Of a DNA stretch of 64,000 bases, positions 1 to 64,000 are shown one piece after another. Numbering within the stretch: the first letter of the stretch is position 1; every line of letters begins with the position of its first letter. Under the pieces are notes generated by a model. It was not told the origin of the DNA. It did no database searches and saw only the letters and a program-made list of their open reading frames with translations. This DNA is from Candidatus Didemnitutus sp. (GTDB taxonomy: Bacteria > Verrucomicrobiota > Verrucomicrobiia > Opitutales > Opitutaceae), in NCBI GenBank assembly GCA_017991595.1, contig JAGOQJ010000001.1, forward strand, positions 792,410-856,409, written 5' to 3'. Both the position numbers and the translations under genes were made by a program.

Positions 1-151
1 GCAGCAGCGACGGACGGTGCCAGGCGCCGGCAAAGGGCACGATCAACACCGGCGCGCCGCGGCGACCGCGCGCCCACACCAGCAGCGGCAGCGCGAGCAG
101 CGCGAGCAGCCAGAGCGGCGAGGCGAAGGTGTGATTGGTCAGCGCGGACAT
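1..151 (-). CDS. BatA-like membrane protein, N-terminal fragment
   Basis: This is the first 50 codons of a gene that runs off the left edge. The start ATG (151-149) overlaps the TGA stop of the upstream DUF58 gene in a TGATG arrangement, so the two are probably translationally coupled. The visible protein begins MSALTNHTFASPLWLLALLA and continues through a Leu-rich membrane segment into LLVWARGRR. That is the usual N-terminus of BatA / aerotolerance-regulator VWA proteins, which are encoded after MoxR and DUF58 genes. The VWA domain itself lies outside the window, so the call rests on this short segment and on gene order. Confidence 0.65.
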   Translation of the reverse strand, partial: MSALTNHTFASPLWLLALLALPLLVWARGRRGAPVLIVPFAGAWHRPSLL

Positions 152-1080
152 CAGCGGCGGTTGCCCGCGGCCATGCGGGCGTGGAAGAAGCGGACGAGCG
201 CCTTGAGCCGGTCTTCGTCGGTGCCGATCACGAGGCGGCTGAGTGGATTCGGCAGGAGCGCACGGAAGGCGTTGTCGCGCGTGGCGGTCCACGCGGCGTG
301 CGCGGCGCGTTGGGCCGCCGAGGCGCCGTCGAGATTGACGAGGCGGCCAGAGACCGGGTCGTAAACCGTGAAGAGGCGCTCGTGCGGCAGTTCGCGGTCC
401 CAGGGATCGTCGACGCGGAAGCCCATCGCTTGGTAACGGCGCGAGAGCACGCTCCAGCCCTCGGGCTCGGGGCGCGGGGAGAAATCGCCGAGCCAAATCA
501 GGATGCTGTGGCGCGGCGCGGCGTGCGCGAGCATGCGCCACGGCACGCAGGAGACGGCCGGGTCGGCATCGGGCGCGGAGTCGAGCGCCGGGGCGGTCTT
601 ACCGAGAAGTTGCGCGGCGAGGTGGAGGATCTGGCCGCGTCCGCGCACGGGCTCTTTCAACGTGTAGCCTTCGGGCGAAGCATGGAGAAAGCCGACGCGG
701 TCGCGGTTGACGGCGCCGAGGAGCATGACGAGGCCGGCGAGTTCAAGCAGCGCCTCGCGCTTGGAGAGCGCACCGGAGCCGAACTGCAGACTCGGGCTGT
801 CCTCGAACACGAGGAGCACGGTGACTTCGCGTTCCTCGATGAATTTCTTGCGGTAGGGCTCGCCGAGGCGCGCGGTGACGTTCCAGTCGATGTCGCGGAT
901 GTCGTCGCCGTAAGTGTATTTGACGACCTGGTCGAATTCCATGCCGCGTCCGCGGAAGGCGGAACGGTATTCGCCGCTGAGGACGTTCTCGACCGCATGG
1001 CGCACCTTCCACTCCAGCTGGCGCAGGAGCGCGAGCTGCGAAGTGACGATTGAGGTGTGCTGGGTGAGCGGGTTGGGCAT
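151..1080 (-). CDS. DUF58 domain protein
   Basis: The protein has 309 residues from ATG 1080; an in-frame extension to 1446 looks non-coding and runs antisense to the moxR gene. The family hallmark is near residues 55-75, where GRGMEFDQVVKYTYGDD is followed by IRDIDWN. A VWA-like fold follows (TVLLVFEDSPS). DUF58 proteins sit between a MoxR ATPase and BatA-type VWA membrane proteins and are thought to act with them in envelope stress or complex maturation. Here moxR lies 70 nt upstream and the BatA-like gene overlaps the stop codon. The family is certain; the substrate cannot be inferred. Confidence 0.9.
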   Translation of the reverse strand: MPNPLTQHTSIVTSQLALLRQLEWKVRHAVENVLSGEYRSAFRGRGMEFDQVVKYTYGDDIRDIDWNVTARLGEPYRKKFIEEREVTVLLVFEDSPSLQFGSGALSKREALLELAGLVMLLGAVNRDRVGFLHASPEGYTLKEPVRGRGQILHLAAQLLGKTAPALDSAPDADPAVSCVPWRMLAHAAPRHSILIWLGDFSPRPEPEGWSVLSRRYQAMGFRVDDPWDRELPHERLFTVYDPVSGRLVNLDGASAAQRAAHAAWTATRDNAFRALLPNPLSRLVIGTDEDRLKALVRFFHARMAAGNRR

Positions 1081-1150
1081 GGCAGCGGGGGCAGGGCGAA
1101 CCGTCTCGCTGAGCCGCGGCTCGGAGAGACGATGGGCGCGGACGCTGAGC

Positions 1151-2128
<978 letters not shown>

Positions 2129-2286
2129 AAGCGGGCAGTGAAAGGAGCGGTGCGGGGAGTGACAAGCGTTGAACCTTGAGCACGGTCTGCGCCGGGGGCA
2201 AACGGCGATTCCGGGCGGTGAATGGCGGGCATGCGCGACGGTTTGACTCGGGGGAACGGGCAGGGTTTCGTGCGGCGAGGCAAAAC

Positions 2287-2700
2287 ATGGCTGATTTTCC
2301 GGACCTTCTTGAAGCGTCGCTGCGCGCCCGATTTGTCTCCCTCGGTGTGCGACCGGAGGAGATCGAGGAGCGTTTCGTGCGCGGGGCGGGGGCGGGTGGC
2401 CAGAAAATCAACAAGACCTCGTCGACCGTCACGCTGCGACACCGGCCGAGCGGGGTGGAAGTGCGTTGCCAGCGCGAGCGTTCGCAGGCGACCAACCGCT
2501 TGCTGGCGTGGCAGGAGCTGGCGGACAAACTAGAGTGGCGCCGCCTCAGCGCGGCGCAGGCCGTGCGCGACGAAAAGGAACTCGCCCGCCGACAGACGCG
2601 CCAAAAGTCGCGCGGCCAGAAGGTGCGCATGATCCGGACCAAACAGCATCGCGCCAAGATCAAGGGCGCGCGCCGTGGCGGCGGCGGGGACGGCTGGTGA
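2287..2700 (+). CDS. GGQ-motif release-factor-like protein (RF-1 domain)
   Basis: A 137-residue protein with only the peptidyl-tRNA hydrolysis domain of class I release factors. The motif is GAGAGGQKINKTSS, with the GGQ at residues 37-39, followed by RHRPSGVEVRCQRERSQ. The C-terminus is strongly basic (KSRGQKVRMIRTKQHRAKIKG), as in ArfB and mitochondrial MTRFR/C12orf65-like ribosome rescue factors. The GGQKINK spelling is closer to the MTRFR-like group than to ArfB (GPGGQNVNK). It probably rescues stalled ribosomes by hydrolysing peptidyl-tRNA. Start ATG 2287 was chosen because the in-frame sequence upstream looks non-coding and the domain begins right after it. It is divergent from moxR. Confidence 0.85.
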   Translation: MADFPDLLEASLRARFVSLGVRPEEIEERFVRGAGAGGQKINKTSSTVTLRHRPSGVEVRCQRERSQATNRLLAWQELADKLEWRRLSAAQAVRDEKELARRQTRQKSRGQKVRMIRTKQHRAKIKGARRGGGGDGW

Positions 2701-2721
2701 AGCGGGCGCGCGGCCGGGCGT

Positions 2722-3543
2722 TCAGGTCGGCGTCAGCGCGTCGCCGACGCGCAGCGTGCCGCGTTTCGACTGGTTGATGAAGTTGACGCCGAAATACACG
2801 GAGGAGGGCTCGACCGGATCGCGGCGGAAGGTCGCGAGCGTGCGCAGCGGCTCCTTGCCGCGCGCGCCGGTCTGCTGATCGGTGGTCGTGACGATGCAGC
2901 GGTCGCTCTTGCCGGCGCTGCGGAGCACGACGTCGCCGCTGCGCACACTCGGCCACTCGTCCTCGGCGAAGGCCGCGCAGTCCGCCACGACGAGGTTGGG
3001 GCGGAAGCGGTCCATCGGCACGGGCTCGCCGCCGTGGGCGACGATGCGGGCGTTGAGGTCCGCGAGCGAGGCCTCGCTCGCGACCAGCAGCGGCGCGGCA
3101 TCGGCGAAGCTGAGGCAGTCTCCCGGGCGACCGGCTTTCTTCAGCACGGCGCGGTGGAATTTTCCGCCAATGCGCACGAGCGCGCAGCGCAGGCCGAGAA
3201 AGTCGCTCAGCCACGCCGCCGCCTCGGGGCCGCAATCCTCTGCTTGGAGATCGGCGTGCTTCCAGACGGTGACCGCGCGAAGCGGCGCGGCAGGGTCACT
3301 GGTGCGAGCGACGGATACGGCGCCGTGGTGGTCGACCGAGAGCGTCAGCTGCTCGGCGTCGAGCGCGGTGGCGATCTGCGCCATGCGCGGATGGGTGCGC
3401 TGCGTCAGGAATTTGCCGGTCTCGTCGACGACGAGGAAGCGTCGGTCGCCGGCAAGGCCGAGTTCGTCGATTTCCGCCGTGGGCAACGAAAGGCCGCGGC
3501 AGGATTTGACCGGATAGATGAAGAGGCCGGAAACGCGGGGCAT
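2722..3543 (-). CDS. MOSC domain protein (YcbX/mARC-like)
   Basis: A 273-residue protein with an N-terminal MOSC_N beta-barrel (MPRVSGLFIYPVKSCRGL, then GLAGDRRFLVVDE near residues 30-45) and a C-terminal MOSC domain (RFRPNLVV, later DRCIVTTTDQQTG). The order and length fit the YcbX / mARC group, molybdenum-cofactor proteins that reduce N-hydroxylated compounds with an electron donor. The conserved Cys of DRCIVTTTD is the expected Mo ligand. ATG 3543 was preferred over an upstream in-frame extension because the conserved family N-terminus begins there. The paired dyads at 3637 and 3705 lie upstream of this start and could control it. Confidence 0.85.
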   Translation of the reverse strand: MPRVSGLFIYPVKSCRGLSLPTAEIDELGLAGDRRFLVVDETGKFLTQRTHPRMAQIATALDAEQLTLSVDHHGAVSVARTSDPAAPLRAVTVWKHADLQAEDCGPEAAAWLSDFLGLRCALVRIGGKFHRAVLKKAGRPGDCLSFADAAPLLVASEASLADLNARIVAHGGEPVPMDRFRPNLVVADCAAFAEDEWPSVRSGDVVLRSAGKSDRCIVTTTDQQTGARGKEPLRTLATFRRDPVEPSSVYFGVNFINQSKRGTLRVGDALTPT

Positions 3544-3636
3544 GCGACCCGCAGCGGACCACAGCAGGCGCGCGGACTGCAAAGGGAAAACTCGCTCCCG
3601 CCCGCGCTTAGGTGCGTGAGCCACGCCGGTGGCAAA

Positions 3637-3653
3637 GTAACCTATTAGGTTAC
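3637..3653. repeat. dyad repeat, copy 1 of pair A
   Basis: GTAACCTATTAGGTTAC: two perfect 7-bp arms around a 3-nt ATT centre, conspicuously A+T-rich in GC-rich surroundings. It is the exact reverse complement of the copy at 3705. Either an operator for a dimeric repressor or part of a small palindromic element; see the matching pair near 35.5 kb. Confidence 0.75.
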
Positions 3654-3704
3654 CAATGCGGCCTACGCGCCGCCGTCGTTTCACTCTGGAGTGGGGCGAA
3701 AAGT

Positions 3705-3721
3705 GTAACCTAATAGGTTAC
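3705..3721. repeat. dyad repeat, copy 2 of pair A
   Basis: GTAACCTAATAGGTTAC: 7-bp arms with an AAT centre, in inverted orientation to the copy at 3637, with centres 68 bp apart. With one flanking base each side the dyad extends to TGTAACC...GGTTACA. Confidence 0.75.
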
Positions 3722-3852
3722 AAAAACAGCACACGCGACGGACACGAGGTTACTAGGCACATAGGCACGAGCGGCCGTGGCGCGGCGGTGGGAACGGCAC
3801 GGGTGATGTCGCGGCACTGCACTGCGCGGCGCGGTGCCGCACGGCGCGCCGA

Positions 3853-4209
3853 TCACGGTTTCCGGCGGTAAGTGGCGAGGTAGAGCTGCGTGCCGGGGGC
3901 GGTGCGGAAGTTCGCGGGGCGCACGCCGCCGAGGCCGTAGCAGATCATCAGGGTGTCCTCGATGAACTTGAACAGACAGGGGATCGTGCGGCCGGCGTTG
4001 GGGCCGGCGGTGCCGCGGAGCGTGCAGTGGTGCGTGGCGTCGGTCTCGACGAAGAAGGCACCGGTGTCGGCCGTGATCTGGCCGAAACGCACGGCGTAGG
4101 TGCCGCCGCGAACTTCCAATTCCATTTGTTGCAACACCTCCGCGGGGGCGCGCTCGCCGTCGAGTTCCGCGGAGAGCGGTTGCCAGAGACCGTCGAGAGC
4201 AGCGCTCAT
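3853..4209 (-). CDS. TIGR03067-type protein
   Basis: A 118-residue protein matching the TIGR03067 pattern common in Planctomycetes and Verrucomicrobia. It opens with LDGLWQPLSAELDGE, has ADTGAFFVETDATHHCTL in the middle, and ends with LMICYGLGGVRPANF, the family's ICY...RP.F signature. The function of the family is unknown. No signal peptide is present, so this copy appears cytoplasmic. Its ATG (4209) overlaps the TGA of rmuC in an ATGA tetranucleotide, so it is translated with that gene. Confidence 0.8.
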   Translation of the reverse strand: MSAALDGLWQPLSAELDGERAPAEVLQQMELEVRGGTYAVRFGQITADTGAFFVETDATHHCTLRGTAGPNAGRTIPCLFKFIEDTLMICYGLGGVRPANFRTAPGTQLYLATYRRKP

Positions 4210-5447
4210 GGTTTGAGCTCGGGCGCCGTCAGCGTCTTCGGCGTCTCGTCGATCAAGCGCGGCTCACCGATTTTCTTCTCCGAACCGGAGCCGAGTTTCT
4301 CGAGCTTGCGGCCGGTGACGAGGACGCGGCCTTCGACGGAGCTGATGGTGCTGTTGTAGGCGGAGACGGCTTGGGTGAGGCGCTGGCCGAGCGTGTCGAG
4401 GTTGTCGGCGACGGCGGCGACGCGTTCGTGGAGTTCGAGGCCGAGGCGGCGGATCTCGTCGGCGTTTTTCGAGAGCGCTTCCTGTTTCCAACCGTAGGCG
4501 GCGGCTTTGAGGAGCGCGATGAGCGTGGCGGGCGAGGCGAGGATGACGCCGACGCTGGTGCCACGTTCGAAGAGGTCGGGCTCGTAGCGGAGCGCGGCGG
4601 AGTAGAAGGCCTCGCCGGGGATGAAAAGGACGACGAACTCGGGGGAGGGCTGGATGGATTTCCAGTAGGACTTGTTGCCGAGGGCGTCGATGTGGCCGCG
4701 GACGGCGCGGGCGTGTTCGGTGAACTTGGTTTTGCGGACGGACTCGTCGCTGGCCTCGAGGGCTTCGAGGTAGGCCTGCATGGGGGCCTTGGCGTCGACG
4801 GCGATGGATTTGCCGCCGGGCAGGCGGACGATCATGTCGGGGCGGACCTCGCCGGCGGCGGTCTGCTGGATGAAGTCGACGTTCTCCACCATGCCGGCGA
4901 GCTCGACGACGCGCTGGAGCTGGAGTTCGCCCCAGCGGCCGGCGGTGGAGGTGGAGCGGAGCGAGCGGGAGAGCTTGGTGGTCTCGGACTGGAGCGTGGT
5001 GCTGGTGTCGGCGAGTTTCTTGAGTTGCTCGGAGAGGGAACCGTAGGCGGTGGCGCGGTCCTTCTCGATCTCGCCGATCTTGGTGCCGACCTTTTCAAGG
5101 GATTCCTTGATCGGCTTCACGAGCGAGTCGCCGGCGTGCTTGATGAATTCGGAGCGGTTGTCGCGCAGGGCGTCGGCGGCGAGAGCCTTGAAGGTGTCGG
5201 TGAGCTGGGTTTGCGCGCGGGCCAAGGCTTCGCGTTCGGCGGTGAGGAGCGTGTCGAGGCGCGAGCGGTCGGTCTCGAGCGAGGTGAGTTGCTGGCGGAG
5301 CGTGGCGAGCTCGGCTTGGGCGGCGGCGAGTTGTTCGACCGCGAGGCGGGCACGCTCGGCGAGGGCGGCGGAGCGGGCATGGGCGATGAACCAGCCGAGG
5401 CCGCCGGCCAGACCGGCCGCGATGAGCGCGATGAAAATTTCGATCAC
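4206..5447 (-). CDS. rmuC: DNA recombination protein RmuC
   Basis: A 413-residue RmuC homologue. An N-terminal membrane anchor (residues 3-22, IFIALIAAGLAGGLGWF) is followed by an Ala/Leu/Glu-rich coiled coil to about residue 110. The conserved nuclease-fold core includes GRWGELQLQRVVELAGM and PGGKSIAVDAKAPM, with the PD-(D/E)XK-like Asp and Lys in IAVDAK. RmuC proteins limit DNA inversion at short inverted repeats and act in phage and transposon restriction contexts. Length and domain order are typical. The downstream TIGR03067 gene overlaps by four bases. Confidence 0.92.
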   Translation of the reverse strand: MIEIFIALIAAGLAGGLGWFIAHARSAALAERARLAVEQLAAAQAELATLRQQLTSLETDRSRLDTLLTAEREALARAQTQLTDTFKALAADALRDNRSEFIKHAGDSLVKPIKESLEKVGTKIGEIEKDRATAYGSLSEQLKKLADTSTTLQSETTKLSRSLRSTSTAGRWGELQLQRVVELAGMVENVDFIQQTAAGEVRPDMIVRLPGGKSIAVDAKAPMQAYLEALEASDESVRKTKFTEHARAVRGHIDALGNKSYWKSIQPSPEFVVLFIPGEAFYSAALRYEPDLFERGTSVGVILASPATLIALLKAAAYGWKQEALSKNADEIRRLGLELHERVAAVADNLDTLGQRLTQAVSAYNSTISSVEGRVLVTGRKLEKLGSGSEKKIGEPRLIDETPKTLTAPELKP

Positions 5448-5592
5448 ACTTGGAGTGAAGCCGTGGCGCGCAACGCGGGCAAGCGTGCAGGCGACGCCGA
5501 GAGGCGAGCGTAGGCGCGGAGCAGTGCGCGGCAGCGAGACCGGGCTCGGTCCGTTATCGGCCAGCGAGCGGCGCCGGTGCGGCGCGCGGCGC

Positions 5593-6873
5593 TTATTCGC
5601 CGAAGGGGTTGGCGGAGTGACGCGGCTCCTTCGCCGGCAGGTAAATCGTGAAGCGACTGCCTTCGCCGAGCTTGGTCTTCACGTGGATGAGGCCGCCGTG
5701 GTGGCGGACGAGGCGCGTGACGATGGCGAGGCCGAGGCCGGTGCCGGTCTGCGTCTTGGTGGTGAAATACGGCTCGAAGATGCGCGAGAGCACGTCCTGC
5801 GGAATGCCGGGGCCCTGATCGAGGGCCGAGACGGCGACGAGGGGCGGCTGGTTGGCGAAGGACTCGAGGTTGATGTAGCGTTCCTCGGCGGTGTCGCGGA
5901 AGGTCTCGATGGGAAGCGGCTCTTCGTAGCGCTCGGCGGCGATCCAGACGGTCTGCGGGCGTTCGCTGCTCTGGAAGGCGTTCACCGTGAGGTTGAGCAG
6001 GATTTGGATGAGCTCCGTGCCACCGATCTGGGCCGCGGCGTCGTGGTCGAGGTGCTTGGCCGAGAGCTTGCCGCCGCGCAACGCCGGGTGGTTGCGCATG
6101 AGCGTGTGGACGTCGTCGATGACTTGGTTGACGGAGACTTCGGGGGCCTGCGCGCTGCGGCGGGCGACGAAGCGCAGGTAGCGGCGCGTGATAGCGGCGC
6201 AGGTGTTGACCTGCTTGGCGAGGAGGTTGACGTCCTCACGCACGGCCTGGAGGTCGGCGCCGTAGAGGGAGCCGACGGCTTCGAGCTTGTAGCGGAGGAG
6301 CTCGACGTAGCCGGTGATGACCGTGAGGGGATTGTTGATGTCGTGCAGCGCGCCGGCGTAGATCTCGGTCGTGGTGCGGGACATCTCCTCCTTCACCGAG
6401 GCGTCGTTGAGCTGTTCGGTGAGGGCTTGGAGGCGTTCGGAAGTGGAGGATACGGTCTCGGAAATGCGGCGCAGGTGGAGGGCGCGCGTGACGGCTTCGC
6501 GGATGGTGGAGAGATCGAAGGGCTTGCTGAGGTAATCGCAGGCGCCGAGGCGGAGGGCTTGGCGGGCGGTCTCGATCGTCTCGTAGGCCGTGAGCATGAT
6601 GACCTCGATGTGCGGGTCGATGGCCTTGAGGCCGCGGAGCACATCGATGCCGGACTTGCCGGCCATGCGGATGTCGAGGATGGCGAGCTGGACGGGATGA
6701 CTGCGGGCGAACTCGAGCGCCTTGTCGCCGTTGTCGACCGCCTGGACGTTGAAGTCCTGGCGGAACACCATGCGCAGCGAGTGGCGCGGGCCCTCTTCGT
6801 CGTCGACGATGAGGAGCGTGGGCAACGTGGGCTGCAGGGCGGTGGCGGCGGGCGCGAGAGTGACGGCGGTCAT
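5593..6873 (-). CDS. receiver-histidine kinase fusion
   Basis: A 426-residue soluble protein with a response-regulator receiver followed directly by a histidine kinase. The receiver (about 18-130) has the acidic pair in IVDDEEG, phospho-acceptor Asp67 (ILDIRM) and Lys117 (LSKPF), so it should be active. The kinase has the H-box His177 in ALHDINNPL, an N-box in LNLTVNAFQ, and G-boxes DQGPGIP and GTGLGLAI. No membrane segment or sensor domain is present, so input must come by phosphotransfer or protein contact. The gene follows the FadL-type gene by 27 nt, with a second kinase upstream of that, suggesting one leftward operon. Confidence 0.9.
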   Translation of the reverse strand: MTAVTLAPAATALQPTLPTLLIVDDEEGPRHSLRMVFRQDFNVQAVDNGDKALEFARSHPVQLAILDIRMAGKSGIDVLRGLKAIDPHIEVIMLTAYETIETARQALRLGACDYLSKPFDLSTIREAVTRALHLRRISETVSSTSERLQALTEQLNDASVKEEMSRTTTEIYAGALHDINNPLTVITGYVELLRYKLEAVGSLYGADLQAVREDVNLLAKQVNTCAAITRRYLRFVARRSAQAPEVSVNQVIDDVHTLMRNHPALRGGKLSAKHLDHDAAAQIGGTELIQILLNLTVNAFQSSERPQTVWIAAERYEEPLPIETFRDTAEERYINLESFANQPPLVAVSALDQGPGIPQDVLSRIFEPYFTTKTQTGTGLGLAIVTRLVRHHGGLIHVKTKLGEGSRFTIYLPAKEPRHSANPFGE

Positions 6874-6900
6874 CGGAGTGTGGTCGGCGGGCGGCGCAGG

Positions 6901-8121
6901 TTAAAACTTATAACCCAAGGAAAGCGATACGGCATTAATGGCGTTGTCATACGCGCCGTCGGCCGTGGCGCCGAGCAGGTTGGCCGGGCTGCCGCTGACG
7001 CGGCGCGTGCCGCCGTCGGCGTGTTGCAGCGCGAGGTCGAAACTCAGGCGCTGCCCGCGGTAACCGAGGCCGGCCGAGTAGAAATGGCGGTCGCTGTCGG
7101 GCACGGCGGGCGTGTAGGTGGCGTCGGGCGTGGAGTTGGCGGTGAAGCAGTAGCCGGCGCTGACGTTCCAGCCGTTGGCGAAGAAGCGCGTGGCGCCGAA
7201 CTCGTAGAAGAAGCCGGATTCCCAGTCGAAGGGGAGAGGCTGGTTGCCCGAGGCCTTCTGCACGGTGACGGTGTTGAAGCGATCCCAACCGGTCCAGTCG
7301 ACGTTGACCTCGAGGTTCCACTCCGGGGTGGGGCGGTAGGACCAGCCGGCGATGACGACGGCAGGGAACTCGAAGCGCGCGCTCGCGGGCTCGCTGGCGA
7401 CGAGGGGCACGGTGGAGGAAGTGCCCTTGATTTTCACCGAGGTGCGGTGCGAATAACTGAGACCGAATTGATGGCGATCGGAGGCTTTCCAGAGCACGCC
7501 GAGGTTGGCGCCGATAGTGTCGCCATCGCCTTCAAAGCGGAAGAGGTCGTTGGGCGCGAAGACACCGAGGCGGCGGTTGAGGTCGGTCTCGATACGGTTG
7601 TAGGTGACGCTGACGCCGAGCGAGAGGGCGGGCGTGACCTGCCAGGCGCCGGTGAAATTGTAGGTGAGGTAGGTTTGCTCGTTCTTGAGCGCGAAGGTGC
7701 GGAGGACCGAGGCGTCGGACCATTCGGTCTCGAGGCCGAAGGGCGCGTAAACGGCGAAGCCGACGGCCCAGGGCGCATCGCTGGGGTTCCACGTGGCGTA
7801 GAGCGAGGGCACGCTGACGTAGCTGTCGTCCATCGACGCGGTGCCGGCGGCGCCGGTGTAATCCGACGAGAGCGAGAGGTGGTAGAGGTTGCCCGAGAGC
7901 TGGAGGCCGGGGAGCTGGGTGATGCCGGCGGGGTTGTAATAGAGGGCGCTGGGGTTGTCGGCGGTGGCGACGAAGGCATTGCCGCGCGCGGTGGCGAAGG
8001 CGTCCTTGAAACCGACGCGGGAGCCAGAGGCGAGTGCCGCGGGCGAATGAAGCAAGGCGAGAGCCCCACCGAGCAGGGCGCAGGCTCTGAGGGCGGGGTG
8101 GAAGAGGTGGACCGGGTTCAT
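6901..8121 (-). CDS. OmpP1/FadL family outer-membrane channel
   Basis: A 406-residue beta-barrel protein with a signal peptide (residues 1-31, ending SPAALA). The FadL hallmark follows the cleavage site: GFKDAFATARGNAFVATADN and ALYYNPAGITQLPG. The rest alternates aromatic beta strands and ends YKF, as outer-membrane proteins do. FadL proteins move long-chain fatty acids and other hydrophobic molecules across the outer membrane by lateral diffusion. Its position is unusual: 2 nt after a GAF/PAS kinase gene and 27 nt before a receiver-kinase gene. That suggests its cargo is sensed rather than, or as well as, eaten. Confidence 0.9.
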   Translation of the reverse strand: MNPVHLFHPALRACALLGGALALLHSPAALASGSRVGFKDAFATARGNAFVATADNPSALYYNPAGITQLPGLQLSGNLYHLSLSSDYTGAAGTASMDDSYVSVPSLYATWNPSDAPWAVGFAVYAPFGLETEWSDASVLRTFALKNEQTYLTYNFTGAWQVTPALSLGVSVTYNRIETDLNRRLGVFAPNDLFRFEGDGDTIGANLGVLWKASDRHQFGLSYSHRTSVKIKGTSSTVPLVASEPASARFEFPAVVIAGWSYRPTPEWNLEVNVDWTGWDRFNTVTVQKASGNQPLPFDWESGFFYEFGATRFFANGWNVSAGYCFTANSTPDATYTPAVPDSDRHFYSAGLGYRGQRLSFDLALQHADGGTRRVSGSPANLLGATADGAYDNAINAVSLSLGYKF

Positions 8122-8123
8122 GC

Positions 8124-10136
8124 TTAGCGTGGGAGGGGCAGCCGGATGGTGAGATCCGGGTCGGTCGGCTGGACGCGCGGGTGCACGTCGAGCTTTCCGT
8201 GATGGGCTTCGATGACGCGCCGGGCGATCGTGAGACCGAGGCCCACGCCCGTGTTGCGCGTCGTGAAGAAGGGTTCCGTGGCGCGGGGGGCGGCCTCCGG
8301 CGTAAAGCCGCGGCCGCTGTCGCTGACCTGAATGACAAGCTCGGCGCGGCCGTCGTGGGTCGGCTCGGCGTTCAGCGCGACCGCGAGCCGGCGGGCGCCG
8401 TCGCCACCGGATTGGAGGCCGTTGAGAAAGATCTCGCGGAAGGCGTGGGCGAGGCTGGCGCGGTTGCAGCGCAGAACGACGGGAGGGAGCTCGCTGCGGA
8501 TGTCGAGGTGCGCCGTGCCGCCGGCGTAGGCACGGGATTGCTCGAAGCTCGTGCGGAGGAGATCGTCGAGCGGGACGAGTTCTTCTGGCGGCTGGTCGGA
8601 GCGCGCGAGCAGGAGCATCTGGTCGGTGAAGCGCTGGATGCGTTGCGTCTCGCGGTCGAGCGATTGCTTGAGGGAGTCGCGAAATTCGGGCTGCTCGATC
8701 TCGCTGGCGAAGAGTTGCGCGTGGGTCGTCAGCGGCACGAGGGAGTTGCGGATCTCGTGGGCGAAGCGGCGCGCGATGAGGCTGATGAGCTTGAGGTTCG
8801 AGGATTCGATCTCGGCGCGCTGGGCGGCGTGGATCTGGGTGAAGTCCTCGAGGAGGAGCAGGGCGGTCTGCGGGAGTTTGCCGCCCTGCGGGCGGAGGGG
8901 CACGAAGCTGACGCGGTAAACGCGTCCGCCGTCCGCGGCGGTGTGGTGGAAAAACGGGGCGAGGTCCGCGCCGCGCTCGATCACTTCGTGGAGGCGGGTG
9001 GCGATCTCGGGCGGCAGGTCGTGCACGTCGAGGTGGTCGGCCCCGGCGCCGCGGAGGAAGGTGATGATGGCGCGGTTGGCGTAGACGATCTGCTGCTGGG
9101 GCGTGGCCACGAGCGCGCCAACGGTGAGGCCGTTGAGCACGCTGCCAAAGAGGCGGTGGCTGCTGACGAGCTGGTGGTGGAGCCAGCTGTTCTTCACCGC
9201 GAGGCCGAGCTCCTCGAGCAAGTGGTAAACGAGGAGGAGTTCTTCGTCGCTGAATTCGCCGCCGGTGATGCGGCCGCCGAGCACGGCGACGCCGAGCGTG
9301 CGTTCACGGTCGTTGACGGGGATGGCGACCTGGCCTCCGAGCACCTCGAACTCGCGGAGAATCTTCGGGTCGAGCGGCTGAGGGTGCGCGCCGTGCGCGG
9401 CACGGAGGATCTGTGGGTAAACGGTGAGCTGGCGGCCCAGCCCGCTCTTGCGCGTGAGCGCGAAGCACTCGACCAAGTCCGCCGGCACGCCCACGGCGGC
9501 GGCGCAGGGCAGCGAGGCGGCGGGCAGGCGGACGCCGCCGGGCAGCGAATCGGAGGAGGGACTCTCCAGGAAGATGGCGATGCGGGAGAGTCCGACGACC
9601 TCGCGCAGCTTGAGCAGGAAGTGCTGGGTGAGCTGGCGGTAATCCAGCGAGTAGCCGAGCACCTGCGAGAAATCGCGCAGCACGCCCAGCGCGGAGGAGA
9701 GCGCGGCGGCCTTGGAGTTGAGCGGGTTCGCTCCGGGCGGCGGCGGCAGGTGGCCGGGGGTGGCGTGTGCGGCGCGTTGCGTGAGACGGACGAGTTGCGC
9801 GGCGAGGGCAGCGGCCTCGATCGGCGGAAAGATCACGCCATCGGCCCCGGCGCCGACCAAACCGGCTTGGGCGGCGGCCGGAGTGCCGGCCGGCGCGAGC
9901 ACGACCAGCGCGAGTCCCGGAGCGGAGGCGCGGGCTTCGACGAGCTCGGCGGTCAATTCCTCGCCGAGTTCCGCGGGCACGAAAAGGCAGGTCTCAAAGG
10001 CCCCGGCAGCCAGGGCGCCGCGCGCTTCGGCGAGCTTGGCGCGGACATGAATCTGGAAGTCCCCGGCGGACGATAGAGCAGCACTCAGCGGTTGGGCTTG
10101 AGCAGAATCGTCGGATATGAGGAGGAGCCGAGTCAC
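8124..10136 (-). CDS. GAF/PAS histidine kinase with degenerate receiver
   Basis: A 670-residue soluble sensor kinase. Residues 1-120 fold like a receiver (MTRLLLISDDS) but have no Asp at the phospho-site (FETCLFVPAE, 47-56) and no conserved Lys (VIFPPI, 101-106), so it is a pseudo-receiver. A GAF domain (about 155-315) and a PAS domain (about 328-435) follow. The kinase core has His460 in FAHEIRNSL and the ATP-lid motifs DSGRGF and GVGLGLTI. It is first in the leftward group, 2 nt before the FadL-type gene. The 152-nt gap to the divergent LuxD-like gene must hold promoters for both groups. Confidence 0.88.
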   Translation of the reverse strand: MTRLLLISDDSAQAQPLSAALSSAGDFQIHVRAKLAEARGALAAGAFETCLFVPAELGEELTAELVEARASAPGLALVVLAPAGTPAAAQAGLVGAGADGVIFPPIEAAALAAQLVRLTQRAAHATPGHLPPPPGANPLNSKAAALSSALGVLRDFSQVLGYSLDYRQLTQHFLLKLREVVGLSRIAIFLESPSSDSLPGGVRLPAASLPCAAAVGVPADLVECFALTRKSGLGRQLTVYPQILRAAHGAHPQPLDPKILREFEVLGGQVAIPVNDRERTLGVAVLGGRITGGEFSDEELLLVYHLLEELGLAVKNSWLHHQLVSSHRLFGSVLNGLTVGALVATPQQQIVYANRAIITFLRGAGADHLDVHDLPPEIATRLHEVIERGADLAPFFHHTAADGGRVYRVSFVPLRPQGGKLPQTALLLLEDFTQIHAAQRAEIESSNLKLISLIARRFAHEIRNSLVPLTTHAQLFASEIEQPEFRDSLKQSLDRETQRIQRFTDQMLLLARSDQPPEELVPLDDLLRTSFEQSRAYAGGTAHLDIRSELPPVVLRCNRASLAHAFREIFLNGLQSGGDGARRLAVALNAEPTHDGRAELVIQVSDSGRGFTPEAAPRATEPFFTTRNTGVGLGLTIARRVIEAHHGKLDVHPRVQPTDPDLTIRLPLPR

Positions 10137-10288
10137 TTCGGTCGTTGGGCGCCAACATCATTGGCCTGCGCCACTTGAAGCAAGAGAGAAGTCCAGTGAA
10201 CAACCCCGGAAATGTCCCTAGAAGCGGGACTTGCTCATTGCATTCACTCCGCAAACCCCCATCAATCCGAATTGGCGGGCCGATCACC

Positions 10289-11998
10289 ATGAGAGCCGAT
10301 TCCTCCCCGGTGCAGGCGGGGCATATTCTGACCGATTTTGTGCGATTTCCCAATCGCGCAGGGCTGCACATCGCCGCCTGCGTGGATTATTTCGGCCCTA
10401 GTCTCGATCCGCAGCGTCCTTGGGCGGTGGTGGCGCCGAAATTCGGCGAGACGAAGAAAAACGCGCTGCAACTCGCCTACTATCTCGCGGCGAATGGCAT
10501 GAACGTGCTGCGCTTCGACCACACCAACCACGTGGGCGAGAGCGCGGGCGACCAGACCTTCTTCACCCTGTCGAGCGGGGCCGGCGACCTCATTTCGTGC
10601 GGCGACTACCTCGAGCAGACGCACGGTGCCCAGCGCTACACGCTCGTGGCCAACAGCCTCTCCGCGCGCACCGCGATCCGCGCCGCCGCCGGCGACCCGC
10701 GCATCCGGCACCTCGTGTGCCTCGTGGGCGTGGTGAATCTCCGGCACACCCTGCATCAGGTTTACCGCGACGATCTCGTCGGCGGCCACATTGCCGGCAA
10801 GCGCTGGGGCATCGGCGACATGCTCGGCGTGGAGATGGATTACGACGGTTTCCTGCGCTCCGCGGTGGAGGACGAGATGCACGACCTCGGCACGACGCAG
10901 GCGGACCTCGCGAAGAGTGAGGCGTTCGTGTCGTTTTTCTCCGGCGAGCGCGACACCTGGGTGTCGCTGGCGGACGTCGATGCGGTGCTGCGCGGCCGAC
11001 CGAACGCGCGCCTGACGCCGATCCCGGGCGCGATGCACGAGCTGCGCGAGAACGCGGCCGTGGCCGAGAAGGCTTTCCGCGACATCGTTGCCACCTGCAT
11101 CGCGCAGGTGCGCGGTCTGCCGGCGGAGGCGGTCGAGCTCAAGCTGCCGGACAAACGCGAACTCATGCGCCAAAACCGCACCGAGCGCGAGCGGTTGCGT
11201 CTCACGGTGAGGAATCCGCAGGACGAACGCGATTTCTGGGCGAAGTATCTCGAGAAATACCGCCTCATGCAGAGCGTCGACGACTACCAGAGCTACCTCA
11301 GCCTGGTGGGCCGCCTGCTTGGCGAGATCCGACCGCGCGACACGTTGCTCGACGCCGGTTGCGGCAACGGGCTCTTCGGCATGTGGGTGCTGCGCACGCT
11401 GCTCGAACGCGCGCAGCAGGCGGAGTCGCCTCCGGTCTATGTCGGGCTCGATCTCACGCTTGAGGGCCTGCGCGATGCGCTCGACCTGCACAGCGGCTAC
11501 TCGCTGAAACACCGGCGCGGGCCCGAAGCGCGCGCGGGGGAGTTCATCGGGTTGCTTTACGGGCAGACCGATCTCGACACTTGGGGCATGCCAGCCTCGG
11601 AGGTGCCCGAGTTGCTGGTGTTTGCCGACAACACCTTCGACAAAATCTGCTGCAGCCTCGTGCTGTCCTATCTGAACCGGCCGGAAGTCGTGCTGGCCGA
11701 GCTTTACCGGGTGATGCGGCCGGGCGGGCGCATCGTGGTGTCGAGCATGAAGCCGTTCTGCGACATGTCGGAGATCTACCGCGACTTCATGGACCAGCGC
11801 ATCAGCGAGTCCGAACTGGAGTCCGGACGCGATCTGTTGCGCGCGGCGGGCAAGATCCGGCTGAAGGAGGAGCAGGGATTCTATGTTTTCTTCTCTGGCG
11901 AAGAGTTGAGCGCGCTGCTGACCGGAGCGGGCTTCCGGCATTGCGCGACCCATCTGTCCTTCGGTGGACAGGCGACGGTGGCGGTGGCTGAGAAATGA
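10289..11998 (+). CDS. LuxD-like acyltransferase fused to SAM methyltransferase
   Basis: A 569-residue fusion. Residues 10-275 are an alpha/beta hydrolase resembling LuxD, the acyl-ACP thioesterase/acyltransferase of bacterial bioluminescence: FDHTNHVGESAG, then VANSLSAR, VGVVNLRHTL, SGERDTWVS and GAMHEL. The triad Ser-Asp-His is intact (Ser123, Asp222, His250) and near LuxD's Ser114/Asp211/His241. Residues 320-569 are a class I SAM methyltransferase (motif I LLDAGCGNGLFG, 353-364; later VMRPGGRIVVSS). No lux genes are nearby. A likely role is to release or transfer a fatty-acyl group and methylate a related substrate. Start ATG 10289 is likeliest, with GTG 10197 or an earlier codon possible. 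The stop overlaps the next start (ATGA). Confidence 0.78.
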   Translation: MRADSSPVQAGHILTDFVRFPNRAGLHIAACVDYFGPSLDPQRPWAVVAPKFGETKKNALQLAYYLAANGMNVLRFDHTNHVGESAGDQTFFTLSSGAGDLISCGDYLEQTHGAQRYTLVANSLSARTAIRAAAGDPRIRHLVCLVGVVNLRHTLHQVYRDDLVGGHIAGKRWGIGDMLGVEMDYDGFLRSAVEDEMHDLGTTQADLAKSEAFVSFFSGERDTWVSLADVDAVLRGRPNARLTPIPGAMHELRENAAVAEKAFRDIVATCIAQVRGLPAEAVELKLPDKRELMRQNRTERERLRLTVRNPQDERDFWAKYLEKYRLMQSVDDYQSYLSLVGRLLGEIRPRDTLLDAGCGNGLFGMWVLRTLLERAQQAESPPVYVGLDLTLEGLRDALDLHSGYSLKHRRGPEARAGEFIGLLYGQTDLDTWGMPASEVPELLVFADNTFDKICCSLVLSYLNRPEVVLAELYRVMRPGGRIVVSSMKPFCDMSEIYRDFMDQRISESELESGRDLLRAAGKIRLKEEQGFYVFFSGEELSALLTGAGFRHCATHLSFGGQATVAVAEK

Positions 11999-14094
11999 TC
12001 TTCTACTGCGTCCTCACCTCCGCGATCAACACGCTCGCCAGCGTCGTGTTGGCGCTGATGGTCTATTGGAAGAAGCGCCACGGTCCGGCGAACGCGGCCT
12101 TCTCCTGGTTCGCGCTCACGGGCGCGCTGTGGTCGGCGCAATATTTCCTCTGGCAGACGGCGCCGGATGCAGACGGGGCGCTTTTCTACAGCCGGATGCT
12201 CACGGCGGCGGCGATCCTCATCCCGGTGGCGTATTATCATTTCGTGCTGCGGCTGCTCGGCAGCAGCCGGCCACGGCCGATTTTGTTCGGCTACGGCATG
12301 GCCCTCGTGCTGGCGATCCTCTCGCTGACGACCGATTTGCTGGTCATCGGCGTCGAGCAGAAGGGCGTCTTCCCGCACTGGCCGGTGCCGGGGGCGTTGT
12401 ATCCGGTGTATCTGCTGGTGTTCTTCGCCTACACCTCCACGCCGCTCGTGCTGCTCGTGCTGGGTTACCGGCGGGCGCAGGGGTTGGTGCGCAACCAGCT
12501 GCGCTTCGTGATCCTCGGCACGGCGGTCGGCTTCATGGGCGGCGCCACGAATTTCTTCCTCTGGTATGACGTGCCGATCCCGCCGATCGGCAACGGCTTC
12601 GTGGCCTTCTACGTCGTGGGCGTCGGCTACGCGATCCTGCGGTTCCGGTTGATGGAGTTCAACCTGCTGACAGCACGCCTCTCGGCCTACACGGCCATCA
12701 TCCTCGTGCTGGCGGCGCTGTTGCCCACCATCATGCGCGGGCTGGCGCACCTCAACGTCCCGACCGTGCCGCCGATCGGCTTCTGGCCGCTGTTCTTCAC
12801 CAGCGTGTTCGTGACGGTTTTGCTCTTCGGCCTCATCCCCGAGCTGCGCCGGCGCATCGATGCCTTGCTGGAGCAGCGCGTGCTCGGCGACCAGCTGGCG
12901 AATCGCGCGCTGCTGCGCTCGCTCGCGGCGAAGATCAGCTCGTCGCAGGACGAGGCGGCGATGTTCCGCGAGGTCGCGGCGAACGTGGCCGAGGCGCTGC
13001 ACGTGGCGCAGGTCGCGCTCTACACGCGCACGGAATACGAAACGGATTTCACCCGCCGGGCTTCGGTGGGCAACGACCGCGGGCCGGCCACGCTACCCGA
13101 GGTCTCGGTGCTCATGCAGACGCTGAAGTCGGCCGGGCGCGGCCTGCTGCTCGACGAGTTGGTGCACATGCAGGTGGGCGAGCGCCGGGCCTATTTCGCC
13201 GATCTTCGCCGGCGGCATGGACTCGAGCTGCTGGTGCCGGTGATCGGCGACAACTTCTTCTACGGCTGCATCGCGCTCGGGCCGCGGTCCGGCAACTCGC
13301 TGTTCACCGACATCGACGTCTCACTGCTGGAGGCCGTCGGCCTGCAGATCGGGCTGAACCTCCGCGCCCGCCAGCTCGAACGCCACTCCAGCCAGACGGA
13401 AAAGCTCATCGCCCTCGGCACGCTGGCGGCCGGCCTCGCGCACGAGTTGCGCAATCCACTGACCTCGATCCAAACCTTCTCCGCGCTGCTGCGCGAGAAT
13501 CGCCCCGACGTGGAGTCGCTGCAGGAATTCAGCGGCGTCGTGCAGCGCGACGTGAACCGCATCGCCAGCATCGTGGACAACGTGGCGGCCTTCGCCGAGA
13601 GCAACAAGGTGGAGATGACGGCGGTGAATGTCGCCGACGTGCTGCGCACCGTCGTGGAGATCGTGCGTCCCGAAATCCAACGCACGGGCGCGGTCGTGGA
13701 GCTGCCCGCGGCGCGCGGTCTGCTCGTGCGCGGCAACCACAGCCAGTTGCTGCAGGTGTTTCTCAATCTGGTGCAGAATGCGTTGCAGGCGCTCGACGGT
13801 CGGTCCGAGCCGCGCCTGCGCCTCGGGCTCGAAGCGCGCGAGACGGCCGGTGCGCCGGCGCTCGTTTGCGTGAGCGTGAGCGACAACGGTCCGGGCATCG
13901 ATCCCGCGCTCCTGCCGCGCATCTTCGAGCCGTTCACGACCACCAAGTCGACCGGCGACCGCCGCGGCAAACACGGCATGGGCCTCGGGCTCGCCATCGT
14001 GAAACGCATCGTGCAACACCACCAAGGCGAGATCCACGTGACCAGCCAGCCCGGACGCGGCACCACGTTCCGCGTCTTCTTCCCACATTCCTGA
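11995..14094 (+). CDS. multi-TM sensor histidine kinase with GAF domain
   Basis: A 699-residue membrane kinase. Residues 1-285 contain about eight hydrophobic segments; the first seven resemble the 7TM sensor region of histidine kinases, a layout also seen in PrsK-type kinases. A GAF domain spans about 310-455. The kinase core has His483 in GLAHELRNPLTSI, an N-box in LVQNALQAL, and G-boxes DNGPGID and GMGLGLAI, all intact. Its ATG overlaps the stop of the acyltransferase-methyltransferase gene (ATGA), and its own TGA overlaps the next ATG (TGATG). All three are therefore probably made together. A membrane-embedded sensor suits a hydrophobic ligand; that link is inference. Confidence 0.9.
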   Translation: MIFYCVLTSAINTLASVVLALMVYWKKRHGPANAAFSWFALTGALWSAQYFLWQTAPDADGALFYSRMLTAAAILIPVAYYHFVLRLLGSSRPRPILFGYGMALVLAILSLTTDLLVIGVEQKGVFPHWPVPGALYPVYLLVFFAYTSTPLVLLVLGYRRAQGLVRNQLRFVILGTAVGFMGGATNFFLWYDVPIPPIGNGFVAFYVVGVGYAILRFRLMEFNLLTARLSAYTAIILVLAALLPTIMRGLAHLNVPTVPPIGFWPLFFTSVFVTVLLFGLIPELRRRIDALLEQRVLGDQLANRALLRSLAAKISSSQDEAAMFREVAANVAEALHVAQVALYTRTEYETDFTRRASVGNDRGPATLPEVSVLMQTLKSAGRGLLLDELVHMQVGERRAYFADLRRRHGLELLVPVIGDNFFYGCIALGPRSGNSLFTDIDVSLLEAVGLQIGLNLRARQLERHSSQTEKLIALGTLAAGLAHELRNPLTSIQTFSALLRENRPDVESLQEFSGVVQRDVNRIASIVDNVAAFAESNKVEMTAVNVADVLRTVVEIVRPEIQRTGAVVELPAARGLLVRGNHSQLLQVFLNLVQNALQALDGRSEPRLRLGLEARETAGAPALVCVSVSDNGPGIDPALLPRIFEPFTTTKSTGDRRGKHGMGLGLAIVKRIVQHHQGEIHVTSQPGRGTTFRVFFPHS

Positions 14095-15434
14095 TGAGCA
14101 TCGCCCCTCCCGTCCTCCTCGATGGCCCCGCCGCCCTGCGGGCGCTGGCGCGGGCTTTCGCCCAGTTCGATCAGTTCGACCGGTTTGTCGGCGGCCTGCA
14201 GGCCGCGCTCGAACGCGCCCCGGCCTTCGAGCAGGTGCGCATCCGGCTCAACCGCGACCTGGCCGAGGGAACGGAGCGTTTCCGCGCCGCGGGGCTCGCG
14301 GTGCCGTTGCTGGGCGACACGCCGCTCGGCGCGTTGCAGGTCGGCTCGAACGGCGAGCGCCGGCAATTCGGCGCCGAGGACTTGCACCTGCTGGCGGGTC
14401 TGGCGGATTTCCTCGGCGCGGTCCTGACGCAGGCGCAGCGCTTGCAGGACGCCGCGCGCAGCCGCGAGCTGTTGCGGCTGCTGCTCAATCAGGCTCCGGT
14501 CGGCATCGCCGCCTACGGCTGCGACCGCCGGCCGCTCGTGGCCAACGAGTCCGCGATCCGCTGGCTGGGCGCAGCGGCGCTGCCGTTCGACGAAATCGAG
14601 GCGGGGCAGGAGGGCTTCCACCTCCGCGCCGGCGGCAAGCTCATCTACGGTGAGGCACGGCGGGTGAACGATGTCCCGGGCGGCGCCTGGGTCGTGGTGT
14701 TGCAGGATCTGACGCCTGAGCAGGGACGTTTGCTCGAGGGCATGGAGCGCGAGGTGTTCCGCGCGCGGGCCGAGGGCGGGCATTGCGCGGTGGCGCTCGT
14801 CGAGAGCCTCGACCAGCGCAACGGCGCGCTGCGGCGCCTGCCGGCGGTGCGCGCCTTGTTGCGGCAGGGCGAGCAGGCGGGGCCTTACGATGCGAACCGC
14901 GTCGGACTCGTGCTGGCCGACCGCGGGCTGGCCCTGCGCATGCGCCTGCGGAAAATGCGCGAGATCTTCGCCGGATTGCCGGAGCTGCGGCTGGGTTATG
15001 CGGAGTTGGAGCGCGACGGACGCGAGCCGGCGCTGCTGCTGCAGGCCGCGCTGCAACGCTGGGGACGCTACGACGAGTTGCTGCGGCCGTGCCTGCTGGT
15101 GCAGGAAGGGAACCCCGGCGTCGCGGCCACGCTCGTCATGGTGCTCGGCCGGCAGTTCAAGATCGTGACTTCCGCGAGTGCAGAGCAGACGCGCGAACAG
15201 CTGGCGACGGAGCGCTTCGAGGGATTCATCGCGGAACTCGAGCCGCGCAACGGTCCGGGCGGCGCGGAGATGGTCCGTCTCGCGCAATCGCTCCAACCCG
15301 GCATCCGCACCTTCCTCACGACGATCCAGCCGGTTGCCGCGGAGGCGCTGGCGGGCACGGATGCGGTGGTGATCGAGAAACCTTTCGACGTGGCCCGGCT
15401 CACGGCGCTCGTGCAGGCTCGGCTGGCCGAGTGA
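14094..15434 (+). CDS. GAF-PAS protein with Glu-type pseudo-receiver
   Basis: A 446-residue soluble protein, last of the overlapping trio. Residues 15-115 look GAF-like and 125-205 PAS-like (LNQAPVGIAAYG). Residues 215-325 resemble a worn GGDEF-like or partner-binding region without a GGDEF motif. Residues 331-446 are a receiver fold in which Glu381 (FIAELEP) replaces the phospho-acceptor Asp, while Lys429 (VIEKPF) and the Thr409/410 switch position remain. A Glu there often mimics the phosphorylated state, so the domain may be permanently 'on' or serve as a docking partner for the kinase. There is no DNA-binding domain. Confidence 0.7.
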   Translation: MSIAPPVLLDGPAALRALARAFAQFDQFDRFVGGLQAALERAPAFEQVRIRLNRDLAEGTERFRAAGLAVPLLGDTPLGALQVGSNGERRQFGAEDLHLLAGLADFLGAVLTQAQRLQDAARSRELLRLLLNQAPVGIAAYGCDRRPLVANESAIRWLGAAALPFDEIEAGQEGFHLRAGGKLIYGEARRVNDVPGGAWVVVLQDLTPEQGRLLEGMEREVFRARAEGGHCAVALVESLDQRNGALRRLPAVRALLRQGEQAGPYDANRVGLVLADRGLALRMRLRKMREIFAGLPELRLGYAELERDGREPALLLQAALQRWGRYDELLRPCLLVQEGNPGVAATLVMVLGRQFKIVTSASAEQTREQLATERFEGFIAELEPRNGPGGAEMVRLAQSLQPGIRTFLTTIQPVAAEALAGTDAVVIEKPFDVARLTALVQARLAE

Positions 15435-15467
15435 GGGCGCGTTCCCGCGGTCACGCGCGGGCCCGAC

Positions 15468-16466
<999 letters not shown>

Positions 16467-16555
16467 GAGGGAAAGACGGGACTTAGAATCCAGCCAGGCT
16501 GCGAACGCAACCGCGCAGGTGTGCGCAGGCGCTAGGTGGAATGGGTCAGCTCTCC

Positions 16556-16579
16556 GTAGGCAGCGAGCTCGCTCGCGCC
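16556..16579 (+). repeat. GTAG-headed REP-like hairpin
   Basis: GTAG followed by a hairpin: GGC, a bulged A, GCGAG, loop CTCG, CTCGC, GCC. A GTAG head before an imperfect hairpin is the layout of REP elements mobilised by RAYT (TnpA-REP) transposases. It lies upstream of the ABC ATPase gene. Related copies are at 29691 and 29730. Confidence 0.5.
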
Positions 16580-16645
16580 CACCCGATGGCTTTCGGCAGA
16601 CATAAATCACCGCGCCCTTTCCGCGTTGCGCGAGTGCTTAGCAAC

Positions 16646-16668
16646 CGGGCCGCGGATCGCGCGGCCCG
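16646..16668 (-). terminator. possible terminator hairpin after surE
   Basis: A perfect 9-bp stem, CGGGCCGCG / CGCGGCCCG with a 5-nt loop, just past the surE stop. There is no T-run on the surE strand, so it may be only a 3'-end-stabilising stem. Confidence 0.4.
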
Positions 16669-16676
16669 TCCCGGCG

Positions 16677-17456
16677 TCAGTGCCCGAGCTTGCGGTAATC
16701 GAGCACGGCGTGGCTGATCTCGCCCTGCTCGAGGCATTTCACGTCGGTCAGCGGTTCCGGCGGGGAGACGTCGACGATGTTGCCCCAGATCAGGCGGTGC
16801 GAGCCGTCGTCGGCCGCCGGGCTGAAGAGTCCGGGCACGTGCACCTGCGCGGGGACGGTGCGGCGGATGGGCGTGTCGGCGCGGCAGGGGTAGGGGAAGT
16901 TGACGTTGTGCACCGTGAAGGTGTTGCGCGGCATCGTCGGGAAGGTCTCGCCGACGAACCGGGCCGCGCGGGCGGCGGAGGCTTGGAGCGTGGCGAGGAG
17001 TTCGCCGTCGGGGGCGCCGCCCTTGTCCTTCAGGTTGGAATAGACCTCCTCGGTCACATCCTGCGAGAACGCCGCGGCGGGCAGGCCGTGCAGCGCGCCT
17101 TCCCAGGCGCCGGCGACGGTGCCACTGGCGAGGACGAAGCCGAGCGAGCAGTTGAAGCCGATGTTGATGCCGCTGACCACGCCGTCGAGTTGCACGCTCG
17201 GGCTGAGCAGGTGGGCGAGGGCGATGTTGACGCAATCCGACGGCGTGCCGTCGAGCATCCACGTGGGGCAGCCGAAGCCGCGGTCCACCGCGGCGGCTTT
17301 CACCGGGCGGGAGCGCGTCTTGGAGGCGCCGGTCCAGCTTTGCTCGGAGGCGGGCACGGCCAGGTAGAGTTCGTGGCCGGCGGCGCGGAGAGCGTGGACG
17401 AGTTCGTGGAAGAAGACCGAGTGGATGCCGTCGTCGTTCGTGACGAGGAGTTTCAT
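16677..17456 (-). CDS. surE: 5'/3'-nucleotidase SurE
   Basis: A 259-residue SurE. The metal-binding start MKLLVTNDDGIHS has Asp8 and Asp9, and the family motif SGINIGFNCS is followed by ASGTVAGAWEGALHGLPA. SurE removes phosphate from nucleoside monophosphates and exopolyphosphate in stress and stationary phase. ATG 17456 gives the canonical N-terminus; longer frames upstream are not conserved. It is divergent from the carboxyltransferase gene, with 247 nt between the starts to hold promoters for both. Confidence 0.93.
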   Translation of the reverse strand: MKLLVTNDDGIHSVFFHELVHALRAAGHELYLAVPASEQSWTGASKTRSRPVKAAAVDRGFGCPTWMLDGTPSDCVNIALAHLLSPSVQLDGVVSGINIGFNCSLGFVLASGTVAGAWEGALHGLPAAAFSQDVTEEVYSNLKDKGGAPDGELLATLQASAARAARFVGETFPTMPRNTFTVHNVNFPYPCRADTPIRRTVPAQVHVPGLFSPAADDGSHRLIWGNIVDVSPPEPLTDVKCLEQGEISHAVLDYRKLGH

Positions 17457-17688
17457 GATGTGTGTCGGGCCACCAAACACCGGGAAAATCGAAAAAGGAA
17501 GAGTGAACTGTGCCAGCGAGGCGTTCGGCCCGCGCCTGCAGCCCGTTGGTTGCACAGCGTTTAGGACAATCCGTCGGCAAAGCGTGCGCACAAACGCACA
17601 AGAAGCGATGAGGCCCGGGGGCTTGCGCGACTTATCCTCAAGTCATGGTCAATCGTATCAATTTCTCGATGGGTGCGGCAGTGACCGC

Positions 17689-17696
17689 GGGAGGAG
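17689..17696 (+). promoter_or_regulatory. ribosome-binding site for the GTG-started carboxyltransferase
   Basis: GGGAGGAG lies 7 nt before GTG 17704. This strong Shine-Dalgarno sequence decides the start codon, since no in-frame ATG lies nearby. Confidence 0.75.
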
Positions 17697-17703
17697 CGGC
17701 ACG

Positions 17704-19194
17704 GTGAAACCCGTCATTTTCAACAACACCGTCCTGCGCGACGGTCACCAATCCCTCGCGGCCACCCGGATGACGACGGCGCAAATGCTGCCCGCGGCAC
17801 CGATCCTCGACGAAATGGGCTTTGGCGGCCTCGAAACCTGGGGCGGCGCGACGATCGACTCGTGCCTCCGTTTCCTGGGAGAAAACCCGTTCGACCGCCT
17901 CCGCGCGCTGAAGAAAGCCGCGCCGAAGACCCCGCAGATCATGCTGCTGCGCGGCCAGAACATCGTGCAATACACGTCGTTCCCGGACGACGTCGTCGAG
18001 GCCTTCGTCCGCGCCGACGCGGCGGCCGGCCAGGACATCTTCCGCATCTTCGACGCGCTGAACGACACCCGCAACCTCATCACCGCCATCAAGACGGTGA
18101 AGGCCTGCAAGAAGCACGCGCGCGGCGAGATTTGCTACACCACGAGCCCCGTGCACACCGTCGCGGCCTTCGTGAAGATGGGCATCGAGCTCCGCGAGAT
18201 GGGCTGCGACAGCATCGGCATCAAGGACATGTCCGGCGTCATCGCCCCGCGGGTCGCCTATGAACTCGTGACGCAGTTGCGCCAGAAGGTCGGCCTCCCG
18301 ATCACGCTGCACACCCACGACACCGCCGGCCTAGGCGCCGCCGCCTACCTCGCCGCCATCGATGCGGGCGTCGATGCGGTCGAGACCTCCATCGTCCCCT
18401 TCGCCAACGGCACCTCGCAACCCGACACGCTGCGCATGGTCGCGCTGCTCGAAGGTCACTCGCGCCAGCCGAAGTTCGACCCGAAGAAGCTCCAGGAAAT
18501 GCGCGAGTATTTCACCGGCGTCTACAAGGAGCTCTCGAAGTTCACCTCGCCCGACAACGAGCGCGTCGACTCCGACACCCTCGTCTATCAGGTCCCCGGC
18601 GGCATGCTCTCGAACTTCCGCAACCAGCTCAAGGAGCAGGGCATGGCGGATAAGTTCGCCCAAGTGATGCTCGAGATCCCCGTCGTCCGCGAGGCGCTCG
18701 GCTGGATCCCGCTCGTCACGCCGACCTCCCAGATCGTCGGCACGCAGGCCATGCTCAACGTCAAGTTCGGCCGCTGGAAGACGATCGCGCCCGCTGCTGC
18801 CGACATCGCGCTGAACAAATACGGCCGCCCGCCGGGCAAGGTTTCCGCCGAGCTGCTCAAGCTCATCGCCGACCGCACCGGCCACAAGCCGGTCGAGGGC
18901 CGTCCGGCCGACCTGCTCGCCCCGCGCATGGACAAGCTCCGCGCCGAACTCGCCGAGAAGAACCTCCCGACGAACGACGAGGCCTGCGTCCTGCACGCGA
19001 TGTTCCCGCAGGAGTTCGCCAAGCTCCACGCGCCGAAGCCCGCCACGGCTGTCGCGCCCGCGGCCGCTCCGGCTGCCGCCGCCCCTTCAGTTGCCAGCCC
19101 CAAGCCCCAAAATAACGCGAACCGTCCGTCCCGTCGCTACTCCATCGTCATCGATGGCCAGCGTCACGAGGCGATGGTTGAGGACACGGTCTGA
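17704..19194 (+). CDS. pyruvate/oxaloacetate carboxyltransferase subunit (5S/OadA-like, no biotin domain)
   Basis: A 496-residue carboxyltransferase with a TIM barrel (NNTVLRDGHQSLAATRM; carbamylated-Lys region GIKDMSGVIAP; metal ligands in TLHTHDTAG) and the conserved C-terminal region of transcarboxylase 5S / oxaloacetate decarboxylase alpha. It moves a carboxyl group between oxaloacetate/pyruvate and biotin. Unlike OadA, the protein stops after an Ala/Pro linker and a stub (RYSIVIDGQRHEAMVEDTV) with no EAMKM biotinylation site; the carrier is the separate gene at 26736. GTG start with a strong RBS. It opens the ten-gene propionate cluster. Confidence 0.88.
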   Translation: MKPVIFNNTVLRDGHQSLAATRMTTAQMLPAAPILDEMGFGGLETWGGATIDSCLRFLGENPFDRLRALKKAAPKTPQIMLLRGQNIVQYTSFPDDVVEAFVRADAAAGQDIFRIFDALNDTRNLITAIKTVKACKKHARGEICYTTSPVHTVAAFVKMGIELREMGCDSIGIKDMSGVIAPRVAYELVTQLRQKVGLPITLHTHDTAGLGAAAYLAAIDAGVDAVETSIVPFANGTSQPDTLRMVALLEGHSRQPKFDPKKLQEMREYFTGVYKELSKFTSPDNERVDSDTLVYQVPGGMLSNFRNQLKEQGMADKFAQVMLEIPVVREALGWIPLVTPTSQIVGTQAMLNVKFGRWKTIAPAAADIALNKYGRPPGKVSAELLKLIADRTGHKPVEGRPADLLAPRMDKLRAELAEKNLPTNDEACVLHAMFPQEFAKLHAPKPATAVAPAAAPAAAAPSVASPKPQNNANRPSRRYSIVIDGQRHEAMVEDTV

Positions 19195-19200
19195 AAACCC

Positions 19201-21300
19201 ATGAACAGCACCTTGGATAAACGCCTGTTTGCCGAGTTCACCCCGGCAGACGACGGAGCTTGGCGCGCCGCGGCCGAAGAGTCGCTCGATGGCGCCCCGT
19301 TTGAGAAGAAACTGATCACCAAGACGCCCGAAGGCATCGATCTGCAGCCGCTTTACTCGCGGACCTCGACGCCTCCGCCTGCCTGGCAGGCTCGCCCGCC
19401 GGGCTTCGCGCCCTTCGTGCGCGGCAGCGCGCCCCTCGGCGCGCGCGAGCAGCCTTGGCTGATCTGCCAGCAACCCGCCGGCGCCTCCTTCGCGGAGTGC
19501 AACCGCACGTTGCTCGAAGATCTCCAACGCGGCCAGAACGCCGTCCTCCTCCGGCTCGATCCGGCCACCCGCCTCGGCGTCGCGCCGGTCGCGGCCGGCA
19601 CGGGTCTGCCGATCGGCTCCCTCGCGGACCTGCGCCAGGTGCTCGCCGATGTCGACTTGGCCGCCGTCCCCGTGATGGTGCCGGCCGGCCTCGCCGCTCT
19701 GCCCATCACCGCGATGTTCGCCGCGCTGCTGCGCGAGCGCGGGCTCGAACCCGCGGCGCTGCACGGCGCCGTGCTCGCCGATCCGTTGAGCGAGTGGGCC
19801 CGCCAAGGCCGCCTGCCCGACGGCATCGACGCGGGCGTCGCCCAGATGGCCGCGCTCGTCAACTGGACCAAATCCGCCGGCTCGCCGCTGCGCGTGATCG
19901 GCATCGACGCCAGCCTCTGGGGCGATTGCGGCGCCACCGCCGTGCAGGAACTGGCCTTCGGTCTCGCGACCGGCGTCGATTACCTGCGCCGCCTGGGCGC
20001 CCACGGTGTCACGGTCGACGACGCGGCTTCGCGCTGCGTCTTCAGCTGGTCGCTCGGTTCGCACTTCTTCATCGAGATCGCCAAGCTCCGCGCCGCGCGC
20101 CTGCTCTGGTCGCGCGCCGTAGCCGCCGCCGGCGGTGGCGAGGAAGCCCAGCGCCTCTTCAGCCACGGTCGTTGCACGATCTGGAACAAGACGCTGCTCG
20201 ACCCGCACAACAACCTCCTGCGCGACACGACCGAGGCCTTCGCCGGCGTCGTGGGCGGCTGCCAGAGCCTCGAGCTGGCGCTGTTCGACGTCGCGCGCGG
20301 CGCTCCGACCGAGCTCTCCCGCCGTCTCGCCCGCAACCTGCACATCATCCTCGCCGAGGAGTGCCAGCTCGGTCGCGTCGTCGATCCGGCCGGCGGTTCC
20401 TACTACGTCGAGACCATCACGCGGCAACTCGCGGAGAAGGCCTGGGCGCTGTTCCAGGACATCGAGTCGCGCGGCGGCATGGCTCGCGCCATCGCCGGCG
20501 GTTATCCGCAGTCGCTCGTCGAGAAGACCGCCGCCGAACGCATCGCGGCCGTCGAGTCGCGCCGCGACGGCATCATCGGCACGAACCTCCACCCGAACCT
20601 GCGTGAGACGCTGCCCGGTCCGGCCGAAGTCGGCCTGATCTCGCCGACGCGCCGTTCCGGTCCCGCTCCGGCCGCGCAACTGGCCAAGCTCGAAGGTGTC
20701 GCGCCCGCCCGAGCCGCCGCCCTCGTTCCCGCGCTCGGCGACGCTTTCGCCCACGGCGCCACGATCGACGAGGTCATGGCCCGCTTGCGCGTCAACGGCG
20801 ATTGCCCGACCGCCCGTGTCGCCGCGCCGCGCCGCCGTGCCGAGCCCTTCGAGGCCCTGCGTCGTCGCGCCGAGAGTCATCTCGCCAAGACCGGTTCCCG
20901 TCCGAAGGTCTTCCTCGCCACGATGGGCCCGCGCAAGCAACACGCCGCGCGCGCCGAGTTCTCCACAGGCTTCTTCGCCGCAGGCGGATTCGAAGTCGTG
21001 CCGAACAAGGGCTTCGAAACGCCCGAGGCCGCCGCCACCGCCGCGCTCGCCAGCGGAGCGCCGGTCGTCGTGCTCTGCTCGACCGACGACACCTACCCGG
21101 CCCTCGTGCCGCCGCTCGCCGGCGCGCTCAAGGCCGCCGGGGCGAAAGCGCCGTTCGTCGTCCTCGCGGGCCTGCCCGCCACGCCGGAGCTGCAACAGCA
21201 GTTCAAATCCGCCGGCGTCGACGAGTTCATCCACCTCCGCGCCAACTGCGCGAAGCTGCTCGCCGACATCCAGAACCGTCTCGGCCTGCCGAACCTGTAA
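19201..21300 (+). CDS. mutA: methylmalonyl-CoA mutase small subunit
   Basis: A 699-residue small (non-catalytic) subunit of the heterodimeric adenosylcobalamin mutase. The TIM-barrel domain carries WSLGSHFFIEIAKLRAARLLW and PAGGSYYVETIT. The C-terminal Rossmann region lacks the cobalamin-binding DxHxxG, reading MGPRKQHAARAEF instead, as expected for MutA. It pairs with MutB to interconvert succinyl-CoA and methylmalonyl-CoA. It starts 6 nt after the carboxyltransferase stop and ends 6 nt before mutB. Confidence 0.95.
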   Translation: MNSTLDKRLFAEFTPADDGAWRAAAEESLDGAPFEKKLITKTPEGIDLQPLYSRTSTPPPAWQARPPGFAPFVRGSAPLGAREQPWLICQQPAGASFAECNRTLLEDLQRGQNAVLLRLDPATRLGVAPVAAGTGLPIGSLADLRQVLADVDLAAVPVMVPAGLAALPITAMFAALLRERGLEPAALHGAVLADPLSEWARQGRLPDGIDAGVAQMAALVNWTKSAGSPLRVIGIDASLWGDCGATAVQELAFGLATGVDYLRRLGAHGVTVDDAASRCVFSWSLGSHFFIEIAKLRAARLLWSRAVAAAGGGEEAQRLFSHGRCTIWNKTLLDPHNNLLRDTTEAFAGVVGGCQSLELALFDVARGAPTELSRRLARNLHIILAEECQLGRVVDPAGGSYYVETITRQLAEKAWALFQDIESRGGMARAIAGGYPQSLVEKTAAERIAAVESRRDGIIGTNLHPNLRETLPGPAEVGLISPTRRSGPAPAAQLAKLEGVAPARAAALVPALGDAFAHGATIDEVMARLRVNGDCPTARVAAPRRRAEPFEALRRRAESHLAKTGSRPKVFLATMGPRKQHAARAEFSTGFFAAGGFEVVPNKGFETPEAAATAALASGAPVVVLCSTDDTYPALVPPLAGALKAAGAKAPFVVLAGLPATPELQQQFKSAGVDEFIHLRANCAKLLADIQNRLGLPNL

Positions 21301-21306
21301 CCCGCC

Positions 21307-23487
21307 ATGAAATTTCCCGATTTCACCTCAGTTCCCTTCGAGAGCGGCCCGACCGCCCCCGTGACTCCGGAGGCGTGGGCGCAGGCTGCGCGCGCGACTG
21401 CCGGCGGTCCCGACGCGCTCGGTGACTGGCAGACGATGGAGCAGATTCCGGTCAAGCCCGTCTACACGCCTGACGACCTCAAGAACGTCGAGCACCTCGG
21501 CTTCACCGCGGGCCTGCCGCCGTTCCTGCGCGGTCCCTACGCGACGATGTATGTGCAGAAGCCCTGGACGATCCGCCAATACGCGGGCTTCTCCACGGCG
21601 ACCGAGTCGAATGCGTTCTACAAGCGCAACCTCGCCGCCGGCCAGATGGGCCTCTCCGTGGCGTTCGACCTCGCGACCCACCGCGGCTACGACAGCGATC
21701 ACCCGCGCGTCGTCGGCGACGTCGGCAAGGCCGGCGTGGCGGTCGATAGCGTGCTCGACATGCAGGTGTTGTTCGGCGGCATCCCGCTCGACCGCATCTC
21801 CGTCTCGATGACGATGAACGGCGCCGTTCTTCCGGTGCTCGCGTTCTACATCGCCGCCGCGCAGGAGCAGGGCGTGAAGCCCGAGCAGCTTTCCGGCACG
21901 ATTCAGAATGATATCCTGAAGGAATACATGGTGCGGAACACCTACATCTATCCGCCCTCTCCTTCGATGCGCATCATCGCGGACATCTTCTCGTTCACCT
22001 CGCAGAAGATGCCGAAGTTCAACTCCATCTCGATCTCCGGCTACCACATGCAGGAAGCCGGCGCGACGGCCGACCTCGAACTCGCTTACACGCTCGCCGA
22101 CGGCCTCGAATATCTCCGCACCGGCGTGAAGGCCGGCATGGACATCGATGCGTTCGCGCCGCGCCTCTCGTTCTTCTGGGCGCAGGGCAAGAACCTGTTC
22201 ATGGAAGTCGCGAAGATGCGCGCCGGCCGCCTGCTCTGGGCGAAGATCGTCAAGCAGTTCAACCCGAAGAACCCGAAGTCGATGGCGCTCCGCACGCACT
22301 CGCAGACCTCGGGCTGGTCGCTGACCGAGCAGGATCCGTTCAACAACGTCGCACGCACGTGCGTCGAGGCGATGGCGGCCGTCATGGGCCACACCCAATC
22401 GCTGCACACCAACTCGCTCGACGAAGCCATCGCGCTGCCGACGGATTTCTCCGCCCGCATCGCGCGCAATACGCAGCTCGTGCTTCAGGCCGAGTCCGGC
22501 GTGTGCAACGTCGTCGATCCCTGGGGCGGCAGCTACTACGTCGAACGCCTCACGCACGAACTCGTGCAAAAGGCGTGGGCCCATATCGAGGAGGTCGAGA
22601 AACTCGGCGGCATGGCCAAGGCCATCGAAACCGGTTTGCCGAAACTCCGCATCGAGGAAGCCGCCGCGCGCCGCCAGGCGATGATTGATTCCGGTGCGGA
22701 AACCATCGTCGGCGTGAACAAATACCGCCTCGAGAAGGAGGCGCCGATGGACATCCTCGAGGTCGACAACACCGCCGTCCGCGAGGCCCAGATCAAGCAG
22801 CTCCAACACCTCAAGGCCACGCGCGACAACGCCGCGGTCCAACGCTGCCTTGCCGCGCTCACCGAGGCCGCGAAGAGTGGCACCGGCAACCTGCTCGAGC
22901 TCTCCGTCGAGGCCGCCAAGGCCCGCGCCACGCTCGGCGAAATCTCCGACGCGCTCGAAGTCGTCTATGGCCGCTATCAAGCGCAGATTCGCTCGATCTC
23001 AGGCGTTTACCAGAAGACCTTCAGCCAGCAGGGCGACGTCCAGAAGGTCCGCTCGATGGCCGATGCCTTTGCCGAACGCGAAGGCCGCCGCCCGCGCATC
23101 CTGATCGCAAAACTGGGTCAGGACGGACACGACCGCGGAGCGAAGGTCGTTGCCACCGCGATGGCTGACATGGGCTTCGACGTGGACATCGGGCCGCTCT
23201 TCCAGACGCCCGAGGAGGCCGCGCGCGACGCCGTGGAGAACGACGTGCACATCGTCGCGATGAGCTCGCTCGCCGCCGGTCACAAGACGCTGCTCCCGCA
23301 GCTCGTGGCCGCGCTGAAATCGCACGGTCGCGACGACATCCTCGTCGTCGCCGGTGGTGTGATTCCGGCGCAGGACTACGATTACCTGTATCAACGCGGT
23401 GCCGCCGCCATCTTCGGGCCCGGCACTCCCATCCCGCGCTCCGCCGGCATCCTGCTCGAAAAGCTGGGGGCCGCGAGCGTCGCTTGA
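21307..23487 (+). CDS. mutB: methylmalonyl-CoA mutase large subunit
   Basis: A 726-residue catalytic subunit. It has the barrel motifs [19 protein letters not shown] and [12 protein letters not shown]. The C-terminal B12 domain begins [10 protein letters not shown], with lower cobalt ligand His608 within DxHxxG, followed by [11 protein letters not shown] and [11 protein letters not shown]. It isomerises (R)-methylmalonyl-CoA and succinyl-CoA using adenosylcobalamin. Length and motif spacing match the Propionibacterium enzyme (His610). Next come meaB and the epimerase, the usual partners. Confidence 0.97.
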
Positions 23488-23520
23488 GGGCGCGCCCTGC
23501 GCCCCGCCCGAGGTGCTGAG

Positions 23521-24633
23521 ATGACGTCGCCGTCCTCACGCCCCGATTGGGTCCCGCCCGAAGCCGGAGCGGAGTTCGCCACGCGTGTCGTGGCGGGCAC
23601 GCCGGCCCGGGCGGTCCCCGGCGCGCAGAAAAAGCGTCGCGCGCCGGATGACGTGCCGGCGCTGGCCGCCGCGATCCGCACGGGCGACCGCGGCGCACTG
23701 GCGCGCGGCATCACGCTCATCGAGAGCCGTGCCGCGACTCATCGCGCCGCCGCGGACGAACTGCTCCGCGCGCTCTCGCCGCACAGCGGCGGTGCCGTGC
23801 GCGTCGGCATCACCGGTCCGCCGGGCGCGGGCAAGAGCACGTTCATCGACGCGTTCGGCACGCTGCTTTGCACGGCCGGGAAAAAGGTCGCGGTGCTCTC
23901 GGTCGACCCGAGCAGCCCGATCACGCACGGCAGCATCTTGGGCGACAAGGCGCGCATGGAGAAACTCTCGCGCCAGCCCAACGCCTTCATCCGGCCTTCG
24001 CCCAGCGGCTGCGAACTCGGCGGCGTGGCGCGCCGCACGCGCGAGACGATCGTGCTCTGCGAGGCGGCGGGCTTCGACGTCGTGCTCGTCGAGACGGTCG
24101 GTGTCGGCCAGAGCGAGGTGCTCGTGCGGGGCATGGTGGACTGTTTCCTCGTGCTGTTGCTTGCCGGGGCGGGCGACGAATTGCAGGGCATCAAGAAGGG
24201 CATCATCGAACTCGCCGACGTGCTCGCGGTGAACAAGGCCGACGGCGACAACCGCACGCGCGCGGAGGCCGCGCAGCGCGAGTTCGCGCGCGCCCTGCAT
24301 TATCTCGCCGCGCCCGAGGGTGCCTGGCAGCCGCCGGTGCTGGCGTGCTCCGCTTACACCAACGAAGGCGTGCCCGAGGTCTGGGCCGCGGTGGAGCGTT
24401 TCGTTGCTTACGCGCGCGGGCAGGGGAGCTTCGAACTGCGCCGCCGCGAGCAGGCGCTCGCGTGGCTCGAAGCGCTCGTTGACGAAGGCCTGCGCGAGGC
24501 CTTCGCAGCGCAACCCGCGGCCGCCCGCCTGCGCCGCGAGCTCGCCCAGCAAGTCGCGAGCGGGCAACTGCCCGCGCCCACCGCCGCCCGTCAGCTGCTC
24601 GCCGCAGCTGGCATGACACAGCCGCCGACCTGA
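23521..24633 (+). CDS. meaB: methylmalonyl-CoA mutase-associated GTPase MeaB
   Basis: A 370-residue G3E-family GTPase with Walker A GPPGAGKST (99-107), LSVDPSSPITHGSILGDK, switch region ETVGVGQSE and the base-recognition motif NKAD. MeaB gates cofactor loading and protects the mutase from inactivation. The first ~45 residues are a low-complexity, Pro/Ala/Arg-rich extension. It follows mutB by 33 nt, with a GAGGTG ribosome-binding site before ATG 23521. Confidence 0.94.
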   Translation: MTSPSSRPDWVPPEAGAEFATRVVAGTPARAVPGAQKKRRAPDDVPALAAAIRTGDRGALARGITLIESRAATHRAAADELLRALSPHSGGAVRVGITGPPGAGKSTFIDAFGTLLCTAGKKVAVLSVDPSSPITHGSILGDKARMEKLSRQPNAFIRPSPSGCELGGVARRTRETIVLCEAAGFDVVLVETVGVGQSEVLVRGMVDCFLVLLLAGAGDELQGIKKGIIELADVLAVNKADGDNRTRAEAAQREFARALHYLAAPEGAWQPPVLACSAYTNEGVPEVWAAVERFVAYARGQGSFELRRREQALAWLEALVDEGLREAFAAQPAAARLRRELAQQVASGQLPAPTAARQLLAAAGMTQPPT

Positions 24634-24713
24634 AAGCGCACGCACACGGCAAGAAACGCGCAGCCCCTTCCTTACACCCGACCTAGAATCAATCCGTCCG
24701 AAACCTTTTTGCC

Positions 24714-25136
24714 ATGATCACAGCCATCGACCACCTCGGCATCGCCGTCAAATCGCTCGACGAAGCGGTGCCGCTCTATGAAAACGCGTTGGGACTCAAG
24801 TGCCTCGGCCGCGAGGAAGTCGCTTCGCAAAAAGTGCGCACGGCGTTCTTCGACGCCGGCGGCGTGCATCTGGAGCTGTTGGAGCCGACTTCGCCGGAAA
24901 GCCCGATCGCGAAGTTTCTCACCGACCGTGGCGAGGGCATCCACCACATCGCGTTCCGCTCGGACAACATCGAGGGCCAGCTCAAGCAGGCCGCCGATGC
25001 CGGCGTGCGCCTGATCCACGAGAAGCCGTTCGATGGCGCCGCGGGCAAGCTCGTCGCCTTCCTGCACCCGAAATCAACGCGCGGAGTTCTCACCGAATTC
25101 TGCATGCCGAAACCCGGCGCCACCGCTGCTCACTGA
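24714..25136 (+). CDS. mce: methylmalonyl-CoA epimerase
   Basis: A 140-residue vicinal-oxygen-chelate protein that interconverts the (S) and (R) epimers of methylmalonyl-CoA, linking the carboxyltransferase product to the mutase. Two beta-alpha-beta modules carry the metal ligands: DHLGIAVKSLDEA (His7), VHLELLEP, GIHHIAFRSDN and GVLTEFC. The preceding 80-nt gap contains a TAGAAT hexamer at 24684 that could be a -10 box, so the second half of the cluster may have its own promoter. Confidence 0.95.
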   Translation: MITAIDHLGIAVKSLDEAVPLYENALGLKCLGREEVASQKVRTAFFDAGGVHLELLEPTSPESPIAKFLTDRGEGIHHIAFRSDNIEGQLKQAADAGVRLIHEKPFDGAAGKLVAFLHPKSTRGVLTEFCMPKPGATAAH

Positions 25137-25146
25137 GGAACTTTCC

Positions 25147-26700
25147 ATGGCTATCGCACCCGAACATCTCGAAAAACTCGCCAACAAGCGTCGCATTGCC
25201 CTCGCTGCCGGCGGCGAAGACAAACTCGCCGCGCGCCGCGCCAAGGGCGTCATGAGCGCTCGCGAGCGTCTCGTCACGCTCTTCGACCCCAACACCTTCA
25301 TGGAGTGGGGCATGATGGCAGATCACGACTGCCACGGCTTCGGCCTTGAGGACAAGTCGTTTCCCGGCGACGGCGTCGTCACCGGCGTCGGCTACGTCGG
25401 CGGCCGCCCGGTCGCGGCGTTCAGCCAGGACTTCACGGTCTGCGGCGGTTCGCTCGGTCGCATTCACTCGAAGAAGATTTGCGACCTCATGGACTACGCC
25501 ATGAAGGCCGGCATCCCGATCCTCGGCATCAACGACTCGGGCGGCGCGCGCATCCAGGAAGGCGACGACTCGCTCTCCGGCTACGGCCAGGTCTTCTTCC
25601 GTAACGTCCAGGCCTCCGGCCTCGTGCCGCAGATCTCGATCATCGCCGGTCCCTGCGCCGGCGGCGCGGCCTACAGCCCGGCGCTCACCGACTTCGTCAT
25701 CATGACGAAGACCAACGCCCAGATGTTCATCTGCGGCCCCGACGTCATCAAGGCCGCCACGGGCGCCACCGTCACGATGGACGAGGTCGGCTCCGCTGCG
25801 GTGCACGCCACGGTGAACGGCAACATCCACTTCGTCGCCGACAGCGATTCCCATGCGCTCGAGCTGGCGCGCAAGCTCCTCTCGTTCCTCCCGACGAACA
25901 ACGCCGGTGACCCGATGCACCGCGCCGTGCCGACGCTCGACCTTTCGCCGGACCCGGTGCTCAACGACCTCGTCCCGGCCGACCCGAAGGCTCCGCTCGA
26001 CGTGCTCGGCGTCATCCGCCGCATCGTCGACGGCGCGGATTTCTTCGAGGTGCAGAAGGACTGGGCCAAGAACATCGTCGTCGGCTTCGGCCGCATCCAG
26101 GGCATCGTGTGCGGCATCGTCGCCAACCAGCCCGCGGTCAAGGCCGGCACGCTCGACATCGATTCCTCCGACAAGGCCGCGCGGTTCATCCGCACGTGCA
26201 ACGTCTACTCGATTCCGATCGTCACGCTGGTCGACGTCCCCGGCTTCATGCCCGGCCTCGCTCAGGAGCGCGGCGGCATCATCCGCCACGGCGCGAAGAT
26301 GCTCTTCGCCTACGCTGCGGCCACTGTGCCGAAGCTCACGCTCATCATGCGCAAGGCCTACGGCGGCGCGTATCTCGCGATGTGCAGCGCCGACATGGGC
26401 GCCGACGTCGTATACGCTTGGCCGACCGCCGAGATCGCCGTCATGGGCGCCGAGGGCGCGGTGAAGGTGCTCTTCAAGCGCGAGATCGCCGCCGCGGAGG
26501 ACCCGAAGAAAAAGGAAGCCGAGCTCTCCGCGGAATACCGCGACAAGTTCGCCTCGCCTTTCGAGGCCGCCCGCAAGGGCTTCATCACCGACGTCATCGA
26601 GCCCGCGCAGACCCGCGCCACGCTCGCCATGGCGCTCCGCAACACGCTCACGAAGCGCGAGACCCGTCCGCCGAAGAAGCACGGCAACATCCCGCTCTGA
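25147..26700 (+). CDS. mmdA: methylmalonyl-CoA carboxyltransferase 12S / decarboxylase alpha subunit
   Basis: A 517-residue acyl-CoA carboxyltransferase with two crotonase-like halves. The N-half has GINDSGGARIQEGDDS and IAGPCAGGAAYSPALTDF; the C-half has VDVPGFMPGLAQE, MRKAYGGAYLAM and AVMGAEGAVKVLF. It transfers carboxyl between methylmalonyl-CoA (or propionyl-CoA) and biotin. The family covers transcarboxylase 12S, propionyl-CoA carboxylase beta and Na+-pump MmdA; neighbouring biotin-carrier, gamma and beta-pump genes favour a decarboxylase or transcarboxylase role. ATG 25147 has GAGGA upstream, partly overlapping the epimerase stop region. Confidence 0.93.
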   Translation: MAIAPEHLEKLANKRRIALAAGGEDKLAARRAKGVMSARERLVTLFDPNTFMEWGMMADHDCHGFGLEDKSFPGDGVVTGVGYVGGRPVAAFSQDFTVCGGSLGRIHSKKICDLMDYAMKAGIPILGINDSGGARIQEGDDSLSGYGQVFFRNVQASGLVPQISIIAGPCAGGAAYSPALTDFVIMTKTNAQMFICGPDVIKAATGATVTMDEVGSAAVHATVNGNIHFVADSDSHALELARKLLSFLPTNNAGDPMHRAVPTLDLSPDPVLNDLVPADPKAPLDVLGVIRRIVDGADFFEVQKDWAKNIVVGFGRIQGIVCGIVANQPAVKAGTLDIDSSDKAARFIRTCNVYSIPIVTLVDVPGFMPGLAQERGGIIRHGAKMLFAYAAATVPKLTLIMRKAYGGAYLAMCSADMGADVVYAWPTAEIAVMGAEGAVKVLFKREIAAAEDPKKKEAELSAEYRDKFASPFEAARKGFITDVIEPAQTRATLAMALRNTLTKRETRPPKKHGNIPL

Positions 26701-26735
26701 GCTCCTGCAACCACACCCGCTAAAAATCCATTCCG

Positions 26736-27140
26736 ATGTCCGCCATTAAAAAACTTCGTGTCACCGTGGACGGCAAGGCCTTCGAGGTCGCCGTCGAAAT
26801 CCTGGACGAGCCTGCTCTGGGCGTGGCCGCCGCGCCTGCGGCGGTCGCCAGCGCGCCGGTCGTCTCCGCTCCGATCAGCGCGCCCGTTGCGGCGCCCGCG
26901 CCCAAGCCCGCCGCGCCTGCGGCTGGCGGCGGCGCCGTGCCGAGCCCGCTCGCGGGCAAGGTCGTGTCGATCGACGTCAAACCCGGCCAAGCCGTCGCCG
27001 AAGGCGCCCAGCTGCTCACGCTCGAGGCGATGAAGATGAACACCTTCGTCTACGCGCCCAAGGCCGGCACCGTTGCCACCGTGCACGTCAATCCCGGCGA
27101 CGGGGTCGAGGAAGGCGCGGCCCTCGTCACCCTCAGCTGA
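26736..27140 (+). CDS. biotin carboxyl carrier protein
   Basis: A 134-residue biotinyl protein. A short N-terminal region (KKLRVTVDGKAFEVAVEI) resembles the stub at the end of the 17704 carboxyltransferase. A flexible Ala/Pro-rich linker (about 28-66) leads to a biotinyl domain whose acceptor is Lys100 in LEAMKMNTF. It is probably the shared swinging arm for the 5S-like and 12S-like carboxyltransferases and the beta-subunit pump. The 35-nt gap after mmdA and 8-nt gap before the gamma gene fit one transcript. Confidence 0.94.
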   Translation: MSAIKKLRVTVDGKAFEVAVEILDEPALGVAAAPAAVASAPVVSAPISAPVAAPAPKPAAPAAGGGAVPSPLAGKVVSIDVKPGQAVAEGAQLLTLEAMKMNTFVYAPKAGTVATVHVNPGDGVEEGAALVTLS

Positions 27141-27148
27141 TTCCTCCC

Positions 27149-27574
27149 ATGCCAACCTTGGTTTCATTGCCGGTGGCCGCCGCGCTTGCGGAAAAGCCCT
27201 CGGTGCTCGAAACACTCGGCTACCAGCTGAACGGCATGATCGTCGTTTTCCTGGCGCTGGCGAGCATCTGGCTGTTCCTCGAGATCGTCGGCCGGTTCTT
27301 CAAACGCAGCGCGGCGGCGCAATCCGCCGCGGCGGTGGCGGCTCCGGCTGCTCCTGTTGCGGCGACTGCGCCGGTTCCGGCGGCTCCGGCACCCAGCCGG
27401 GCTCCCGCCGTGCCGGCCGGTCTCGCACCGGAACTGCTCGCGGCCATCACCGTCGCCGTGCACGTGACGCTCGGCGACCGGGCGCGCGTGCAGGCGATTG
27501 TGCCTGTGCCGCTCACGCAGGCGTGGGCACACGACGGCCGCCGTCAGATCTTCGCCTCCCACCAACCCCGTTAG
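27149..27574 (+). CDS. OadG/MmdD-type gamma subunit of Na+-pumping decarboxylase
   Basis: A 141-residue small membrane subunit. One transmembrane segment (about 28-50, GMIVVFLALASIWLFLEIVG) is followed by an Ala/Pro-rich linker and a short C-terminal region (PELLAAITVAVHVTLGD). This is the layout of OadG/MmdD proteins, which anchor the soluble carboxyltransferase to the beta pump. Sequence identity in this family is always low; assignment rests on layout and position between the biotin carrier and beta subunit. Confidence 0.85.
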   Translation: MPTLVSLPVAAALAEKPSVLETLGYQLNGMIVVFLALASIWLFLEIVGRFFKRSAAAQSAAAVAAPAAPVAATAPVPAAPAPSRAPAVPAGLAPELLAAITVAVHVTLGDRARVQAIVPVPLTQAWAHDGRRQIFASHQPR

Positions 27575-27584
27575 TCGTCCTCCC

Positions 27585-28835
27585 ATGCTCCAAGGTCTGT
27601 TGGATTTCTTCTCCACGACTGGATTCGCCCTCCTGACGTGGAAAATGCTCGTGATGTGGGCCGTCGCCGGCGTCTTGCTCTGGCTCGCCATCGCCAAGGG
27701 ATTCGAGCCGCTGTTGCTCGTGCCCATCGCGTTCGGCGCGCTGGTCGCAAACCTGCCGACGCGCGGCGTCATCACGAGCGATTTGAAGCCCAACGGAGTC
27801 TATGAGACGGCCACCTTCACGATTGAGGGTCGGCCGGTGGAGGCTCACGCGGCCGCGCCGGCGGAAGCCGGCGTGCCGCCCGTGCAAAAGCTGAAGGTGG
27901 AACGTGTCGAAGGCGGGCTCTACGATTTCATCTCGCAGGGCGTGAAGCTCGAGTTGTTCCCGCCGCTGATTTTCCTCGGCGTGGGGGCGCTCACGGACTT
28001 CGGCCCGCTCATCGCCATGCCGCGCACGCTGCTGCTCGGCGCGGCGGCGCAGATGGGCCTGTTCGTCACCTTCATGGGGGCCACGCTGCTCGGCTTCACG
28101 TCGAAGCAGGCCGCCTCCATCGGCATCATCGGTGGCGCGGACGGCCCAACGGCGATCTTCCTCACCAACAAGCTCGCGCCTGAACTGCTCGGTGCGGTCG
28201 CGGTCGCGGCCTACAGTTACATGTCGCTCGTGCCGCTGATCCAACCGCCGATCATGCGCCTGTTCACGACGGACAAGGAGCGCAAGATCCGCATGAAGTC
28301 CCTGCGCAAGGTCTCCAAGCTGGAGAAGCTGCTGTTCTCCGTCGCGGTGATGGTCATCTGCATCCTGCTCGTGCCGGACGCCTCCGCGTTGATCGCGATG
28401 CTGATGTTGGGCAATTTCCTCCGCGAATGCGGCGCCACCGAGCGACTCGTGAAGGCGGCGCAGAACGAGATCATCAACGTCCTCACGATCTTCCTCGGCA
28501 CCGCCGTGGGCATCACGATGGCGGCCGAGACCTTCCTCGCGCCGGCGACCCTCAAGATCATCGTGCTCGGCGTCGTCGCTTTCGGCGTCTCGACCGCCAG
28601 CGGCGTGCTCGGAGCGAAGCTGATGAATTGGCTGAGCCCGAACAATCCGGTGAATCCGCTCATCGGCTCCGCCGGCGTCTCGGCCGTGCCGATGGCCGCG
28701 CGCGTCTCGCACGTCGAGGGACAGAAATACGATTCGGGCAATTACCTGCTGATGCACGCCATGGGACCGAATGTGGCCGGCGTGATCGGCACCGCGGTCG
28801 CGGCGGGTTATTTCCTGTCGACGCTCGCCCGCTGA
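27585..28835 (+). CDS. mmdB: Na+-translocating decarboxylase beta subunit (OadB/MmdB)
   Basis: A 416-residue polytopic membrane protein that decarboxylates carboxybiotin and exports Na+. Family motifs are unmistakable: LLLWLAIAKGFEPLLLVPI-like start, GVGALTDFGPLIA, GIIGGADGPTAIFL, AYSYMSLVPLIQPP and NPLIGSAGVSAVPMAAR. Residues about 60-110 form a polar, Pro/Ala/Glu-rich insert between the first membrane segments and the conserved FPPLIFLGVGALTDF block. ATG 27585 lies just after the gamma stop; a longer in-frame reading overlaps the gamma gene and is not conserved. Confidence 0.95.
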   Translation: MLQGLLDFFSTTGFALLTWKMLVMWAVAGVLLWLAIAKGFEPLLLVPIAFGALVANLPTRGVITSDLKPNGVYETATFTIEGRPVEAHAAAPAEAGVPPVQKLKVERVEGGLYDFISQGVKLELFPPLIFLGVGALTDFGPLIAMPRTLLLGAAAQMGLFVTFMGATLLGFTSKQAASIGIIGGADGPTAIFLTNKLAPELLGAVAVAAYSYMSLVPLIQPPIMRLFTTDKERKIRMKSLRKVSKLEKLLFSVAVMVICILLVPDASALIAMLMLGNFLRECGATERLVKAAQNEIINVLTIFLGTAVGITMAAETFLAPATLKIIVLGVVAFGVSTASGVLGAKLMNWLSPNNPVNPLIGSAGVSAVPMAARVSHVEGQKYDSGNYLLMHAMGPNVAGVIGTAVAAGYFLSTLAR

Positions 28836-28866
28836 GCGCCGGGCTTCCGCGCCCCTCCACCGGAAG

Positions 28867-29652
28867 ATGAACGCCCTTGCCGCCACGCTCCTCGCCGAAC
28901 CGCCGATCGCGCTGGCGCCGGGGAAGTGGCGTCTGCAGCGCCGGACGGTCGTCGAGAGCACCATGGCACTGGCACGCGATTGGCCGGCGTGGTCGGCGGT
29001 CGTGGCCGACGAGCAGACCGCCGGACGCGGCCAGCTGAGCCGGCGGTTCGTGTCGGATTGCGGCGGCGTGTATCTCACGGCGGTGTTGCCCTACGGAGGC
29101 GACCCGCTGGCGGCGCGCGGCTTCGCGCTCGCCGTGGGTTGGGCACTGCGGGAGGCGTTGCGCGAACTCGGTGTGGACGGCGTGCGGCTGAAGTGGCCGA
29201 ACGATCTGATGATCGGACGCGGCAAAGTCGGCGGCATTCTTGTCGAACAGGGTCGGCGCGACACGTTGCTTGTCGGTGTCGGGCTCAACGTCACGAACCA
29301 GCCGTGGAGAGCGGCTCCCGAGTTGGCCGGCATCGCCGGCACGCTGGGCGAGGCTGCGGAAGGCGGGCGCTCGTGTCTCCCGGACAAGGAGGCGCTCATC
29401 GCAGCGCTGCTCAATGGCATCGCGCGGGCGCACGGAGAATTCGCTCGGTGCGGTTTGGCCGGATTGAGGTCACCGCTAAATGAGTGCTGGGGCGGCGTGC
29501 GGGCGGTGGAACTGACGCTCGTGGGCGGCCGGCCGCCGGTGCGCGGGGACTTCCTTGGCATCGACGAGCAGGGCGCGTTGCATCTGCAGGTGGATACGGG
29601 CCTCTCGGTCGTGATCGCCGCGCATCACGTGGAGCGGTTGCGCGAGATTTAG
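28867..29652 (+). CDS. birA: biotin--[acetyl-CoA-carboxylase] ligase
   Basis: A 261-residue biotin protein ligase lacking the N-terminal repressor helix-turn-helix, so a class I enzyme. It has the biotinyl-AMP loop GRGQLSRRF (53-61), KWPNDLMIG, GGILVEQG and a short C-terminal SH3-like domain. It attaches biotin to carrier lysines. Placing it last in the cluster, 31 nt after the beta subunit, strongly suggests its main client is the carrier protein at 26736. Confidence 0.93.
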   Translation: MNALAATLLAEPPIALAPGKWRLQRRTVVESTMALARDWPAWSAVVADEQTAGRGQLSRRFVSDCGGVYLTAVLPYGGDPLAARGFALAVGWALREALRELGVDGVRLKWPNDLMIGRGKVGGILVEQGRRDTLLVGVGLNVTNQPWRAAPELAGIAGTLGEAAEGGRSCLPDKEALIAALLNGIARAHGEFARCGLAGLRSPLNECWGGVRAVELTLVGGRPPVRGDFLGIDEQGALHLQVDTGLSVVIAAHHVERLREI

Positions 29653-29690
29653 GGCGGTTTAAGGTTAACGGGGATCGCTCGGTTGGAAAG

Positions 29691-29714
29691 GTAGCGGCAC
29701 TCGTCCCGAGCGCC
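29691..29714 (+). repeat. GTAG-headed REP-like element, left copy
   Basis: Begins GTAGCGGC, then hairpin CTCG-TCC-CGAG and closes with CGCC. It forms an inverted pair with 29730-29753, 15 nt apart, between the convergent birA and pnp genes. This is the usual place for REP/BIME elements. Confidence 0.6.
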
Positions 29715-29729
29715 ACGCGCAAGAACGAT

Positions 29730-29753
29730 GGCCGTCGGGACGACGGCCGCTAC
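29730..29753 (-). repeat. GTAG-headed REP-like element, right copy
   Basis: Read on the minus strand it begins GTAGCGGC, followed by a perfect hairpin (GGCCGTCG-TCC-CGACGGCC). Head and loop match the left copy, and stem differences are mostly compensated, so the structure is conserved. Confidence 0.6.
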
Positions 29754-29854
29754 CCTTGGCGAAGGATACTTTTTGCGCCGCACCGGAATCTGGCTGGGCT
29801 AGCATGATGTTCCGTCTGCGCGGCCTTGGTGCGGGCGGGCCCGGATTCCGGGCA

Positions 29855-29884
29855 GAAAAAAGCCGCGACTCGCGTCGCGGCTTG
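29855..29884 (-). terminator. rho-independent terminator of pnp
   Basis: On the minus strand a 9-bp stem AGCCGCGAC / GTCGCGGCT with a 4-nt loop runs into six T residues, about 50 nt past the pnp stop. A further 15-nt palindrome (29839-29853) lies beyond it. Confidence 0.85.
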
Positions 29885-29933
29885 AAGAGGAGGCGGCTCA
29901 GGGCGGTCGCGCAGGCAACCGTCTTGGCCGGGA

Positions 29934-32141
29934 TCAGGACTGGGCGGGCGCTTCGGGCGCGGCCGGGGCCTCGCCGGCAGGGGCGGCTTCGGCCTGGGGC
30001 TTCTGCGCCTCGAGGTCCTTCATCGCGGCCTTGCGGCTGAGGCGGACCTTGCCGGAACGCTCGTCGATGCCGACGCACTTCACCGTGATGGAGTCGCCGA
30101 CCTTGACGACGTCCTCGGTGCGGCGCACGCGGAAGTCCGCGAGCTCCGAGATGTGCACGAGGCCTTCCTTGCCCGGGAGACATTCGACGAAGGCGCCGAA
30201 CTCCTTGGTGCCGGTGACGCGGCCGGTGTAGATCTTGCCGATCTCGATCTGGGCGCCGCCGCCGCAGAGGGCGTCGATCTCCTGCACGGCGCGGTTCATC
30301 GCGTCGGCGTTGTTGGAGTAGATGAACACCTTGCCGGAGTCGTCCTCGGCGATGTCGATCTGCGCGCCGGTCGTCTCGGTGATGCGGCGAATCGTCTTGC
30401 CGCCGGGCCCGATGAGCAGGCCGATCTTCTCGGGATCGATCTGGATCGTCTGGATGCGCGGGGCGTATTGGCTGAGGTCCTTGCGGGGGGCCGGGAGGGA
30501 GGCGAGCATCGTCTTCAGGATCTCGATGCGGGCGTCGCGCGCCTGGAAGATCGCGGTCTTGGCGATCTCGAAGGGGAGACCCTTGATCTTGAGGTCGAGC
30601 TGGAAGCCCGTGATGCCCTTGGTGGTGCCGGCGAGCTTGAAGTCCATGTCGCCGAAGTGGTCTTCCTCACCGAGGATGTCGGTGATGGTGGTCCACTTGG
30701 TGATGGAGCCATCGGGGCCGTTCTCAGTCATGAGGCCGCAGGAGATGCCGGCGACGGGCGCGATGATCGGCACGCCGGCGTCCATGAGGGCGAGGCAGCC
30801 GCCGCAGATCGAGGCCATCGAGGTCGAGCCGTTGGAGGCCATGATCTCGGAGACGACGCGGATGGAGTAGGGGAACACGTCCTCGGGCGGGAGCACCGGG
30901 ACGAGCGAACGCTCGGCGAGGGCGCCGTGGCCGATTTCGCGGCGGCCGGGGCCGATGAAGCGGCCGGCTTCGCCGACGGAGAACGGCGGGAAGTTGTAGT
31001 GGAGGATGAAGGACTTCGAGGTCGGACCGCCGGTGAGGCCGTCCATGTCCTGCGCTTCCTTCGTGGGCCCGAGGGTGACGAGGGCGATGTTCTGGGTGTC
31101 GCCGCGCTGGAACATGGCGGAGCCGTGCACGCGGGGGAGGACGCCGACTTCGGCGCGAAGCGGGCGGAGCGACTTGGCGTCGCGGCCGTCGGAGCGCACG
31201 CCCTTGGCGAGCACGGTCTGGCGGTAGGCGACGTATTGGAGATCCTCGAACACGACGTTCAGGTCGACGTCGGTGAACTTGCCTTCGCCGAGCTCGGCGA
31301 GGAGGGCGGCCTTGGCTTCCTCCTTGAGCACCTTGACGGCGGCGGAGCGGGCGGCCTTCTCCTTGCCGAAGATGGCATCGGAGATGCGCTGGGCGGGGAC
31401 GACGCGCTCAATGATGGCGCGGGCCTCGGGTGTGGCGCCGACGAGGGGGAAGGTGGCCTTCGGCTTGCCGGCGAGTTGGACGAGCTCCTTGATCGCGGCG
31501 ATGATGGGCTGGATGGCCTTCTGACCGAATTCGAGCGCCTCGACGAACTTCTCCTCGGAGATCTGATCCGCGGAGCCTTCGATCATGAGCATGTCCTTCT
31601 CGTTGCCGACGTAGATGAGGTCGAGGGCGGAGGAGAACATCTGCTCGATGGTCGGGTTGGCGACGAACTGGTCGTCGATCAACGCGACGCGGACGCAGCC
31701 GATCGGGCCGTTCCACGGGATGTCGGAGATGGCGAGGGCGGCGCTGGCGCCGTTGACCATCGCGATGTCGGAGTCGTGGATGAGGTCGGCCGAGAAGAGC
31801 TGGCCGATGATCTGCACTTCATTGAGGAAACCCTCGGGGAAGAGCGGGCGGCAGGGGCGGTCGCAGAGGCGGGAGATGAGGATCTCGCGCTCGGAGGGAC
31901 GGCCTTCGCGCTTGAAGTAGCCGCCCGGGAAACGGCCGGCGGCGGCGTATTTGTCGCGGTAGTCGACGGTCAGCGGGAAGAAGTCCTGGCCGGGGCGCAT
32001 GGTCTGCGCGGCGCAGGCGGTGACGAAGACGTTGGTCTCGCCGACATTGACGTTGACGGCGCCGCCCGCGAGCTGGGCGATGGAGCCGGTGGAGAACTTC
32101 ATGCCCAAACCGGGCACTTCGACGGTGTATTTCTGATTCAT
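29934..32141 (-). CDS. pnp: polyribonucleotide nucleotidyltransferase (PNPase)
   Basis: A 735-residue PNPase that degrades RNA 3'-to-5' with phosphate. It has two RNase PH domains (first about 10-230, with [25 protein letters not shown]; second about 330-550, with [15 protein letters not shown]), then a KH domain ([16 protein letters not shown]) and an S1 domain ([17 protein letters not shown]). A short Ala/Pro-rich tail ends the protein. ATG 32141 precedes the expected [16 protein letters not shown]. It follows rpsO, a common bacterial order, but a terminator at 32324 separates them. Confidence 0.97.
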
Positions 32142-32323
32142 GGGATCTGACTTCGGATGCGCTCTGCCGGGGCCGCGCGAGGGCGGCGGGCGGAGCAGGA
32201 TTCTGACGATTGGCCGTTTCCGTTCGCCCCTTGAATCAGTGCCGAGATATTTCGGATTGCGGTCCCAGCGCAGCTGGGGCGGCAAGCGGAAATGTCCCGG
32301 TGAAACTGGTCGCGAGGCAAACA

Positions 32324-32351
32324 AAAGGCGGCCCGACGGAGGGCCGCCTTT
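32324..32351 (-). terminator. rho-independent terminator of rpsO
   Basis: On the minus strand an 11-bp stem AAAGGCGGCCC / GGGCCGCCTTT with a 6-nt loop is followed by TGTTTG, just after the rpsO stop. It may attenuate rather than fully stop read-through into pnp. Confidence 0.82.
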
Positions 32352-32363
32352 CGTGAAAGCGGG

Positions 32364-32627
32364 TTACTTGCGCAGGTTGAGCTTCTGGAGAAGCTCGTTG
32401 TATTTGGCGAGGTCTTCGCGCTTGAGGTAATCAAGCAGTTTGCGACGACGGCTCGCCATCTGGAGAAGGCCGCGGCGGCTGTGGAAATCCTTGCGATGCG
32501 TGCGCAGGTGCTCGGTCAAATGATTGATCCGGGCGGTGAGCAGCGCGATCTGGACGTCGCTGGAGCCGGTGTCCTTCTCGTGGACTTTGAACTGGGCGAT
32601 AACTTCGGACTTAACGGGTTGAGCCAT
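32364..32627 (-). CDS. rpsO: 30S ribosomal protein S15
   Basis: An 87-residue S15 of standard length. It carries the family core [20 protein letters not shown] and [21 protein letters not shown]15 binds 16S rRNA early in 30S assembly and in many bacteria represses its own mRNA by binding a leader structure. A leader with several hairpins precedes this gene. Confidence 0.97.
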
Positions 32628-32661
32628 TTTGGTTTATGTTGTTGATGACGCGGTCGTTTTG

Positions 32662-32759
32662 GAGGCTTTCGCCTCGTGTCGCCCGCTTTTGGAGGGCCGA
32701 CGACACCGTTAGCGCCCGGTTGCCCGGACTGACCGTGGTGGGAACCTGCGACCAGCAGG
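32662..32759 (-). promoter_or_regulatory. rpsO: structured rpsO mRNA leader
   Basis: On the rpsO strand two hairpins are clear: GAGGC-GAAA-GCCTC (32662-32675), a GNRA tetraloop on a perfect 5-bp stem, and CCTGC-TGGTC-GCAGG (32745-32759). They lie 35-130 nt upstream of the start codon and are plausible parts of an S15 autoregulatory site. The hairpins are seen; the regulatory role is inferred. Confidence 0.45.
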
Positions 32760-32780
32760 CTCTCACTAACGCAAGACGGC

Positions 32781-32809
32781 ATTAACCAAGCCTGCGGCGT
32801 GCCGCGCAA
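32781..32809 (-). promoter_or_regulatory. rpsO: possible rpsO promoter
   Basis: TTGCGC (32809-32804) and GTTAAT (32786-32781) with a 17-nt spacer, about 155 nt upstream of the rpsO start. A moderate match to the -35/-10 consensus. Confidence 0.35.
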
Positions 32810-32893
32810 GCGCTAATTTTCGGGTGAGCCCAGTCGATGCGATGCGGTTCCGTGCGGGTCAGCCTGTGCCACGGCAGAATCAGGTCATTTGAC

Positions 32894-32919
32894 CACGGAT
32901 AACACGGATTATCACGGAT
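32894..32919. repeat. CACGGAT heptamer array
   Basis: Three exact CACGGAT copies (32894, 32903, 32913), spaced 9 and 10 nt. One of four intergenic arrays of this layout in the window. Confidence 0.7.
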
Positions 32920-33003
32920 GGGGCAGATTCGTTAAATCTTATCTGTCAGTGGAATCCCTGCCTAAAGATTCGCTCGGACGCGATACCGCCGGGAGCGGTC
33001 TGC

Positions 33004-33387
33004 CTAGCCGGCCCTCAGCGTCAGCCCCTTGATGCCGTCGCAGCCCGGGAGCTTCCGGAGTTTTTCGAGGATTTGCAGCCGGTGGTGGAAGAGCTCGTTG
33101 CGGACGACGGCGTGGGAGCAGAGGACGAGCAACTGCCCGCGTTCGACCGTGACCGGGTGCGAGTAGGTGGCGTTGGCGACTCCCACGAGCTCCGGCCACT
33201 TGGCGCGGATACTGTGTTCGAGCGAGTCGTGGCTGATGCGGTATTTCACCAGCAGTTCGTCGATCAGCTTGCCGAGGTCGCGGGTCGGCCGGGTGCGGGC
33301 GCGGCTCTCGTCCTCGGGCAGGTCCCGGAAGCCGGCGATGAGATTCTCCACCTCGTGGCTGAACTGCTTGGGCTCGTCGTGCGACAC
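33004..33387 (-). CDS. DUF721 (DciA-like) protein
   Basis: A 127-residue DUF721 protein. Conserved features are LGKLIDELLVKYRI, SIRAKWPELVG, TYSHPVTVERGQLLVLC and a C-terminal SHAVVRNELFHHRLQILEKL helix. Members of this family include DciA, the ancestral loader or recruiter of replicative helicase DnaB, so a replication role is possible. No ATG is available at the right place; GTG 33387 (VSHDEPKQF) is the likely start. It lies 23 nt after the ABC exporter gene and probably shares its transcript. Confidence 0.8.
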   Translation of the reverse strand: MSHDEPKQFSHEVENLIAGFRDLPEDESRARTRPTRDLGKLIDELLVKYRISHDSLEHSIRAKWPELVGVANATYSHPVTVERGQLLVLCSHAVVRNELFHHRLQILEKLRKLPGCDGIKGLTLRAG

Positions 33388-33410
33388 GGTCGGGACAGAA
33401 CAAGGATCAA

Positions 33411-35156
33411 TCAGGGCGCGGTCGATTGCCGGTCGTAGAGCGACTTGTAGAGGGCATTGCCGGCGTAGAGCGTGGCGTGGTCGCCCTGGGCCACGATGCG
33501 GCCCTTGTCGAAGACGAGGATCATGGACGCGTCGCGGATGGTGCTGAACCGGTGCGCGATGATGAGCACGGTCTTGCCGACAACCAGATGGCGGAGCGCG
33601 TCCTGCACCTTGGCCTCGCTCTCGGAGTCGAGCGCGCTGGTGGCTTCGTCGAGGATGAGGATGGGTGCGTTGCGGAGGAAGGCGCGGGCGATGGCGAGGC
33701 GTTGCTTCTGGCCGCCGGAGAGGAGGGCGCCGCGCTCGCCGACGATCGTGTCGTAGCCGGCGGGCATCTGCTCGATGAACTCGTGCGCGTGGGCGGCGCG
33801 GGCGGCGGCGACGATCTCCTCGCGGGTCGCGCCTTCGCGGCCGAGCGCGAGGTTTTGGAAGATGGTGTCGTTGAAGAGCACCGGGTCCTGCGAGACGAGG
33901 GCGATGTTGCGCCGGAGGTCGGCGAGGCGGAGATCGCGCACGTCGAGACCGTCGAGCGTCACGCGGCCGGTGACGGGATCGTAGAAGCGCGGCACGAGGT
34001 TGGCGAAGGTCGTCTTGCCCGCGCCGCTCGGGCCGACGAGCGCGCAGACGGTGCCGGCCGGGATGCGCACACTCACGTCGGTGAGCGCGGCGTTGTCCTC
34101 GTAGGCGAAGGAAACCTGCTCGAAGGCGAGGTCGCCGCGGAGCCAGCCAACGGCGACTGGGGTGGCGGGATCGGCGATGTTGACCGGCTCGTGCAGCACG
34201 GATTCGAGGCGTTCGAGGGAGGCGGCGCCGCGGTTGATCTCGCTGTTGAGGTAGCCGAGTTTCTTGATCGGTTCGTAGCAGAGATACAGCGCGGTGACGA
34301 CGGCGAGGAAGGTCTCCCAGCGCACGCCCGAGCTGTAGGCGAACACGAGCGTGGCGGCGATGCCGAAGGCGGAGAGCAACTCGATCGTCGGCGTGAGCGC
34401 CTGGGCGTATTTGACGATCTTCATCTGCCCGCGCACGAGGCCGGCGGTGCCGGCGGCGAAGCGGTCGGTCTCGCGTTGCTCCAGTCCGAAGGCGCGCACC
34501 TCGCGGGCGGCGGCGAGATTCTCGGTCAGGTGTGCGGACATGTCGCCGAGTTGGCTCTGCACCTGCTGCGCGCGCTTCACGACCTTCTTGCCGACGTAAT
34601 GGACGGGCAAGACGGTGAGTGGCACGACGGCGAGGCAGACGAGCACGATGAGCACGCCCTCGGCGCTGAAAGCTTGCCAGACGAGGAAGCCCAACGCGCC
34701 GAGCAGCGCCATGGGTTGCTTGATGCCGTCGTTGGCGATGAGCGAGAGCGTGAATTGCAGCTGCGCCGTGTCGGCCAGCCCGCGCGAGACGAGGTCGCCG
34801 CCCGAGCGGCGTTGCAGGTAGGAGAGGGGCAGGAGTTGGAGCTTGCGGAAGAAATCCAGCCGCACCGCCTCGAGGATGCGCACGCCCGTCAGCTGCACGT
34901 AATAGCTGTTGAGGTAACCGCTGACCGCGCGGAGCAGGAAGAGCACAGGCACGGCGGCGGCGACGAGCAGCACGTCGCTCATGGCCATCGGCGGGCCTTC
35001 GCGGTCGAAGATGGGCGGGAAGACGTATTTGATCAGCGTCGGCAGGCCGAGGCCGCTGGTGGCGCCGAAGAGCAACCCGTAGAAGATCGCTGCCCCCAAC
35101 GTGCCGCGCACACCGGCGAAGTAGCGGAGAAAGGGACGGAAGCGGCTGAGCGTCAT
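33411..35156 (-). CDS. ABC exporter, MsbA/half-transporter type
   Basis: A 581-residue fused permease-ATPase. Residues 1-320 form the six-helix exporter domain. Residues 340-581 are the ATPase, with Walker A GPSGAGKTTFANL, signature LLSGGQKQRLAIARA, Walker B ILILDEATSALD and H-loop LIIAHRFSTI. The layout matches MsbA-like lipid A or lipid flippases and multidrug exporters, working as a homodimer. The substrate cannot be told from sequence. ATG 35156 gives the full family N-terminus. Confidence 0.92.
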   Translation of the reverse strand: MTLSRFRPFLRYFAGVRGTLGAAIFYGLLFGATSGLGLPTLIKYVFPPIFDREGPPMAMSDVLLVAAAVPVLFLLRAVSGYLNSYYVQLTGVRILEAVRLDFFRKLQLLPLSYLQRRSGGDLVSRGLADTAQLQFTLSLIANDGIKQPMALLGALGFLVWQAFSAEGVLIVLVCLAVVPLTVLPVHYVGKKVVKRAQQVQSQLGDMSAHLTENLAAAREVRAFGLEQRETDRFAAGTAGLVRGQMKIVKYAQALTPTIELLSAFGIAATLVFAYSSGVRWETFLAVVTALYLCYEPIKKLGYLNSEINRGAASLERLESVLHEPVNIADPATPVAVGWLRGDLAFEQVSFAYEDNAALTDVSVRIPAGTVCALVGPSGAGKTTFANLVPRFYDPVTGRVTLDGLDVRDLRLADLRRNIALVSQDPVLFNDTIFQNLALGREGATREEIVAAARAAHAHEFIEQMPAGYDTIVGERGALLSGGQKQRLAIARAFLRNAPILILDEATSALDSESEAKVQDALRHLVVGKTVLIIAHRFSTIRDASMILVFDKGRIVAQGDHATLYAGNALYKSLYDRQSTAP

Positions 35157-35513
35157 GGGCCGCGGCAGAATCTAGAAACGCTCCGGGGTAATCCAGACGT
35201 AAATCACAGGCCGCGGCCCAGTCGGCCACGAGTGACCGGTAGCGATCACGGGCACTGCAAGCACCGCGGCGCCATGACTCCTTCCCGCACCTTTCGCGGT
35301 TGGCGCGCGTGACTGCGGCCGAATTCAGACCGCCGCCTCCGCTTCTCGGGATGCGCTGGCGCCAAATGCACCCGTGGGCGCCCACGCTGCGATCCGGATC
35401 CGACCGGCCGCCCAATGCGCCTGCCCGTCCGCGTGCCACGCTCACCACGCCACGCTCGCGTGCAGCGCCCACGCGCCCGTCCGCGCGCCGCGGTGCGTGG
35501 AACCGAAGCCAGT

Positions 35514-35534
35514 TTGTAGTCTATTAGACTACAA
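35514..35534. repeat. dyad repeat, copy 1 of pair B
   Basis: Arms TTGTAGTCT / AGACTACAA (9 bp, perfect) around an ATT centre. It has the same 3-nt centre and CT-ATT-AG core as the dyad at 3637, but different outer arms. Confidence 0.75.
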
Positions 35535-35554
35535 GTGTGATTTTTCACTCTCAG

Positions 35555-35579
35555 CTTTGTCATCTAATGGATGACAAAG
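35555..35579. repeat. dyad repeat, copy 2 of pair B
   Basis: Arms CTTTGTCATC / GATGACAAAG (10 bp, perfect) around TAATG. The core CT-AAT-GG corresponds to CT-AAT-AG with one T-G mismatch. AAT follows ATT within the pair, as in pair A. Confidence 0.75.
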
Positions 35580-35762
35580 TGCAGCCGCGATGCATGGGCT
35601 GGGCGGCTGGCGGTTGGCAGAGGGCGAGTGAGGTGGGCGCGGGCACGTTCAGTGATCGGCGGTGCGGACATCGGCGCGAACGTCGAGGGTGTCGCGCTGT
35701 CTCTTCACCAAAGCGTGGCCCGGCAAGCCGGCTGGCGATCGCTCGGCCTCGCCTCAACGGGC

Positions 35763-36668
35763 TCAGTCCTTGGCGGCGCGGACGTCGAGTGCGTCGCGCA
35801 AGCCGTCGCCGAGGAAATTGAGCGAGAAGAGCGTCAGCGAGAAGACCGTGCCGGGGAATACCAGCAGCCACCAGTATTCCTCCATCTTCTCGGCGCCGTC
35901 CTTGATCAACGTGCCCCACGAACTCATCGGCGGTTGCACGCCGAGCCCGAGAAAGCTGAGGAAGGCTTCGAGCAGCATCACGGCGGGGATCGTCAGCGTC
36001 GTGTAAACGATGATCGGGCCGAGGATGTTGGGGATCAGGTGCCGGAAGAGGATGCGCCGGTTGCCGTAGCCGAGCGCGCGGGCGGCCTCGATGAACTCGA
36101 GCTTCTTCAATGCCATGATCTGCCCGCGCACGATGCGCGCCATCGTGAGCCACTCGACCGCGCCGATGGCGAGGAAGAGCAGGATGATGTTCCGGCCGAA
36201 GATGACCATCAGCAGAATGACGAAAATCGTGAACGGCAGCGCGTAGAGGATGTCGACCACGCGCATCATCACGGCGTCGATTTTGCCACCGAGGTAGCCG
36301 GCGACGGCGCCGTAGAGCACGCCGATCGTCAGCGCCACGAGCGTGGCACTGAGACCGACGCCGAGCGAAATACGACCGCCGTAGAGCATGCGCACGAAGA
36401 GATCGCGCCCGAGCGTGTCGGTGCCGAACCAGTGCTCGGCCGAGGGGCCGACAGCGCCGAGCTCGAGGTCCTGATCCTGATAGGACGTGCCGCTGAACCA
36501 CGGGCCGAGCACGCAGAGCAAACCCAGCGCGAGCAGCGTCACTCCGCCGAAGACGGCGAGTCGGTTCTTCCGCAGCCGGTGCCAGGCATCCGCGCCCGGC
36601 GAATGGCCGGGCTCGGGCGCAGTCGGGAGCGGCGCTGGCGCGGGAGCAGCGGTGGCGGGTGCGCTCAT
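35763..36668 (-). CDS. oppC: oligopeptide ABC transporter permease OppC
   Basis: A 301-residue permease of the dipeptide/oligopeptide (DppC/OppC) family. A Pro/Ala-rich cytoplasmic start leads to a first TM (GGVTLLALGLLCVLGPWF), then the hallmark AEHWFGTDTLGRDLFVRM and the EAA loop EAARALGYGNRRILFRHLIPN. It forms the inner-membrane channel with OppB. Its ATG (36668) overlaps the oppB stop (ATGA), so the two are coupled. No OppD/F ATPase genes lie beside it in this window. Confidence 0.92.
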   Translation of the reverse strand: MSAPATAAPAPAPLPTAPEPGHSPGADAWHRLRKNRLAVFGGVTLLALGLLCVLGPWFSGTSYQDQDLELGAVGPSAEHWFGTDTLGRDLFVRMLYGGRISLGVGLSATLVALTIGVLYGAVAGYLGGKIDAVMMRVVDILYALPFTIFVILLMVIFGRNIILLFLAIGAVEWLTMARIVRGQIMALKKLEFIEAARALGYGNRRILFRHLIPNILGPIIVYTTLTIPAVMLLEAFLSFLGLGVQPPMSSWGTLIKDGAEKMEEYWWLLVFPGTVFSLTLFSLNFLGDGLRDALDVRAAKD

Positions 36669-37582
36669 TCGAATTTCAACTTCGGGTTGAGCCACACCTG
36701 CACGATGTCGGCGACGAGGTTGAGCGCGACGATGAGCGCCGCGTAGAGAATGACGGTGCCGAGCACGAGGGTGTAGTCGCGGCTGAAGGCGCTGTTCACG
36801 AATTCGCGTCCGAGCCCGGGAATCTGGAAGATCGTCTCGATTACGAAGGAGCCGGTCAGGATGCCCGCGATGGCGGGGCCGAGGAACGACACGACCGGCA
36901 GCAATCCGCCGCGCAGCGCGTGACGGAGGATGATGCGCGTCTCGGACGCTCCCTTGGCGCGCGCGGTGCGGATGAAGTCCTGGCCCAGCACCTCGAGCAT
37001 GCCGCCGCGCGTGAGGCGCATCAGGTAGGCGGCGTAGACGAAGCCGAGCGTGAGCGCGGGCAGCACGCGGTCGCCGGGTTCATACCAGTTGGAGACGTTG
37101 AACCACTGGAGATGGATGCCGAAGACGAGGGCGAGCAATGGGCCGAGCACGAAGGTCGGCACGCAGATGCCGATCATGCCGACGGAACTGCAGAGGTAAT
37201 CGAGCCAAGTGTTGCGCTTCACCGCGGCGATGACGCCCAGCGGCAGGCCGAGCGCGAAGGCCACGAGCAGGGCCCAAGCACCGAGTTCGAGCGAGACCGG
37301 CAACTTTTCGCCGATGATCTCGGTCACGGTGCGGCTGCTGTATTTCAACGACGGACCGAGGTCGCCGCGCGCGAGGTTGCCGAGGTAATTGACATATTGC
37401 TGCCACAGCGGCCGATCGAGGCCGTAGTGTGCTTCGAGGTTGCGCAGGATCTCGGGGGCGATGGCCTTCTCGCCGGTGAACGGGCCGCCCGGGGCGAAGC
37501 GCACCATGAAGAACGTCACCGTGATGATGCAGAGCATCACGGGGATCGTTTGCAGGAAGCGGCGGAACGCGAAGCGGAGCAT
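36665..37582 (-). CDS. oppB: oligopeptide ABC transporter permease OppB
   Basis: A 305-residue permease of the DppB/OppB type. The N-terminal TM (RRFLQTIPVMLCIITVTFFMVRF) is followed by APGGPF, LARGDLGPSLKY, EAA loop TARAKGASETRIILRHALRGG and ETIFQIPGLG. It partners with OppC to import peptides delivered by the binding lipoproteins encoded upstream. The peptidase gene upstream ends with a strong terminator at 37646-37679, so oppBC may have its own promoter in the 120-nt gap. That gap also has a direct repeat GAATCCAGAA (37599, 37613). Confidence 0.93.
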   Translation of the reverse strand: MLRFAFRRFLQTIPVMLCIITVTFFMVRFAPGGPFTGEKAIAPEILRNLEAHYGLDRPLWQQYVNYLGNLARGDLGPSLKYSSRTVTEIIGEKLPVSLELGAWALLVAFALGLPLGVIAAVKRNTWLDYLCSSVGMIGICVPTFVLGPLLALVFGIHLQWFNVSNWYEPGDRVLPALTLGFVYAAYLMRLTRGGMLEVLGQDFIRTARAKGASETRIILRHALRGGLLPVVSFLGPAIAGILTGSFVIETIFQIPGLGREFVNSAFSRDYTLVLGTVILYAALIVALNLVADIVQVWLNPKLKFE

Positions 37583-37645
37583 CCGGCCGAAGGATTCCGA
37601 ATCCAGAATGCGGAATCCAGAAGGAAAAGACCGCCGACGAAGGAC

Positions 37646-37679
37646 AAAAATGCCCCGCGGCGCATGGCACGCGGGGCAT
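37646..37679 (-). terminator. rho-independent terminator of the first M28 peptidase
   Basis: On the minus strand a 10-bp stem ATGCCCCGCG / CGCGGGGCAT with a 10-nt loop runs into five T residues, directly after the peptidase stop. Confidence 0.85.
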
Positions 37680-37702
37680 AAGCTTGGAGCGCAACGCGCG
37701 GC

Positions 37703-39379
37703 TCAGCGTCCCGCAGCCTGCAGCATCGCCTCCCGCCTGGCCTTGAACTCGTTGCCTTCGCGCCACTCGGGCCAGCGGACGTCGTTGGCGAGACGCAGGC
37801 CGAGTTTCAGGAGGAACTCCGTGTCCTGCGCGGCGCCTTCGAAGGTCCAGTCGGGCTGCACCTCATCGGTGACCTTGTGGTAGCGGTTCGCGATGTAGTC
37901 GTTGACCATCTTCTCGGCGAAGTCCTCAGGCAAGCCGATGAACTTGCGGCCGGAGCGACCGTAGAAGGCGGGCACGCCGACCTTCGCGAACTCGAAGTGG
38001 TCGCTGCGGTAATAGCTGCCGAATTCCGGGCGCGGGTCGGCGGCAATCTCGCGGCCTTGGGTGGCGGCGATCTCGGCGGCGACGTCTTCGATCGTGTTGG
38101 CGCCGCGGCCGACAATGACGATGTCGCTCGTGCGGCCGAATTGGTTGGCCCCGTCCATGTTGATGTTCGCGACAGTGCGCTCGAGCGGGTAGAGCGGATG
38201 CTGCGCGTAGTAACGGGCGCCGAGCAGGCCCTTCTCCTCGGCCGTGACGGAGAGGAACAGAACGCTGCGCTGCGGACGCTGCTCCGGCGGGAGCGCCATG
38301 AAACCCTGCGCGATCTCGAGCAACACGGCGCAACCGGCGGCGTTGTCGGCGGCGCCGTTGAAGATCTGGTCGCCGGGGAGCTTCGGGTCGCGGCCGAGGT
38401 GGTCCCAGTGCGCGGTGTAGATGACGTATTCGTCCTTCCGCTTCGGGTCGGAGCCGGGGAGGAGCGCGACGACGTTGCGCGAGGAGACGTTGCGGAGCTC
38501 GTTCTCGACGACGAACGACGCCTTCGTTCCGAGCGGAATCGGGCGGAACTCGCGGGTGGCGGCGGCCTGCTTGGCGAGGGCGAAATCCTTGCCGCAGGAG
38601 CTGAAGAGGCGGCGCGTGGCGTCGAGCGTGAGCCAGCCCTGCAGGGCGACGTTGCCGGCGTTGCGGTCGAAGGAGCTGATCTCGAAATTTTCGCGCGTCC
38701 AGGAACCGACGACGACGGCGAAGGGGTAGGCGGCGGGGCCGGTCTCGTGCACGATGAGGCAGGCGGCGGCGCCCTTGGCGGCGGCGATCTCGTATTTGTA
38801 GGTCCAGCGCCCGTAATAAGTCATCGCCCGCCCGCCGAAGACGGTGGGGTCGAGCTGGCCCGTGGCGGGATCGATCACGGGCGGGTCGTTGATGAGCATG
38901 ACGACGGTTTTGCCGCGCACGTCGACGCCCTTGTAGTCGTCCCAACCGAACTCGGGGGCGACGATGCCGTAGCCGACGAAGACGACGTCGCTGTCCTGCG
39001 CGGCGACGCGCGGCTCGATGCGCGTGGAAGTGGCGACGAAGTCGTTGATGTTTTCCAGCGCGAGCGTCACGCCGTCGCGCTCGAACGCGAGGGTGGGCTT
39101 CGAGGTGATGCCGACGAGCGGGGTGTTCTGCAGGAAGCCGCCTTCGGGGTTGCCGGGTTGCAGGCCGAGGCGCTGGAACTCGCCGACGAGGTAGGCGATG
39201 GTCTTGTCCTCGCCCGGCGTGCCGGGCGCGCGGCCTTCGAATTCGTCCGACGCGAGGATCTTCGTGCGTTCGAGGATGCGGGCGGCGGAGGCGTTGGAGG
39301 TGTCGACGGACGCGGCGCTGCCGAAGACAGGGGCGGCACCGAGGAGCAGGACGAACAGGAGGAGGCGGGCGGAGGTCAT
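37703..39379 (-). CDS. M28 zinc aminopeptidase with PA domain (paralogue 1)
   Basis: A 558-residue exported peptidase with a signal peptide (1-23, LLLFVLLLGAAPVFGSA). A protease-associated insert spans about 115-290. The di-zinc M28 core has all ligands: His in YTAHWDHLG, Asp in NGAADNAAG, Glu pair in VTAEEKG, Asp in NINMDG and His in YYRSDHFEF. It probably trims N-terminal residues from peptides in the periplasm or outside. It is closely similar to the next gene (shared ASDEFEGRAPGTPGE, VRGKTVVMLINDPP), a tandem duplication within the peptide-uptake cluster. Confidence 0.92.
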   Translation of the reverse strand: MTSARLLLFVLLLGAAPVFGSAASVDTSNASAARILERTKILASDEFEGRAPGTPGEDKTIAYLVGEFQRLGLQPGNPEGGFLQNTPLVGITSKPTLAFERDGVTLALENINDFVATSTRIEPRVAAQDSDVVFVGYGIVAPEFGWDDYKGVDVRGKTVVMLINDPPVIDPATGQLDPTVFGGRAMTYYGRWTYKYEIAAAKGAAACLIVHETGPAAYPFAVVVGSWTRENFEISSFDRNAGNVALQGWLTLDATRRLFSSCGKDFALAKQAAATREFRPIPLGTKASFVVENELRNVSSRNVVALLPGSDPKRKDEYVIYTAHWDHLGRDPKLPGDQIFNGAADNAAGCAVLLEIAQGFMALPPEQRPQRSVLFLSVTAEEKGLLGARYYAQHPLYPLERTVANINMDGANQFGRTSDIVIVGRGANTIEDVAAEIAATQGREIAADPRPEFGSYYRSDHFEFAKVGVPAFYGRSGRKFIGLPEDFAEKMVNDYIANRYHKVTDEVQPDWTFEGAAQDTEFLLKLGLRLANDVRWPEWREGNEFKARREAMLQAAGR

Positions 39380-39452
39380 GGGGTAGGATGCGAAAGCGGA
39401 AAAGATGCGGGCTGAAACTTGGCGTGCGAAAGCAAGTCGGTCGGGAGAGGCG

Positions 39453-41117
39453 CTACTTCAGCGAGGCGGCGCGCACCGCCTCGAATTCCGTGCCGGGCTT
39501 CCACGCGGGCATGGCGTCGGCGTTGGCGATGCGCAGGCCGAGCGCGAGCAGGAAGCGCGCGTCGTGCGCGGCACCCTCCATCGTCCAGTCCGGTTTCACC
39601 TCGTCGCTGACCTTGTGGTAGTCGTGCACCAGGTAGTCGAGGCGCAGCTTTTCGCCGGTGCCGGGCGGTTGGCCGATGATGTCGATGCCGGCGCGGGCGA
39701 AGAAGGACGGCACGCCGACCTTGGCGAACTCGATGTGGTCGCTGCGATAATAGTAACCCTTCTCCGGCTCGGCGTCCGGGCGCAGCACGCGGTCTTGCTC
39801 GCGCGCGATCTCCTGCGCGTAGTCGTCGATCGTGGACGGGTTGCGGCCGACGATCTCGAGGTCGCGCGTCGCGCCGTAGGCCGGGCCGGGGCCGAGCGGC
39901 TCGAGGTTGAGGTTGGCGGCGGTGCGGGCGAGCGGGTGCAGCGGATGCTCGGCGTAATAGCGCGAGCCGAGGATGCCCTTTTCCTCGTAGGTCGGCGCGA
40001 AGAAGAGCAGCGAGCGCCGCGGGCGTTCGGCGGCGGGCAGAGCGGCGGCGACCTCCGCGATGTCGAGCATCATGGCCACGGCGAGGGCGTTGTCGGCGGC
40101 GCCGTTGAGGATCTGATCGCCGGTGCGCGATACGTCGCGGCCGTAGGCGTCCCAGTGGGCGGAATAGACGACGAACTCGTCGCGCCGCACCGGATCGGCG
40201 CCGGGCAGGAGTGCGATGACGTTGTGGGAGACGACGGGGCGCACTACGTTCTCGACGGCGAAGTGGGCGCGCGCGGGCGCGAGCGCCACGGGGCGGAAAT
40301 CGGGGCGCGCGGCGGCGGCTTTCAGCGCCGCGAAATCGTGTCCGGCCGCGGCGCAGAGCCGGCGTGCGGTATCGACAGTTATCCAGCCTTCGACGGCCAC
40401 GCGTTCCGCGGCGCCGGCTGGCGCGCTCACGTCGAAGGTCTCGCGGCCCGAGCCGGCGGCGATGACGGCGAAGGGATAACCGGCGGGACCGGTCTCGTGC
40501 ACGATGAGCACGGCCGCGGCGCCGCGCGCGGAGGCGCTCTCGAACTTGTAGGTCCAGCGGCCGTAGTAGGTCATGGCCGCGCCGCCGAACACCGCCTCGT
40601 CGAGGCGCCCGGTGGTGGCGTCGACGATCGGCGGGTCGTTGATGAGCATGACCACGGTTTTGCCGCGCACGTCGACGTCCTTGAAATCGTCCCAACCGAA
40701 CTCGGGGGCGGTGATGCCATAGCCGACGAAGACGATCTCGCTGTCCGACAGCGCAACTTGCGCGTCGCGGCGCCGCGAGAGGGCGATGAAATCGAGGCCG
40801 ACCTGCGGGGTGAGTTGCTCCGCGCCGACGGTGAAAGCAAGCGAGGCCTGCGAGGTGATGCCGACGGAGGGCACGGCTTGGACGTAGGTGCCGTCGGGGT
40901 TGCCGGGGAGAAGCCCGAGTTTGCGAAACTCGCCGACGAGGTAGGCGATGGTCTTTTCTTCGCCCGGCGTGCCGGGCGCGCGGCCTTCGAATTCGTCCGA
41001 CGCGAGCACCTTCGTGCGCTCGAGGATGCGGGCGGCGGAGGGCGCGATGGGGGATTCGGCCGCGAGCGCGGCGGTGGCGGAAAGCAGGGCGGGCAACAGC
41101 GCGAGACGCAGGTTCAT
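39453..41117 (-). CDS. M28 zinc aminopeptidase (paralogue 2, altered ligand)
   Basis: A 554-residue tandem paralogue of the preceding peptidase. It has a signal peptide (1-19, LLPALLSATAALA), the same PA-domain layout and ligands His (YSAHWDAYG), Asp (NGAADNALA), Glu pair (TYEEKG) and His (YYRSDHIEF). One ligand differs: NLNLEPLG replaces NINMDG, so Glu stands where Asp normally binds zinc. It may still bind metal but with changed specificity. ATG 41117 overlaps the stop of the upstream binding-protein gene (ATGA). Confidence 0.9.
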   Translation of the reverse strand: MNLRLALLPALLSATAALAAESPIAPSAARILERTKVLASDEFEGRAPGTPGEEKTIAYLVGEFRKLGLLPGNPDGTYVQAVPSVGITSQASLAFTVGAEQLTPQVGLDFIALSRRRDAQVALSDSEIVFVGYGITAPEFGWDDFKDVDVRGKTVVMLINDPPIVDATTGRLDEAVFGGAAMTYYGRWTYKFESASARGAAAVLIVHETGPAGYPFAVIAAGSGRETFDVSAPAGAAERVAVEGWITVDTARRLCAAAGHDFAALKAAAARPDFRPVALAPARAHFAVENVVRPVVSHNVIALLPGADPVRRDEFVVYSAHWDAYGRDVSRTGDQILNGAADNALAVAMMLDIAEVAAALPAAERPRRSLLFFAPTYEEKGILGSRYYAEHPLHPLARTAANLNLEPLGPGPAYGATRDLEIVGRNPSTIDDYAQEIAREQDRVLRPDAEPEKGYYYRSDHIEFAKVGVPSFFARAGIDIIGQPPGTGEKLRLDYLVHDYHKVSDEVKPDWTMEGAAHDARFLLALGLRIANADAMPAWKPGTEFEAVRAASLK

Positions 41118-42745
41118 TCGAGGGAGACGTCGAGGTAGAAACGGTTCCACAGCGCGTCCGTTTGCCAGCCGTGCACGCGCGGTGCGATGAGGAAGTTCTG
41201 GGCGTTGAAATAGAGCGGGACGAGCGCGGCGTCCTCGAGGAGGATCGCTTCGGCTTGGTGGTAGAGCGTCGTGCGCCGGTCGGAATCGAAGGTGTGTCCG
41301 GCCTCGCGCACGAGCGCGTCGAAGGCGGAATTTTGCCAGCGGCCGTAGTTGCCCGCCTCGTCGATGAACTCTTCGAAAAGCGCGGCGACATCGTCGTAGC
41401 CGGGAATGGCGGGGGTGAAGGCGACGTCGAAATCCGCGCTGCGGAGGGCGGCCATGTGGACCTTGCCCTCGCGTTGCACGATGGCGGTTTCGATGCCGAG
41501 TTCGCGGCGCCACATCTGTTGCACGGCCTCCAGCACCGGCGTGTTCACCCAAGTCGTGAGTTCGAGGCGCGGGAAATCTTTGCCGCCCGGGAAACCTGCT
41601 TCGGCGAGGAGGGCGCGCGCCGTGGCGGCGTCAGGCGCGAGGCGGGCCTCGCTTTGATAGCCGCCGAGGCCGGGCGGGATGAAGCTGAGCGCGACCTGAT
41701 GCCCGCCGCGCAGGACGTTCTCGACGAGGCGGGTGCGGTCGATGGCGAGGGCCAACGCGCGGCGCACGCGGGCGTCGTTGAGCGGAGGGCGAGTGGTGTT
41801 GAGAGCGAAGTAACGCGTTTCGTGCAGCAGCTGCCGCTGGCGGATCGGTGGCTCGTAGTTGTCGAGCTTCGTGAACGGCACCGCCATCGTCACGTCGACG
41901 AGGCCGGCGCGAAAGGCGCGCTCCTCGGTGTCGCCGTGGTCGTAGATTTGGAAGCGGATGCCCGCCACGCGCACGCGGGCGGCGGCGTGGTAATGCGGGT
42001 TGGGCGTGACCAGCAGGTGCTGGTTGGCGCGCCACTCGCGCAGGATGAAGGGGCCGTTGCCGACGAAATGCCCCGGGCGGGCCCAAGCGGCGTCGCGCGC
42101 GGTCAGGCCGCCGAAGCGTTCCAGCGTGCGCGAATGAACGGGGAGCCACGGGCCGCTCGCCGCCAGCGCGGGCAGGTGCGGCGTGGGTTGTTCGAGGTCG
42201 ATGACCAGCGTCCGCGGATCGGGCGCGCTGAGGCCGACCGAGGAGAAGTCGCTCAGCTTGCCACGATAGAAATCGGCGGCGTTGCGGATGACGAAGAAGG
42301 TCCTGGCCTCGGGCGCGCCGAGGGCCGGAGTGAGCGCGCGGCGGAAGGTGGCGATGAAATCCTGCGCGGTGACGGGCTCGCCGTTGGACCAACGCGCCGT
42401 GGCGCGGAGCTTGAAGGTGTAGCGCCGGCCGCCGTCGCTGACGGACCAAGTCTCGGCTGCGCCGGGCAAGGGTTGTCCGCCGGCGGGATTGGGCACGAGC
42501 AAGCCTTCGCTCAGGGCGCGGAGCACGAAATACTCGTCGGGCAGGGTGGCGAGTTGCGGGTCGAGCGTGGCGGGCTCGTTGCGCTGGCTGAGACGGAGGA
42601 GCTGGGCGTCTGGGCCGGCGGCGTCCTTGCCGCAGCCGCACAACAGCGCGAGCAGGCCGGCGCAGACGAGGGCGACGGCGCGTCGGGCGGTCCGGCGGAG
42701 CGGCGGGGCAGGGACGGGCGCAGGATGTGGACGGCTGCGTTGCAA
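41114..42745 (-). CDS. oligopeptide-binding lipoprotein (OppA-like) 1
   Basis: A 543-residue periplasmic peptide-binding protein of SBP family 5. A basic N-terminus and hydrophobic stretch end in a lipobox (ALLCGC), so it is a lipoprotein. Family motifs are NEPATLDPQLAT, ARWSNGEPVTAQDF, GNGPFILREW and RRALALAIDR. It should deliver peptides to OppBC. No ATG fits; TTG 42745 appears to be the start, 5 nt after the stop of binding-protein gene 2. It overlaps the second peptidase gene by four bases, linking capture to hydrolysis. Confidence 0.88.
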   Translation of the reverse strand: MQRSRPHPAPVPAPPLRRTARRAVALVCAGLLALLCGCGKDAAGPDAQLLRLSQRNEPATLDPQLATLPDEYFVLRALSEGLLVPNPAGGQPLPGAAETWSVSDGGRRYTFKLRATARWSNGEPVTAQDFIATFRRALTPALGAPEARTFFVIRNAADFYRGKLSDFSSVGLSAPDPRTLVIDLEQPTPHLPALAASGPWLPVHSRTLERFGGLTARDAAWARPGHFVGNGPFILREWRANQHLLVTPNPHYHAAARVRVAGIRFQIYDHGDTEERAFRAGLVDVTMAVPFTKLDNYEPPIRQRQLLHETRYFALNTTRPPLNDARVRRALALAIDRTRLVENVLRGGHQVALSFIPPGLGGYQSEARLAPDAATARALLAEAGFPGGKDFPRLELTTWVNTPVLEAVQQMWRRELGIETAIVQREGKVHMAALRSADFDVAFTPAIPGYDDVAALFEEFIDEAGNYGRWQNSAFDALVREAGHTFDSDRRTTLYHQAEAILLEDAALVPLYFNAQNFLIAPRVHGWQTDALWNRFYLDVSLE

Positions 42746-42750
42746 CGGGG

Positions 42751-44415
42751 TCAGTCGGTCGCCGCGGTGGCGTCGAGCCAGACGTGTTTGTAGGGATGCC
42801 GGTCGAGCGGCGTGGGATGCCAGCCGCGCACCGCGGGATGCACGAGCCTCACCGTGGTGTAGAAATAGACGGGGATGATCGGCAGTTCCTCGAGCAGGAC
42901 TTCCTCGGCCTGCCGGAGCACCGCGAGCCGCGCGGCGGGATCGCGCGTGAGCCGGGCCTGGCGCAGCAGCGAGTCGTAGCGCGCGTTTTTCCAGCCGGTG
43001 TGGTTGTTGCTCGAGTCCGAGGTGAACACGTCGAGGAAGCTCGTCGGGTCGAGGAAATCGGCAGCCCAGTCGGAGCGGAGAATCTGGTAGTCGAGCGTGC
43101 GGCGCTGGGCGAGGAGCGCGCTGCCTTCCATGTTCACGAGCCGGATGTCGAGGCCGAGTTCACGGCGCCACATGTCCTGCACGGCTTCGGCGATGATGCG
43201 GTGGTTGCCGGAGCTGTTGAACAGCAGTTCGAGCGGCGGGAGGCCCTGGCCGCCGGGATAGCCGGCGGCGGCGAGGAGCGCGCGCGCAGCGGCGAAATCT
43301 GTCGGCACGCCGGCGGGCGCGACGTAGCCGGCGAGGCCGGGCGGCACGAAGGTGTGCGCGGGTTGCTGGCCGCCGCGGAGCACCTTGCCGACGATCAGGT
43401 CGCGGTCGATTGCGAGCGCGAGGGCGCGGCGGACCTTGGGTTCTCCGAGGATCGGGCGGGTGACGTTCAGGCGATAGAAATACGTGTCGAGGAACGGACT
43501 GATCTGCAGCTCGGCCGGCCGCTCGCGGCGCCAAGTATCAACCTTGGCGAACGGCAGCGCCTCGGTGAGGTGCAGCTGGCCGCCGCGGTAGGCGCGCTCC
43601 TCGGAGTCGACGTCGCCGGCGGGGTGGAAGTGGATGGCCTTGAGGCGCACCGTGGCGGCGTCCCAGTAGGTCGGGGATTTTTCGGCGACGATGAGCTTGC
43701 CGCGTTGCCACGAGCGCAGGACGAAGGGGCCGTTGCCGACAAAGTTCTCCGGGCGAGTCCAGCGCGAGCCGCGGCGGTCGACGGGGCCGGCTTTTTCCAA
43801 GGTGGGCAGATGCACGGGGAACCACACGGGGTGGGTGAGCATCGCGAGGAAGTGTGGCACCGGATGCTCGAGCGTGAGGCGCAGCGTGCGCGCGTCCACG
43901 GCGGTGGCGCCGACGGTGGAGAAATCGGGGTTGGCCCCGCGCTGATACGCCTCGGCGTTGAGCAACACGTGTAGCATCGTGGCGTAATCCGCGCCGAGCG
44001 ACGGCGTGAGCACGCGGCGGATGGATTGCACGAAGTCCTGCGCGGTGACGGGCTCGCCGTTGGACCAGCGGGCGTCGGCGCGGAGGTGGAAGGTGTAGGT
44101 GAGGCCGTCGGCGGAGACGTCCCAGCGCTCGGCGACGCCGGGCACGGGCGCGAGGGTCTCGGGGTGTTCCGCGACGAGGCCTTCGAAGAGGGCGGAGACG
44201 ACGTTGATGTCGGGCAGCGCGGAGATGAGGTGCGGGTCGAGGTCGAAGGGATCGGCGCTGAGGCCGCGATGCAGCACCTGTTCGCGGAGGCCGCGCGTGG
44301 CGGCGGATTCGCGCTTGAGGCAGGCGGGCAGGAACGCGAGCAGGCCGAGACCGAGCACGAGGGCGAGCCAGCGCAGCGCGCGGCCGGCGGGACGGGAAGC
44401 GGACGGACGGGACAT
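42751..44415 (-). CDS. oligopeptide-binding lipoprotein (OppA-like) 2
   Basis: A 554-residue SBP family 5 protein, paralogous to the next gene. Its signal region ends LLAFLPAC, a clear lipobox. Motifs are DPFDLDPHLIS, ARWSNGEPVTAQDFVQS, GNGPFVLRSW and VRRALALAIDRDL. Two tandem receptors probably widen the range of peptides captured. It follows ispF by only 8 nt in the same direction, so the peptide cluster may be co-transcribed with isoprenoid genes. Confidence 0.92.
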   Translation of the reverse strand: MSRPSASRPAGRALRWLALVLGLGLLAFLPACLKRESAATRGLREQVLHRGLSADPFDLDPHLISALPDINVVSALFEGLVAEHPETLAPVPGVAERWDVSADGLTYTFHLRADARWSNGEPVTAQDFVQSIRRVLTPSLGADYATMLHVLLNAEAYQRGANPDFSTVGATAVDARTLRLTLEHPVPHFLAMLTHPVWFPVHLPTLEKAGPVDRRGSRWTRPENFVGNGPFVLRSWQRGKLIVAEKSPTYWDAATVRLKAIHFHPAGDVDSEERAYRGGQLHLTEALPFAKVDTWRRERPAELQISPFLDTYFYRLNVTRPILGEPKVRRALALAIDRDLIVGKVLRGGQQPAHTFVPPGLAGYVAPAGVPTDFAAARALLAAAGYPGGQGLPPLELLFNSSGNHRIIAEAVQDMWRRELGLDIRLVNMEGSALLAQRRTLDYQILRSDWAADFLDPTSFLDVFTSDSSNNHTGWKNARYDSLLRQARLTRDPAARLAVLRQAEEVLLEELPIIPVYFYTTVRLVHPAVRGWHPTPLDRHPYKHVWLDATAATD

Positions 44416-44423
44416 CGGAGGGA

Positions 44424-44903
44424 TCAGAGGCGCTCGATCAGGGCGACGGCGTGCGCAGCGATAGCGAGGCCGCGACCGATGTCGTCGGCGCCTTCGTTGG
44501 TGGTGGCCTTCACGCCGATGGCGGTGACAGGCAATCCGGTCGACGCAGCCAGCGCGGTTTTCATTTCGTCGAGGCGCGGGGCGATCTTGGGCCGCTCGGC
44601 GATGAGCGAGGCGTCGACGTTGACCGGCACCCAACCGCGCTCGCGCAGGGCGGCGACAACGTGGCGGAGGAGCACCTGCGAGTCGACGTTCTTCCAAACC
44701 TGGTCGGTGTTAGGGAAAAAGTGCCCGATGTCCGGCAGCGCGGCGGCGCCGAGCAGGGCGTCACAGATGGCGTGCGTGAGACAGTCGGCGTCGGAGTGGC
44801 CGTCGAGGCCGAAGTCGCACTCGAAGCGCACGCCGCCGAGGACGAGCGGGCGGCCCGGGGCCGTGCGGTGGATGTCGTAGCCGTGACCGATGCGGAAGCT
44901 CAT
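44424..44903 (-). CDS. ispF: 2-C-methyl-D-erythritol 2,4-cyclodiphosphate synthase
   Basis: A 159-residue IspF of standard length. It has the metal ligands GHGYDIH (Asp10, His12), the HSDADCLTHAICDALLGAAALPDIG block and C-terminal KATTNEGADDIGRG. It makes MEcPP in the MEP isoprenoid pathway. The ispD gene lies 146 nt upstream and ispE nearby, so three MEP genes cluster here. Confidence 0.96.
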   Translation of the reverse strand: MSFRIGHGYDIHRTAPGRPLVLGGVRFECDFGLDGHSDADCLTHAICDALLGAAALPDIGHFFPNTDQVWKNVDSQVLLRHVVAALRERGWVPVNVDASLIAERPKIAPRLDEMKTALAASTGLPVTAIGVKATTNEGADDIGRGLAIAAHAVALIERL

Positions 44904-44921
44904 GGCGGGTTAAGGTCTCAA

Positions 44922-44946
44922 CACGAAACACGCGAAAGCCGCGAAA
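44922..44946. repeat. CRCGAAA heptamer array
   Basis: CACGAAA, CGCGAAA, CGCGAAA at 44922, 44931 and 44940, spaced exactly 9 nt, 18 nt upstream of the ispF start. Same layout as the arrays at 32894, 46491 and 50668. Confidence 0.6.
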
Positions 44947-45049
44947 GGAAAGCGCGGGTTCAGACACATCGTGTCAGCCGGGTGCGCCGTTTTGCGAGCG
45001 CGGGGACGCTGTTCTCCGCGTTGGTGCGGGCGGGAGCGCCCCGGGAAAA

Positions 45050-45730
45050 TCAACTCTCCGCCCGCGTGAGCAGGAAATCCGCGTAGGCCAGGTCGGCAGG
45101 TGTGGTGAGCTTCGGGTTCGGATGCGGATTTTCCAAGAGGGCGACCGGGTGCTTGAGGAGCTCGACTGCGGCGGCGTCGTCGGTGAGGCGCTTTTTCCGG
45201 GCGGCGGCCTTGGCGTAGGCGCGGCAGATGAGGTCGCGGGCAAAGACCTGCGGGGTCTCCATGGCCCAGAGCGCGTCGCGGTCGAGCGTGCGCAGCATGC
45301 CTTCGCCGCGGTGCTCCTTGATGGTGTCGGTGACGCGGTGGGCGAGCACGACGGCGTTCTCGCGGCGGACGATCTTGTGCAGGCCGACGAGTTGCTCCGG
45401 CTGGACGAGCGGGCGGGCGCAGTCGTGGATGAAGACGTATTTCACGTCGTCGGGCAGCTCGGCGAGGGCGGCGGCGACGGAATCCTGACGCTCGGGGCCG
45501 CCGGGCACGAAGAGCGTGGGCGTGGGCGCGTAGGCGGAGAGTTCGACGAGCTGGCGCTGGTCACGGTAGGTGACGACGAAGAAGTCCACCACGCCGCTGC
45601 GGTAGAAGGCCGCGGCCGAGTGGGCGAAGACGGGCTTGCCGGCGAGTGGGGCGAGGATCTTGTCCGGCACGGCGCCCGCCATGCGGCGGCTGCTTCCGGC
45701 GGCGAGAAGGATGGCGGCGGTGCGACTCAT
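45050..45730 (-). CDS. ispD: 2-C-methyl-D-erythritol 4-phosphate cytidylyltransferase
   Basis: A 226-residue IspD that joins MEP to CMP. The nucleotide-binding start is AAILLAAGSSRRM. Other motifs are GGPERQDSVAAAL, FIHDCARPLV, VTDTIKE and ETPQVFARDLI, followed by the conserved TDDAAAVE. Length is typical. It sits between ispF and pyrF in the same direction, with 51 nt to the pyrF stop. Confidence 0.95.
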   Translation of the reverse strand: MSRTAAILLAAGSSRRMAGAVPDKILAPLAGKPVFAHSAAAFYRSGVVDFFVVTYRDQRQLVELSAYAPTPTLFVPGGPERQDSVAAALAELPDDVKYVFIHDCARPLVQPEQLVGLHKIVRRENAVVLAHRVTDTIKEHRGEGMLRTLDRDALWAMETPQVFARDLICRAYAKAAARKKRLTDDAAAVELLKHPVALLENPHPNPKLTTPADLAYADFLLTRAES

Positions 45731-45781
45731 GAAGTGGGGGGACTAAGAAAGAAAATGGAACGGTCGCCGAGGTGTGACCCG

Positions 45782-46480
45782 TCAGGCCCTGTTTAGTTCG
45801 GCGAGAATCGCCTGGGCGGCGGCGGCCGGATCGGCGGCCTTGAGGATGGGGCGGCCGACGACGATGTAACTGGAGCCGGCGCGGGCGGCGTCGGCGGGCG
45901 TCATGACGCGTTTCTGGTCGTCGGAGCCGGCCTCGTTCGCGGGGCGGATGCCGGGCGTGACGAGTTGCATGCCGGCGGGTAGTTGCGAGCGCAGCAGAGA
46001 AACTTCGAGCGGGGAGCAGACGAGTCCGCGCATCCCGGCGTCGGCGGCGAGGCACCCGAGGCGGGCGACCTGCTGGTCGGGCGCGGCGGTGACACCGATC
46101 TCGGCGAGGCCGGCGCCGTCCATCGACGTGAGCACAGTGACACCGAGGAGCAGGAGCTGGGGATTGGTTTTCTGCTGGGCCGCGACGGCGGCGCGCATCA
46201 TCTCGGCGCCGCCCGCGGTGTGCAGCGTGAGCATGCCGATGGGCAGCGGACCGAGCGACTCGACGGCCTTGCCGACGGTGTTCGGGATGTCGTGGAGCTT
46301 GAGGTCGAGGAAGACCTGGAAGCCCATGCCGGCGACTTCACGGACATAGTTCGGCCCGTAGGCGGTGAACATCTGAAGGCCGATTTTTACCCAGCGCAGG
46401 TGACCGCGCAGTTGGCGGAGCAGGGGAGCGGCGTCTTCGCGCGTGGGAACGTCGAGGGCAAGGATCAGGTCGCAGGACAT
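45782..46480 (-). CDS. pyrF: orotidine 5'-phosphate decarboxylase
   Basis: A 232-residue OMP decarboxylase, the last step of UMP synthesis. The active-site run is FLDLKLHDIPNTV with Asp59, Lys61 and Asp64; other motifs are ILALDVP, VKIGLQMF and LVTPGIRP. It is upstream of ispD in the same direction and divergent from ispE. UMP is the precursor of the CTP used by IspD, though the grouping may be chance. Confidence 0.95.
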   Translation of the reverse strand: MSCDLILALDVPTREDAAPLLRQLRGHLRWVKIGLQMFTAYGPNYVREVAGMGFQVFLDLKLHDIPNTVGKAVESLGPLPIGMLTLHTAGGAEMMRAAVAAQQKTNPQLLLLGVTVLTSMDGAGLAEIGVTAAPDQQVARLGCLAADAGMRGLVCSPLEVSLLRSQLPAGMQLVTPGIRPANEAGSDDQKRVMTPADAARAGSSYIVVGRPILKAADPAAAAQAILAELNRA

Positions 46481-46490
46481 GCGGGGGCAT

Positions 46491-46507
46491 CACTAATGAC
46501 CACTAAT
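46491..46507. repeat. CACTAAT heptamer pair
   Basis: Two exact CACTAAT copies at 46491 and 46501 (10-nt spacing), 10 nt upstream of the pyrF start in the divergent pyrF-ispE region. Confidence 0.6.
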
Positions 46508-46590
46508 CGGTCCGAATCAAAGAGAGAATTCTACATGGATTTTCGGCTCGGGTCGGGTGGGCGGACTGTGCTTGAGTGCCGGGAAATCGC

Positions 46591-47484
46591 ATGCCGGTCA
46601 CGCTCTTCTGCCCCGCGAAGCTCAATCTTTACCTCGCCGTCACCGGGCGGCGGGCGGATGGCTTTCACGATCTGGTGTCGGTGGTGACTCCGCTGGCCTT
46701 CGGGGATGAGCTTGAAGCTGAGCTGCGGCCGGGCAGCGGAGAAGAGCCCCGTTTCACGCTCGCGTGCGATGCGCCGGGCGTGCCGCTGGACGGCACGAAT
46801 CTCGTGCTGAAGGCTGCGCAGGCCTTCGCGGCTGCGACGGGGTGGGATGGAGCGGCGCATTTCCGTCTGCAGAAACGCATCCCGACCGGCGCGGGTCTGG
46901 GCGGCGGCAGCAGCAACGCCGTCGCGGCGCTGCGCGCGCTCGATCGTTTGGCCGGCACGGCGTTGTCCGCGCAGCGGTTGGAAGCGCTGGCGGCCGGGCT
47001 CGGTTCGGATTGCGTGCTGTTCTTGCGGTCGGGGCCGGTGATCATGAGCGGGCGCGGCGAGCAGGTGGAGGATTTGCCCGAAGGCGCCGCCGGGCGGTTG
47101 CGCGGGCGCCGGGTGATCGTGTTCAAACCCAGTTTCGGCATCGCGACACCGTGGGCCTACGGGCGCATGGTGGCGCGCGGCACGGACTACATCGCCCGCG
47201 ACGAGGCCGAGGCGACGCTGGCGCGCTGGCTGGCGGACACCCAGGCGCCGGTGGCGGCGCTGCTCGCGAACAACATGCAGCCGGCCGCCTTCGAAAAATA
47301 CGTCGCCCTGCCCTTGTTGCTGGCGCGGCTGCGCCGGGAGTTCGGCGTGGCCACTCTGATGAGCGGCAGCGGCAGCGCGTGCTTTGCCTTGGCGGATGAT
47401 CCCGCGCAGGAAGCCGCGGTGGCCGTTTGCATCCGCGAATGTTGGGGCGAGCAGGCGGTCGTGGCGGCGACGGCGCTCGCCTAG
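46591..47484 (+). CDS. ispE: 4-diphosphocytidyl-2-C-methyl-D-erythritol kinase
   Basis: A 297-residue GHMP-family kinase. It begins PVTLFCPAKLNLYLAVTGRRADGFHDL, has the ATP loop IPTGAGLGGGSSNAVAAL, and ends with the GHMP C-terminal motif LMSGSGSACFAL. It phosphorylates CDP-ME in the MEP pathway. ATG 46591 is preferred over GTG 46576 because GGGAAA precedes it and the conserved N-terminus starts there. It is divergent from pyrF. Confidence 0.93.
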   Translation: MPVTLFCPAKLNLYLAVTGRRADGFHDLVSVVTPLAFGDELEAELRPGSGEEPRFTLACDAPGVPLDGTNLVLKAAQAFAAATGWDGAAHFRLQKRIPTGAGLGGGSSNAVAALRALDRLAGTALSAQRLEALAAGLGSDCVLFLRSGPVIMSGRGEQVEDLPEGAAGRLRGRRVIVFKPSFGIATPWAYGRMVARGTDYIARDEAEATLARWLADTQAPVAALLANNMQPAAFEKYVALPLLLARLRREFGVATLMSGSGSACFALADDPAQEAAVAVCIRECWGEQAVVAATALA

Positions 47485-47532
47485 TTCCGCATTGACCGGG
47501 GTTGCCGCTAGCCGGTTTACTGACGCACCATC

Positions 47533-49296
47533 ATGGAGCAACGCGGCAAAACCGAGACCGTCATCCGCGGTATCGCTGCGTCCCGCGGCATCGCTTACGG
47601 CCAGGTTTTTCTTTACCTGCAGAGCGAGCTCGAGATTCCCCGCTACGTGGTGGAGCCGGGCAAGCGCATCGGGGAGATCGCCCGCTTTGAGCAGGCCCTC
47701 GTCTCCACGCGCCAGGAGATCGCCAAGATCCAGGGCGAGGTGCGCAAGAATCTCAGCGAGGAGGAGGCACTCATCTTCGATGCGCACCAGATGGTGCTCG
47801 AGGATCAGGCCCTCATCGGCGAGACCATCCGCGAATTCGAGGCGACGGGACTCAACATCGAGACGTGCTTCAACACGATCGCCCAGCGCTACATCGCCGC
47901 CTTCTCGGAGATCGACGACGAATACCTCCGCGAGCGTGCGGCCGACATCAAGGACGTCACCGGGCGTGTGCTGCGTTCCCTCCTCGGCCAGACGGTGGCC
48001 AACCTGACGCAACTCGTCGACAAGCGCATCATCGTCGCAAAGGACATCTCGCCCTCCGAGGCCGCGGGCATCGACCGCAGCGCCGCGCTGGGCATCGTCA
48101 CCGAGGGCGGCAGCCGCACGAGTCACGCCGTGATCGTCGCGCGCTCCATGAAGGTCCCCGCAGTCGTGGGCGCGCGCGAGCTCACGCAGCGCGTGCGTGA
48201 CGGCGACTGGATCATTATCGACGGCTACGAGGGCGCCGTGGTCCTCAACCCGACGCAGGCGACGCTGTTCCGCTACGGTAAGATCCAGAAGCAGAAGAGC
48301 AGTTTCGAGTCCCGCCTGCTGGCGGCCAACGAGCTGCCGGCTGAGACGCTCGACGGCGTGCACGTCACCCTGCGCGCCAACGTCGAGAAGGCCGACGAGT
48401 TCACGCTCGTGCAGCAATACCACGCCGAGGGTGTCGGCCTCTACCGCACCGAGTATCTTTACCTCACCTCGCTGCACATGCCGAGCGAGGACGAGCAGTA
48501 TCAGAATTACCGCAAGATCGTCGAGAATCTCGCCCCCGCGATGGTGACGATTCGCACCCTCGATCTCGGCGGCGACAAGCCGATGCCGAGCAACCCGCAC
48601 CTCATCGGGCCGGAGGCGAATCCCTTCCTCGGTTTCCGCGCCATCCGGCTCTGTCTGGAGAATCCGGAGATGTTCAAGGGGCAGTTGCGCGCGATCCTGC
48701 GCGCCAGCGCGCACGGCAAGGTGGAGGTGATGTATCCGATGATCGGTTGCGCCGAGGAGCTCGCGCGTGCCAACGCCCTGCTCGAGGAGGCCAAGAGCGA
48801 ACTCCAGGCCCGCGGCCAGGCCTTCGATGCGAAGATCCGCGTCGGCACGATGATCGAGATCCCGAGCGCTGCGCTCTGCGCCGACCTGCTTGCCCCGCTG
48901 TGCCAGTTCTTCAGCATCGGCACCAACGATCTCATCCAATACTTGCTCGCCATCGACCGCGGCAACGAGCGCATCGCGCACCTCTACGATCCGGCCAACC
49001 CGGCCGTGCTCCGCGTGCTCAAGCAGGTGATCGACGCCGCCCGCCGCCACCGCGTGAAGGTCAGCGTCTGCGGCGAAATGGCCGGCGACCCCATCTACGC
49101 GCCGCTGCTGATCGGGCTCGGCGTCGATGAGCTCAGCATGACGCCGCCCCTGCTGCCCGCGGTGAAGTTCCTCGTGCGCGCCATGAAGTTCAGCGAAGCC
49201 GAAAAGCTCGCCGCCGAGGCGCTCGCGCAGACCGATCCGAGTCGGACGCACGAGCTGCTCCGGGCATTCTACCAACGCCACGTCGGCGAGGAGTGA
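47533..49296 (+). CDS. ptsI: PTS enzyme I (phosphoenolpyruvate-protein phosphotransferase)
   Basis: A 587-residue enzyme I. The N-terminal domain carries the phospho-His198 motif GGSRTSHAVIVARS. The PEP-binding barrel has GVGLYRTEYLYL, GGDKPMPSNPH, GTMIEIPSA, FFSIGTNDLIQY and the catalytic Cys513 in VSVCGEMAGDP. All catalytic residues are present, so it should pass phosphate from PEP to an HPr protein. No HPr or EII genes are nearby, so it may serve a regulatory PTS. It is followed by PPi-PFK, joining PEP use to glycolysis. Confidence 0.93.
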   Translation: MEQRGKTETVIRGIAASRGIAYGQVFLYLQSELEIPRYVVEPGKRIGEIARFEQALVSTRQEIAKIQGEVRKNLSEEEALIFDAHQMVLEDQALIGETIREFEATGLNIETCFNTIAQRYIAAFSEIDDEYLRERAADIKDVTGRVLRSLLGQTVANLTQLVDKRIIVAKDISPSEAAGIDRSAALGIVTEGGSRTSHAVIVARSMKVPAVVGARELTQRVRDGDWIIIDGYEGAVVLNPTQATLFRYGKIQKQKSSFESRLLAANELPAETLDGVHVTLRANVEKADEFTLVQQYHAEGVGLYRTEYLYLTSLHMPSEDEQYQNYRKIVENLAPAMVTIRTLDLGGDKPMPSNPHLIGPEANPFLGFRAIRLCLENPEMFKGQLRAILRASAHGKVEVMYPMIGCAEELARANALLEEAKSELQARGQAFDAKIRVGTMIEIPSAALCADLLAPLCQFFSIGTNDLIQYLLAIDRGNERIAHLYDPANPAVLRVLKQVIDAARRHRVKVSVCGEMAGDPIYAPLLIGLGVDELSMTPPLLPAVKFLVRAMKFSEAEKLAAEALAQTDPSRTHELLRAFYQRHVGEE

Positions 49297-49303
49297 GTCG
49301 CCG

Positions 49304-49323
49304 GTCCGGCCCCTGCGCCGGAC
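49304..49323 (+). terminator. possible terminator hairpin after ptsI
   Basis: A perfect 7-bp stem GTCCGGC / GCCGGAC with a 6-nt loop, 8 nt past the ptsI stop. It has no following T-run, so termination is uncertain. Confidence 0.4.
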
Positions 49324-49451
49324 GGTGTCGGACCTGTTCCCGGGCCGGATTCCGCTGCCCGCGCTTCCGCGGCATTGCCCCGCGGCCCTCGACGTGGTAG
49401 CAAGGCGGCCGTTTTCCGGGAGACTTTATCAGGCGAGGGAGGCATTTCGCT

Positions 49452-50651
49452 ATGAGTCACATCAAATCCAAAGGAACGATCGGCATCCTCACGGGCGGCG
49501 GCGATGTCCCGGGGCTGAACCCCGCGATCCGCGCTGTCACCATCCGCGCGCTGCGCGAAGGCTACAAGGTGATCGGCATCCGCAAGGGCTGGAGCGGGCT
49601 GATCACGATGATCCGCGACAAGGACCACGATAACAGCGAGAGCTACGTGCACCTCACCGAAGAGATCGTGAACCGCGCCGGCCGCACCGGCGGCACGTTC
49701 CTGCACAGCTCGCGCACGCGCCCGAGCCACGTGCCGAAGAACAGTGTGCCCGAATTCCTCCGCAGCACCTACAGCCAGGAGGTGAACGACCTCACGCCTG
49801 AGGTGTTGAAGAATCTCGAATGGCTCGGCATCGACCACATGATCCCGATCGGCGGCGACGACACGCTGAGCTACGGTGTTCATCTCTTCCGCCAGGGCGT
49901 CAAGGTCATCGCCATCCCCAAGACGATGGACAACGACGTGCCCGGCACGGATTACTGCATCGGTTTCAGCACCTGCGTCTCGCGCACGATCAGCCTCGTG
50001 AACACGCTGCGCACGTCGGCCGGTTCGCACGAGCGTTTCCTCGTCGTCGAGGTCTTCGGCCGCTACGCCGGCTTCACCGCGATGCTGCCCACCATGGCTG
50101 GTGCGGCGAATCGCTGCGTCATCCCCGAGTGGAAGTTCAACATCGAGCGCCTGACCGAACTGCTCGTGGCTGACCGGATGAACAACCCGAGCAAATACTC
50201 CATCGTGCTCGTGTCCGAGGGCGCATCCTTCGAAGGCGAGGAGATGGTTTACGAGAGCGCGGAGAAGGATATGTTCGGCCACGCCAAGCTCGGTGGCATC
50301 GGCGACATGGTGGCTTCTCGCCTCAAGGATCTCTCTCCGAAATTCAACCACGGCCGCAAAATCGACTGCATCAACCAGCGCCTCGGCTACCTCGTGCGCG
50401 GCGGCGATCCCGATGCGGTGGATTCGATCGTGCCGATGGCCTACGGCAATCTCGCGCTCGACCTCATCATGCAGGGCATCCACGGCCGGCTCGTGGTGCT
50501 GAAGAACGGTCGCTACGACAACCTGCCCATCGAGGTCGTCACCTCCACCAAGAAGCTCGTGAACGTGGACAAATACTACAACACGGACCGCCTGCGCCCG
50601 CACTACCACAGTTTCGAGATGCGTCCGCAGTTCATCATGACCAGCGACTGA
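49452..50651 (+). CDS. pfp: pyrophosphate-type 6-phosphofructokinase
   Basis: A 399-residue phosphofructokinase. Two diagnostic positions mark PPi use: GGDDT at 134-138 (second Asp where ATP enzymes have Gly) and PKTMDND at 156-162 (Lys157 where ATP enzymes have Gly). Other motifs are GILTGGGDVPGLNP and EVFGRYAGF. Such enzymes phosphorylate fructose 6-phosphate reversibly with pyrophosphate, saving ATP, and suit fermenting bacteria. ATG 49452 follows a GAGGGAGG ribosome-binding site, and a 155-nt upstream gap likely holds the promoter. Confidence 0.92.
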   Translation: MSHIKSKGTIGILTGGGDVPGLNPAIRAVTIRALREGYKVIGIRKGWSGLITMIRDKDHDNSESYVHLTEEIVNRAGRTGGTFLHSSRTRPSHVPKNSVPEFLRSTYSQEVNDLTPEVLKNLEWLGIDHMIPIGGDDTLSYGVHLFRQGVKVIAIPKTMDNDVPGTDYCIGFSTCVSRTISLVNTLRTSAGSHERFLVVEVFGRYAGFTAMLPTMAGAANRCVIPEWKFNIERLTELLVADRMNNPSKYSIVLVSEGASFEGEEMVYESAEKDMFGHAKLGGIGDMVASRLKDLSPKFNHGRKIDCINQRLGYLVRGGDPDAVDSIVPMAYGNLALDLIMQGIHGRLVVLKNGRYDNLPIEVVTSTKKLVNVDKYYNTDRLRPHYHSFEMRPQFIMTSD

Positions 50652-50667
50652 ACGGGCGGGTTTTAGA

Positions 50668-50694
50668 CACAGAGGAAACACAGAGATCACAGGG
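50668..50694. repeat. CACAGRG heptamer array
   Basis: CACAGAG, CACAGAG, CACAGGG at 50668, 50679 and 50688 (spacing 11 and 9 nt), 16 nt past the pfp stop. Confidence 0.6.
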
Positions 50695-50888
50695 GCCTTG
50701 CGCGGAGCTTCAACTCGCCACACTCCCAATGTGGCCCTAAGCCTTAAGTGTGGATTACGGCGTGCGACATCTTTGATAGTGAATCGCGCATCGTTTTGCC
50801 GACAGTCTCCCATGGTGCATCAGGAGCCGAAGGCGGGGCCTCGGGAAATCGTTCGCGGACCCCAATGGCGCTGTATATGCACGAGCGA

Positions 50889-51836
50889 ATGAAACGCTTG
50901 ATATGGGGTGGCATCGTAGGACTGATCGTCTGCTGGCTGGTTAGTTGCGGCAAACCTCCGCGTTCACGAAACGAGATGGCGTCGTTCGCGATCAACAACG
51001 CAGGTGATGTGGCATTTTCATTTTTTCACCAAAATCGAGAGGCGCTTTATTTGTGGACTGCGGCAGATCAGATCGCGCGGCAGATCACAGCTCCGAATGG
51101 CGAAAGTGCCTTTTTACATCCAAGTTTTTCGCGCGATGGACGGCAGCTCGTGTTCATCCGATACACAAGCCGCGCGCCGTATATCTGTGAAGTCTGGGTG
51201 TTGGAGGTGCACCGTTCTGCGCCGAGAGTCATCGCTTCGATTCATGGTATCGTGCGTCAAGTGATCTTCGATGACGCTGGTGCCGACGTGTTTTGCATTG
51301 TTGCGCGCGATTACGCTGCCTACTCGCCTCTCGCAGGCAAAGCCCCGCACGGTTTCGATCTTTTCCGAGTCGGGGTCGATGACGGGAAGATCCAACAAGT
51401 CACTTCATTGAACGCCTATGAAATGAGCGGATTGACTCCGGGACCAGACGGCACCGTGCTTTGTCGCATCGTTGTTGGCGAAAGGGCGGGAATTTACCGG
51501 ATCGACCCAGATCGTCCGGACGCTCCGCAGCCGCTCGAACTTCACGTGGCGGGGCGGCCGGATCGTATGTTGTATTTCAGCCCCGATTATTCGGTGGGGC
51601 GGAGGGAGCTTCTCTTCGTTGTCCCTTATGAAATCTACGTCTCGGCGATTGAGAGCGGTGAGGCGCGGCTGGTCTTCTCGAATGTTGGGAAAGAGCCGAT
51701 CGAGCAGGTGCGTTGGTTTGGGAACCAAGTGATGTTTTCAACGTCTGCAAACGATCGACTCTATGTCCTGCCTCTTCTGGGCGGTGAAGTTCGCGAACTC
51801 TCCCTTACTTTTCCTACCACGCAGGGGAGCCGGTGA
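50889..51836 (+). CDS. TolB-like beta-propeller lipoprotein, possibly acquired
   Basis: A 315-residue lipoprotein of unknown function. A membrane segment (LIWGGIVGLIVCWLVSCGK) ends in the lipobox LVSC. The rest shows repeating beta strands of a TolB/WD40-like propeller (HPSFSRDGRQLVFIRYTS; GLTPGPDGTVLCRI; MLYFSPDYSVGRRELLFV). The base composition is visibly richer in A+T and codon choice differs from its neighbours, suggesting recent transfer. The start is uncertain: ATG 50877 or 50865 are alternatives. No family member was recognised by name. Confidence 0.65.
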   Translation: MKRLIWGGIVGLIVCWLVSCGKPPRSRNEMASFAINNAGDVAFSFFHQNREALYLWTAADQIARQITAPNGESAFLHPSFSRDGRQLVFIRYTSRAPYICEVWVLEVHRSAPRVIASIHGIVRQVIFDDAGADVFCIVARDYAAYSPLAGKAPHGFDLFRVGVDDGKIQQVTSLNAYEMSGLTPGPDGTVLCRIVVGERAGIYRIDPDRPDAPQPLELHVAGRPDRMLYFSPDYSVGRRELLFVVPYEIYVSAIESGEARLVFSNVGKEPIEQVRWFGNQVMFSTSANDRLYVLPLLGGEVRELSLTFPTTQGSR

Positions 51837-51996
51837 TCGGCAACGTAAGTTGGAGGCTGGGCGCGGACGTCGCCCGCGAAGCATGAGGTGAAAATTGGAG
51901 GAAGGGTTTGCGTCCGACCTGTTCAAACTCCGCAGCACAGATAACGGGGACAAAGCCCCTTCCTGCCAATTTTCGCGGCGAGAAATCGAATTCTAC

Positions 51997-52935
51997 TCAC
52001 CGTGCCGGCTTGAGGCCGCCGGCGAGCAAAGTTTCGAAGGATGGTTCGCGCTCCTCGCGGGCGACGGTGGTCACCTCGACCTTCTGGAAGCCGGACTTCT
52101 TCAGGAAGCCGTGCAGCGCGCTTTCCTTGAAGCCGAGCCAGAGGTCGCCGTAGAGCTCGTGCGCCTTCTCGAAGCCGTGCTCCTTCAGGTCGAGCACGAG
52201 CAGCTGGCCGCCGGGCTTGAGGATGCGGAACGCCTCGTCGACCGCGCTCTGCGGATGGCTGGCGTGGTGCAGCGCCTGCGACAGGATGGCGAGGTCGACC
52301 GATTTGTCCGGCAGCGGCACCTGCTCGATGTCGCCGAGCTTGTAGGCGAGGTTGGCGAGGCCGTTCTTCCGCGCGAGCTCGGTGCCGACCTCGACCATCT
52401 TCGGCGAGTTGTCGATGCACCAGACGCGTTCAGCGCGCTGCGCGAGCAGCTGTGAGACGAGACCTTCGCCCGCGCCGAGGTCGGCCACGGTGATCGAGGG
52501 CACCAGCCGCAATGCGAGATGGCCGAGCGCCTCCCACGAGCGGCCGGGACAGTAGCCTTTGCCGAGTCGGCCCGCGATGGTGTTGAAATACTGCTCGGAC
52601 ACGCGCCGGCGCTTGAGGAGGATACGCTCGAGGTTGTCGCGGTCCTCCTGCGATTCTGGCAGCTCGGCCACGGAGTCGCACGCGGCCTTCAGGAGCGCGT
52701 GCTGCTTGGCGGGCAGATCGGGTCGGAGGGAATAGAAGGCCTTCTTGCCCTCGCGCCGGTCCTGCACGAAGTCCGCTTGACGCAGGAGCGCGAGTTGCGA
52801 CGAGATGCGCGACTGGGCCATGCCGAGGATCTCCTGCAGTTCGGCGACGGAGAGCTCTTCGCGCAGCAGCAGGGCGAGCAGGCGCAGACGCGTGGAGTCG
52901 GAAAGGATCTTAAGGCTGTCCCAGGAGGCGCTCAC
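51997..52935 (-). CDS. ArsR-family regulator fused to SAM methyltransferase
   Basis: A 312-residue fusion. Residues 5-75 are an ArsR/SmtB winged helix (LKILSDSTRLRLLALLLREELSV-type start, AQSRISSQLALLRQADFV) without an obvious Cys metal site. Residues 110-312 are a class I methyltransferase (motif I VADLGAGEGL, about 149-158; later LSQALHHASHP and LKPGGQLLVLDL). The link suggests DNA binding that responds to SAM/SAH or to the methylated substrate. Such fusions are known in several phyla, sometimes near methionine-cycle genes; here the next gene downstream in the same direction is unrelated. Confidence 0.88.
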   Translation of the reverse strand: MSASWDSLKILSDSTRLRLLALLLREELSVAELQEILGMAQSRISSQLALLRQADFVQDRREGKKAFYSLRPDLPAKQHALLKAACDSVAELPESQEDRDNLERILLKRRRVSEQYFNTIAGRLGKGYCPGRSWEALGHLALRLVPSITVADLGAGEGLVSQLLAQRAERVWCIDNSPKMVEVGTELARKNGLANLAYKLGDIEQVPLPDKSVDLAILSQALHHASHPQSAVDEAFRILKPGGQLLVLDLKEHGFEKAHELYGDLWLGFKESALHGFLKKSGFQKVEVTTVAREEREPSFETLLAGGLKPAR

Positions 52936-53020
52936 GATGCGCCGGAATGTGCCGGGCGCGGCCGGGTGAGGCGAGGAATCTCTTGCGCCTGCGCGCGGGT
53001 CGGATGGGCGAGGCCCTCGC

Positions 53021-53656
53021 TCAGCGGGTCAGGCTCAGGATCAGTTGCGCGAGTTGCCAGACGCCGAGGGCCATGATGAACAGGCCGGAGACGACGTGGA
53101 CCGTGTGCAGCGCCTCGGCCCGGAGTTTGTCGCGGAGCTTGCCGGCGCCGAGGCTGAGCGTGAGCCACCAAAGCGAGGAGCCGGCGAAGACACCGCCCAC
53201 GAGCTCGAAGGCGTGGAGGCGTCCCAAGTGCTGACTGCCGAGGCCAAGGCCGGCGAAGATGGCGATGAAGGCGACGATTGTAGCCGGGCTGGTGAGGGTC
53301 AGCGCGAGCGTCGAGAGGTAGGCGGCGTGCCAGCTGCGTTGCGGGGGCGGTGGCGCGATGGCGGTCGCCACTTCTTTCGAGGGTGCCTTGGCCAGCGCGG
53401 TTTTGAGGCCGAGTCCGAAGAGGAAGAGCCCGCCAAAGAGGTGCAGCCAGTGCTCCATGCGGAGCAGGAAACTGGAAATGGCGGTCAGGCCGAGCGCCGC
53501 GACGAGGCCGTAGAATGCGTCGGCCGTGGCTGCGCCGAGACCGGAGACAAATCCGGTCATCCGCCCATAGACGATCGTTCGGCGCAGGCAGAGGAAGCCG
53601 ATCGGTCCGACCGGCACGGCGATGGCGAATCCGATGAGCAGTCCCTTGAAAAACAT
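53021..53656 (-). CDS. LysE/RhtB family exporter
   Basis: A 211-residue membrane protein with about six TM segments. The family start is MFFKGLLIGFAIAVPVGPIGFLCLRRTI, followed by ATADAFYGLVAALGL and SPATIVAFIAIFAGLG. LysE/RhtB proteins export amino acids such as lysine, threonine or homoserine. The substrate cannot be told here. ATG 53656 was chosen because the longer frame adds a non-conserved Pro-rich stretch. It is 85 nt upstream of the ArsR-methyltransferase start and probably not co-regulated. Confidence 0.88.
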   Translation of the reverse strand: MFFKGLLIGFAIAVPVGPIGFLCLRRTIVYGRMTGFVSGLGAATADAFYGLVAALGLTAISSFLLRMEHWLHLFGGLFLFGLGLKTALAKAPSKEVATAIAPPPPQRSWHAAYLSTLALTLTSPATIVAFIAIFAGLGLGSQHLGRLHAFELVGGVFAGSSLWWLTLSLGAGKLRDKLRAEALHTVHVVSGLFIMALGVWQLAQLILSLTR

Positions 53657-53775
53657 CGGCGGGTCCGACGACGATTCCGGAGGGCGCACCGGTTGACAAA
53701 TCAAAAGGCCGGCGTGCGGGAATGGTGGGGGCAATCGTGTTCGACGCAGCGTGGGCGTGGCGGCGAGCGCGAAGC

Positions 53776-53812
53776 GAGCCAGGGCGGTCGGGTCGCTGGC
53801 GCTCTCCGCTAC
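53776..53812 (-). repeat. possible GTAG-headed REP-like segment
   Basis: On the minus strand GTAGCGGA is followed by an imperfect hairpin (GAG-CG-CCAG pairing with CTGG-CTC, two bases bulged, large loop). It resembles the GTAG-headed elements at 29.7 kb but is more degenerate. Confidence 0.35.
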
Positions 53813-53830
53813 GATTGGAGCGCGGAAAAT

Positions 53831-53857
53831 AAAAAGGCCGCAACTTGCGTTGCGGCC
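53831..53857 (-). terminator. rho-independent terminator of the GreA-like gene
   Basis: On the minus strand a 9-bp stem GGCCGCAAC / GTTGCGGCC with a 4-nt loop is followed by TTTTTATTTT, 45 nt after the stop of the GreA-fusion gene. Confidence 0.88.
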
Positions 53858-53902
53858 GGAAAGCGAGGCGACGAAGTCGAGTCGCCGGGGTGCGAGACTG
53901 GC

Positions 53903-55756
53903 TCAGGCCTGCGGCGCGTCGACGTAGCGGCTGATGCCGGCGAGCTGATACTCGTGTTGGACGCCAGCGATCTTGAGCTTCACGTGCTCGCCGACCTTCT
54001 TGCCGAGGAGAGCTTGGCCGAGCGGGGTCTTGTAGGCGATGACGTGATTTTCCGGATCGGAGTCCCACGCGCCGAGCACGGTGTAGCGGGTGGCGCGGCC
54101 GTTGGCGATTTCGCGCAGGTCGACGATCGTGCCGACGGAGACTTGGTCGGTGGTGGCGTCGGCGAAATCCGTGATGCGGGCGCGGGCGAGGTCACGTTCG
54201 AGCTGCGCCTTCTGCGCCATGAGCACGGACTGGTCCTGCTTGGCCATCTTGAACTCGGAGTTCTCGCGCAAGTCGCCGTGCTCGCGGGCGGTGGCGATGG
54301 CCTTGGAGTTGTCGGGGATGCGCTTGGAGACGATCTCCTCGTATTCGACGCGTTTCTTCTCGTAGCTCGGGCGCGAGACGAGGAGCTGCTCGTCCTTGGC
54401 CTCGGCATCGCCGGCGACGAGGGACTGGAGCGAAGGGAACAGCTTGATGAAGCGCGCGAGGAGCGACTTTTTCGTGAGTTCCTCGAAGCCCTGGTTGAGG
54501 AGGAGGGTGTTGGCGAGGTCGCGCGCGGTCTCGGTGTCGGCCGTGGCGAGGAGGTCGGAGATGAGCTCGGCGTCGTCGCTCAGGGCCTCGGCGAGCGGGA
54601 TGCGGCGGGTGCCGGCGGACTGAAGCGCCTCGTAGTCGATGGCGAAGAAGATGGCGCTGAGCAGGCGCGGGGTGACGAGGTTGTTGAGGAGCTTGGCGAA
54701 CTTCTTCGAGTGGCGGTTCTTGATCACCCAGAGCAGGACCGGCGCGCGGAGGTTTTGCTCGGTCTTCCAGCGGACGAGGGTGGTGGCGAGCTCGTCGGAC
54801 TGGTCGTTCTCGACCAAGAAGTTGATGCACTCGGTGGTGAACTTGCCCTGCGAGGTCTTGAGGAGGGCGAACACGATCTCGCGCCACTCGAGCGGGTGGG
54901 TCTCCTTGACGAGGTCGAGGAAGCGGGACTGGAAGTGGACGGGGATCTTCTCCGCGATGGCGCTGAGGCCGCGGATCTCCTTGATGAGCTCGGCTTGCGG
55001 CGGGTTGAGCGTCGCGGCGTCGTGACCGAGGATGCGGGAGAGTTCGTCGCGCACGAAGGCACCGTAGAGGCGCTCGGCGGCGTCGAGCTGGTTGCTGTCG
55101 CGGACGGCCTCGGTGAGGCCGGTGAGGACCGCTTGGAGGGCGGGCTTGGCCTCGTCCTTGATGGAAGCGGCGAGGAGGTCCTCGGCGAGGGTGATGCGGC
55201 GGCGGGCGGAGCGTGTGGCGCCGAAGGCCTCGAGGATCTCGTCCTCGGCGGAAACGGGCTGCTCACGGACGACGTAGATTTCGGTCTTCTTGGCAGGGAC
55301 ACCGACGCGCGGGTCCTTGATCAGCTGCTTCTTCACGGCGCTGAACCAGCGCTTGAACTTCTCCTCACCGATGACTTGGGCGAGCGTGCTTTCGAGCTCG
55401 ATGGCGCTGGCGGCTTGGTTCGGGTAGGCGGAAAGGGTGTCGATGACGAGCTGGACGGGGTTCTCGTCGATCAGCTGGCGGATCTTCTCCGGCTCGGTCT
55501 CGAAGCGGGCGAGGATGTGCTTGGACGGCAGCACGTCCATGGTGTTGACGCAGAACGCCGGGTCCATCGCGTGGGACTTCTTGCCCTTGAAGTCGATGAC
55601 GAGCTTATGGGCGGACTCGTCGTATTCCTTGATCTGGCCGAAGCCCCAGCTGCGGTGCATGACGTAGGCGCCGGGTTCCATCGCCTCCAGTTTGGACTTG
55701 GACGCCTTAAGAGCGGGGTTTTTGGCGAGGAGAGCGGAGACGGCTTCGGAATTCAT
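53903..55756 (-). CDS. GreA-type transcription elongation factor with long N-terminal extension
   Basis: A 617-residue protein; normal GreA has about 158 residues. The last ~155 are a full GreA: the coiled coil with acidic tip (AREHGDLRENSEFKMAKQDQ), then the FKBP-like domain (VGTIVDLREIANGRATRYT, TPLGQALLGKKVGEHV). Cleavage-tip residues Asp and Glu are present, so it should rescue backtracked RNA polymerase. The N-terminus begins with a CarD/Tudor-like barrel (VMHRSWGFGQIKEYDESAHKL), followed by ~380 residues of helical repeats. Very long GreA proteins are typical of Chlamydiae and Verrucomicrobia. Divergent from rsmB, with 41 nt between starts. Confidence 0.9.
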   Translation of the reverse strand: MNSEAVSALLAKNPALKASKSKLEAMEPGAYVMHRSWGFGQIKEYDESAHKLVIDFKGKKSHAMDPAFCVNTMDVLPSKHILARFETEPEKIRQLIDENPVQLVIDTLSAYPNQAASAIELESTLAQVIGEEKFKRWFSAVKKQLIKDPRVGVPAKKTEIYVVREQPVSAEDEILEAFGATRSARRRITLAEDLLAASIKDEAKPALQAVLTGLTEAVRDSNQLDAAERLYGAFVRDELSRILGHDAATLNPPQAELIKEIRGLSAIAEKIPVHFQSRFLDLVKETHPLEWREIVFALLKTSQGKFTTECINFLVENDQSDELATTLVRWKTEQNLRAPVLLWVIKNRHSKKFAKLLNNLVTPRLLSAIFFAIDYEALQSAGTRRIPLAEALSDDAELISDLLATADTETARDLANTLLLNQGFEELTKKSLLARFIKLFPSLQSLVAGDAEAKDEQLLVSRPSYEKKRVEYEEIVSKRIPDNSKAIATAREHGDLRENSEFKMAKQDQSVLMAQKAQLERDLARARITDFADATTDQVSVGTIVDLREIANGRATRYTVLGAWDSDPENHVIAYKTPLGQALLGKKVGEHVKLKIAGVQHEYQLAGISRYVDAPQA

Positions 55757-55797
55757 ATTTGCGTAGCGAGTCGTTGAACCGATTAGTTCAGGCCGTT

Positions 55798-57102
55798 ATG
55801 GCCAAACCTGTCAAACAGGGTTTTCAAAAGCCCAGGTCTCGCATCCTTCCCGCCGGCTCGGACGGCTGGGAAACCGCCGTGCTGCTGACCGAGCGCTGGC
55901 TCGCGACTCGGGAGCGCGTGGATGCGCTCTTGGAACAACTTACGCCGGGTCTGCCCAGTCAGGAGCGGGCGCGGGCGCAGCATCTTTTCTTCGGTGTCGT
56001 GCGCTGGGCGGGTCGATTGGAGGCGGCTTTGGCTGGACTGATGGCGCGCGCACCACGCACCAAGGTCAACGCGGTGCTTTATGTCGCGGGTTGGGAGCTG
56101 CTCGAGACGCCCGCCGAGGCGGCCAAAATCGTCCACCACGCCGTCGGGCGCGCCAAGATCGTCGCGAGCGAGAAGGAGGCGCGCCTGATCAACGCTGTCG
56201 CGCGCAAGTTGGCCATGCGCCTGCAGGAAGCACCCGCCACGCCGGCCGACGCCTACGCGCACCCCGCGTGGCTGGTGGCGCGGTGGGACAAGCAATTCGG
56301 CGCCGAGGCCACGCGCCAGCTGCTGGCTTGGAACCAGACGCCGGCGCCCGTCTATGTTCGTTGGCGACGCGAGGAGAGCGCCGTGCCGGACTTCCTCGCG
56401 GCGACGCGTTGGCCCGGGCATTACGAGGTGAAGGCCGGGCATTGGGATGAGGTGCGCCGCCTCGCCCTCGAAGGCGCGCTTTACGTGCAGGACCCTTCGA
56501 CCCGACTCAGCGTCGAGCTGCTGGCGCCCGAGCGCAACGAGACGATTCTCGACGCCTGCGCTGCTCCGGGCGGCAAATGCCTCGCACTGGCCGATCGCAT
56601 GCAGACTGGCCGGTTGGTGGCGCTCGATCTGCCGCCGGAGGACGAGACCGATGTTCGCTTCCGCCGTTTGCAGGAGAATCTCAACCGCGCGCCGTCCGGC
56701 GTGCAGGTGGCCCTCATGCCCGGCGATCTGCGCCAGGTCGGCCCGCGCTACTTCCAGGAATACAACCTGCCGCTGACCTACGATGCCGTCCTCCTTGATG
56801 CGCCGTGCAGCAACACCGGCGTCATGCGCCACCGCATCGACGTGAAGTGGCGGCTGCAGGAAGGCGATTTCGGCCAGCACGCCGCGCAACAGCTCGCGCT
56901 GCTGCGCGCCGCGGCGCGGCTCGTGCGCGAGGGCGGCCGCTTGGTTTACAGCACCTGCAGCATCGAGCAGGAGGAGAACGAGGCGGTCGTGCAGCGTTTC
57001 CTCCAAGTTGTGCGCGGCTGGAAACTCGAGCGCCATGTGCTGGCCTATCCGTGGATCGACGGGCACGACGGCGCCGGCGCCTTCCTGCTCCGTCGCGGCT
57101 GA
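55798..57102 (+). CDS. rsmB: 16S rRNA m5C methyltransferase RsmB
   Basis: A 434-residue RsmB/Sun-type enzyme. A NusB-like RNA-binding domain covers residues 1-140. The methyltransferase domain has motif I DACAAPGGKCLALA and two catalytic cysteines, Cys337 in DAPCSNTG and nucleophile Cys387 in STCSIEQEEN. It methylates a cytosine of 16S rRNA (C967 in E. coli). ATG 55798 is the likelier start; an in-frame upstream codon at 55759 would nearly abut the divergent gene. It converges on the CPBP gene with a 6-nt gap. Confidence 0.92.
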   Translation: MAKPVKQGFQKPRSRILPAGSDGWETAVLLTERWLATRERVDALLEQLTPGLPSQERARAQHLFFGVVRWAGRLEAALAGLMARAPRTKVNAVLYVAGWELLETPAEAAKIVHHAVGRAKIVASEKEARLINAVARKLAMRLQEAPATPADAYAHPAWLVARWDKQFGAEATRQLLAWNQTPAPVYVRWRREESAVPDFLAATRWPGHYEVKAGHWDEVRRLALEGALYVQDPSTRLSVELLAPERNETILDACAAPGGKCLALADRMQTGRLVALDLPPEDETDVRFRRLQENLNRAPSGVQVALMPGDLRQVGPRYFQEYNLPLTYDAVLLDAPCSNTGVMRHRIDVKWRLQEGDFGQHAAQQLALLRAAARLVREGGRLVYSTCSIEQEENEAVVQRFLQVVRGWKLERHVLAYPWIDGHDGAGAFLLRRG

Positions 57103-57108
57103 GCCGAG

Positions 57109-57777
57109 TCAGCTGAAGGCGGCGAGATTGATGACGTAGTGCGCGAGCACTGCGGGCAGGAGCGAGCGCGTGCGCTGCGTGCAGAGGCCGAGCAACAGTC
57201 CGGCGAGTCCCGTCTGCAGCACCGCGCCCGCGCCGGTCGACCAATGCGCGAGGCCGAACAACACCGCGGACGCGAACAGACCCGCGGCTTCCGAGCGAAG
57301 CCACCGGCTGAGGCGCGGCAGCAGCACACCGCGAAAAACAACTTCCTCCGACACCGCGACGAGCGCCAAGCCGATGGATAGATCGAATCCACGCAGCCCC
57401 GGAGACACGATCGGCGGGATGAAGCCCGTGCGTGTCTCCGGCCAGAGTTGCAGCAATTGCCGCCCGGGGCCGTCGATCAGCCACAGGCCGGCCGCGGTCG
57501 TGAAGAGCGTCCAGCACGCGGCGGCGACCCACGCATTCGTCGGCCACCGCAGTCCCTCGATGCGCACTCGCCTGCTCGTCGCGAGCCACGCGGCGAGCCC
57601 GAGCACGAGAAGCCGCCACGCGTAGTCCTGCGCGACCCACCAACCCGCGGAGCGCACGAAGATATTGCCCAGATCGTTCAGCAGGAAGGGAGCGAACACC
57701 ACCACCAGCGGCCATGTCGGCAGCGGCACCGCGCCGTCTGGCACGGGCGGGGTGGACGGGACGTGGCCGGCGGACAT
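57109..57777 (-). CDS. CPBP family intramembrane metalloprotease
   Basis: A 222-residue membrane protein with several TM segments and the three CPBP (Abi/CAAX protease) motifs: SEEVVFRG, GLAHWSTG and LAHYVIN. The Glu-Glu, Arg and His residues form the catalytic site. Members act in prenyl-protein processing, bacteriocin immunity or membrane-protein turnover; the target here is unknown. It ends beside rsmB and lies 24 nt downstream of the retropepsin lipoprotein gene, in the same direction. Confidence 0.88.
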   Translation of the reverse strand: MSAGHVPSTPPVPDGAVPLPTWPLVVVFAPFLLNDLGNIFVRSAGWWVAQDYAWRLLVLGLAAWLATSRRVRIEGLRWPTNAWVAAACWTLFTTAAGLWLIDGPGRQLLQLWPETRTGFIPPIVSPGLRGFDLSIGLALVAVSEEVVFRGVLLPRLSRWLRSEAAGLFASAVLFGLAHWSTGAGAVLQTGLAGLLLGLCTQRTRSLLPAVLAHYVINLAAFS

Positions 57778-57801
57778 GGCCCCACGCTGCCGCGGGCGGC
57801 G

Positions 57802-59016
57802 CTACGGGACGAGCTTGAAGACGGGCACCTCGACCTCGTATTCGCGCGTGCCGGTGAGGAAGGTGTAGGTGATGCGCGCCGATTCACGCAGCAAAGCCGC
57901 GTAGCGCTCGTAATCCCAGCGCGCGACCGGTTCGCCGTTGATGCGCACGACGAGGTCGCCCGTTTGCACGTTGAGGGAGCTGGAGGGCGAATCCGGGATG
58001 ACGGTGAGCACGCGCCAGTAGGCCGGCGAGCGGGCGAAGGCGAGACCGGTGCTGGGGCGCGGGCTGATGTGCACGGGGCCGGCGTCGGCGCGTTGGAAGG
58101 TCACAAGGTTGCGCCGTTGGTCGAACGTCAGCGTGAAGTGCCGCAACAATTCGCCGCCGAGCGCGGAGAGCTGGTCCGTGAGATCGACGACCGGCTGCGC
58201 CACCGTGTGGTCGCCCACTTGCAGGTTTTGCTCGATCCGGCCGACCTGCTGGTGGCGGTTGCCACCGAGCGAGGTGACGATGGTGCCCGGGCGCGGTCCG
58301 CTGAGGAAGCGCGGGTGCAGGCCGGCGCGATTGAGGCTGAGGCTGCCGTCGCTGCCCGTGTCGAGCAGCACGACGAAGGACTCGTTGCCGATTTGCACAG
58401 GGATGATTGGACGGCGTTGCTCGTCGTTGAAGACGAGGGTCGAGACGCCCGGCCCGTCCGACGCTGGCGGCGCGGTGGGCGAGGCGAGCGTGAGCTGCGC
58501 GCGCGGGTAATCGATCGTCAGGCGGGTGTCGCGAAAGAGCGGGAAGCCGAGCAATCCGTCGACCCGCAGGCCGAGGTGCGAGGAAAGCTCCGCGAAATCG
58601 AACAGCAGCGCAGGGACGTGCTCGAACGCGGCGTCGCCGAGCTCGAGCCGCCGCAGGGTGATCTCCTCCAACTCGACTTCCTCGCCGTTGGCGCCGCGCA
58701 CCGGCGTCTTGCGCTTGGTGGCGCCGCGCTCGCGTTGGCGGAGCGTGCGGGCGAGGTCCTCCGAGACGTAGTTCACCGAGGAGCCCGTATCGAGGAGGAA
58801 GCGGCGCGTGGTGCCGTCGATCTGGGGCGACTCGACGAGGAAGTAATTCGCCACGATCCGCGCGGGCACCGACGTGGTGCGGGCGGACAGCACGGTTCGC
58901 TCCGGCTGGGGTTGGGAGGAGCGCGTGGCGCAGCCTCCGAGCCACAGCACGGCCAGCAGCGCGGCGGCGTGCAGCGCGAGCCGGAGGGACGGGAGGCGAA
59001 GCGGGCGGCGGGTCAT
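57802..59016 (-). CDS. lipoprotein with two retropepsin domains and a PDZ domain
   Basis: A 404-residue exported lipoprotein (lipobox WLGGC near residue 28). Two pepsin-like aspartic protease halves lie in one chain: FLLDTGSSVNYV at about 75 and VVLLDTGSDGSLSL at about 220, each with the catalytic DTGS. A C-terminal PDZ domain (about 325-400, SPSSSLNVQTGDLVVRING) follows. Retropepsins need two DTG halves, so this chain may act as a single-chain protease like pepsin. ATG 59016 overlaps the stop of the MFS gene (ATGA). The substrate is unknown. Confidence 0.87.
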   Translation of the reverse strand: MTRRPLRLPSLRLALHAAALLAVLWLGGCATRSSQPQPERTVLSARTTSVPARIVANYFLVESPQIDGTTRRFLLDTGSSVNYVSEDLARTLRQRERGATKRKTPVRGANGEEVELEEITLRRLELGDAAFEHVPALLFDFAELSSHLGLRVDGLLGFPLFRDTRLTIDYPRAQLTLASPTAPPASDGPGVSTLVFNDEQRRPIIPVQIGNESFVVLLDTGSDGSLSLNRAGLHPRFLSGPRPGTIVTSLGGNRHQQVGRIEQNLQVGDHTVAQPVVDLTDQLSALGGELLRHFTLTFDQRRNLVTFQRADAGPVHISPRPSTGLAFARSPAYWRVLTVIPDSPSSSLNVQTGDLVVRINGEPVARWDYERYAALLRESARITYTFLTGTREYEVEVPVFKLVP

Positions 59017-60344
59017 TTGTGCGGTTGCGGCAGCGCGAGGCCGAGGGCAAGCGGTAGCGCGAGGAACGCGCCGGCGAACACGAAGGTGACCGTGCCGCCG
59101 ACTTGGAAGAACATCACGCCCGCCAGCGCCGGGCTGCAGGCGCGGGCGAGGAAGCCGAGCGAGCGGTAGATGCCCGTGACCTTGCCCTGTTCCTCCGGCG
59201 GCGCGTAGAGCGAGATGAGCGAGGAGAGGCCGACGTTGGCGAAGCCGCTGCCGACGGAGCAGAACGTCAACGCCACGAACATCCACACCGGCGACTGCGC
59301 GACACCAATGGCCCAGCCGAGCGCGGCGAGCGCCGCGGCCATCAAGCCGATGCCGAAGAGCGAGGCGCGTTTCTCGCCGATCCGTGGCACGAAGCGGCGC
59401 ACGAGCACGCCTTGCGTGAGGATGGAAACCACGCCGAGATAGACGAAGACCACCGTGAGATTGCGCGGCGTGTAGCCCAGCTTGTCGGCCGTGAAGAACG
59501 CGATGATCGTCTCGAAAAAACTGAAACCGAACACGACGAGGAAGCCCACGACGTTGGCGCGGCGGATCGTCCGGTCGGGCAGCGTGAGCAGCGCGCGGAG
59601 CGGGTTGCGCTCGCGCAGGGTGATGCCGGCGCCGCGGCGGTCGGCCAGCAGCGTCTCGCGGAAACGCGCCGCCACCCACGCGAGGTTGACGACGCAGAGC
59701 GCGAGCCCGATCAGCGCGGCGGCGCTGAAGGGATGGAAACCGAACCGCGCCAAGCCGGGCCAGGTCTCGAGCAGGTTGAGATGGGCGGTGAGTCCGCCGA
59801 TCGCCGGGCCGGTGAGGAAGCCGAGCGCGAACGCGGCACCGACGAGCCCCATCCCCTTGGCGCGGTTTTCGCGCGTGGTCACGTCCGCCACGGCGGCGAC
59901 GGCGACGGCGAGGTTACCGCCCATGATGCCGCCGAGCACGCGGCTGATCAGGAAGACGGTGAACGATCCGCTGCACACGAGCAGGAGGAAGCTCAGAGCG
60001 TTGCCCGCGATTGTCAGCAGCAGCACCGGCCGGCGGCCGAGACGGTCCGAGCGCGCGCCCCACACCGGCGAGAAGATGAACTGCATGAACGAATACACCG
60101 AGCCGAGCAGGCCGGCGAAGAGCGCGGCGGTCGCCATCTCCGGCACTTCGGTGGTGTGCGCGATCGATTGCAACTGCGCGAAGAGCGCCGCGAAGAGCCC
60201 GTCGGTGGGCTCGTGCGCGATGTAGTAACGCAGCAGCTCAGGGCCGAGCGGGAAGAAGATCGAGAAACCGATCAGGTCGATGTAGAGGGTCAGGAAGATG
60301 ACCCCGAGCGAGAGCGGTTTCGTGGTGGAGGCGGGCGTGGACAC
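59013..60344 (-). CDS. MFS transporter (TetA-like)
   Basis: A 443-residue major facilitator with 12 predicted TM segments. The loop 2-3 motif is SPVWGARSDRLGRRPVLLL and the TM5 antiporter-like motif is VGAAFALGFLTGPAIGG, as in TetA-type drug/H+ antiporters. GTG 60344 (VSTPASTTKPLSLGV) is preferred to a longer GTG-started frame that adds an Arg-rich non-conserved stretch. It overlaps the retropepsin lipoprotein gene by four bases. The substrate is unknown. Confidence 0.88.
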   Translation of the reverse strand: MSTPASTTKPLSLGVIFLTLYIDLIGFSIFFPLGPELLRYYIAHEPTDGLFAALFAQLQSIAHTTEVPEMATAALFAGLLGSVYSFMQFIFSPVWGARSDRLGRRPVLLLTIAGNALSFLLLVCSGSFTVFLISRVLGGIMGGNLAVAVAAVADVTTRENRAKGMGLVGAAFALGFLTGPAIGGLTAHLNLLETWPGLARFGFHPFSAAALIGLALCVVNLAWVAARFRETLLADRRGAGITLRERNPLRALLTLPDRTIRRANVVGFLVVFGFSFFETIIAFFTADKLGYTPRNLTVVFVYLGVVSILTQGVLVRRFVPRIGEKRASLFGIGLMAAALAALGWAIGVAQSPVWMFVALTFCSVGSGFANVGLSSLISLYAPPEEQGKVTGIYRSLGFLARACSPALAGVMFFQVGGTVTFVFAGAFLALPLALGLALPQPHK

Positions 60345-60480
60345 GGAAGGGCGCCCACGTTGGAGGAATCTCCGGGGCGCGCAAAGTCTCTTTCCGCGCA
60401 CGGGCGAGGCATAATCCAGCCTGCGACCGCGGACGCTGACCCTAATTCCGCGGAAAAATTTGAACGTGCCCCGCGACGTC

Positions 60481-60497
60481 CGGGCAAAGCGTGCCCG
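60481..60497 (-). terminator. hairpin after the hybrid kinase gene
   Basis: A perfect 6-bp stem CGGGCA / TGCCCG with a 5-nt loop, 9 nt past the kinase stop. A T-rich run lies only some 20 nt further on, so it is a weak terminator candidate. Confidence 0.35.
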
Positions 60498-60506
60498 CTG
60501 TGGCGC

Positions 60507-63191
60507 TCAGCTCAGGTGCTGCGCGATGAGCTGGAGCAGGCGGTCGAGTTCGAAGGGCTTTTGCACGAACGCGACGGCGCCGAGCTCCATGCAACGGCGG
60601 GTCGACTCGTTTTCGCTGTAGCCGCTCATGAGGATGACCTTTTGCTGGGCGCCCTGCATGCGCAGGCGGCGGAGGGTTTCCTCGCCGGAAAGCCACGGCA
60701 TGGTGAGATCGAGCAGGATGAGGTCGATTTTCCGGGCGGGATCGCGGGCCGACTGGAGAGCTTCGTGGCCGTCGCCGGCTTCGATCACCTCGAGACCGGC
60801 GCCGCGCAGCGCGAGGGTGGCCACGGCACGGACGTTTTTCTCGTCTTCCACCAAGAGCACGGTGCCGGTGAGCCGCGGACGTGCTGTCGTGTTCGGCGCA
60901 GGCGCGGGGGTCTCGGTGCAGCCCTCGGGGGCAGGATGAGGCGTGGCGGGCAGCAGGAGGCGGAAGGTCGCGCCGATGCCGAGGGTCGATTCGACGAAGA
61001 GCGCGCCGTGGTGGCTGCGCACGATGCCCAGCACGGCGGAGAGGCCGAGGCCGCGGCCGGAGAATTTCGTGGTGAAGAAGGGTTCGAAGATGCGCGCAAG
61101 TGTCTCGGGCGGCATACCGCCGCCGGTGTCGCGCACCTGCACGGCGACGTAGGTGCCGCCGGGCAAGTCAGGGTGCTGGATGGCGCGGCGGAGTTCTTCG
61201 GGGCAGGCCTCGACGGTGGAGGTGGAGATGAAGATGTCGCCGGGGCGGTCGCCGATCGCCTCGGCGGCGTTGATCACGAGGTTCATCACGATCTGGCGGA
61301 TCTGCGTGGCGTCGGCGTGGACGGCGGGCAGGTTGGGTGCCAGCTGCCGGTGCAGTCGGGTGCTCTTGTTGATCGAGACTTCGAGCAGCGAGGCGGTGTC
61401 GCGGACGAGGTTCGTGAGGTTGACGCTGCCGGGCACGAGGCTGCCCTTGCCGGCGTAGGCCAGCATCTGGCTGCACAGGTCGGCGGCGCGGCGGGCGGCA
61501 TTCTCGATTTGCAGGAGCTGCGGCGTCACGGGCGTGTCCGACGGCAGGATCGTGCGCACGAGTGAGGCGTTGCCGAGGACGGCGGTGAGGATGTTGTTAA
61601 AATCGTGGGCGATGCCGCCGGCGAGGACGCCGAGGCTTTCGAGTTTTTGTTTCTCCTGCAGGCGGCGTTCGAGTTCGCGTCGCTCGCGTTCGGCGTTTTG
61701 GCGCTCGGTCATGTCCGTGGCGATGCCGCAGGTGGCGTAGGTGTGGCCGGAAGTGTCCTTGAGGGGGAACCGCTGCACGAAGTGACTGCGCGGGCCGGCC
61801 GGGGTCGGGTAGGTTTCCTCGAACTCGAGCGTCGCATCGGCCGCGAGCACGCGGCGGTCGTTCTGTGCGAAGCTGGTGGCGGTGTCGGCAGGGAAGAGCT
61901 CGGTGTCGGTGCGGTTCAGGATCTGATGCCGCTCCAGGCCGCAGTCGCGCTCGAATTCGCGGTTGCAGAGCAGGTAGCGGCCTTGGAGATCCTTGACGAA
62001 GATCGCGGCGGGGCTGCAGTCGAGGATGGCTTGGAGACGTTCCTCGCTGGCTTGCAGGGCGAGCTCGGCCTCCCGGCGCCGGCGGTTGTCCTCCTGGAGT
62101 TCGCGTTGGGCGTTCTCCAATTCGGCGGTGCGCAACGCGACTTGGTTCTCGATCTCCTGCGTGCGCCGGAGCATGCCGTTCAAGGCGAGGACGGCGATGG
62201 CCGTGGTGAGCAGGCCGCCGAGGAAGAACAGCGAAGGCGTGAGCGTGCGCTGGCGCTCGCGCCAGGCGGGGTTCATCTGCACGAACATCTCCCAGCGGCG
62301 GCCGCCGAGATGGAACACCTCGATGTAGGAAGGCAGGCTGGTATCGCGGGTCAGCGAGTGGCTCTCGGTGCGCCGGATCTCCCGGCCGCCGAGGTTGACG
62401 TAGAGCAGGGCGGTGGCTGGGGCGGCATCGAGATCGGAGTAGCGGATGAGCAGCGCCTCGTCGGGGTGGGCGCGGTGCGGTTGCCCGAGCATCGTCTCGA
62501 CGCGGAAGACGCCCTGCACGTAGCCACGCAGCGCGCCGTTGTCCTCGGGTGGCTCGGCGGCGAAAACCGGCAGGGCGAACACGACGCCGTGCTCGTCGTC
62601 GGGCGAGGTGGCCTGAATGAGCTGGAATGGGTGCGTCACGACCAGCCGGCGCTCGCGGCGCGCGAGGGCGAGTTCGCTGCCGACCGGGGAGGAGGAATTG
62701 TCGTAGCCGAGGGCGCGCTCGTTGCCGGCGAGCGGCGAAACGAGGCGGATCACGGTGTAGAACGGGCGCTCGGCGACGTGGGTCAGCGTGCCGTCGGGTG
62801 CAAGTTCGGTGACCGTGAAGCCCTCGTATTCGGTGCGGGCCTGCGCCTCGAACTCCGCGCGCATCTCCGGCGTGACGTAGGCGACCCATTGCAGGGCCTG
62901 CACGCCCGGGTGACGCTGGCGCAGGCTGGAAACCGCGCGCTCGAACTCCTGGCGCGTGACGTTGTTTGAGCTGACGAAAAGATTCTGCAGGCTGTGCACC
63001 ATCTCCTCGTAGAGGCGCACGCGCTCGCGCACGAAGCTGGCTTGGGATTCCGCCCGGCGCCGGAAGGTGGCGAGCAGACGCTCCTCCTCCGCATCCCAAA
63101 TCAGGAACCACGAAAAGGCCGTGAGCGCGAATCCGAGAAACGCGACCGCCGCGAGCAGGAGACGGCGATGAGCGAGGAAAGAGGCGGTCAT
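60507..63191 (-). CDS. CHASE-PAS hybrid histidine kinase
   Basis: An 894-residue membrane sensor. TM1 (about 10-32) and TM2 (about 318-340) flank a periplasmic CHASE-type domain (about 70-310; PGVQALQWVAYVT). A coiled coil and PAS domain (about 378-500) follow. The kinase has His529 in GGIAHDFNNIL and G-boxes DTGGGMP and GRGLGLSAV. A C-terminal receiver carries Asp828 (LLDLTMP) and Lys878 (VQKPF). All phosphorelay residues are intact. The ligand is unknown; CHASE domains often sense small cytokinin-like or other extracellular molecules. A tiny frame overlaps its start codon. Confidence 0.92.
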   Translation of the reverse strand: MTASFLAHRRLLLAAVAFLGFALTAFSWFLIWDAEEERLLATFRRRAESQASFVRERVRLYEEMVHSLQNLFVSSNNVTRQEFERAVSSLRQRHPGVQALQWVAYVTPEMRAEFEAQARTEYEGFTVTELAPDGTLTHVAERPFYTVIRLVSPLAGNERALGYDNSSSPVGSELALARRERRLVVTHPFQLIQATSPDDEHGVVFALPVFAAEPPEDNGALRGYVQGVFRVETMLGQPHRAHPDEALLIRYSDLDAAPATALLYVNLGGREIRRTESHSLTRDTSLPSYIEVFHLGGRRWEMFVQMNPAWRERQRTLTPSLFFLGGLLTTAIAVLALNGMLRRTQEIENQVALRTAELENAQRELQEDNRRRREAELALQASEERLQAILDCSPAAIFVKDLQGRYLLCNREFERDCGLERHQILNRTDTELFPADTATSFAQNDRRVLAADATLEFEETYPTPAGPRSHFVQRFPLKDTSGHTYATCGIATDMTERQNAERERRELERRLQEKQKLESLGVLAGGIAHDFNNILTAVLGNASLVRTILPSDTPVTPQLLQIENAARRAADLCSQMLAYAGKGSLVPGSVNLTNLVRDTASLLEVSINKSTRLHRQLAPNLPAVHADATQIRQIVMNLVINAAEAIGDRPGDIFISTSTVEACPEELRRAIQHPDLPGGTYVAVQVRDTGGGMPPETLARIFEPFFTTKFSGRGLGLSAVLGIVRSHHGALFVESTLGIGATFRLLLPATPHPAPEGCTETPAPAPNTTARPRLTGTVLLVEDEKNVRAVATLALRGAGLEVIEAGDGHEALQSARDPARKIDLILLDLTMPWLSGEETLRRLRMQGAQQKVILMSGYSENESTRRCMELGAVAFVQKPFELDRLLQLIAQHLS

Positions 63192-63277
63192 TTCTTCGGC
63201 TTGAACGAAGCCACGATGACCGCTTGCCCGAGCGGTGGCCAGCCGGGAAACGCCGAAATGAGCGCGGCGCGGCGCAT
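63188..63277 (-). CDS. possible 29-residue peptide coupled to the hybrid kinase
   Basis: A short frame from ATG 63277 (MRRAALISAFPGWPPLGQAV...) whose TGA overlaps the kinase ATG in an ATGA tetranucleotide. The arrangement fits a translated upstream frame controlling the kinase, or a chance frame. No homology is recognised. Confidence 0.25.
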   Translation of the reverse strand: MRRAALISAFPGWPPLGQAVIVASFKPKK

Positions 63278-63324
63278 TTCGGCGAGGGAAAGTCGGAATC
63301 CGTCCGGGCGCGCCCGGGGCGGAC

Positions 63325-64000
63325 TCAGGCCCGATAGGGCAGCGGGAAGCGGCCGGTGAGCGCCACGACCCGGGCCTTCACGTCGGCGATCGCAGCGGCC
63401 TCGCCCTCGGTGCCGATGGCGGTGAGCACGGTGTCGATCAACGTGGCGATCTCCTGCATCTCAGCCTCCTTGAATCCGCGCGTCGTCATGGCCGGCGAGC
63501 CGAGGCGGATGCCCGAGGCTTGGAACGGCGAGCGCGTCTCGAAGGGCACGGTGTTCTTGTTGCAGGTGATGTTGGCCTTATCGAGCGTCTCCTGCGCGAC
63601 CTTGCCGGTGAGATTCGGCAACTTGGCGCGGAGGTCGACGAGCATGAGGTGATTGTCGGTGCCGCCGGAGACGATCTTATACCCGCGGGCGACCATCGCG
63701 TCGGCGAGAGCGGCGGCGTTTTTCACGACCTGCTGCGAATAGGTTTTGAACTCAGGCTTCAGCGCCTCGCCGAAGCACACGGCCTTGGCGGCGATGACGT
63801 GCATGAGCGGGCCGCCCTGCGTGCCGGGGAACACGGCGGAGTCGATCGCCTTCGCGTGCGCCGCCTTGCAGAGAATGAGGCCGCCGCGCGGGCCGCGGAG
63901 GGTCTTGTGCGTCGTGGTGGTGACGAAATCGGCGTGCGGCACGGGCGAAGGATGCACGCCTGAGGCGACGAGGCCGGCGATGTGCGCGATGTCGGCGAAA
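63325..64000 (-). CDS. glyA: serine hydroxymethyltransferase, C-terminal part
   Basis: The last 225 or so codons of glyA; the 5' part lies beyond the right edge. The fragment starts within [19 protein letters not shown] and contains the PLP-lysine motif [14 protein letters not shown], then [17 protein letters not shown] and [15 protein letters not shown]. The enzyme converts serine and tetrahydrofolate to glycine and methylene-tetrahydrofolate. The remainder is normal, with no sign of disruption. Confidence 0.96.

Follow-up and report, generated by a model that had tools for sequence, protein, structure and literature searches.

A candidate fatty-acyl signalling locus of Verrucomicrobiota that pairs a LuxD-type hydrolase–methyltransferase with a 7TM histidine kinase

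The window analyzed here, a 64,000-nt stretch from Candidatus Didemnitutus sp., contains three genes, g1, g2 and g3, that overlap from stop to start, by 4 nt (ATGA) between g1 and g2 and by 1 nt (TGATG) between g2 and g3, as a preliminary description of this DNA had reported. The three-gene extent given there proved too small, since the conserved locus also takes in the divergent genes at 5593-10136 (Table 1); its layout is repeated in relatives.

Table 1. Genes, domains and key residues of the locus (positions in the window)
Feature	Position	Strand	Evidence
REC-HK, receiver + histidine kinase, 426 aa	5593..6873	-	PF00072 E=1.7e-26, PF00512, PF02518
FadL-type outer-membrane channel, 406 aa	6901..8121	-	PF03349 E=2.1e-50
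uHK, kinase with GAF, PAS, HisKA and HATPase_c matches, 670 aa	8124..10136	-	Pfam; divergent from g1
g1, LuxD-type acyl hydrolase fused to class I SAM methyltransferase, 569 aa	10289..11998	+	PF02273, PF13489, 1THT
LuxD-like domain of g1, residues 47-299	10427..11185	+	PF02273
Block changing type as one: g1 + sensing half of g2	10466..13330	+	Sliding identities; ends approximate
Ser123 codon of g1, predicted nucleophile	10655..10657	+	S in 43/43 rows
Asp222 codon of g1	10952..10954	+	D in 43/43 rows
His250 codon of g1	11036..11038	+	H in 43/43 rows
Methyltransferase domain of g1, residues 336-550	11294..11938	+	PF13489, motif I
g2, 7TM-GAF histidine kinase, 699 aa	11995..14094	+	PF16927, PF00512, PF02518
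7TM sensor part of g2, residues 13-221	12031..12657	+	PF16927, hydropathy
His483 codon of g2, predicted phosphorylation site	13441..13443	+	H in 39/39 rows
g3, weak GAF and PAS matches, degenerate receiver, 446 aa	14094..15434	+	Pfam, NCBIfam, alignment
Glu381 codon of g3, receiver acceptor position	15234..15236	+	Alignment column

The LuxD-like character of the hydrolase half of g1 was upheld by profile, sequence and structure, all of which placed it nearest LuxD and not in a generic hydrolase family. PF02273 (Acyl_transf_2) matched with E=3.8e-25 and a score of 89.2 bits (cut-off 20.3), and the top one of the four PDB sequence matches was 1THT (E=4e-23), the second-best on the hydrolase half reaching E=2.5e-5. 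The myristoyl-ACP thioesterase of V. harveyi was the top match by Pfam, PDB sequence and structure. In the alignment, the Ser123/Asp222/His250 triad is positioned like that of 1THT. Both this triad and residues D355/G357/G359/G361 of SAM-motif I were invariant in 43/43 rows of the g1 alignment, comprising the window and the 42 of 46 named loci that gave rows with coverage above 80%; the intact triad and the additional SAM methyltransferase had both been recognized earlier. However, g1 is not LuxD proper, as it scored 87.6 bits with the NCBIfam LuxD equivalog NF052253, for which the cut-off is 420. LuxC (PF05893) and LuxE (PF04443) had no match in the window's genome, which is 87% complete, in agreement with the reported lack of lux genes.

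The second half of g1 matched methyltransferase families, with E=8.3e-12 for PF13489, and the domain resembled CmoA, Coq5, phosphoethanolamine and C-methyltransferases about equally. The fold search likewise returned many class I enzymes at about equal match. Fatty-acid methyltransferase families fitted poorly (Mtf2, E=0.0013), and the crotonase family expected of an RpfF-type synthase was not among the Pfam matches of g1. Two partial proteins named after Candidatus Binatia match the methyltransferase part of g1.

The description of g2 as a multi-TM kinase carrying His483 was borne out. PF16927 (HisKA_7TM) matched its N-terminal part with E=5.6e-16 and 59.5 bits (cut-off 28.6), hydropathy revealed eight hydrophobic segments upstream of residue 280, and His483 was kept in 39/39 rows; together with HisKA and HATPase_c matches and a weak GAF match in Pfam, g2 qualifies as a HisKA_7TM kinase. 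The protein encoded by g3 ends in a receiver-like domain with Glu at the acceptor position, as noticed before. A Pfam receiver was not found in g3 up to E=10, and NCBIfam CpdR gave a weak match on residues 337-441 (E=0.0083). The acceptor column holds Glu in 29/33 rows, Asp in three (L103, L116 and L117) and a gap in one, and Lys429 was kept in 31/33 rows.

Among the divergent genes, REC-HK had no DNA-binding domain among its Pfam matches. With locus genes assigned by their best BLAST match (score over 45 bits), the 46 named loci contained g2 in 46 cases, uHK in 38, REC-HK in 36, g3 in 34 and FadL in 26, counts that are too low because many contigs are short; in L102, L118-L120 and L123, however, REC-HK was called from its receiver part or from weak matches, and the identity behind the uHK calls in L120 and L123 is 21-24%. 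Three Puniceicoccaceae loci (L114, L116 and L117) have the REC-HK gene at the end of the g1-g2-g3 series. Verrucomicrobia bacterium IMCC26134 (L109), whose record is titled complete genome, has g1, g2, g3, uHK, FadL and REC-HK, so that metagenomes are not needed as a base for tests.

The pairing of fusion and kinase noticed in the window recurs throughout the genomes surveyed. Among 95 relatives, full-length g1 was found in 19, one of them with two copies, and one more genome has a copy truncated at the end of its contig. Twenty-one relatives contained the N-terminal part of g2, namely the 20 with g1 and G013, in which g2 is immediately preceded by some 71 residues of a g1 remnant (hypergeometric p=1.2e-19, kinship ignored). 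In a phylum-wide draw, g1 occurred in 6/387 genomes, the window's own included. The named-genome scan yielded 46 loci, 42 in Verrucomicrobiota, two in Omnitrophota (L118 and L119) and two in Nitrospirae (L120 and L123), many of which are metagenome assemblies and share genomes with the other two surveys. In 46/46 of them, a g2-type kinase directly follows g1, with an extrapolated 4-nt overlap in 40. As downstream regulator, L118 and L123 have a receiver joined to an HD_5 domain that shows the HD and GYP motifs, whereas L119 has a lone receiver and L120 a receiver-PAS-kinase.

In the phylum to which the L120 genome belongs (titled Nitrospirae in its record; here the Nitrospirae group), g1-like proteins were found in 52/245 genomes at 55 places, and an Omnitrophota draw gave 2/237 genomes with two places. 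We examined 20 proteins, 19 from the 55 Nitrospirae-group places and one from the two Omnitrophota places. Twelve had an intact triad and an adjoining 7TM kinase. In contrast, seven (L158-L164; 1241-1435 aa) had lost Ser, Asp and His, and a 7TM kinase was absent from the stretch read; these seven probably represent a single lineage. In the remaining protein, L165, Ser and Asp are retained, the His column is a gap, and no 7TM neighbor was seen. Its exclusion leaves a 12-and-7 table of triad against 7TM neighbor with p=2e-5. PilZ domains were present in 5/5 Nitrospirae-group proteins run against Pfam (998-1433 aa), L158 and L164 having PAS as well and L164 a receiver in addition. The neighbors of L158 are a soluble kinase, a sigma-54 regulator and a receiver-HD_5 protein.

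Our analysis further revealed that g1 and the sensing half of g2 vary together. Compared with L086, the window has identities of 85% in REC-HK, 74% in FadL, 70% in uHK, 74% in the kinase half of g2 and 64% in g3; in contrast, the values are 51% for the LuxD part, 53% for the methyltransferase, 34% for 7TM and 31% for GAF. By sliding identities, the block that changes type as one runs from about g1 residue 60 to about g2 residue 445. Of the 24 rows with all genes, we omitted L078, which nearly duplicates the window, and L083, whose kinase lies in two frames, and used the other 22 loci. Net of REC-HK and uHK, the identities of LuxD, methyltransferase, 7TM and GAF covaried with r of 0.64-0.85, a level reached in 0/2000 permutations in each of five pairs tested. 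In contrast, the values were lower for LuxD against the kinase half (r=0.10, 165/2000 permutations) or g3 (r=0.18, 28/2000), for GAF against the kinase half (r=0.16, 32/2000) and for 7TM against g3 (r=0.07, 287/2000); for 7TM against the kinase half, r=0.21 with 2/2000 permutations indicates that the separation of sensor and kinase is imperfect.

Trees of the 22 loci (quick LG+G4), with types set by 7TM identity, gave one type change each for g1 and GAF, four for g3, and five each for the kinase half, uHK, REC-HK and the joint backbone. Since a single change on the 7TM tree follows by construction, g1 and GAF are the actual tests. Types are mildly clustered on the backbone, where five changes or an equally low number arose in 30-33/500 shuffles. 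The AU test rejected type as a single clade for the backbone (p=5e-121) as well as for the kinase half (p=5e-74). For groups picked after the identities were known, namely L092/L095, L103/L112, L090/L110 and window/L079/L086/L106, it rejected clades both on g1, with p between 3e-6 and 1e-33, and on 7TM, with p between 0.003 and 1e-52; the last group forms a clade in the kinase-half tree.

The breakpoints can be followed in the DNA. L092 and L095, both of type B, are 89-100% identical to the left of g1 in 150-nt windows; identity drops about 200 nt before g1, stays at 53-77% up to about g2 residue 310, where 93% is regained, and is mostly 89-99% further rightward, apart from the beginning of g3 (N-terminal part), where it sinks to 67%. 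Over both flanks, most windows are 93-99% identical. In L103/L112, L090/L110 and window/L086, identity is regained at about g2 residue 440-460, and no identity step was seen in the like-type pairs L091/L104, L097/L109, window/L079 and L086/L106. These differing breakpoints imply that blocks with different ends hold g1 and 7TM and spare the phosphorylating half of g2. Within g1, the between-type difference is large at windows 181-240 and 401-440, which by structural modeling may correspond to the hydrolase cap and to a region near the methyl acceptor, respectively. Thus, judged by identities and trees, the locus is a mosaic in which g1 and the 7TM/GAF half switch type jointly, and the other genes track the backbone. 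The joint change is evolutionary evidence that enzyme and sensor must match, and replacement of a block with the transmitter kept would fit such a requirement; linkage alone, however, can let neighboring parts travel jointly.

We consider it likely, if by no means certain, that g1 makes a fatty-acyl signal, which the 7TM histidine kinase g2 is predicted to sense. A fatty-acyl signal sensed by the enzyme's own kinase had been suggested in the preliminary description, and the joint type change supports this idea, with product, methylation and binding predicted from sequence features. By analogy with LuxD, Ser123/Asp222/His250 would take the acyl chain off acyl-ACP. The methyltransferase domain would then add a methyl group to the acyl product so released, the simplest outcome being a fatty-acid methyl ester; this step is the least certain one, because the methyltransferase has no substrate-specific relative. 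The route we infer thus leads from acyl-ACP via a fatty acid to a methylated product. Being hydrophobic, the product may exit and re-enter with the help of the FadL channel, and its binding by the 7TM part of g2 would set the phosphorylation of His483. The phosphate could pass to the REC-HK protein, whose receiver is apparently complete, and the g3 pseudo-receiver and uHK may tune the relay. Against a signal maker with its sensor count, among other things, G013, with its mere remnant of g1 before g2, the recognition of FadL in just 26 of the 46 loci, and L165, which has no 7TM neighbor despite its Ser and Asp.

A signal could also be made that is not a methyl ester, either because another group is methylated or because the acyl chain is transferred onto a small acceptor, which itself receives the methyl group afterwards. 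We regard this variant as a serious though minority possibility, given the near-equal resemblance of the methyltransferase to several enzyme classes and the poor fit of Mtf2. A released fatty acid and SAM would nevertheless yield a methyl ester most directly, and the known Phc signals are methyl esters (PMC8578825). Two further readings do without a signal made by g1. It might be a partner protein that binds the membrane part of g2 and reports the supply of acyl-ACP, the joint type change then reflecting a protein–protein interface. The same co-exchange of g1 and the sensing half of g2 would be predicted, a precedent exists in the RpfR sensor, which binds RpfF, the enzyme that makes the signal, and inhibits the thioesterase of RpfF (PMC13220807), and the lost-triad Nitrospirae-group proteins with PilZ, PAS or receiver domains suggest that the fold is usable without catalysis. 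However, both catalytic sites are invariant in all 43 kinase-paired rows, and where the triad is lost the 7TM kinase is missing too, whereas a purely structural role would predict the reverse; we consider this reading improbable. Slightly more doubtful still is a housekeeping enzyme of membrane lipids or fatty acids placed under kinase control, with no cell-to-cell signal. LuxD chemistry does belong to lipid metabolism and FadL lies within the locus, but the occurrence is patchy (20/95 relatives and 6/387 genomes of the phylum draw), and the joint type change with the sensor half of the kinase would be left without a reason.

The best reading is a Phc-like cell-cell signaling system with a fatty-acyl, possibly methyl-ester, signal and a LuxD–methyltransferase synthase, its chemistry and signaling being deduced from the genes. 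The case is evenly poised for a broader proposal, a new class of fatty-acyl signaling in Verrucomicrobiota, Omnitrophota and the Nitrospirae group that would combine this synthase with a 7TM kinase, have exchangeable signal types (lipid pherotypes) and include one branch with PilZ-controlled synthases and dead copies serving as signaling parts. If true, several poorly cultured phyla would have their own lipid signal whose enzyme and receptor can be named, a relative of LuxD would serve signaling, not light production, and swapping just g1 and the 7TM half would test specificity directly.

Among known systems, LuxD of lux operons shares with g1 the fold, the catalytic triad and an ASLSAR-like nucleophile region; g1 differs in its identity of about 24%, in the methyltransferase fusion and in a genome (87% complete) in which LuxC and LuxE found no match. 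In the Gram-positive pherotype loci comQXP and comCD, the genes for signal production likewise vary en bloc with the receptor's sensor part; the signals of these loci are peptides, whereas the window locus has an enzyme with lipid-enzyme folds. The Rpf/DSF system resembles it in having a fatty-acyl signal enzyme with thioesterase activity and a sensor kinase. RpfC is a sensor kinase and RpfG a receiver with an HD-GYP-type domain, an architecture that the downstream regulators of L118 and L123 resemble; among the window-locus genes scanned, an HD-GYP gene was not found. RpfF is a crotonase-fold enzyme and, unlike g1, neither a LuxD relative nor joined to a methyltransferase. Titles and the starts of abstracts describe no LuxD–methyltransferase signaling system, which is weak evidence of absence as most subscription papers lay outside this scope, and the review PMC13220807 has 0 occurrences of LuxD and 0 of Verrucomicrob. 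PMC9938287 concerns FadL and long-chain AHLs.

The closest known system is Phc (phcBSRQ) of Ralstonia, which was absent from the preliminary description. Phc and the window locus share, each within a single locus, a methyltransferase, a membrane sensor kinase, a receiver-kinase without a DNA-binding domain and a receiver protein. PhcR is a receiver plus kinase and PhcQ a receiver, both without a DNA-binding domain, and the known signals are methyl 3-hydroxymyristate or methyl 3-hydroxypalmitate (PMC8578825); PhcS senses the signal, and the phosphate then goes to PhcR and PhcQ (PMC11960443). PhcB and PhcS sequences split strains by signal type, while PhcR and PhcQ track phylotype (PMC8578825), and this evolutionary pattern of synthase and sensor against relay was found here for sequence types. 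The likeness drawn here is one of architecture and pattern. The window locus is distinguished by the fusion of the methyltransferase to a LuxD hydrolase, the addition of FadL and a second kinase, a lone receiver that is degenerate, and a synthase with which only the 7TM/GAF part of the kinase travels.

The divergent kinase with GAF and PAS matches, encoded upstream of the LuxD-type acyl hydrolase-methyltransferase gene (g1), begins with approximately 125 residues that, judged by eye from the sequence, resemble a receiver domain lacking the acceptor Asp.

The g1 match in one relative, G013, is limited to approximately 71 C-terminal residues, and this remnant lies immediately 5′ of intact-looking genes for the 7TM-GAF kinase (g2) and the degenerate-receiver protein (g3). 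Two g1–g2 loci (L042 and L043) were found in a single metagenome-assembled genome, G045; since its contamination estimate is 7%, G045 may represent two strains. Comparison of the near-identical type B pair L092 and L095 revealed a second, brief identity dip in the N-terminal part of g3, approximately 3.8–4.1 kb past the g1 start and separate from the g1–7TM block.

The table includes two further arrangements of the neighbouring kinases.

Coordinates and sizes of the features discussed
Feature	Location	Position	Strand	Size
Divergent GAF/PAS kinase	window	8124-10136	-	
g1 remnant	G013, L051	7998-8372		
Two consecutive 7TM kinases after g1, followed by a receiver-HD_5 regulator	L118 (Omnitrophota)	11680-16123		
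Kinases with tandem double match to the 7TM profile ahead of GAF and kinase domains	adjoining L148, L152-L155, L157			977-1015 aa

Among the Nitrospirae-group LuxD-methyltransferase proteins, L148, L152, L158, L164, and L165 bear one to three N-terminal PilZ domains (a c-di-GMP-binding family), and some of the five additionally carry PAS or receiver domains. The LuxD triad is gone from seven long versions (L158–L164), with Ser replaced by Asp in every case, and methyltransferase residue D355 or G361 is altered in five of them. No 7TM kinase was found in the stretch read around any of the seven. These long versions may be dead enzymes repurposed as sensors.
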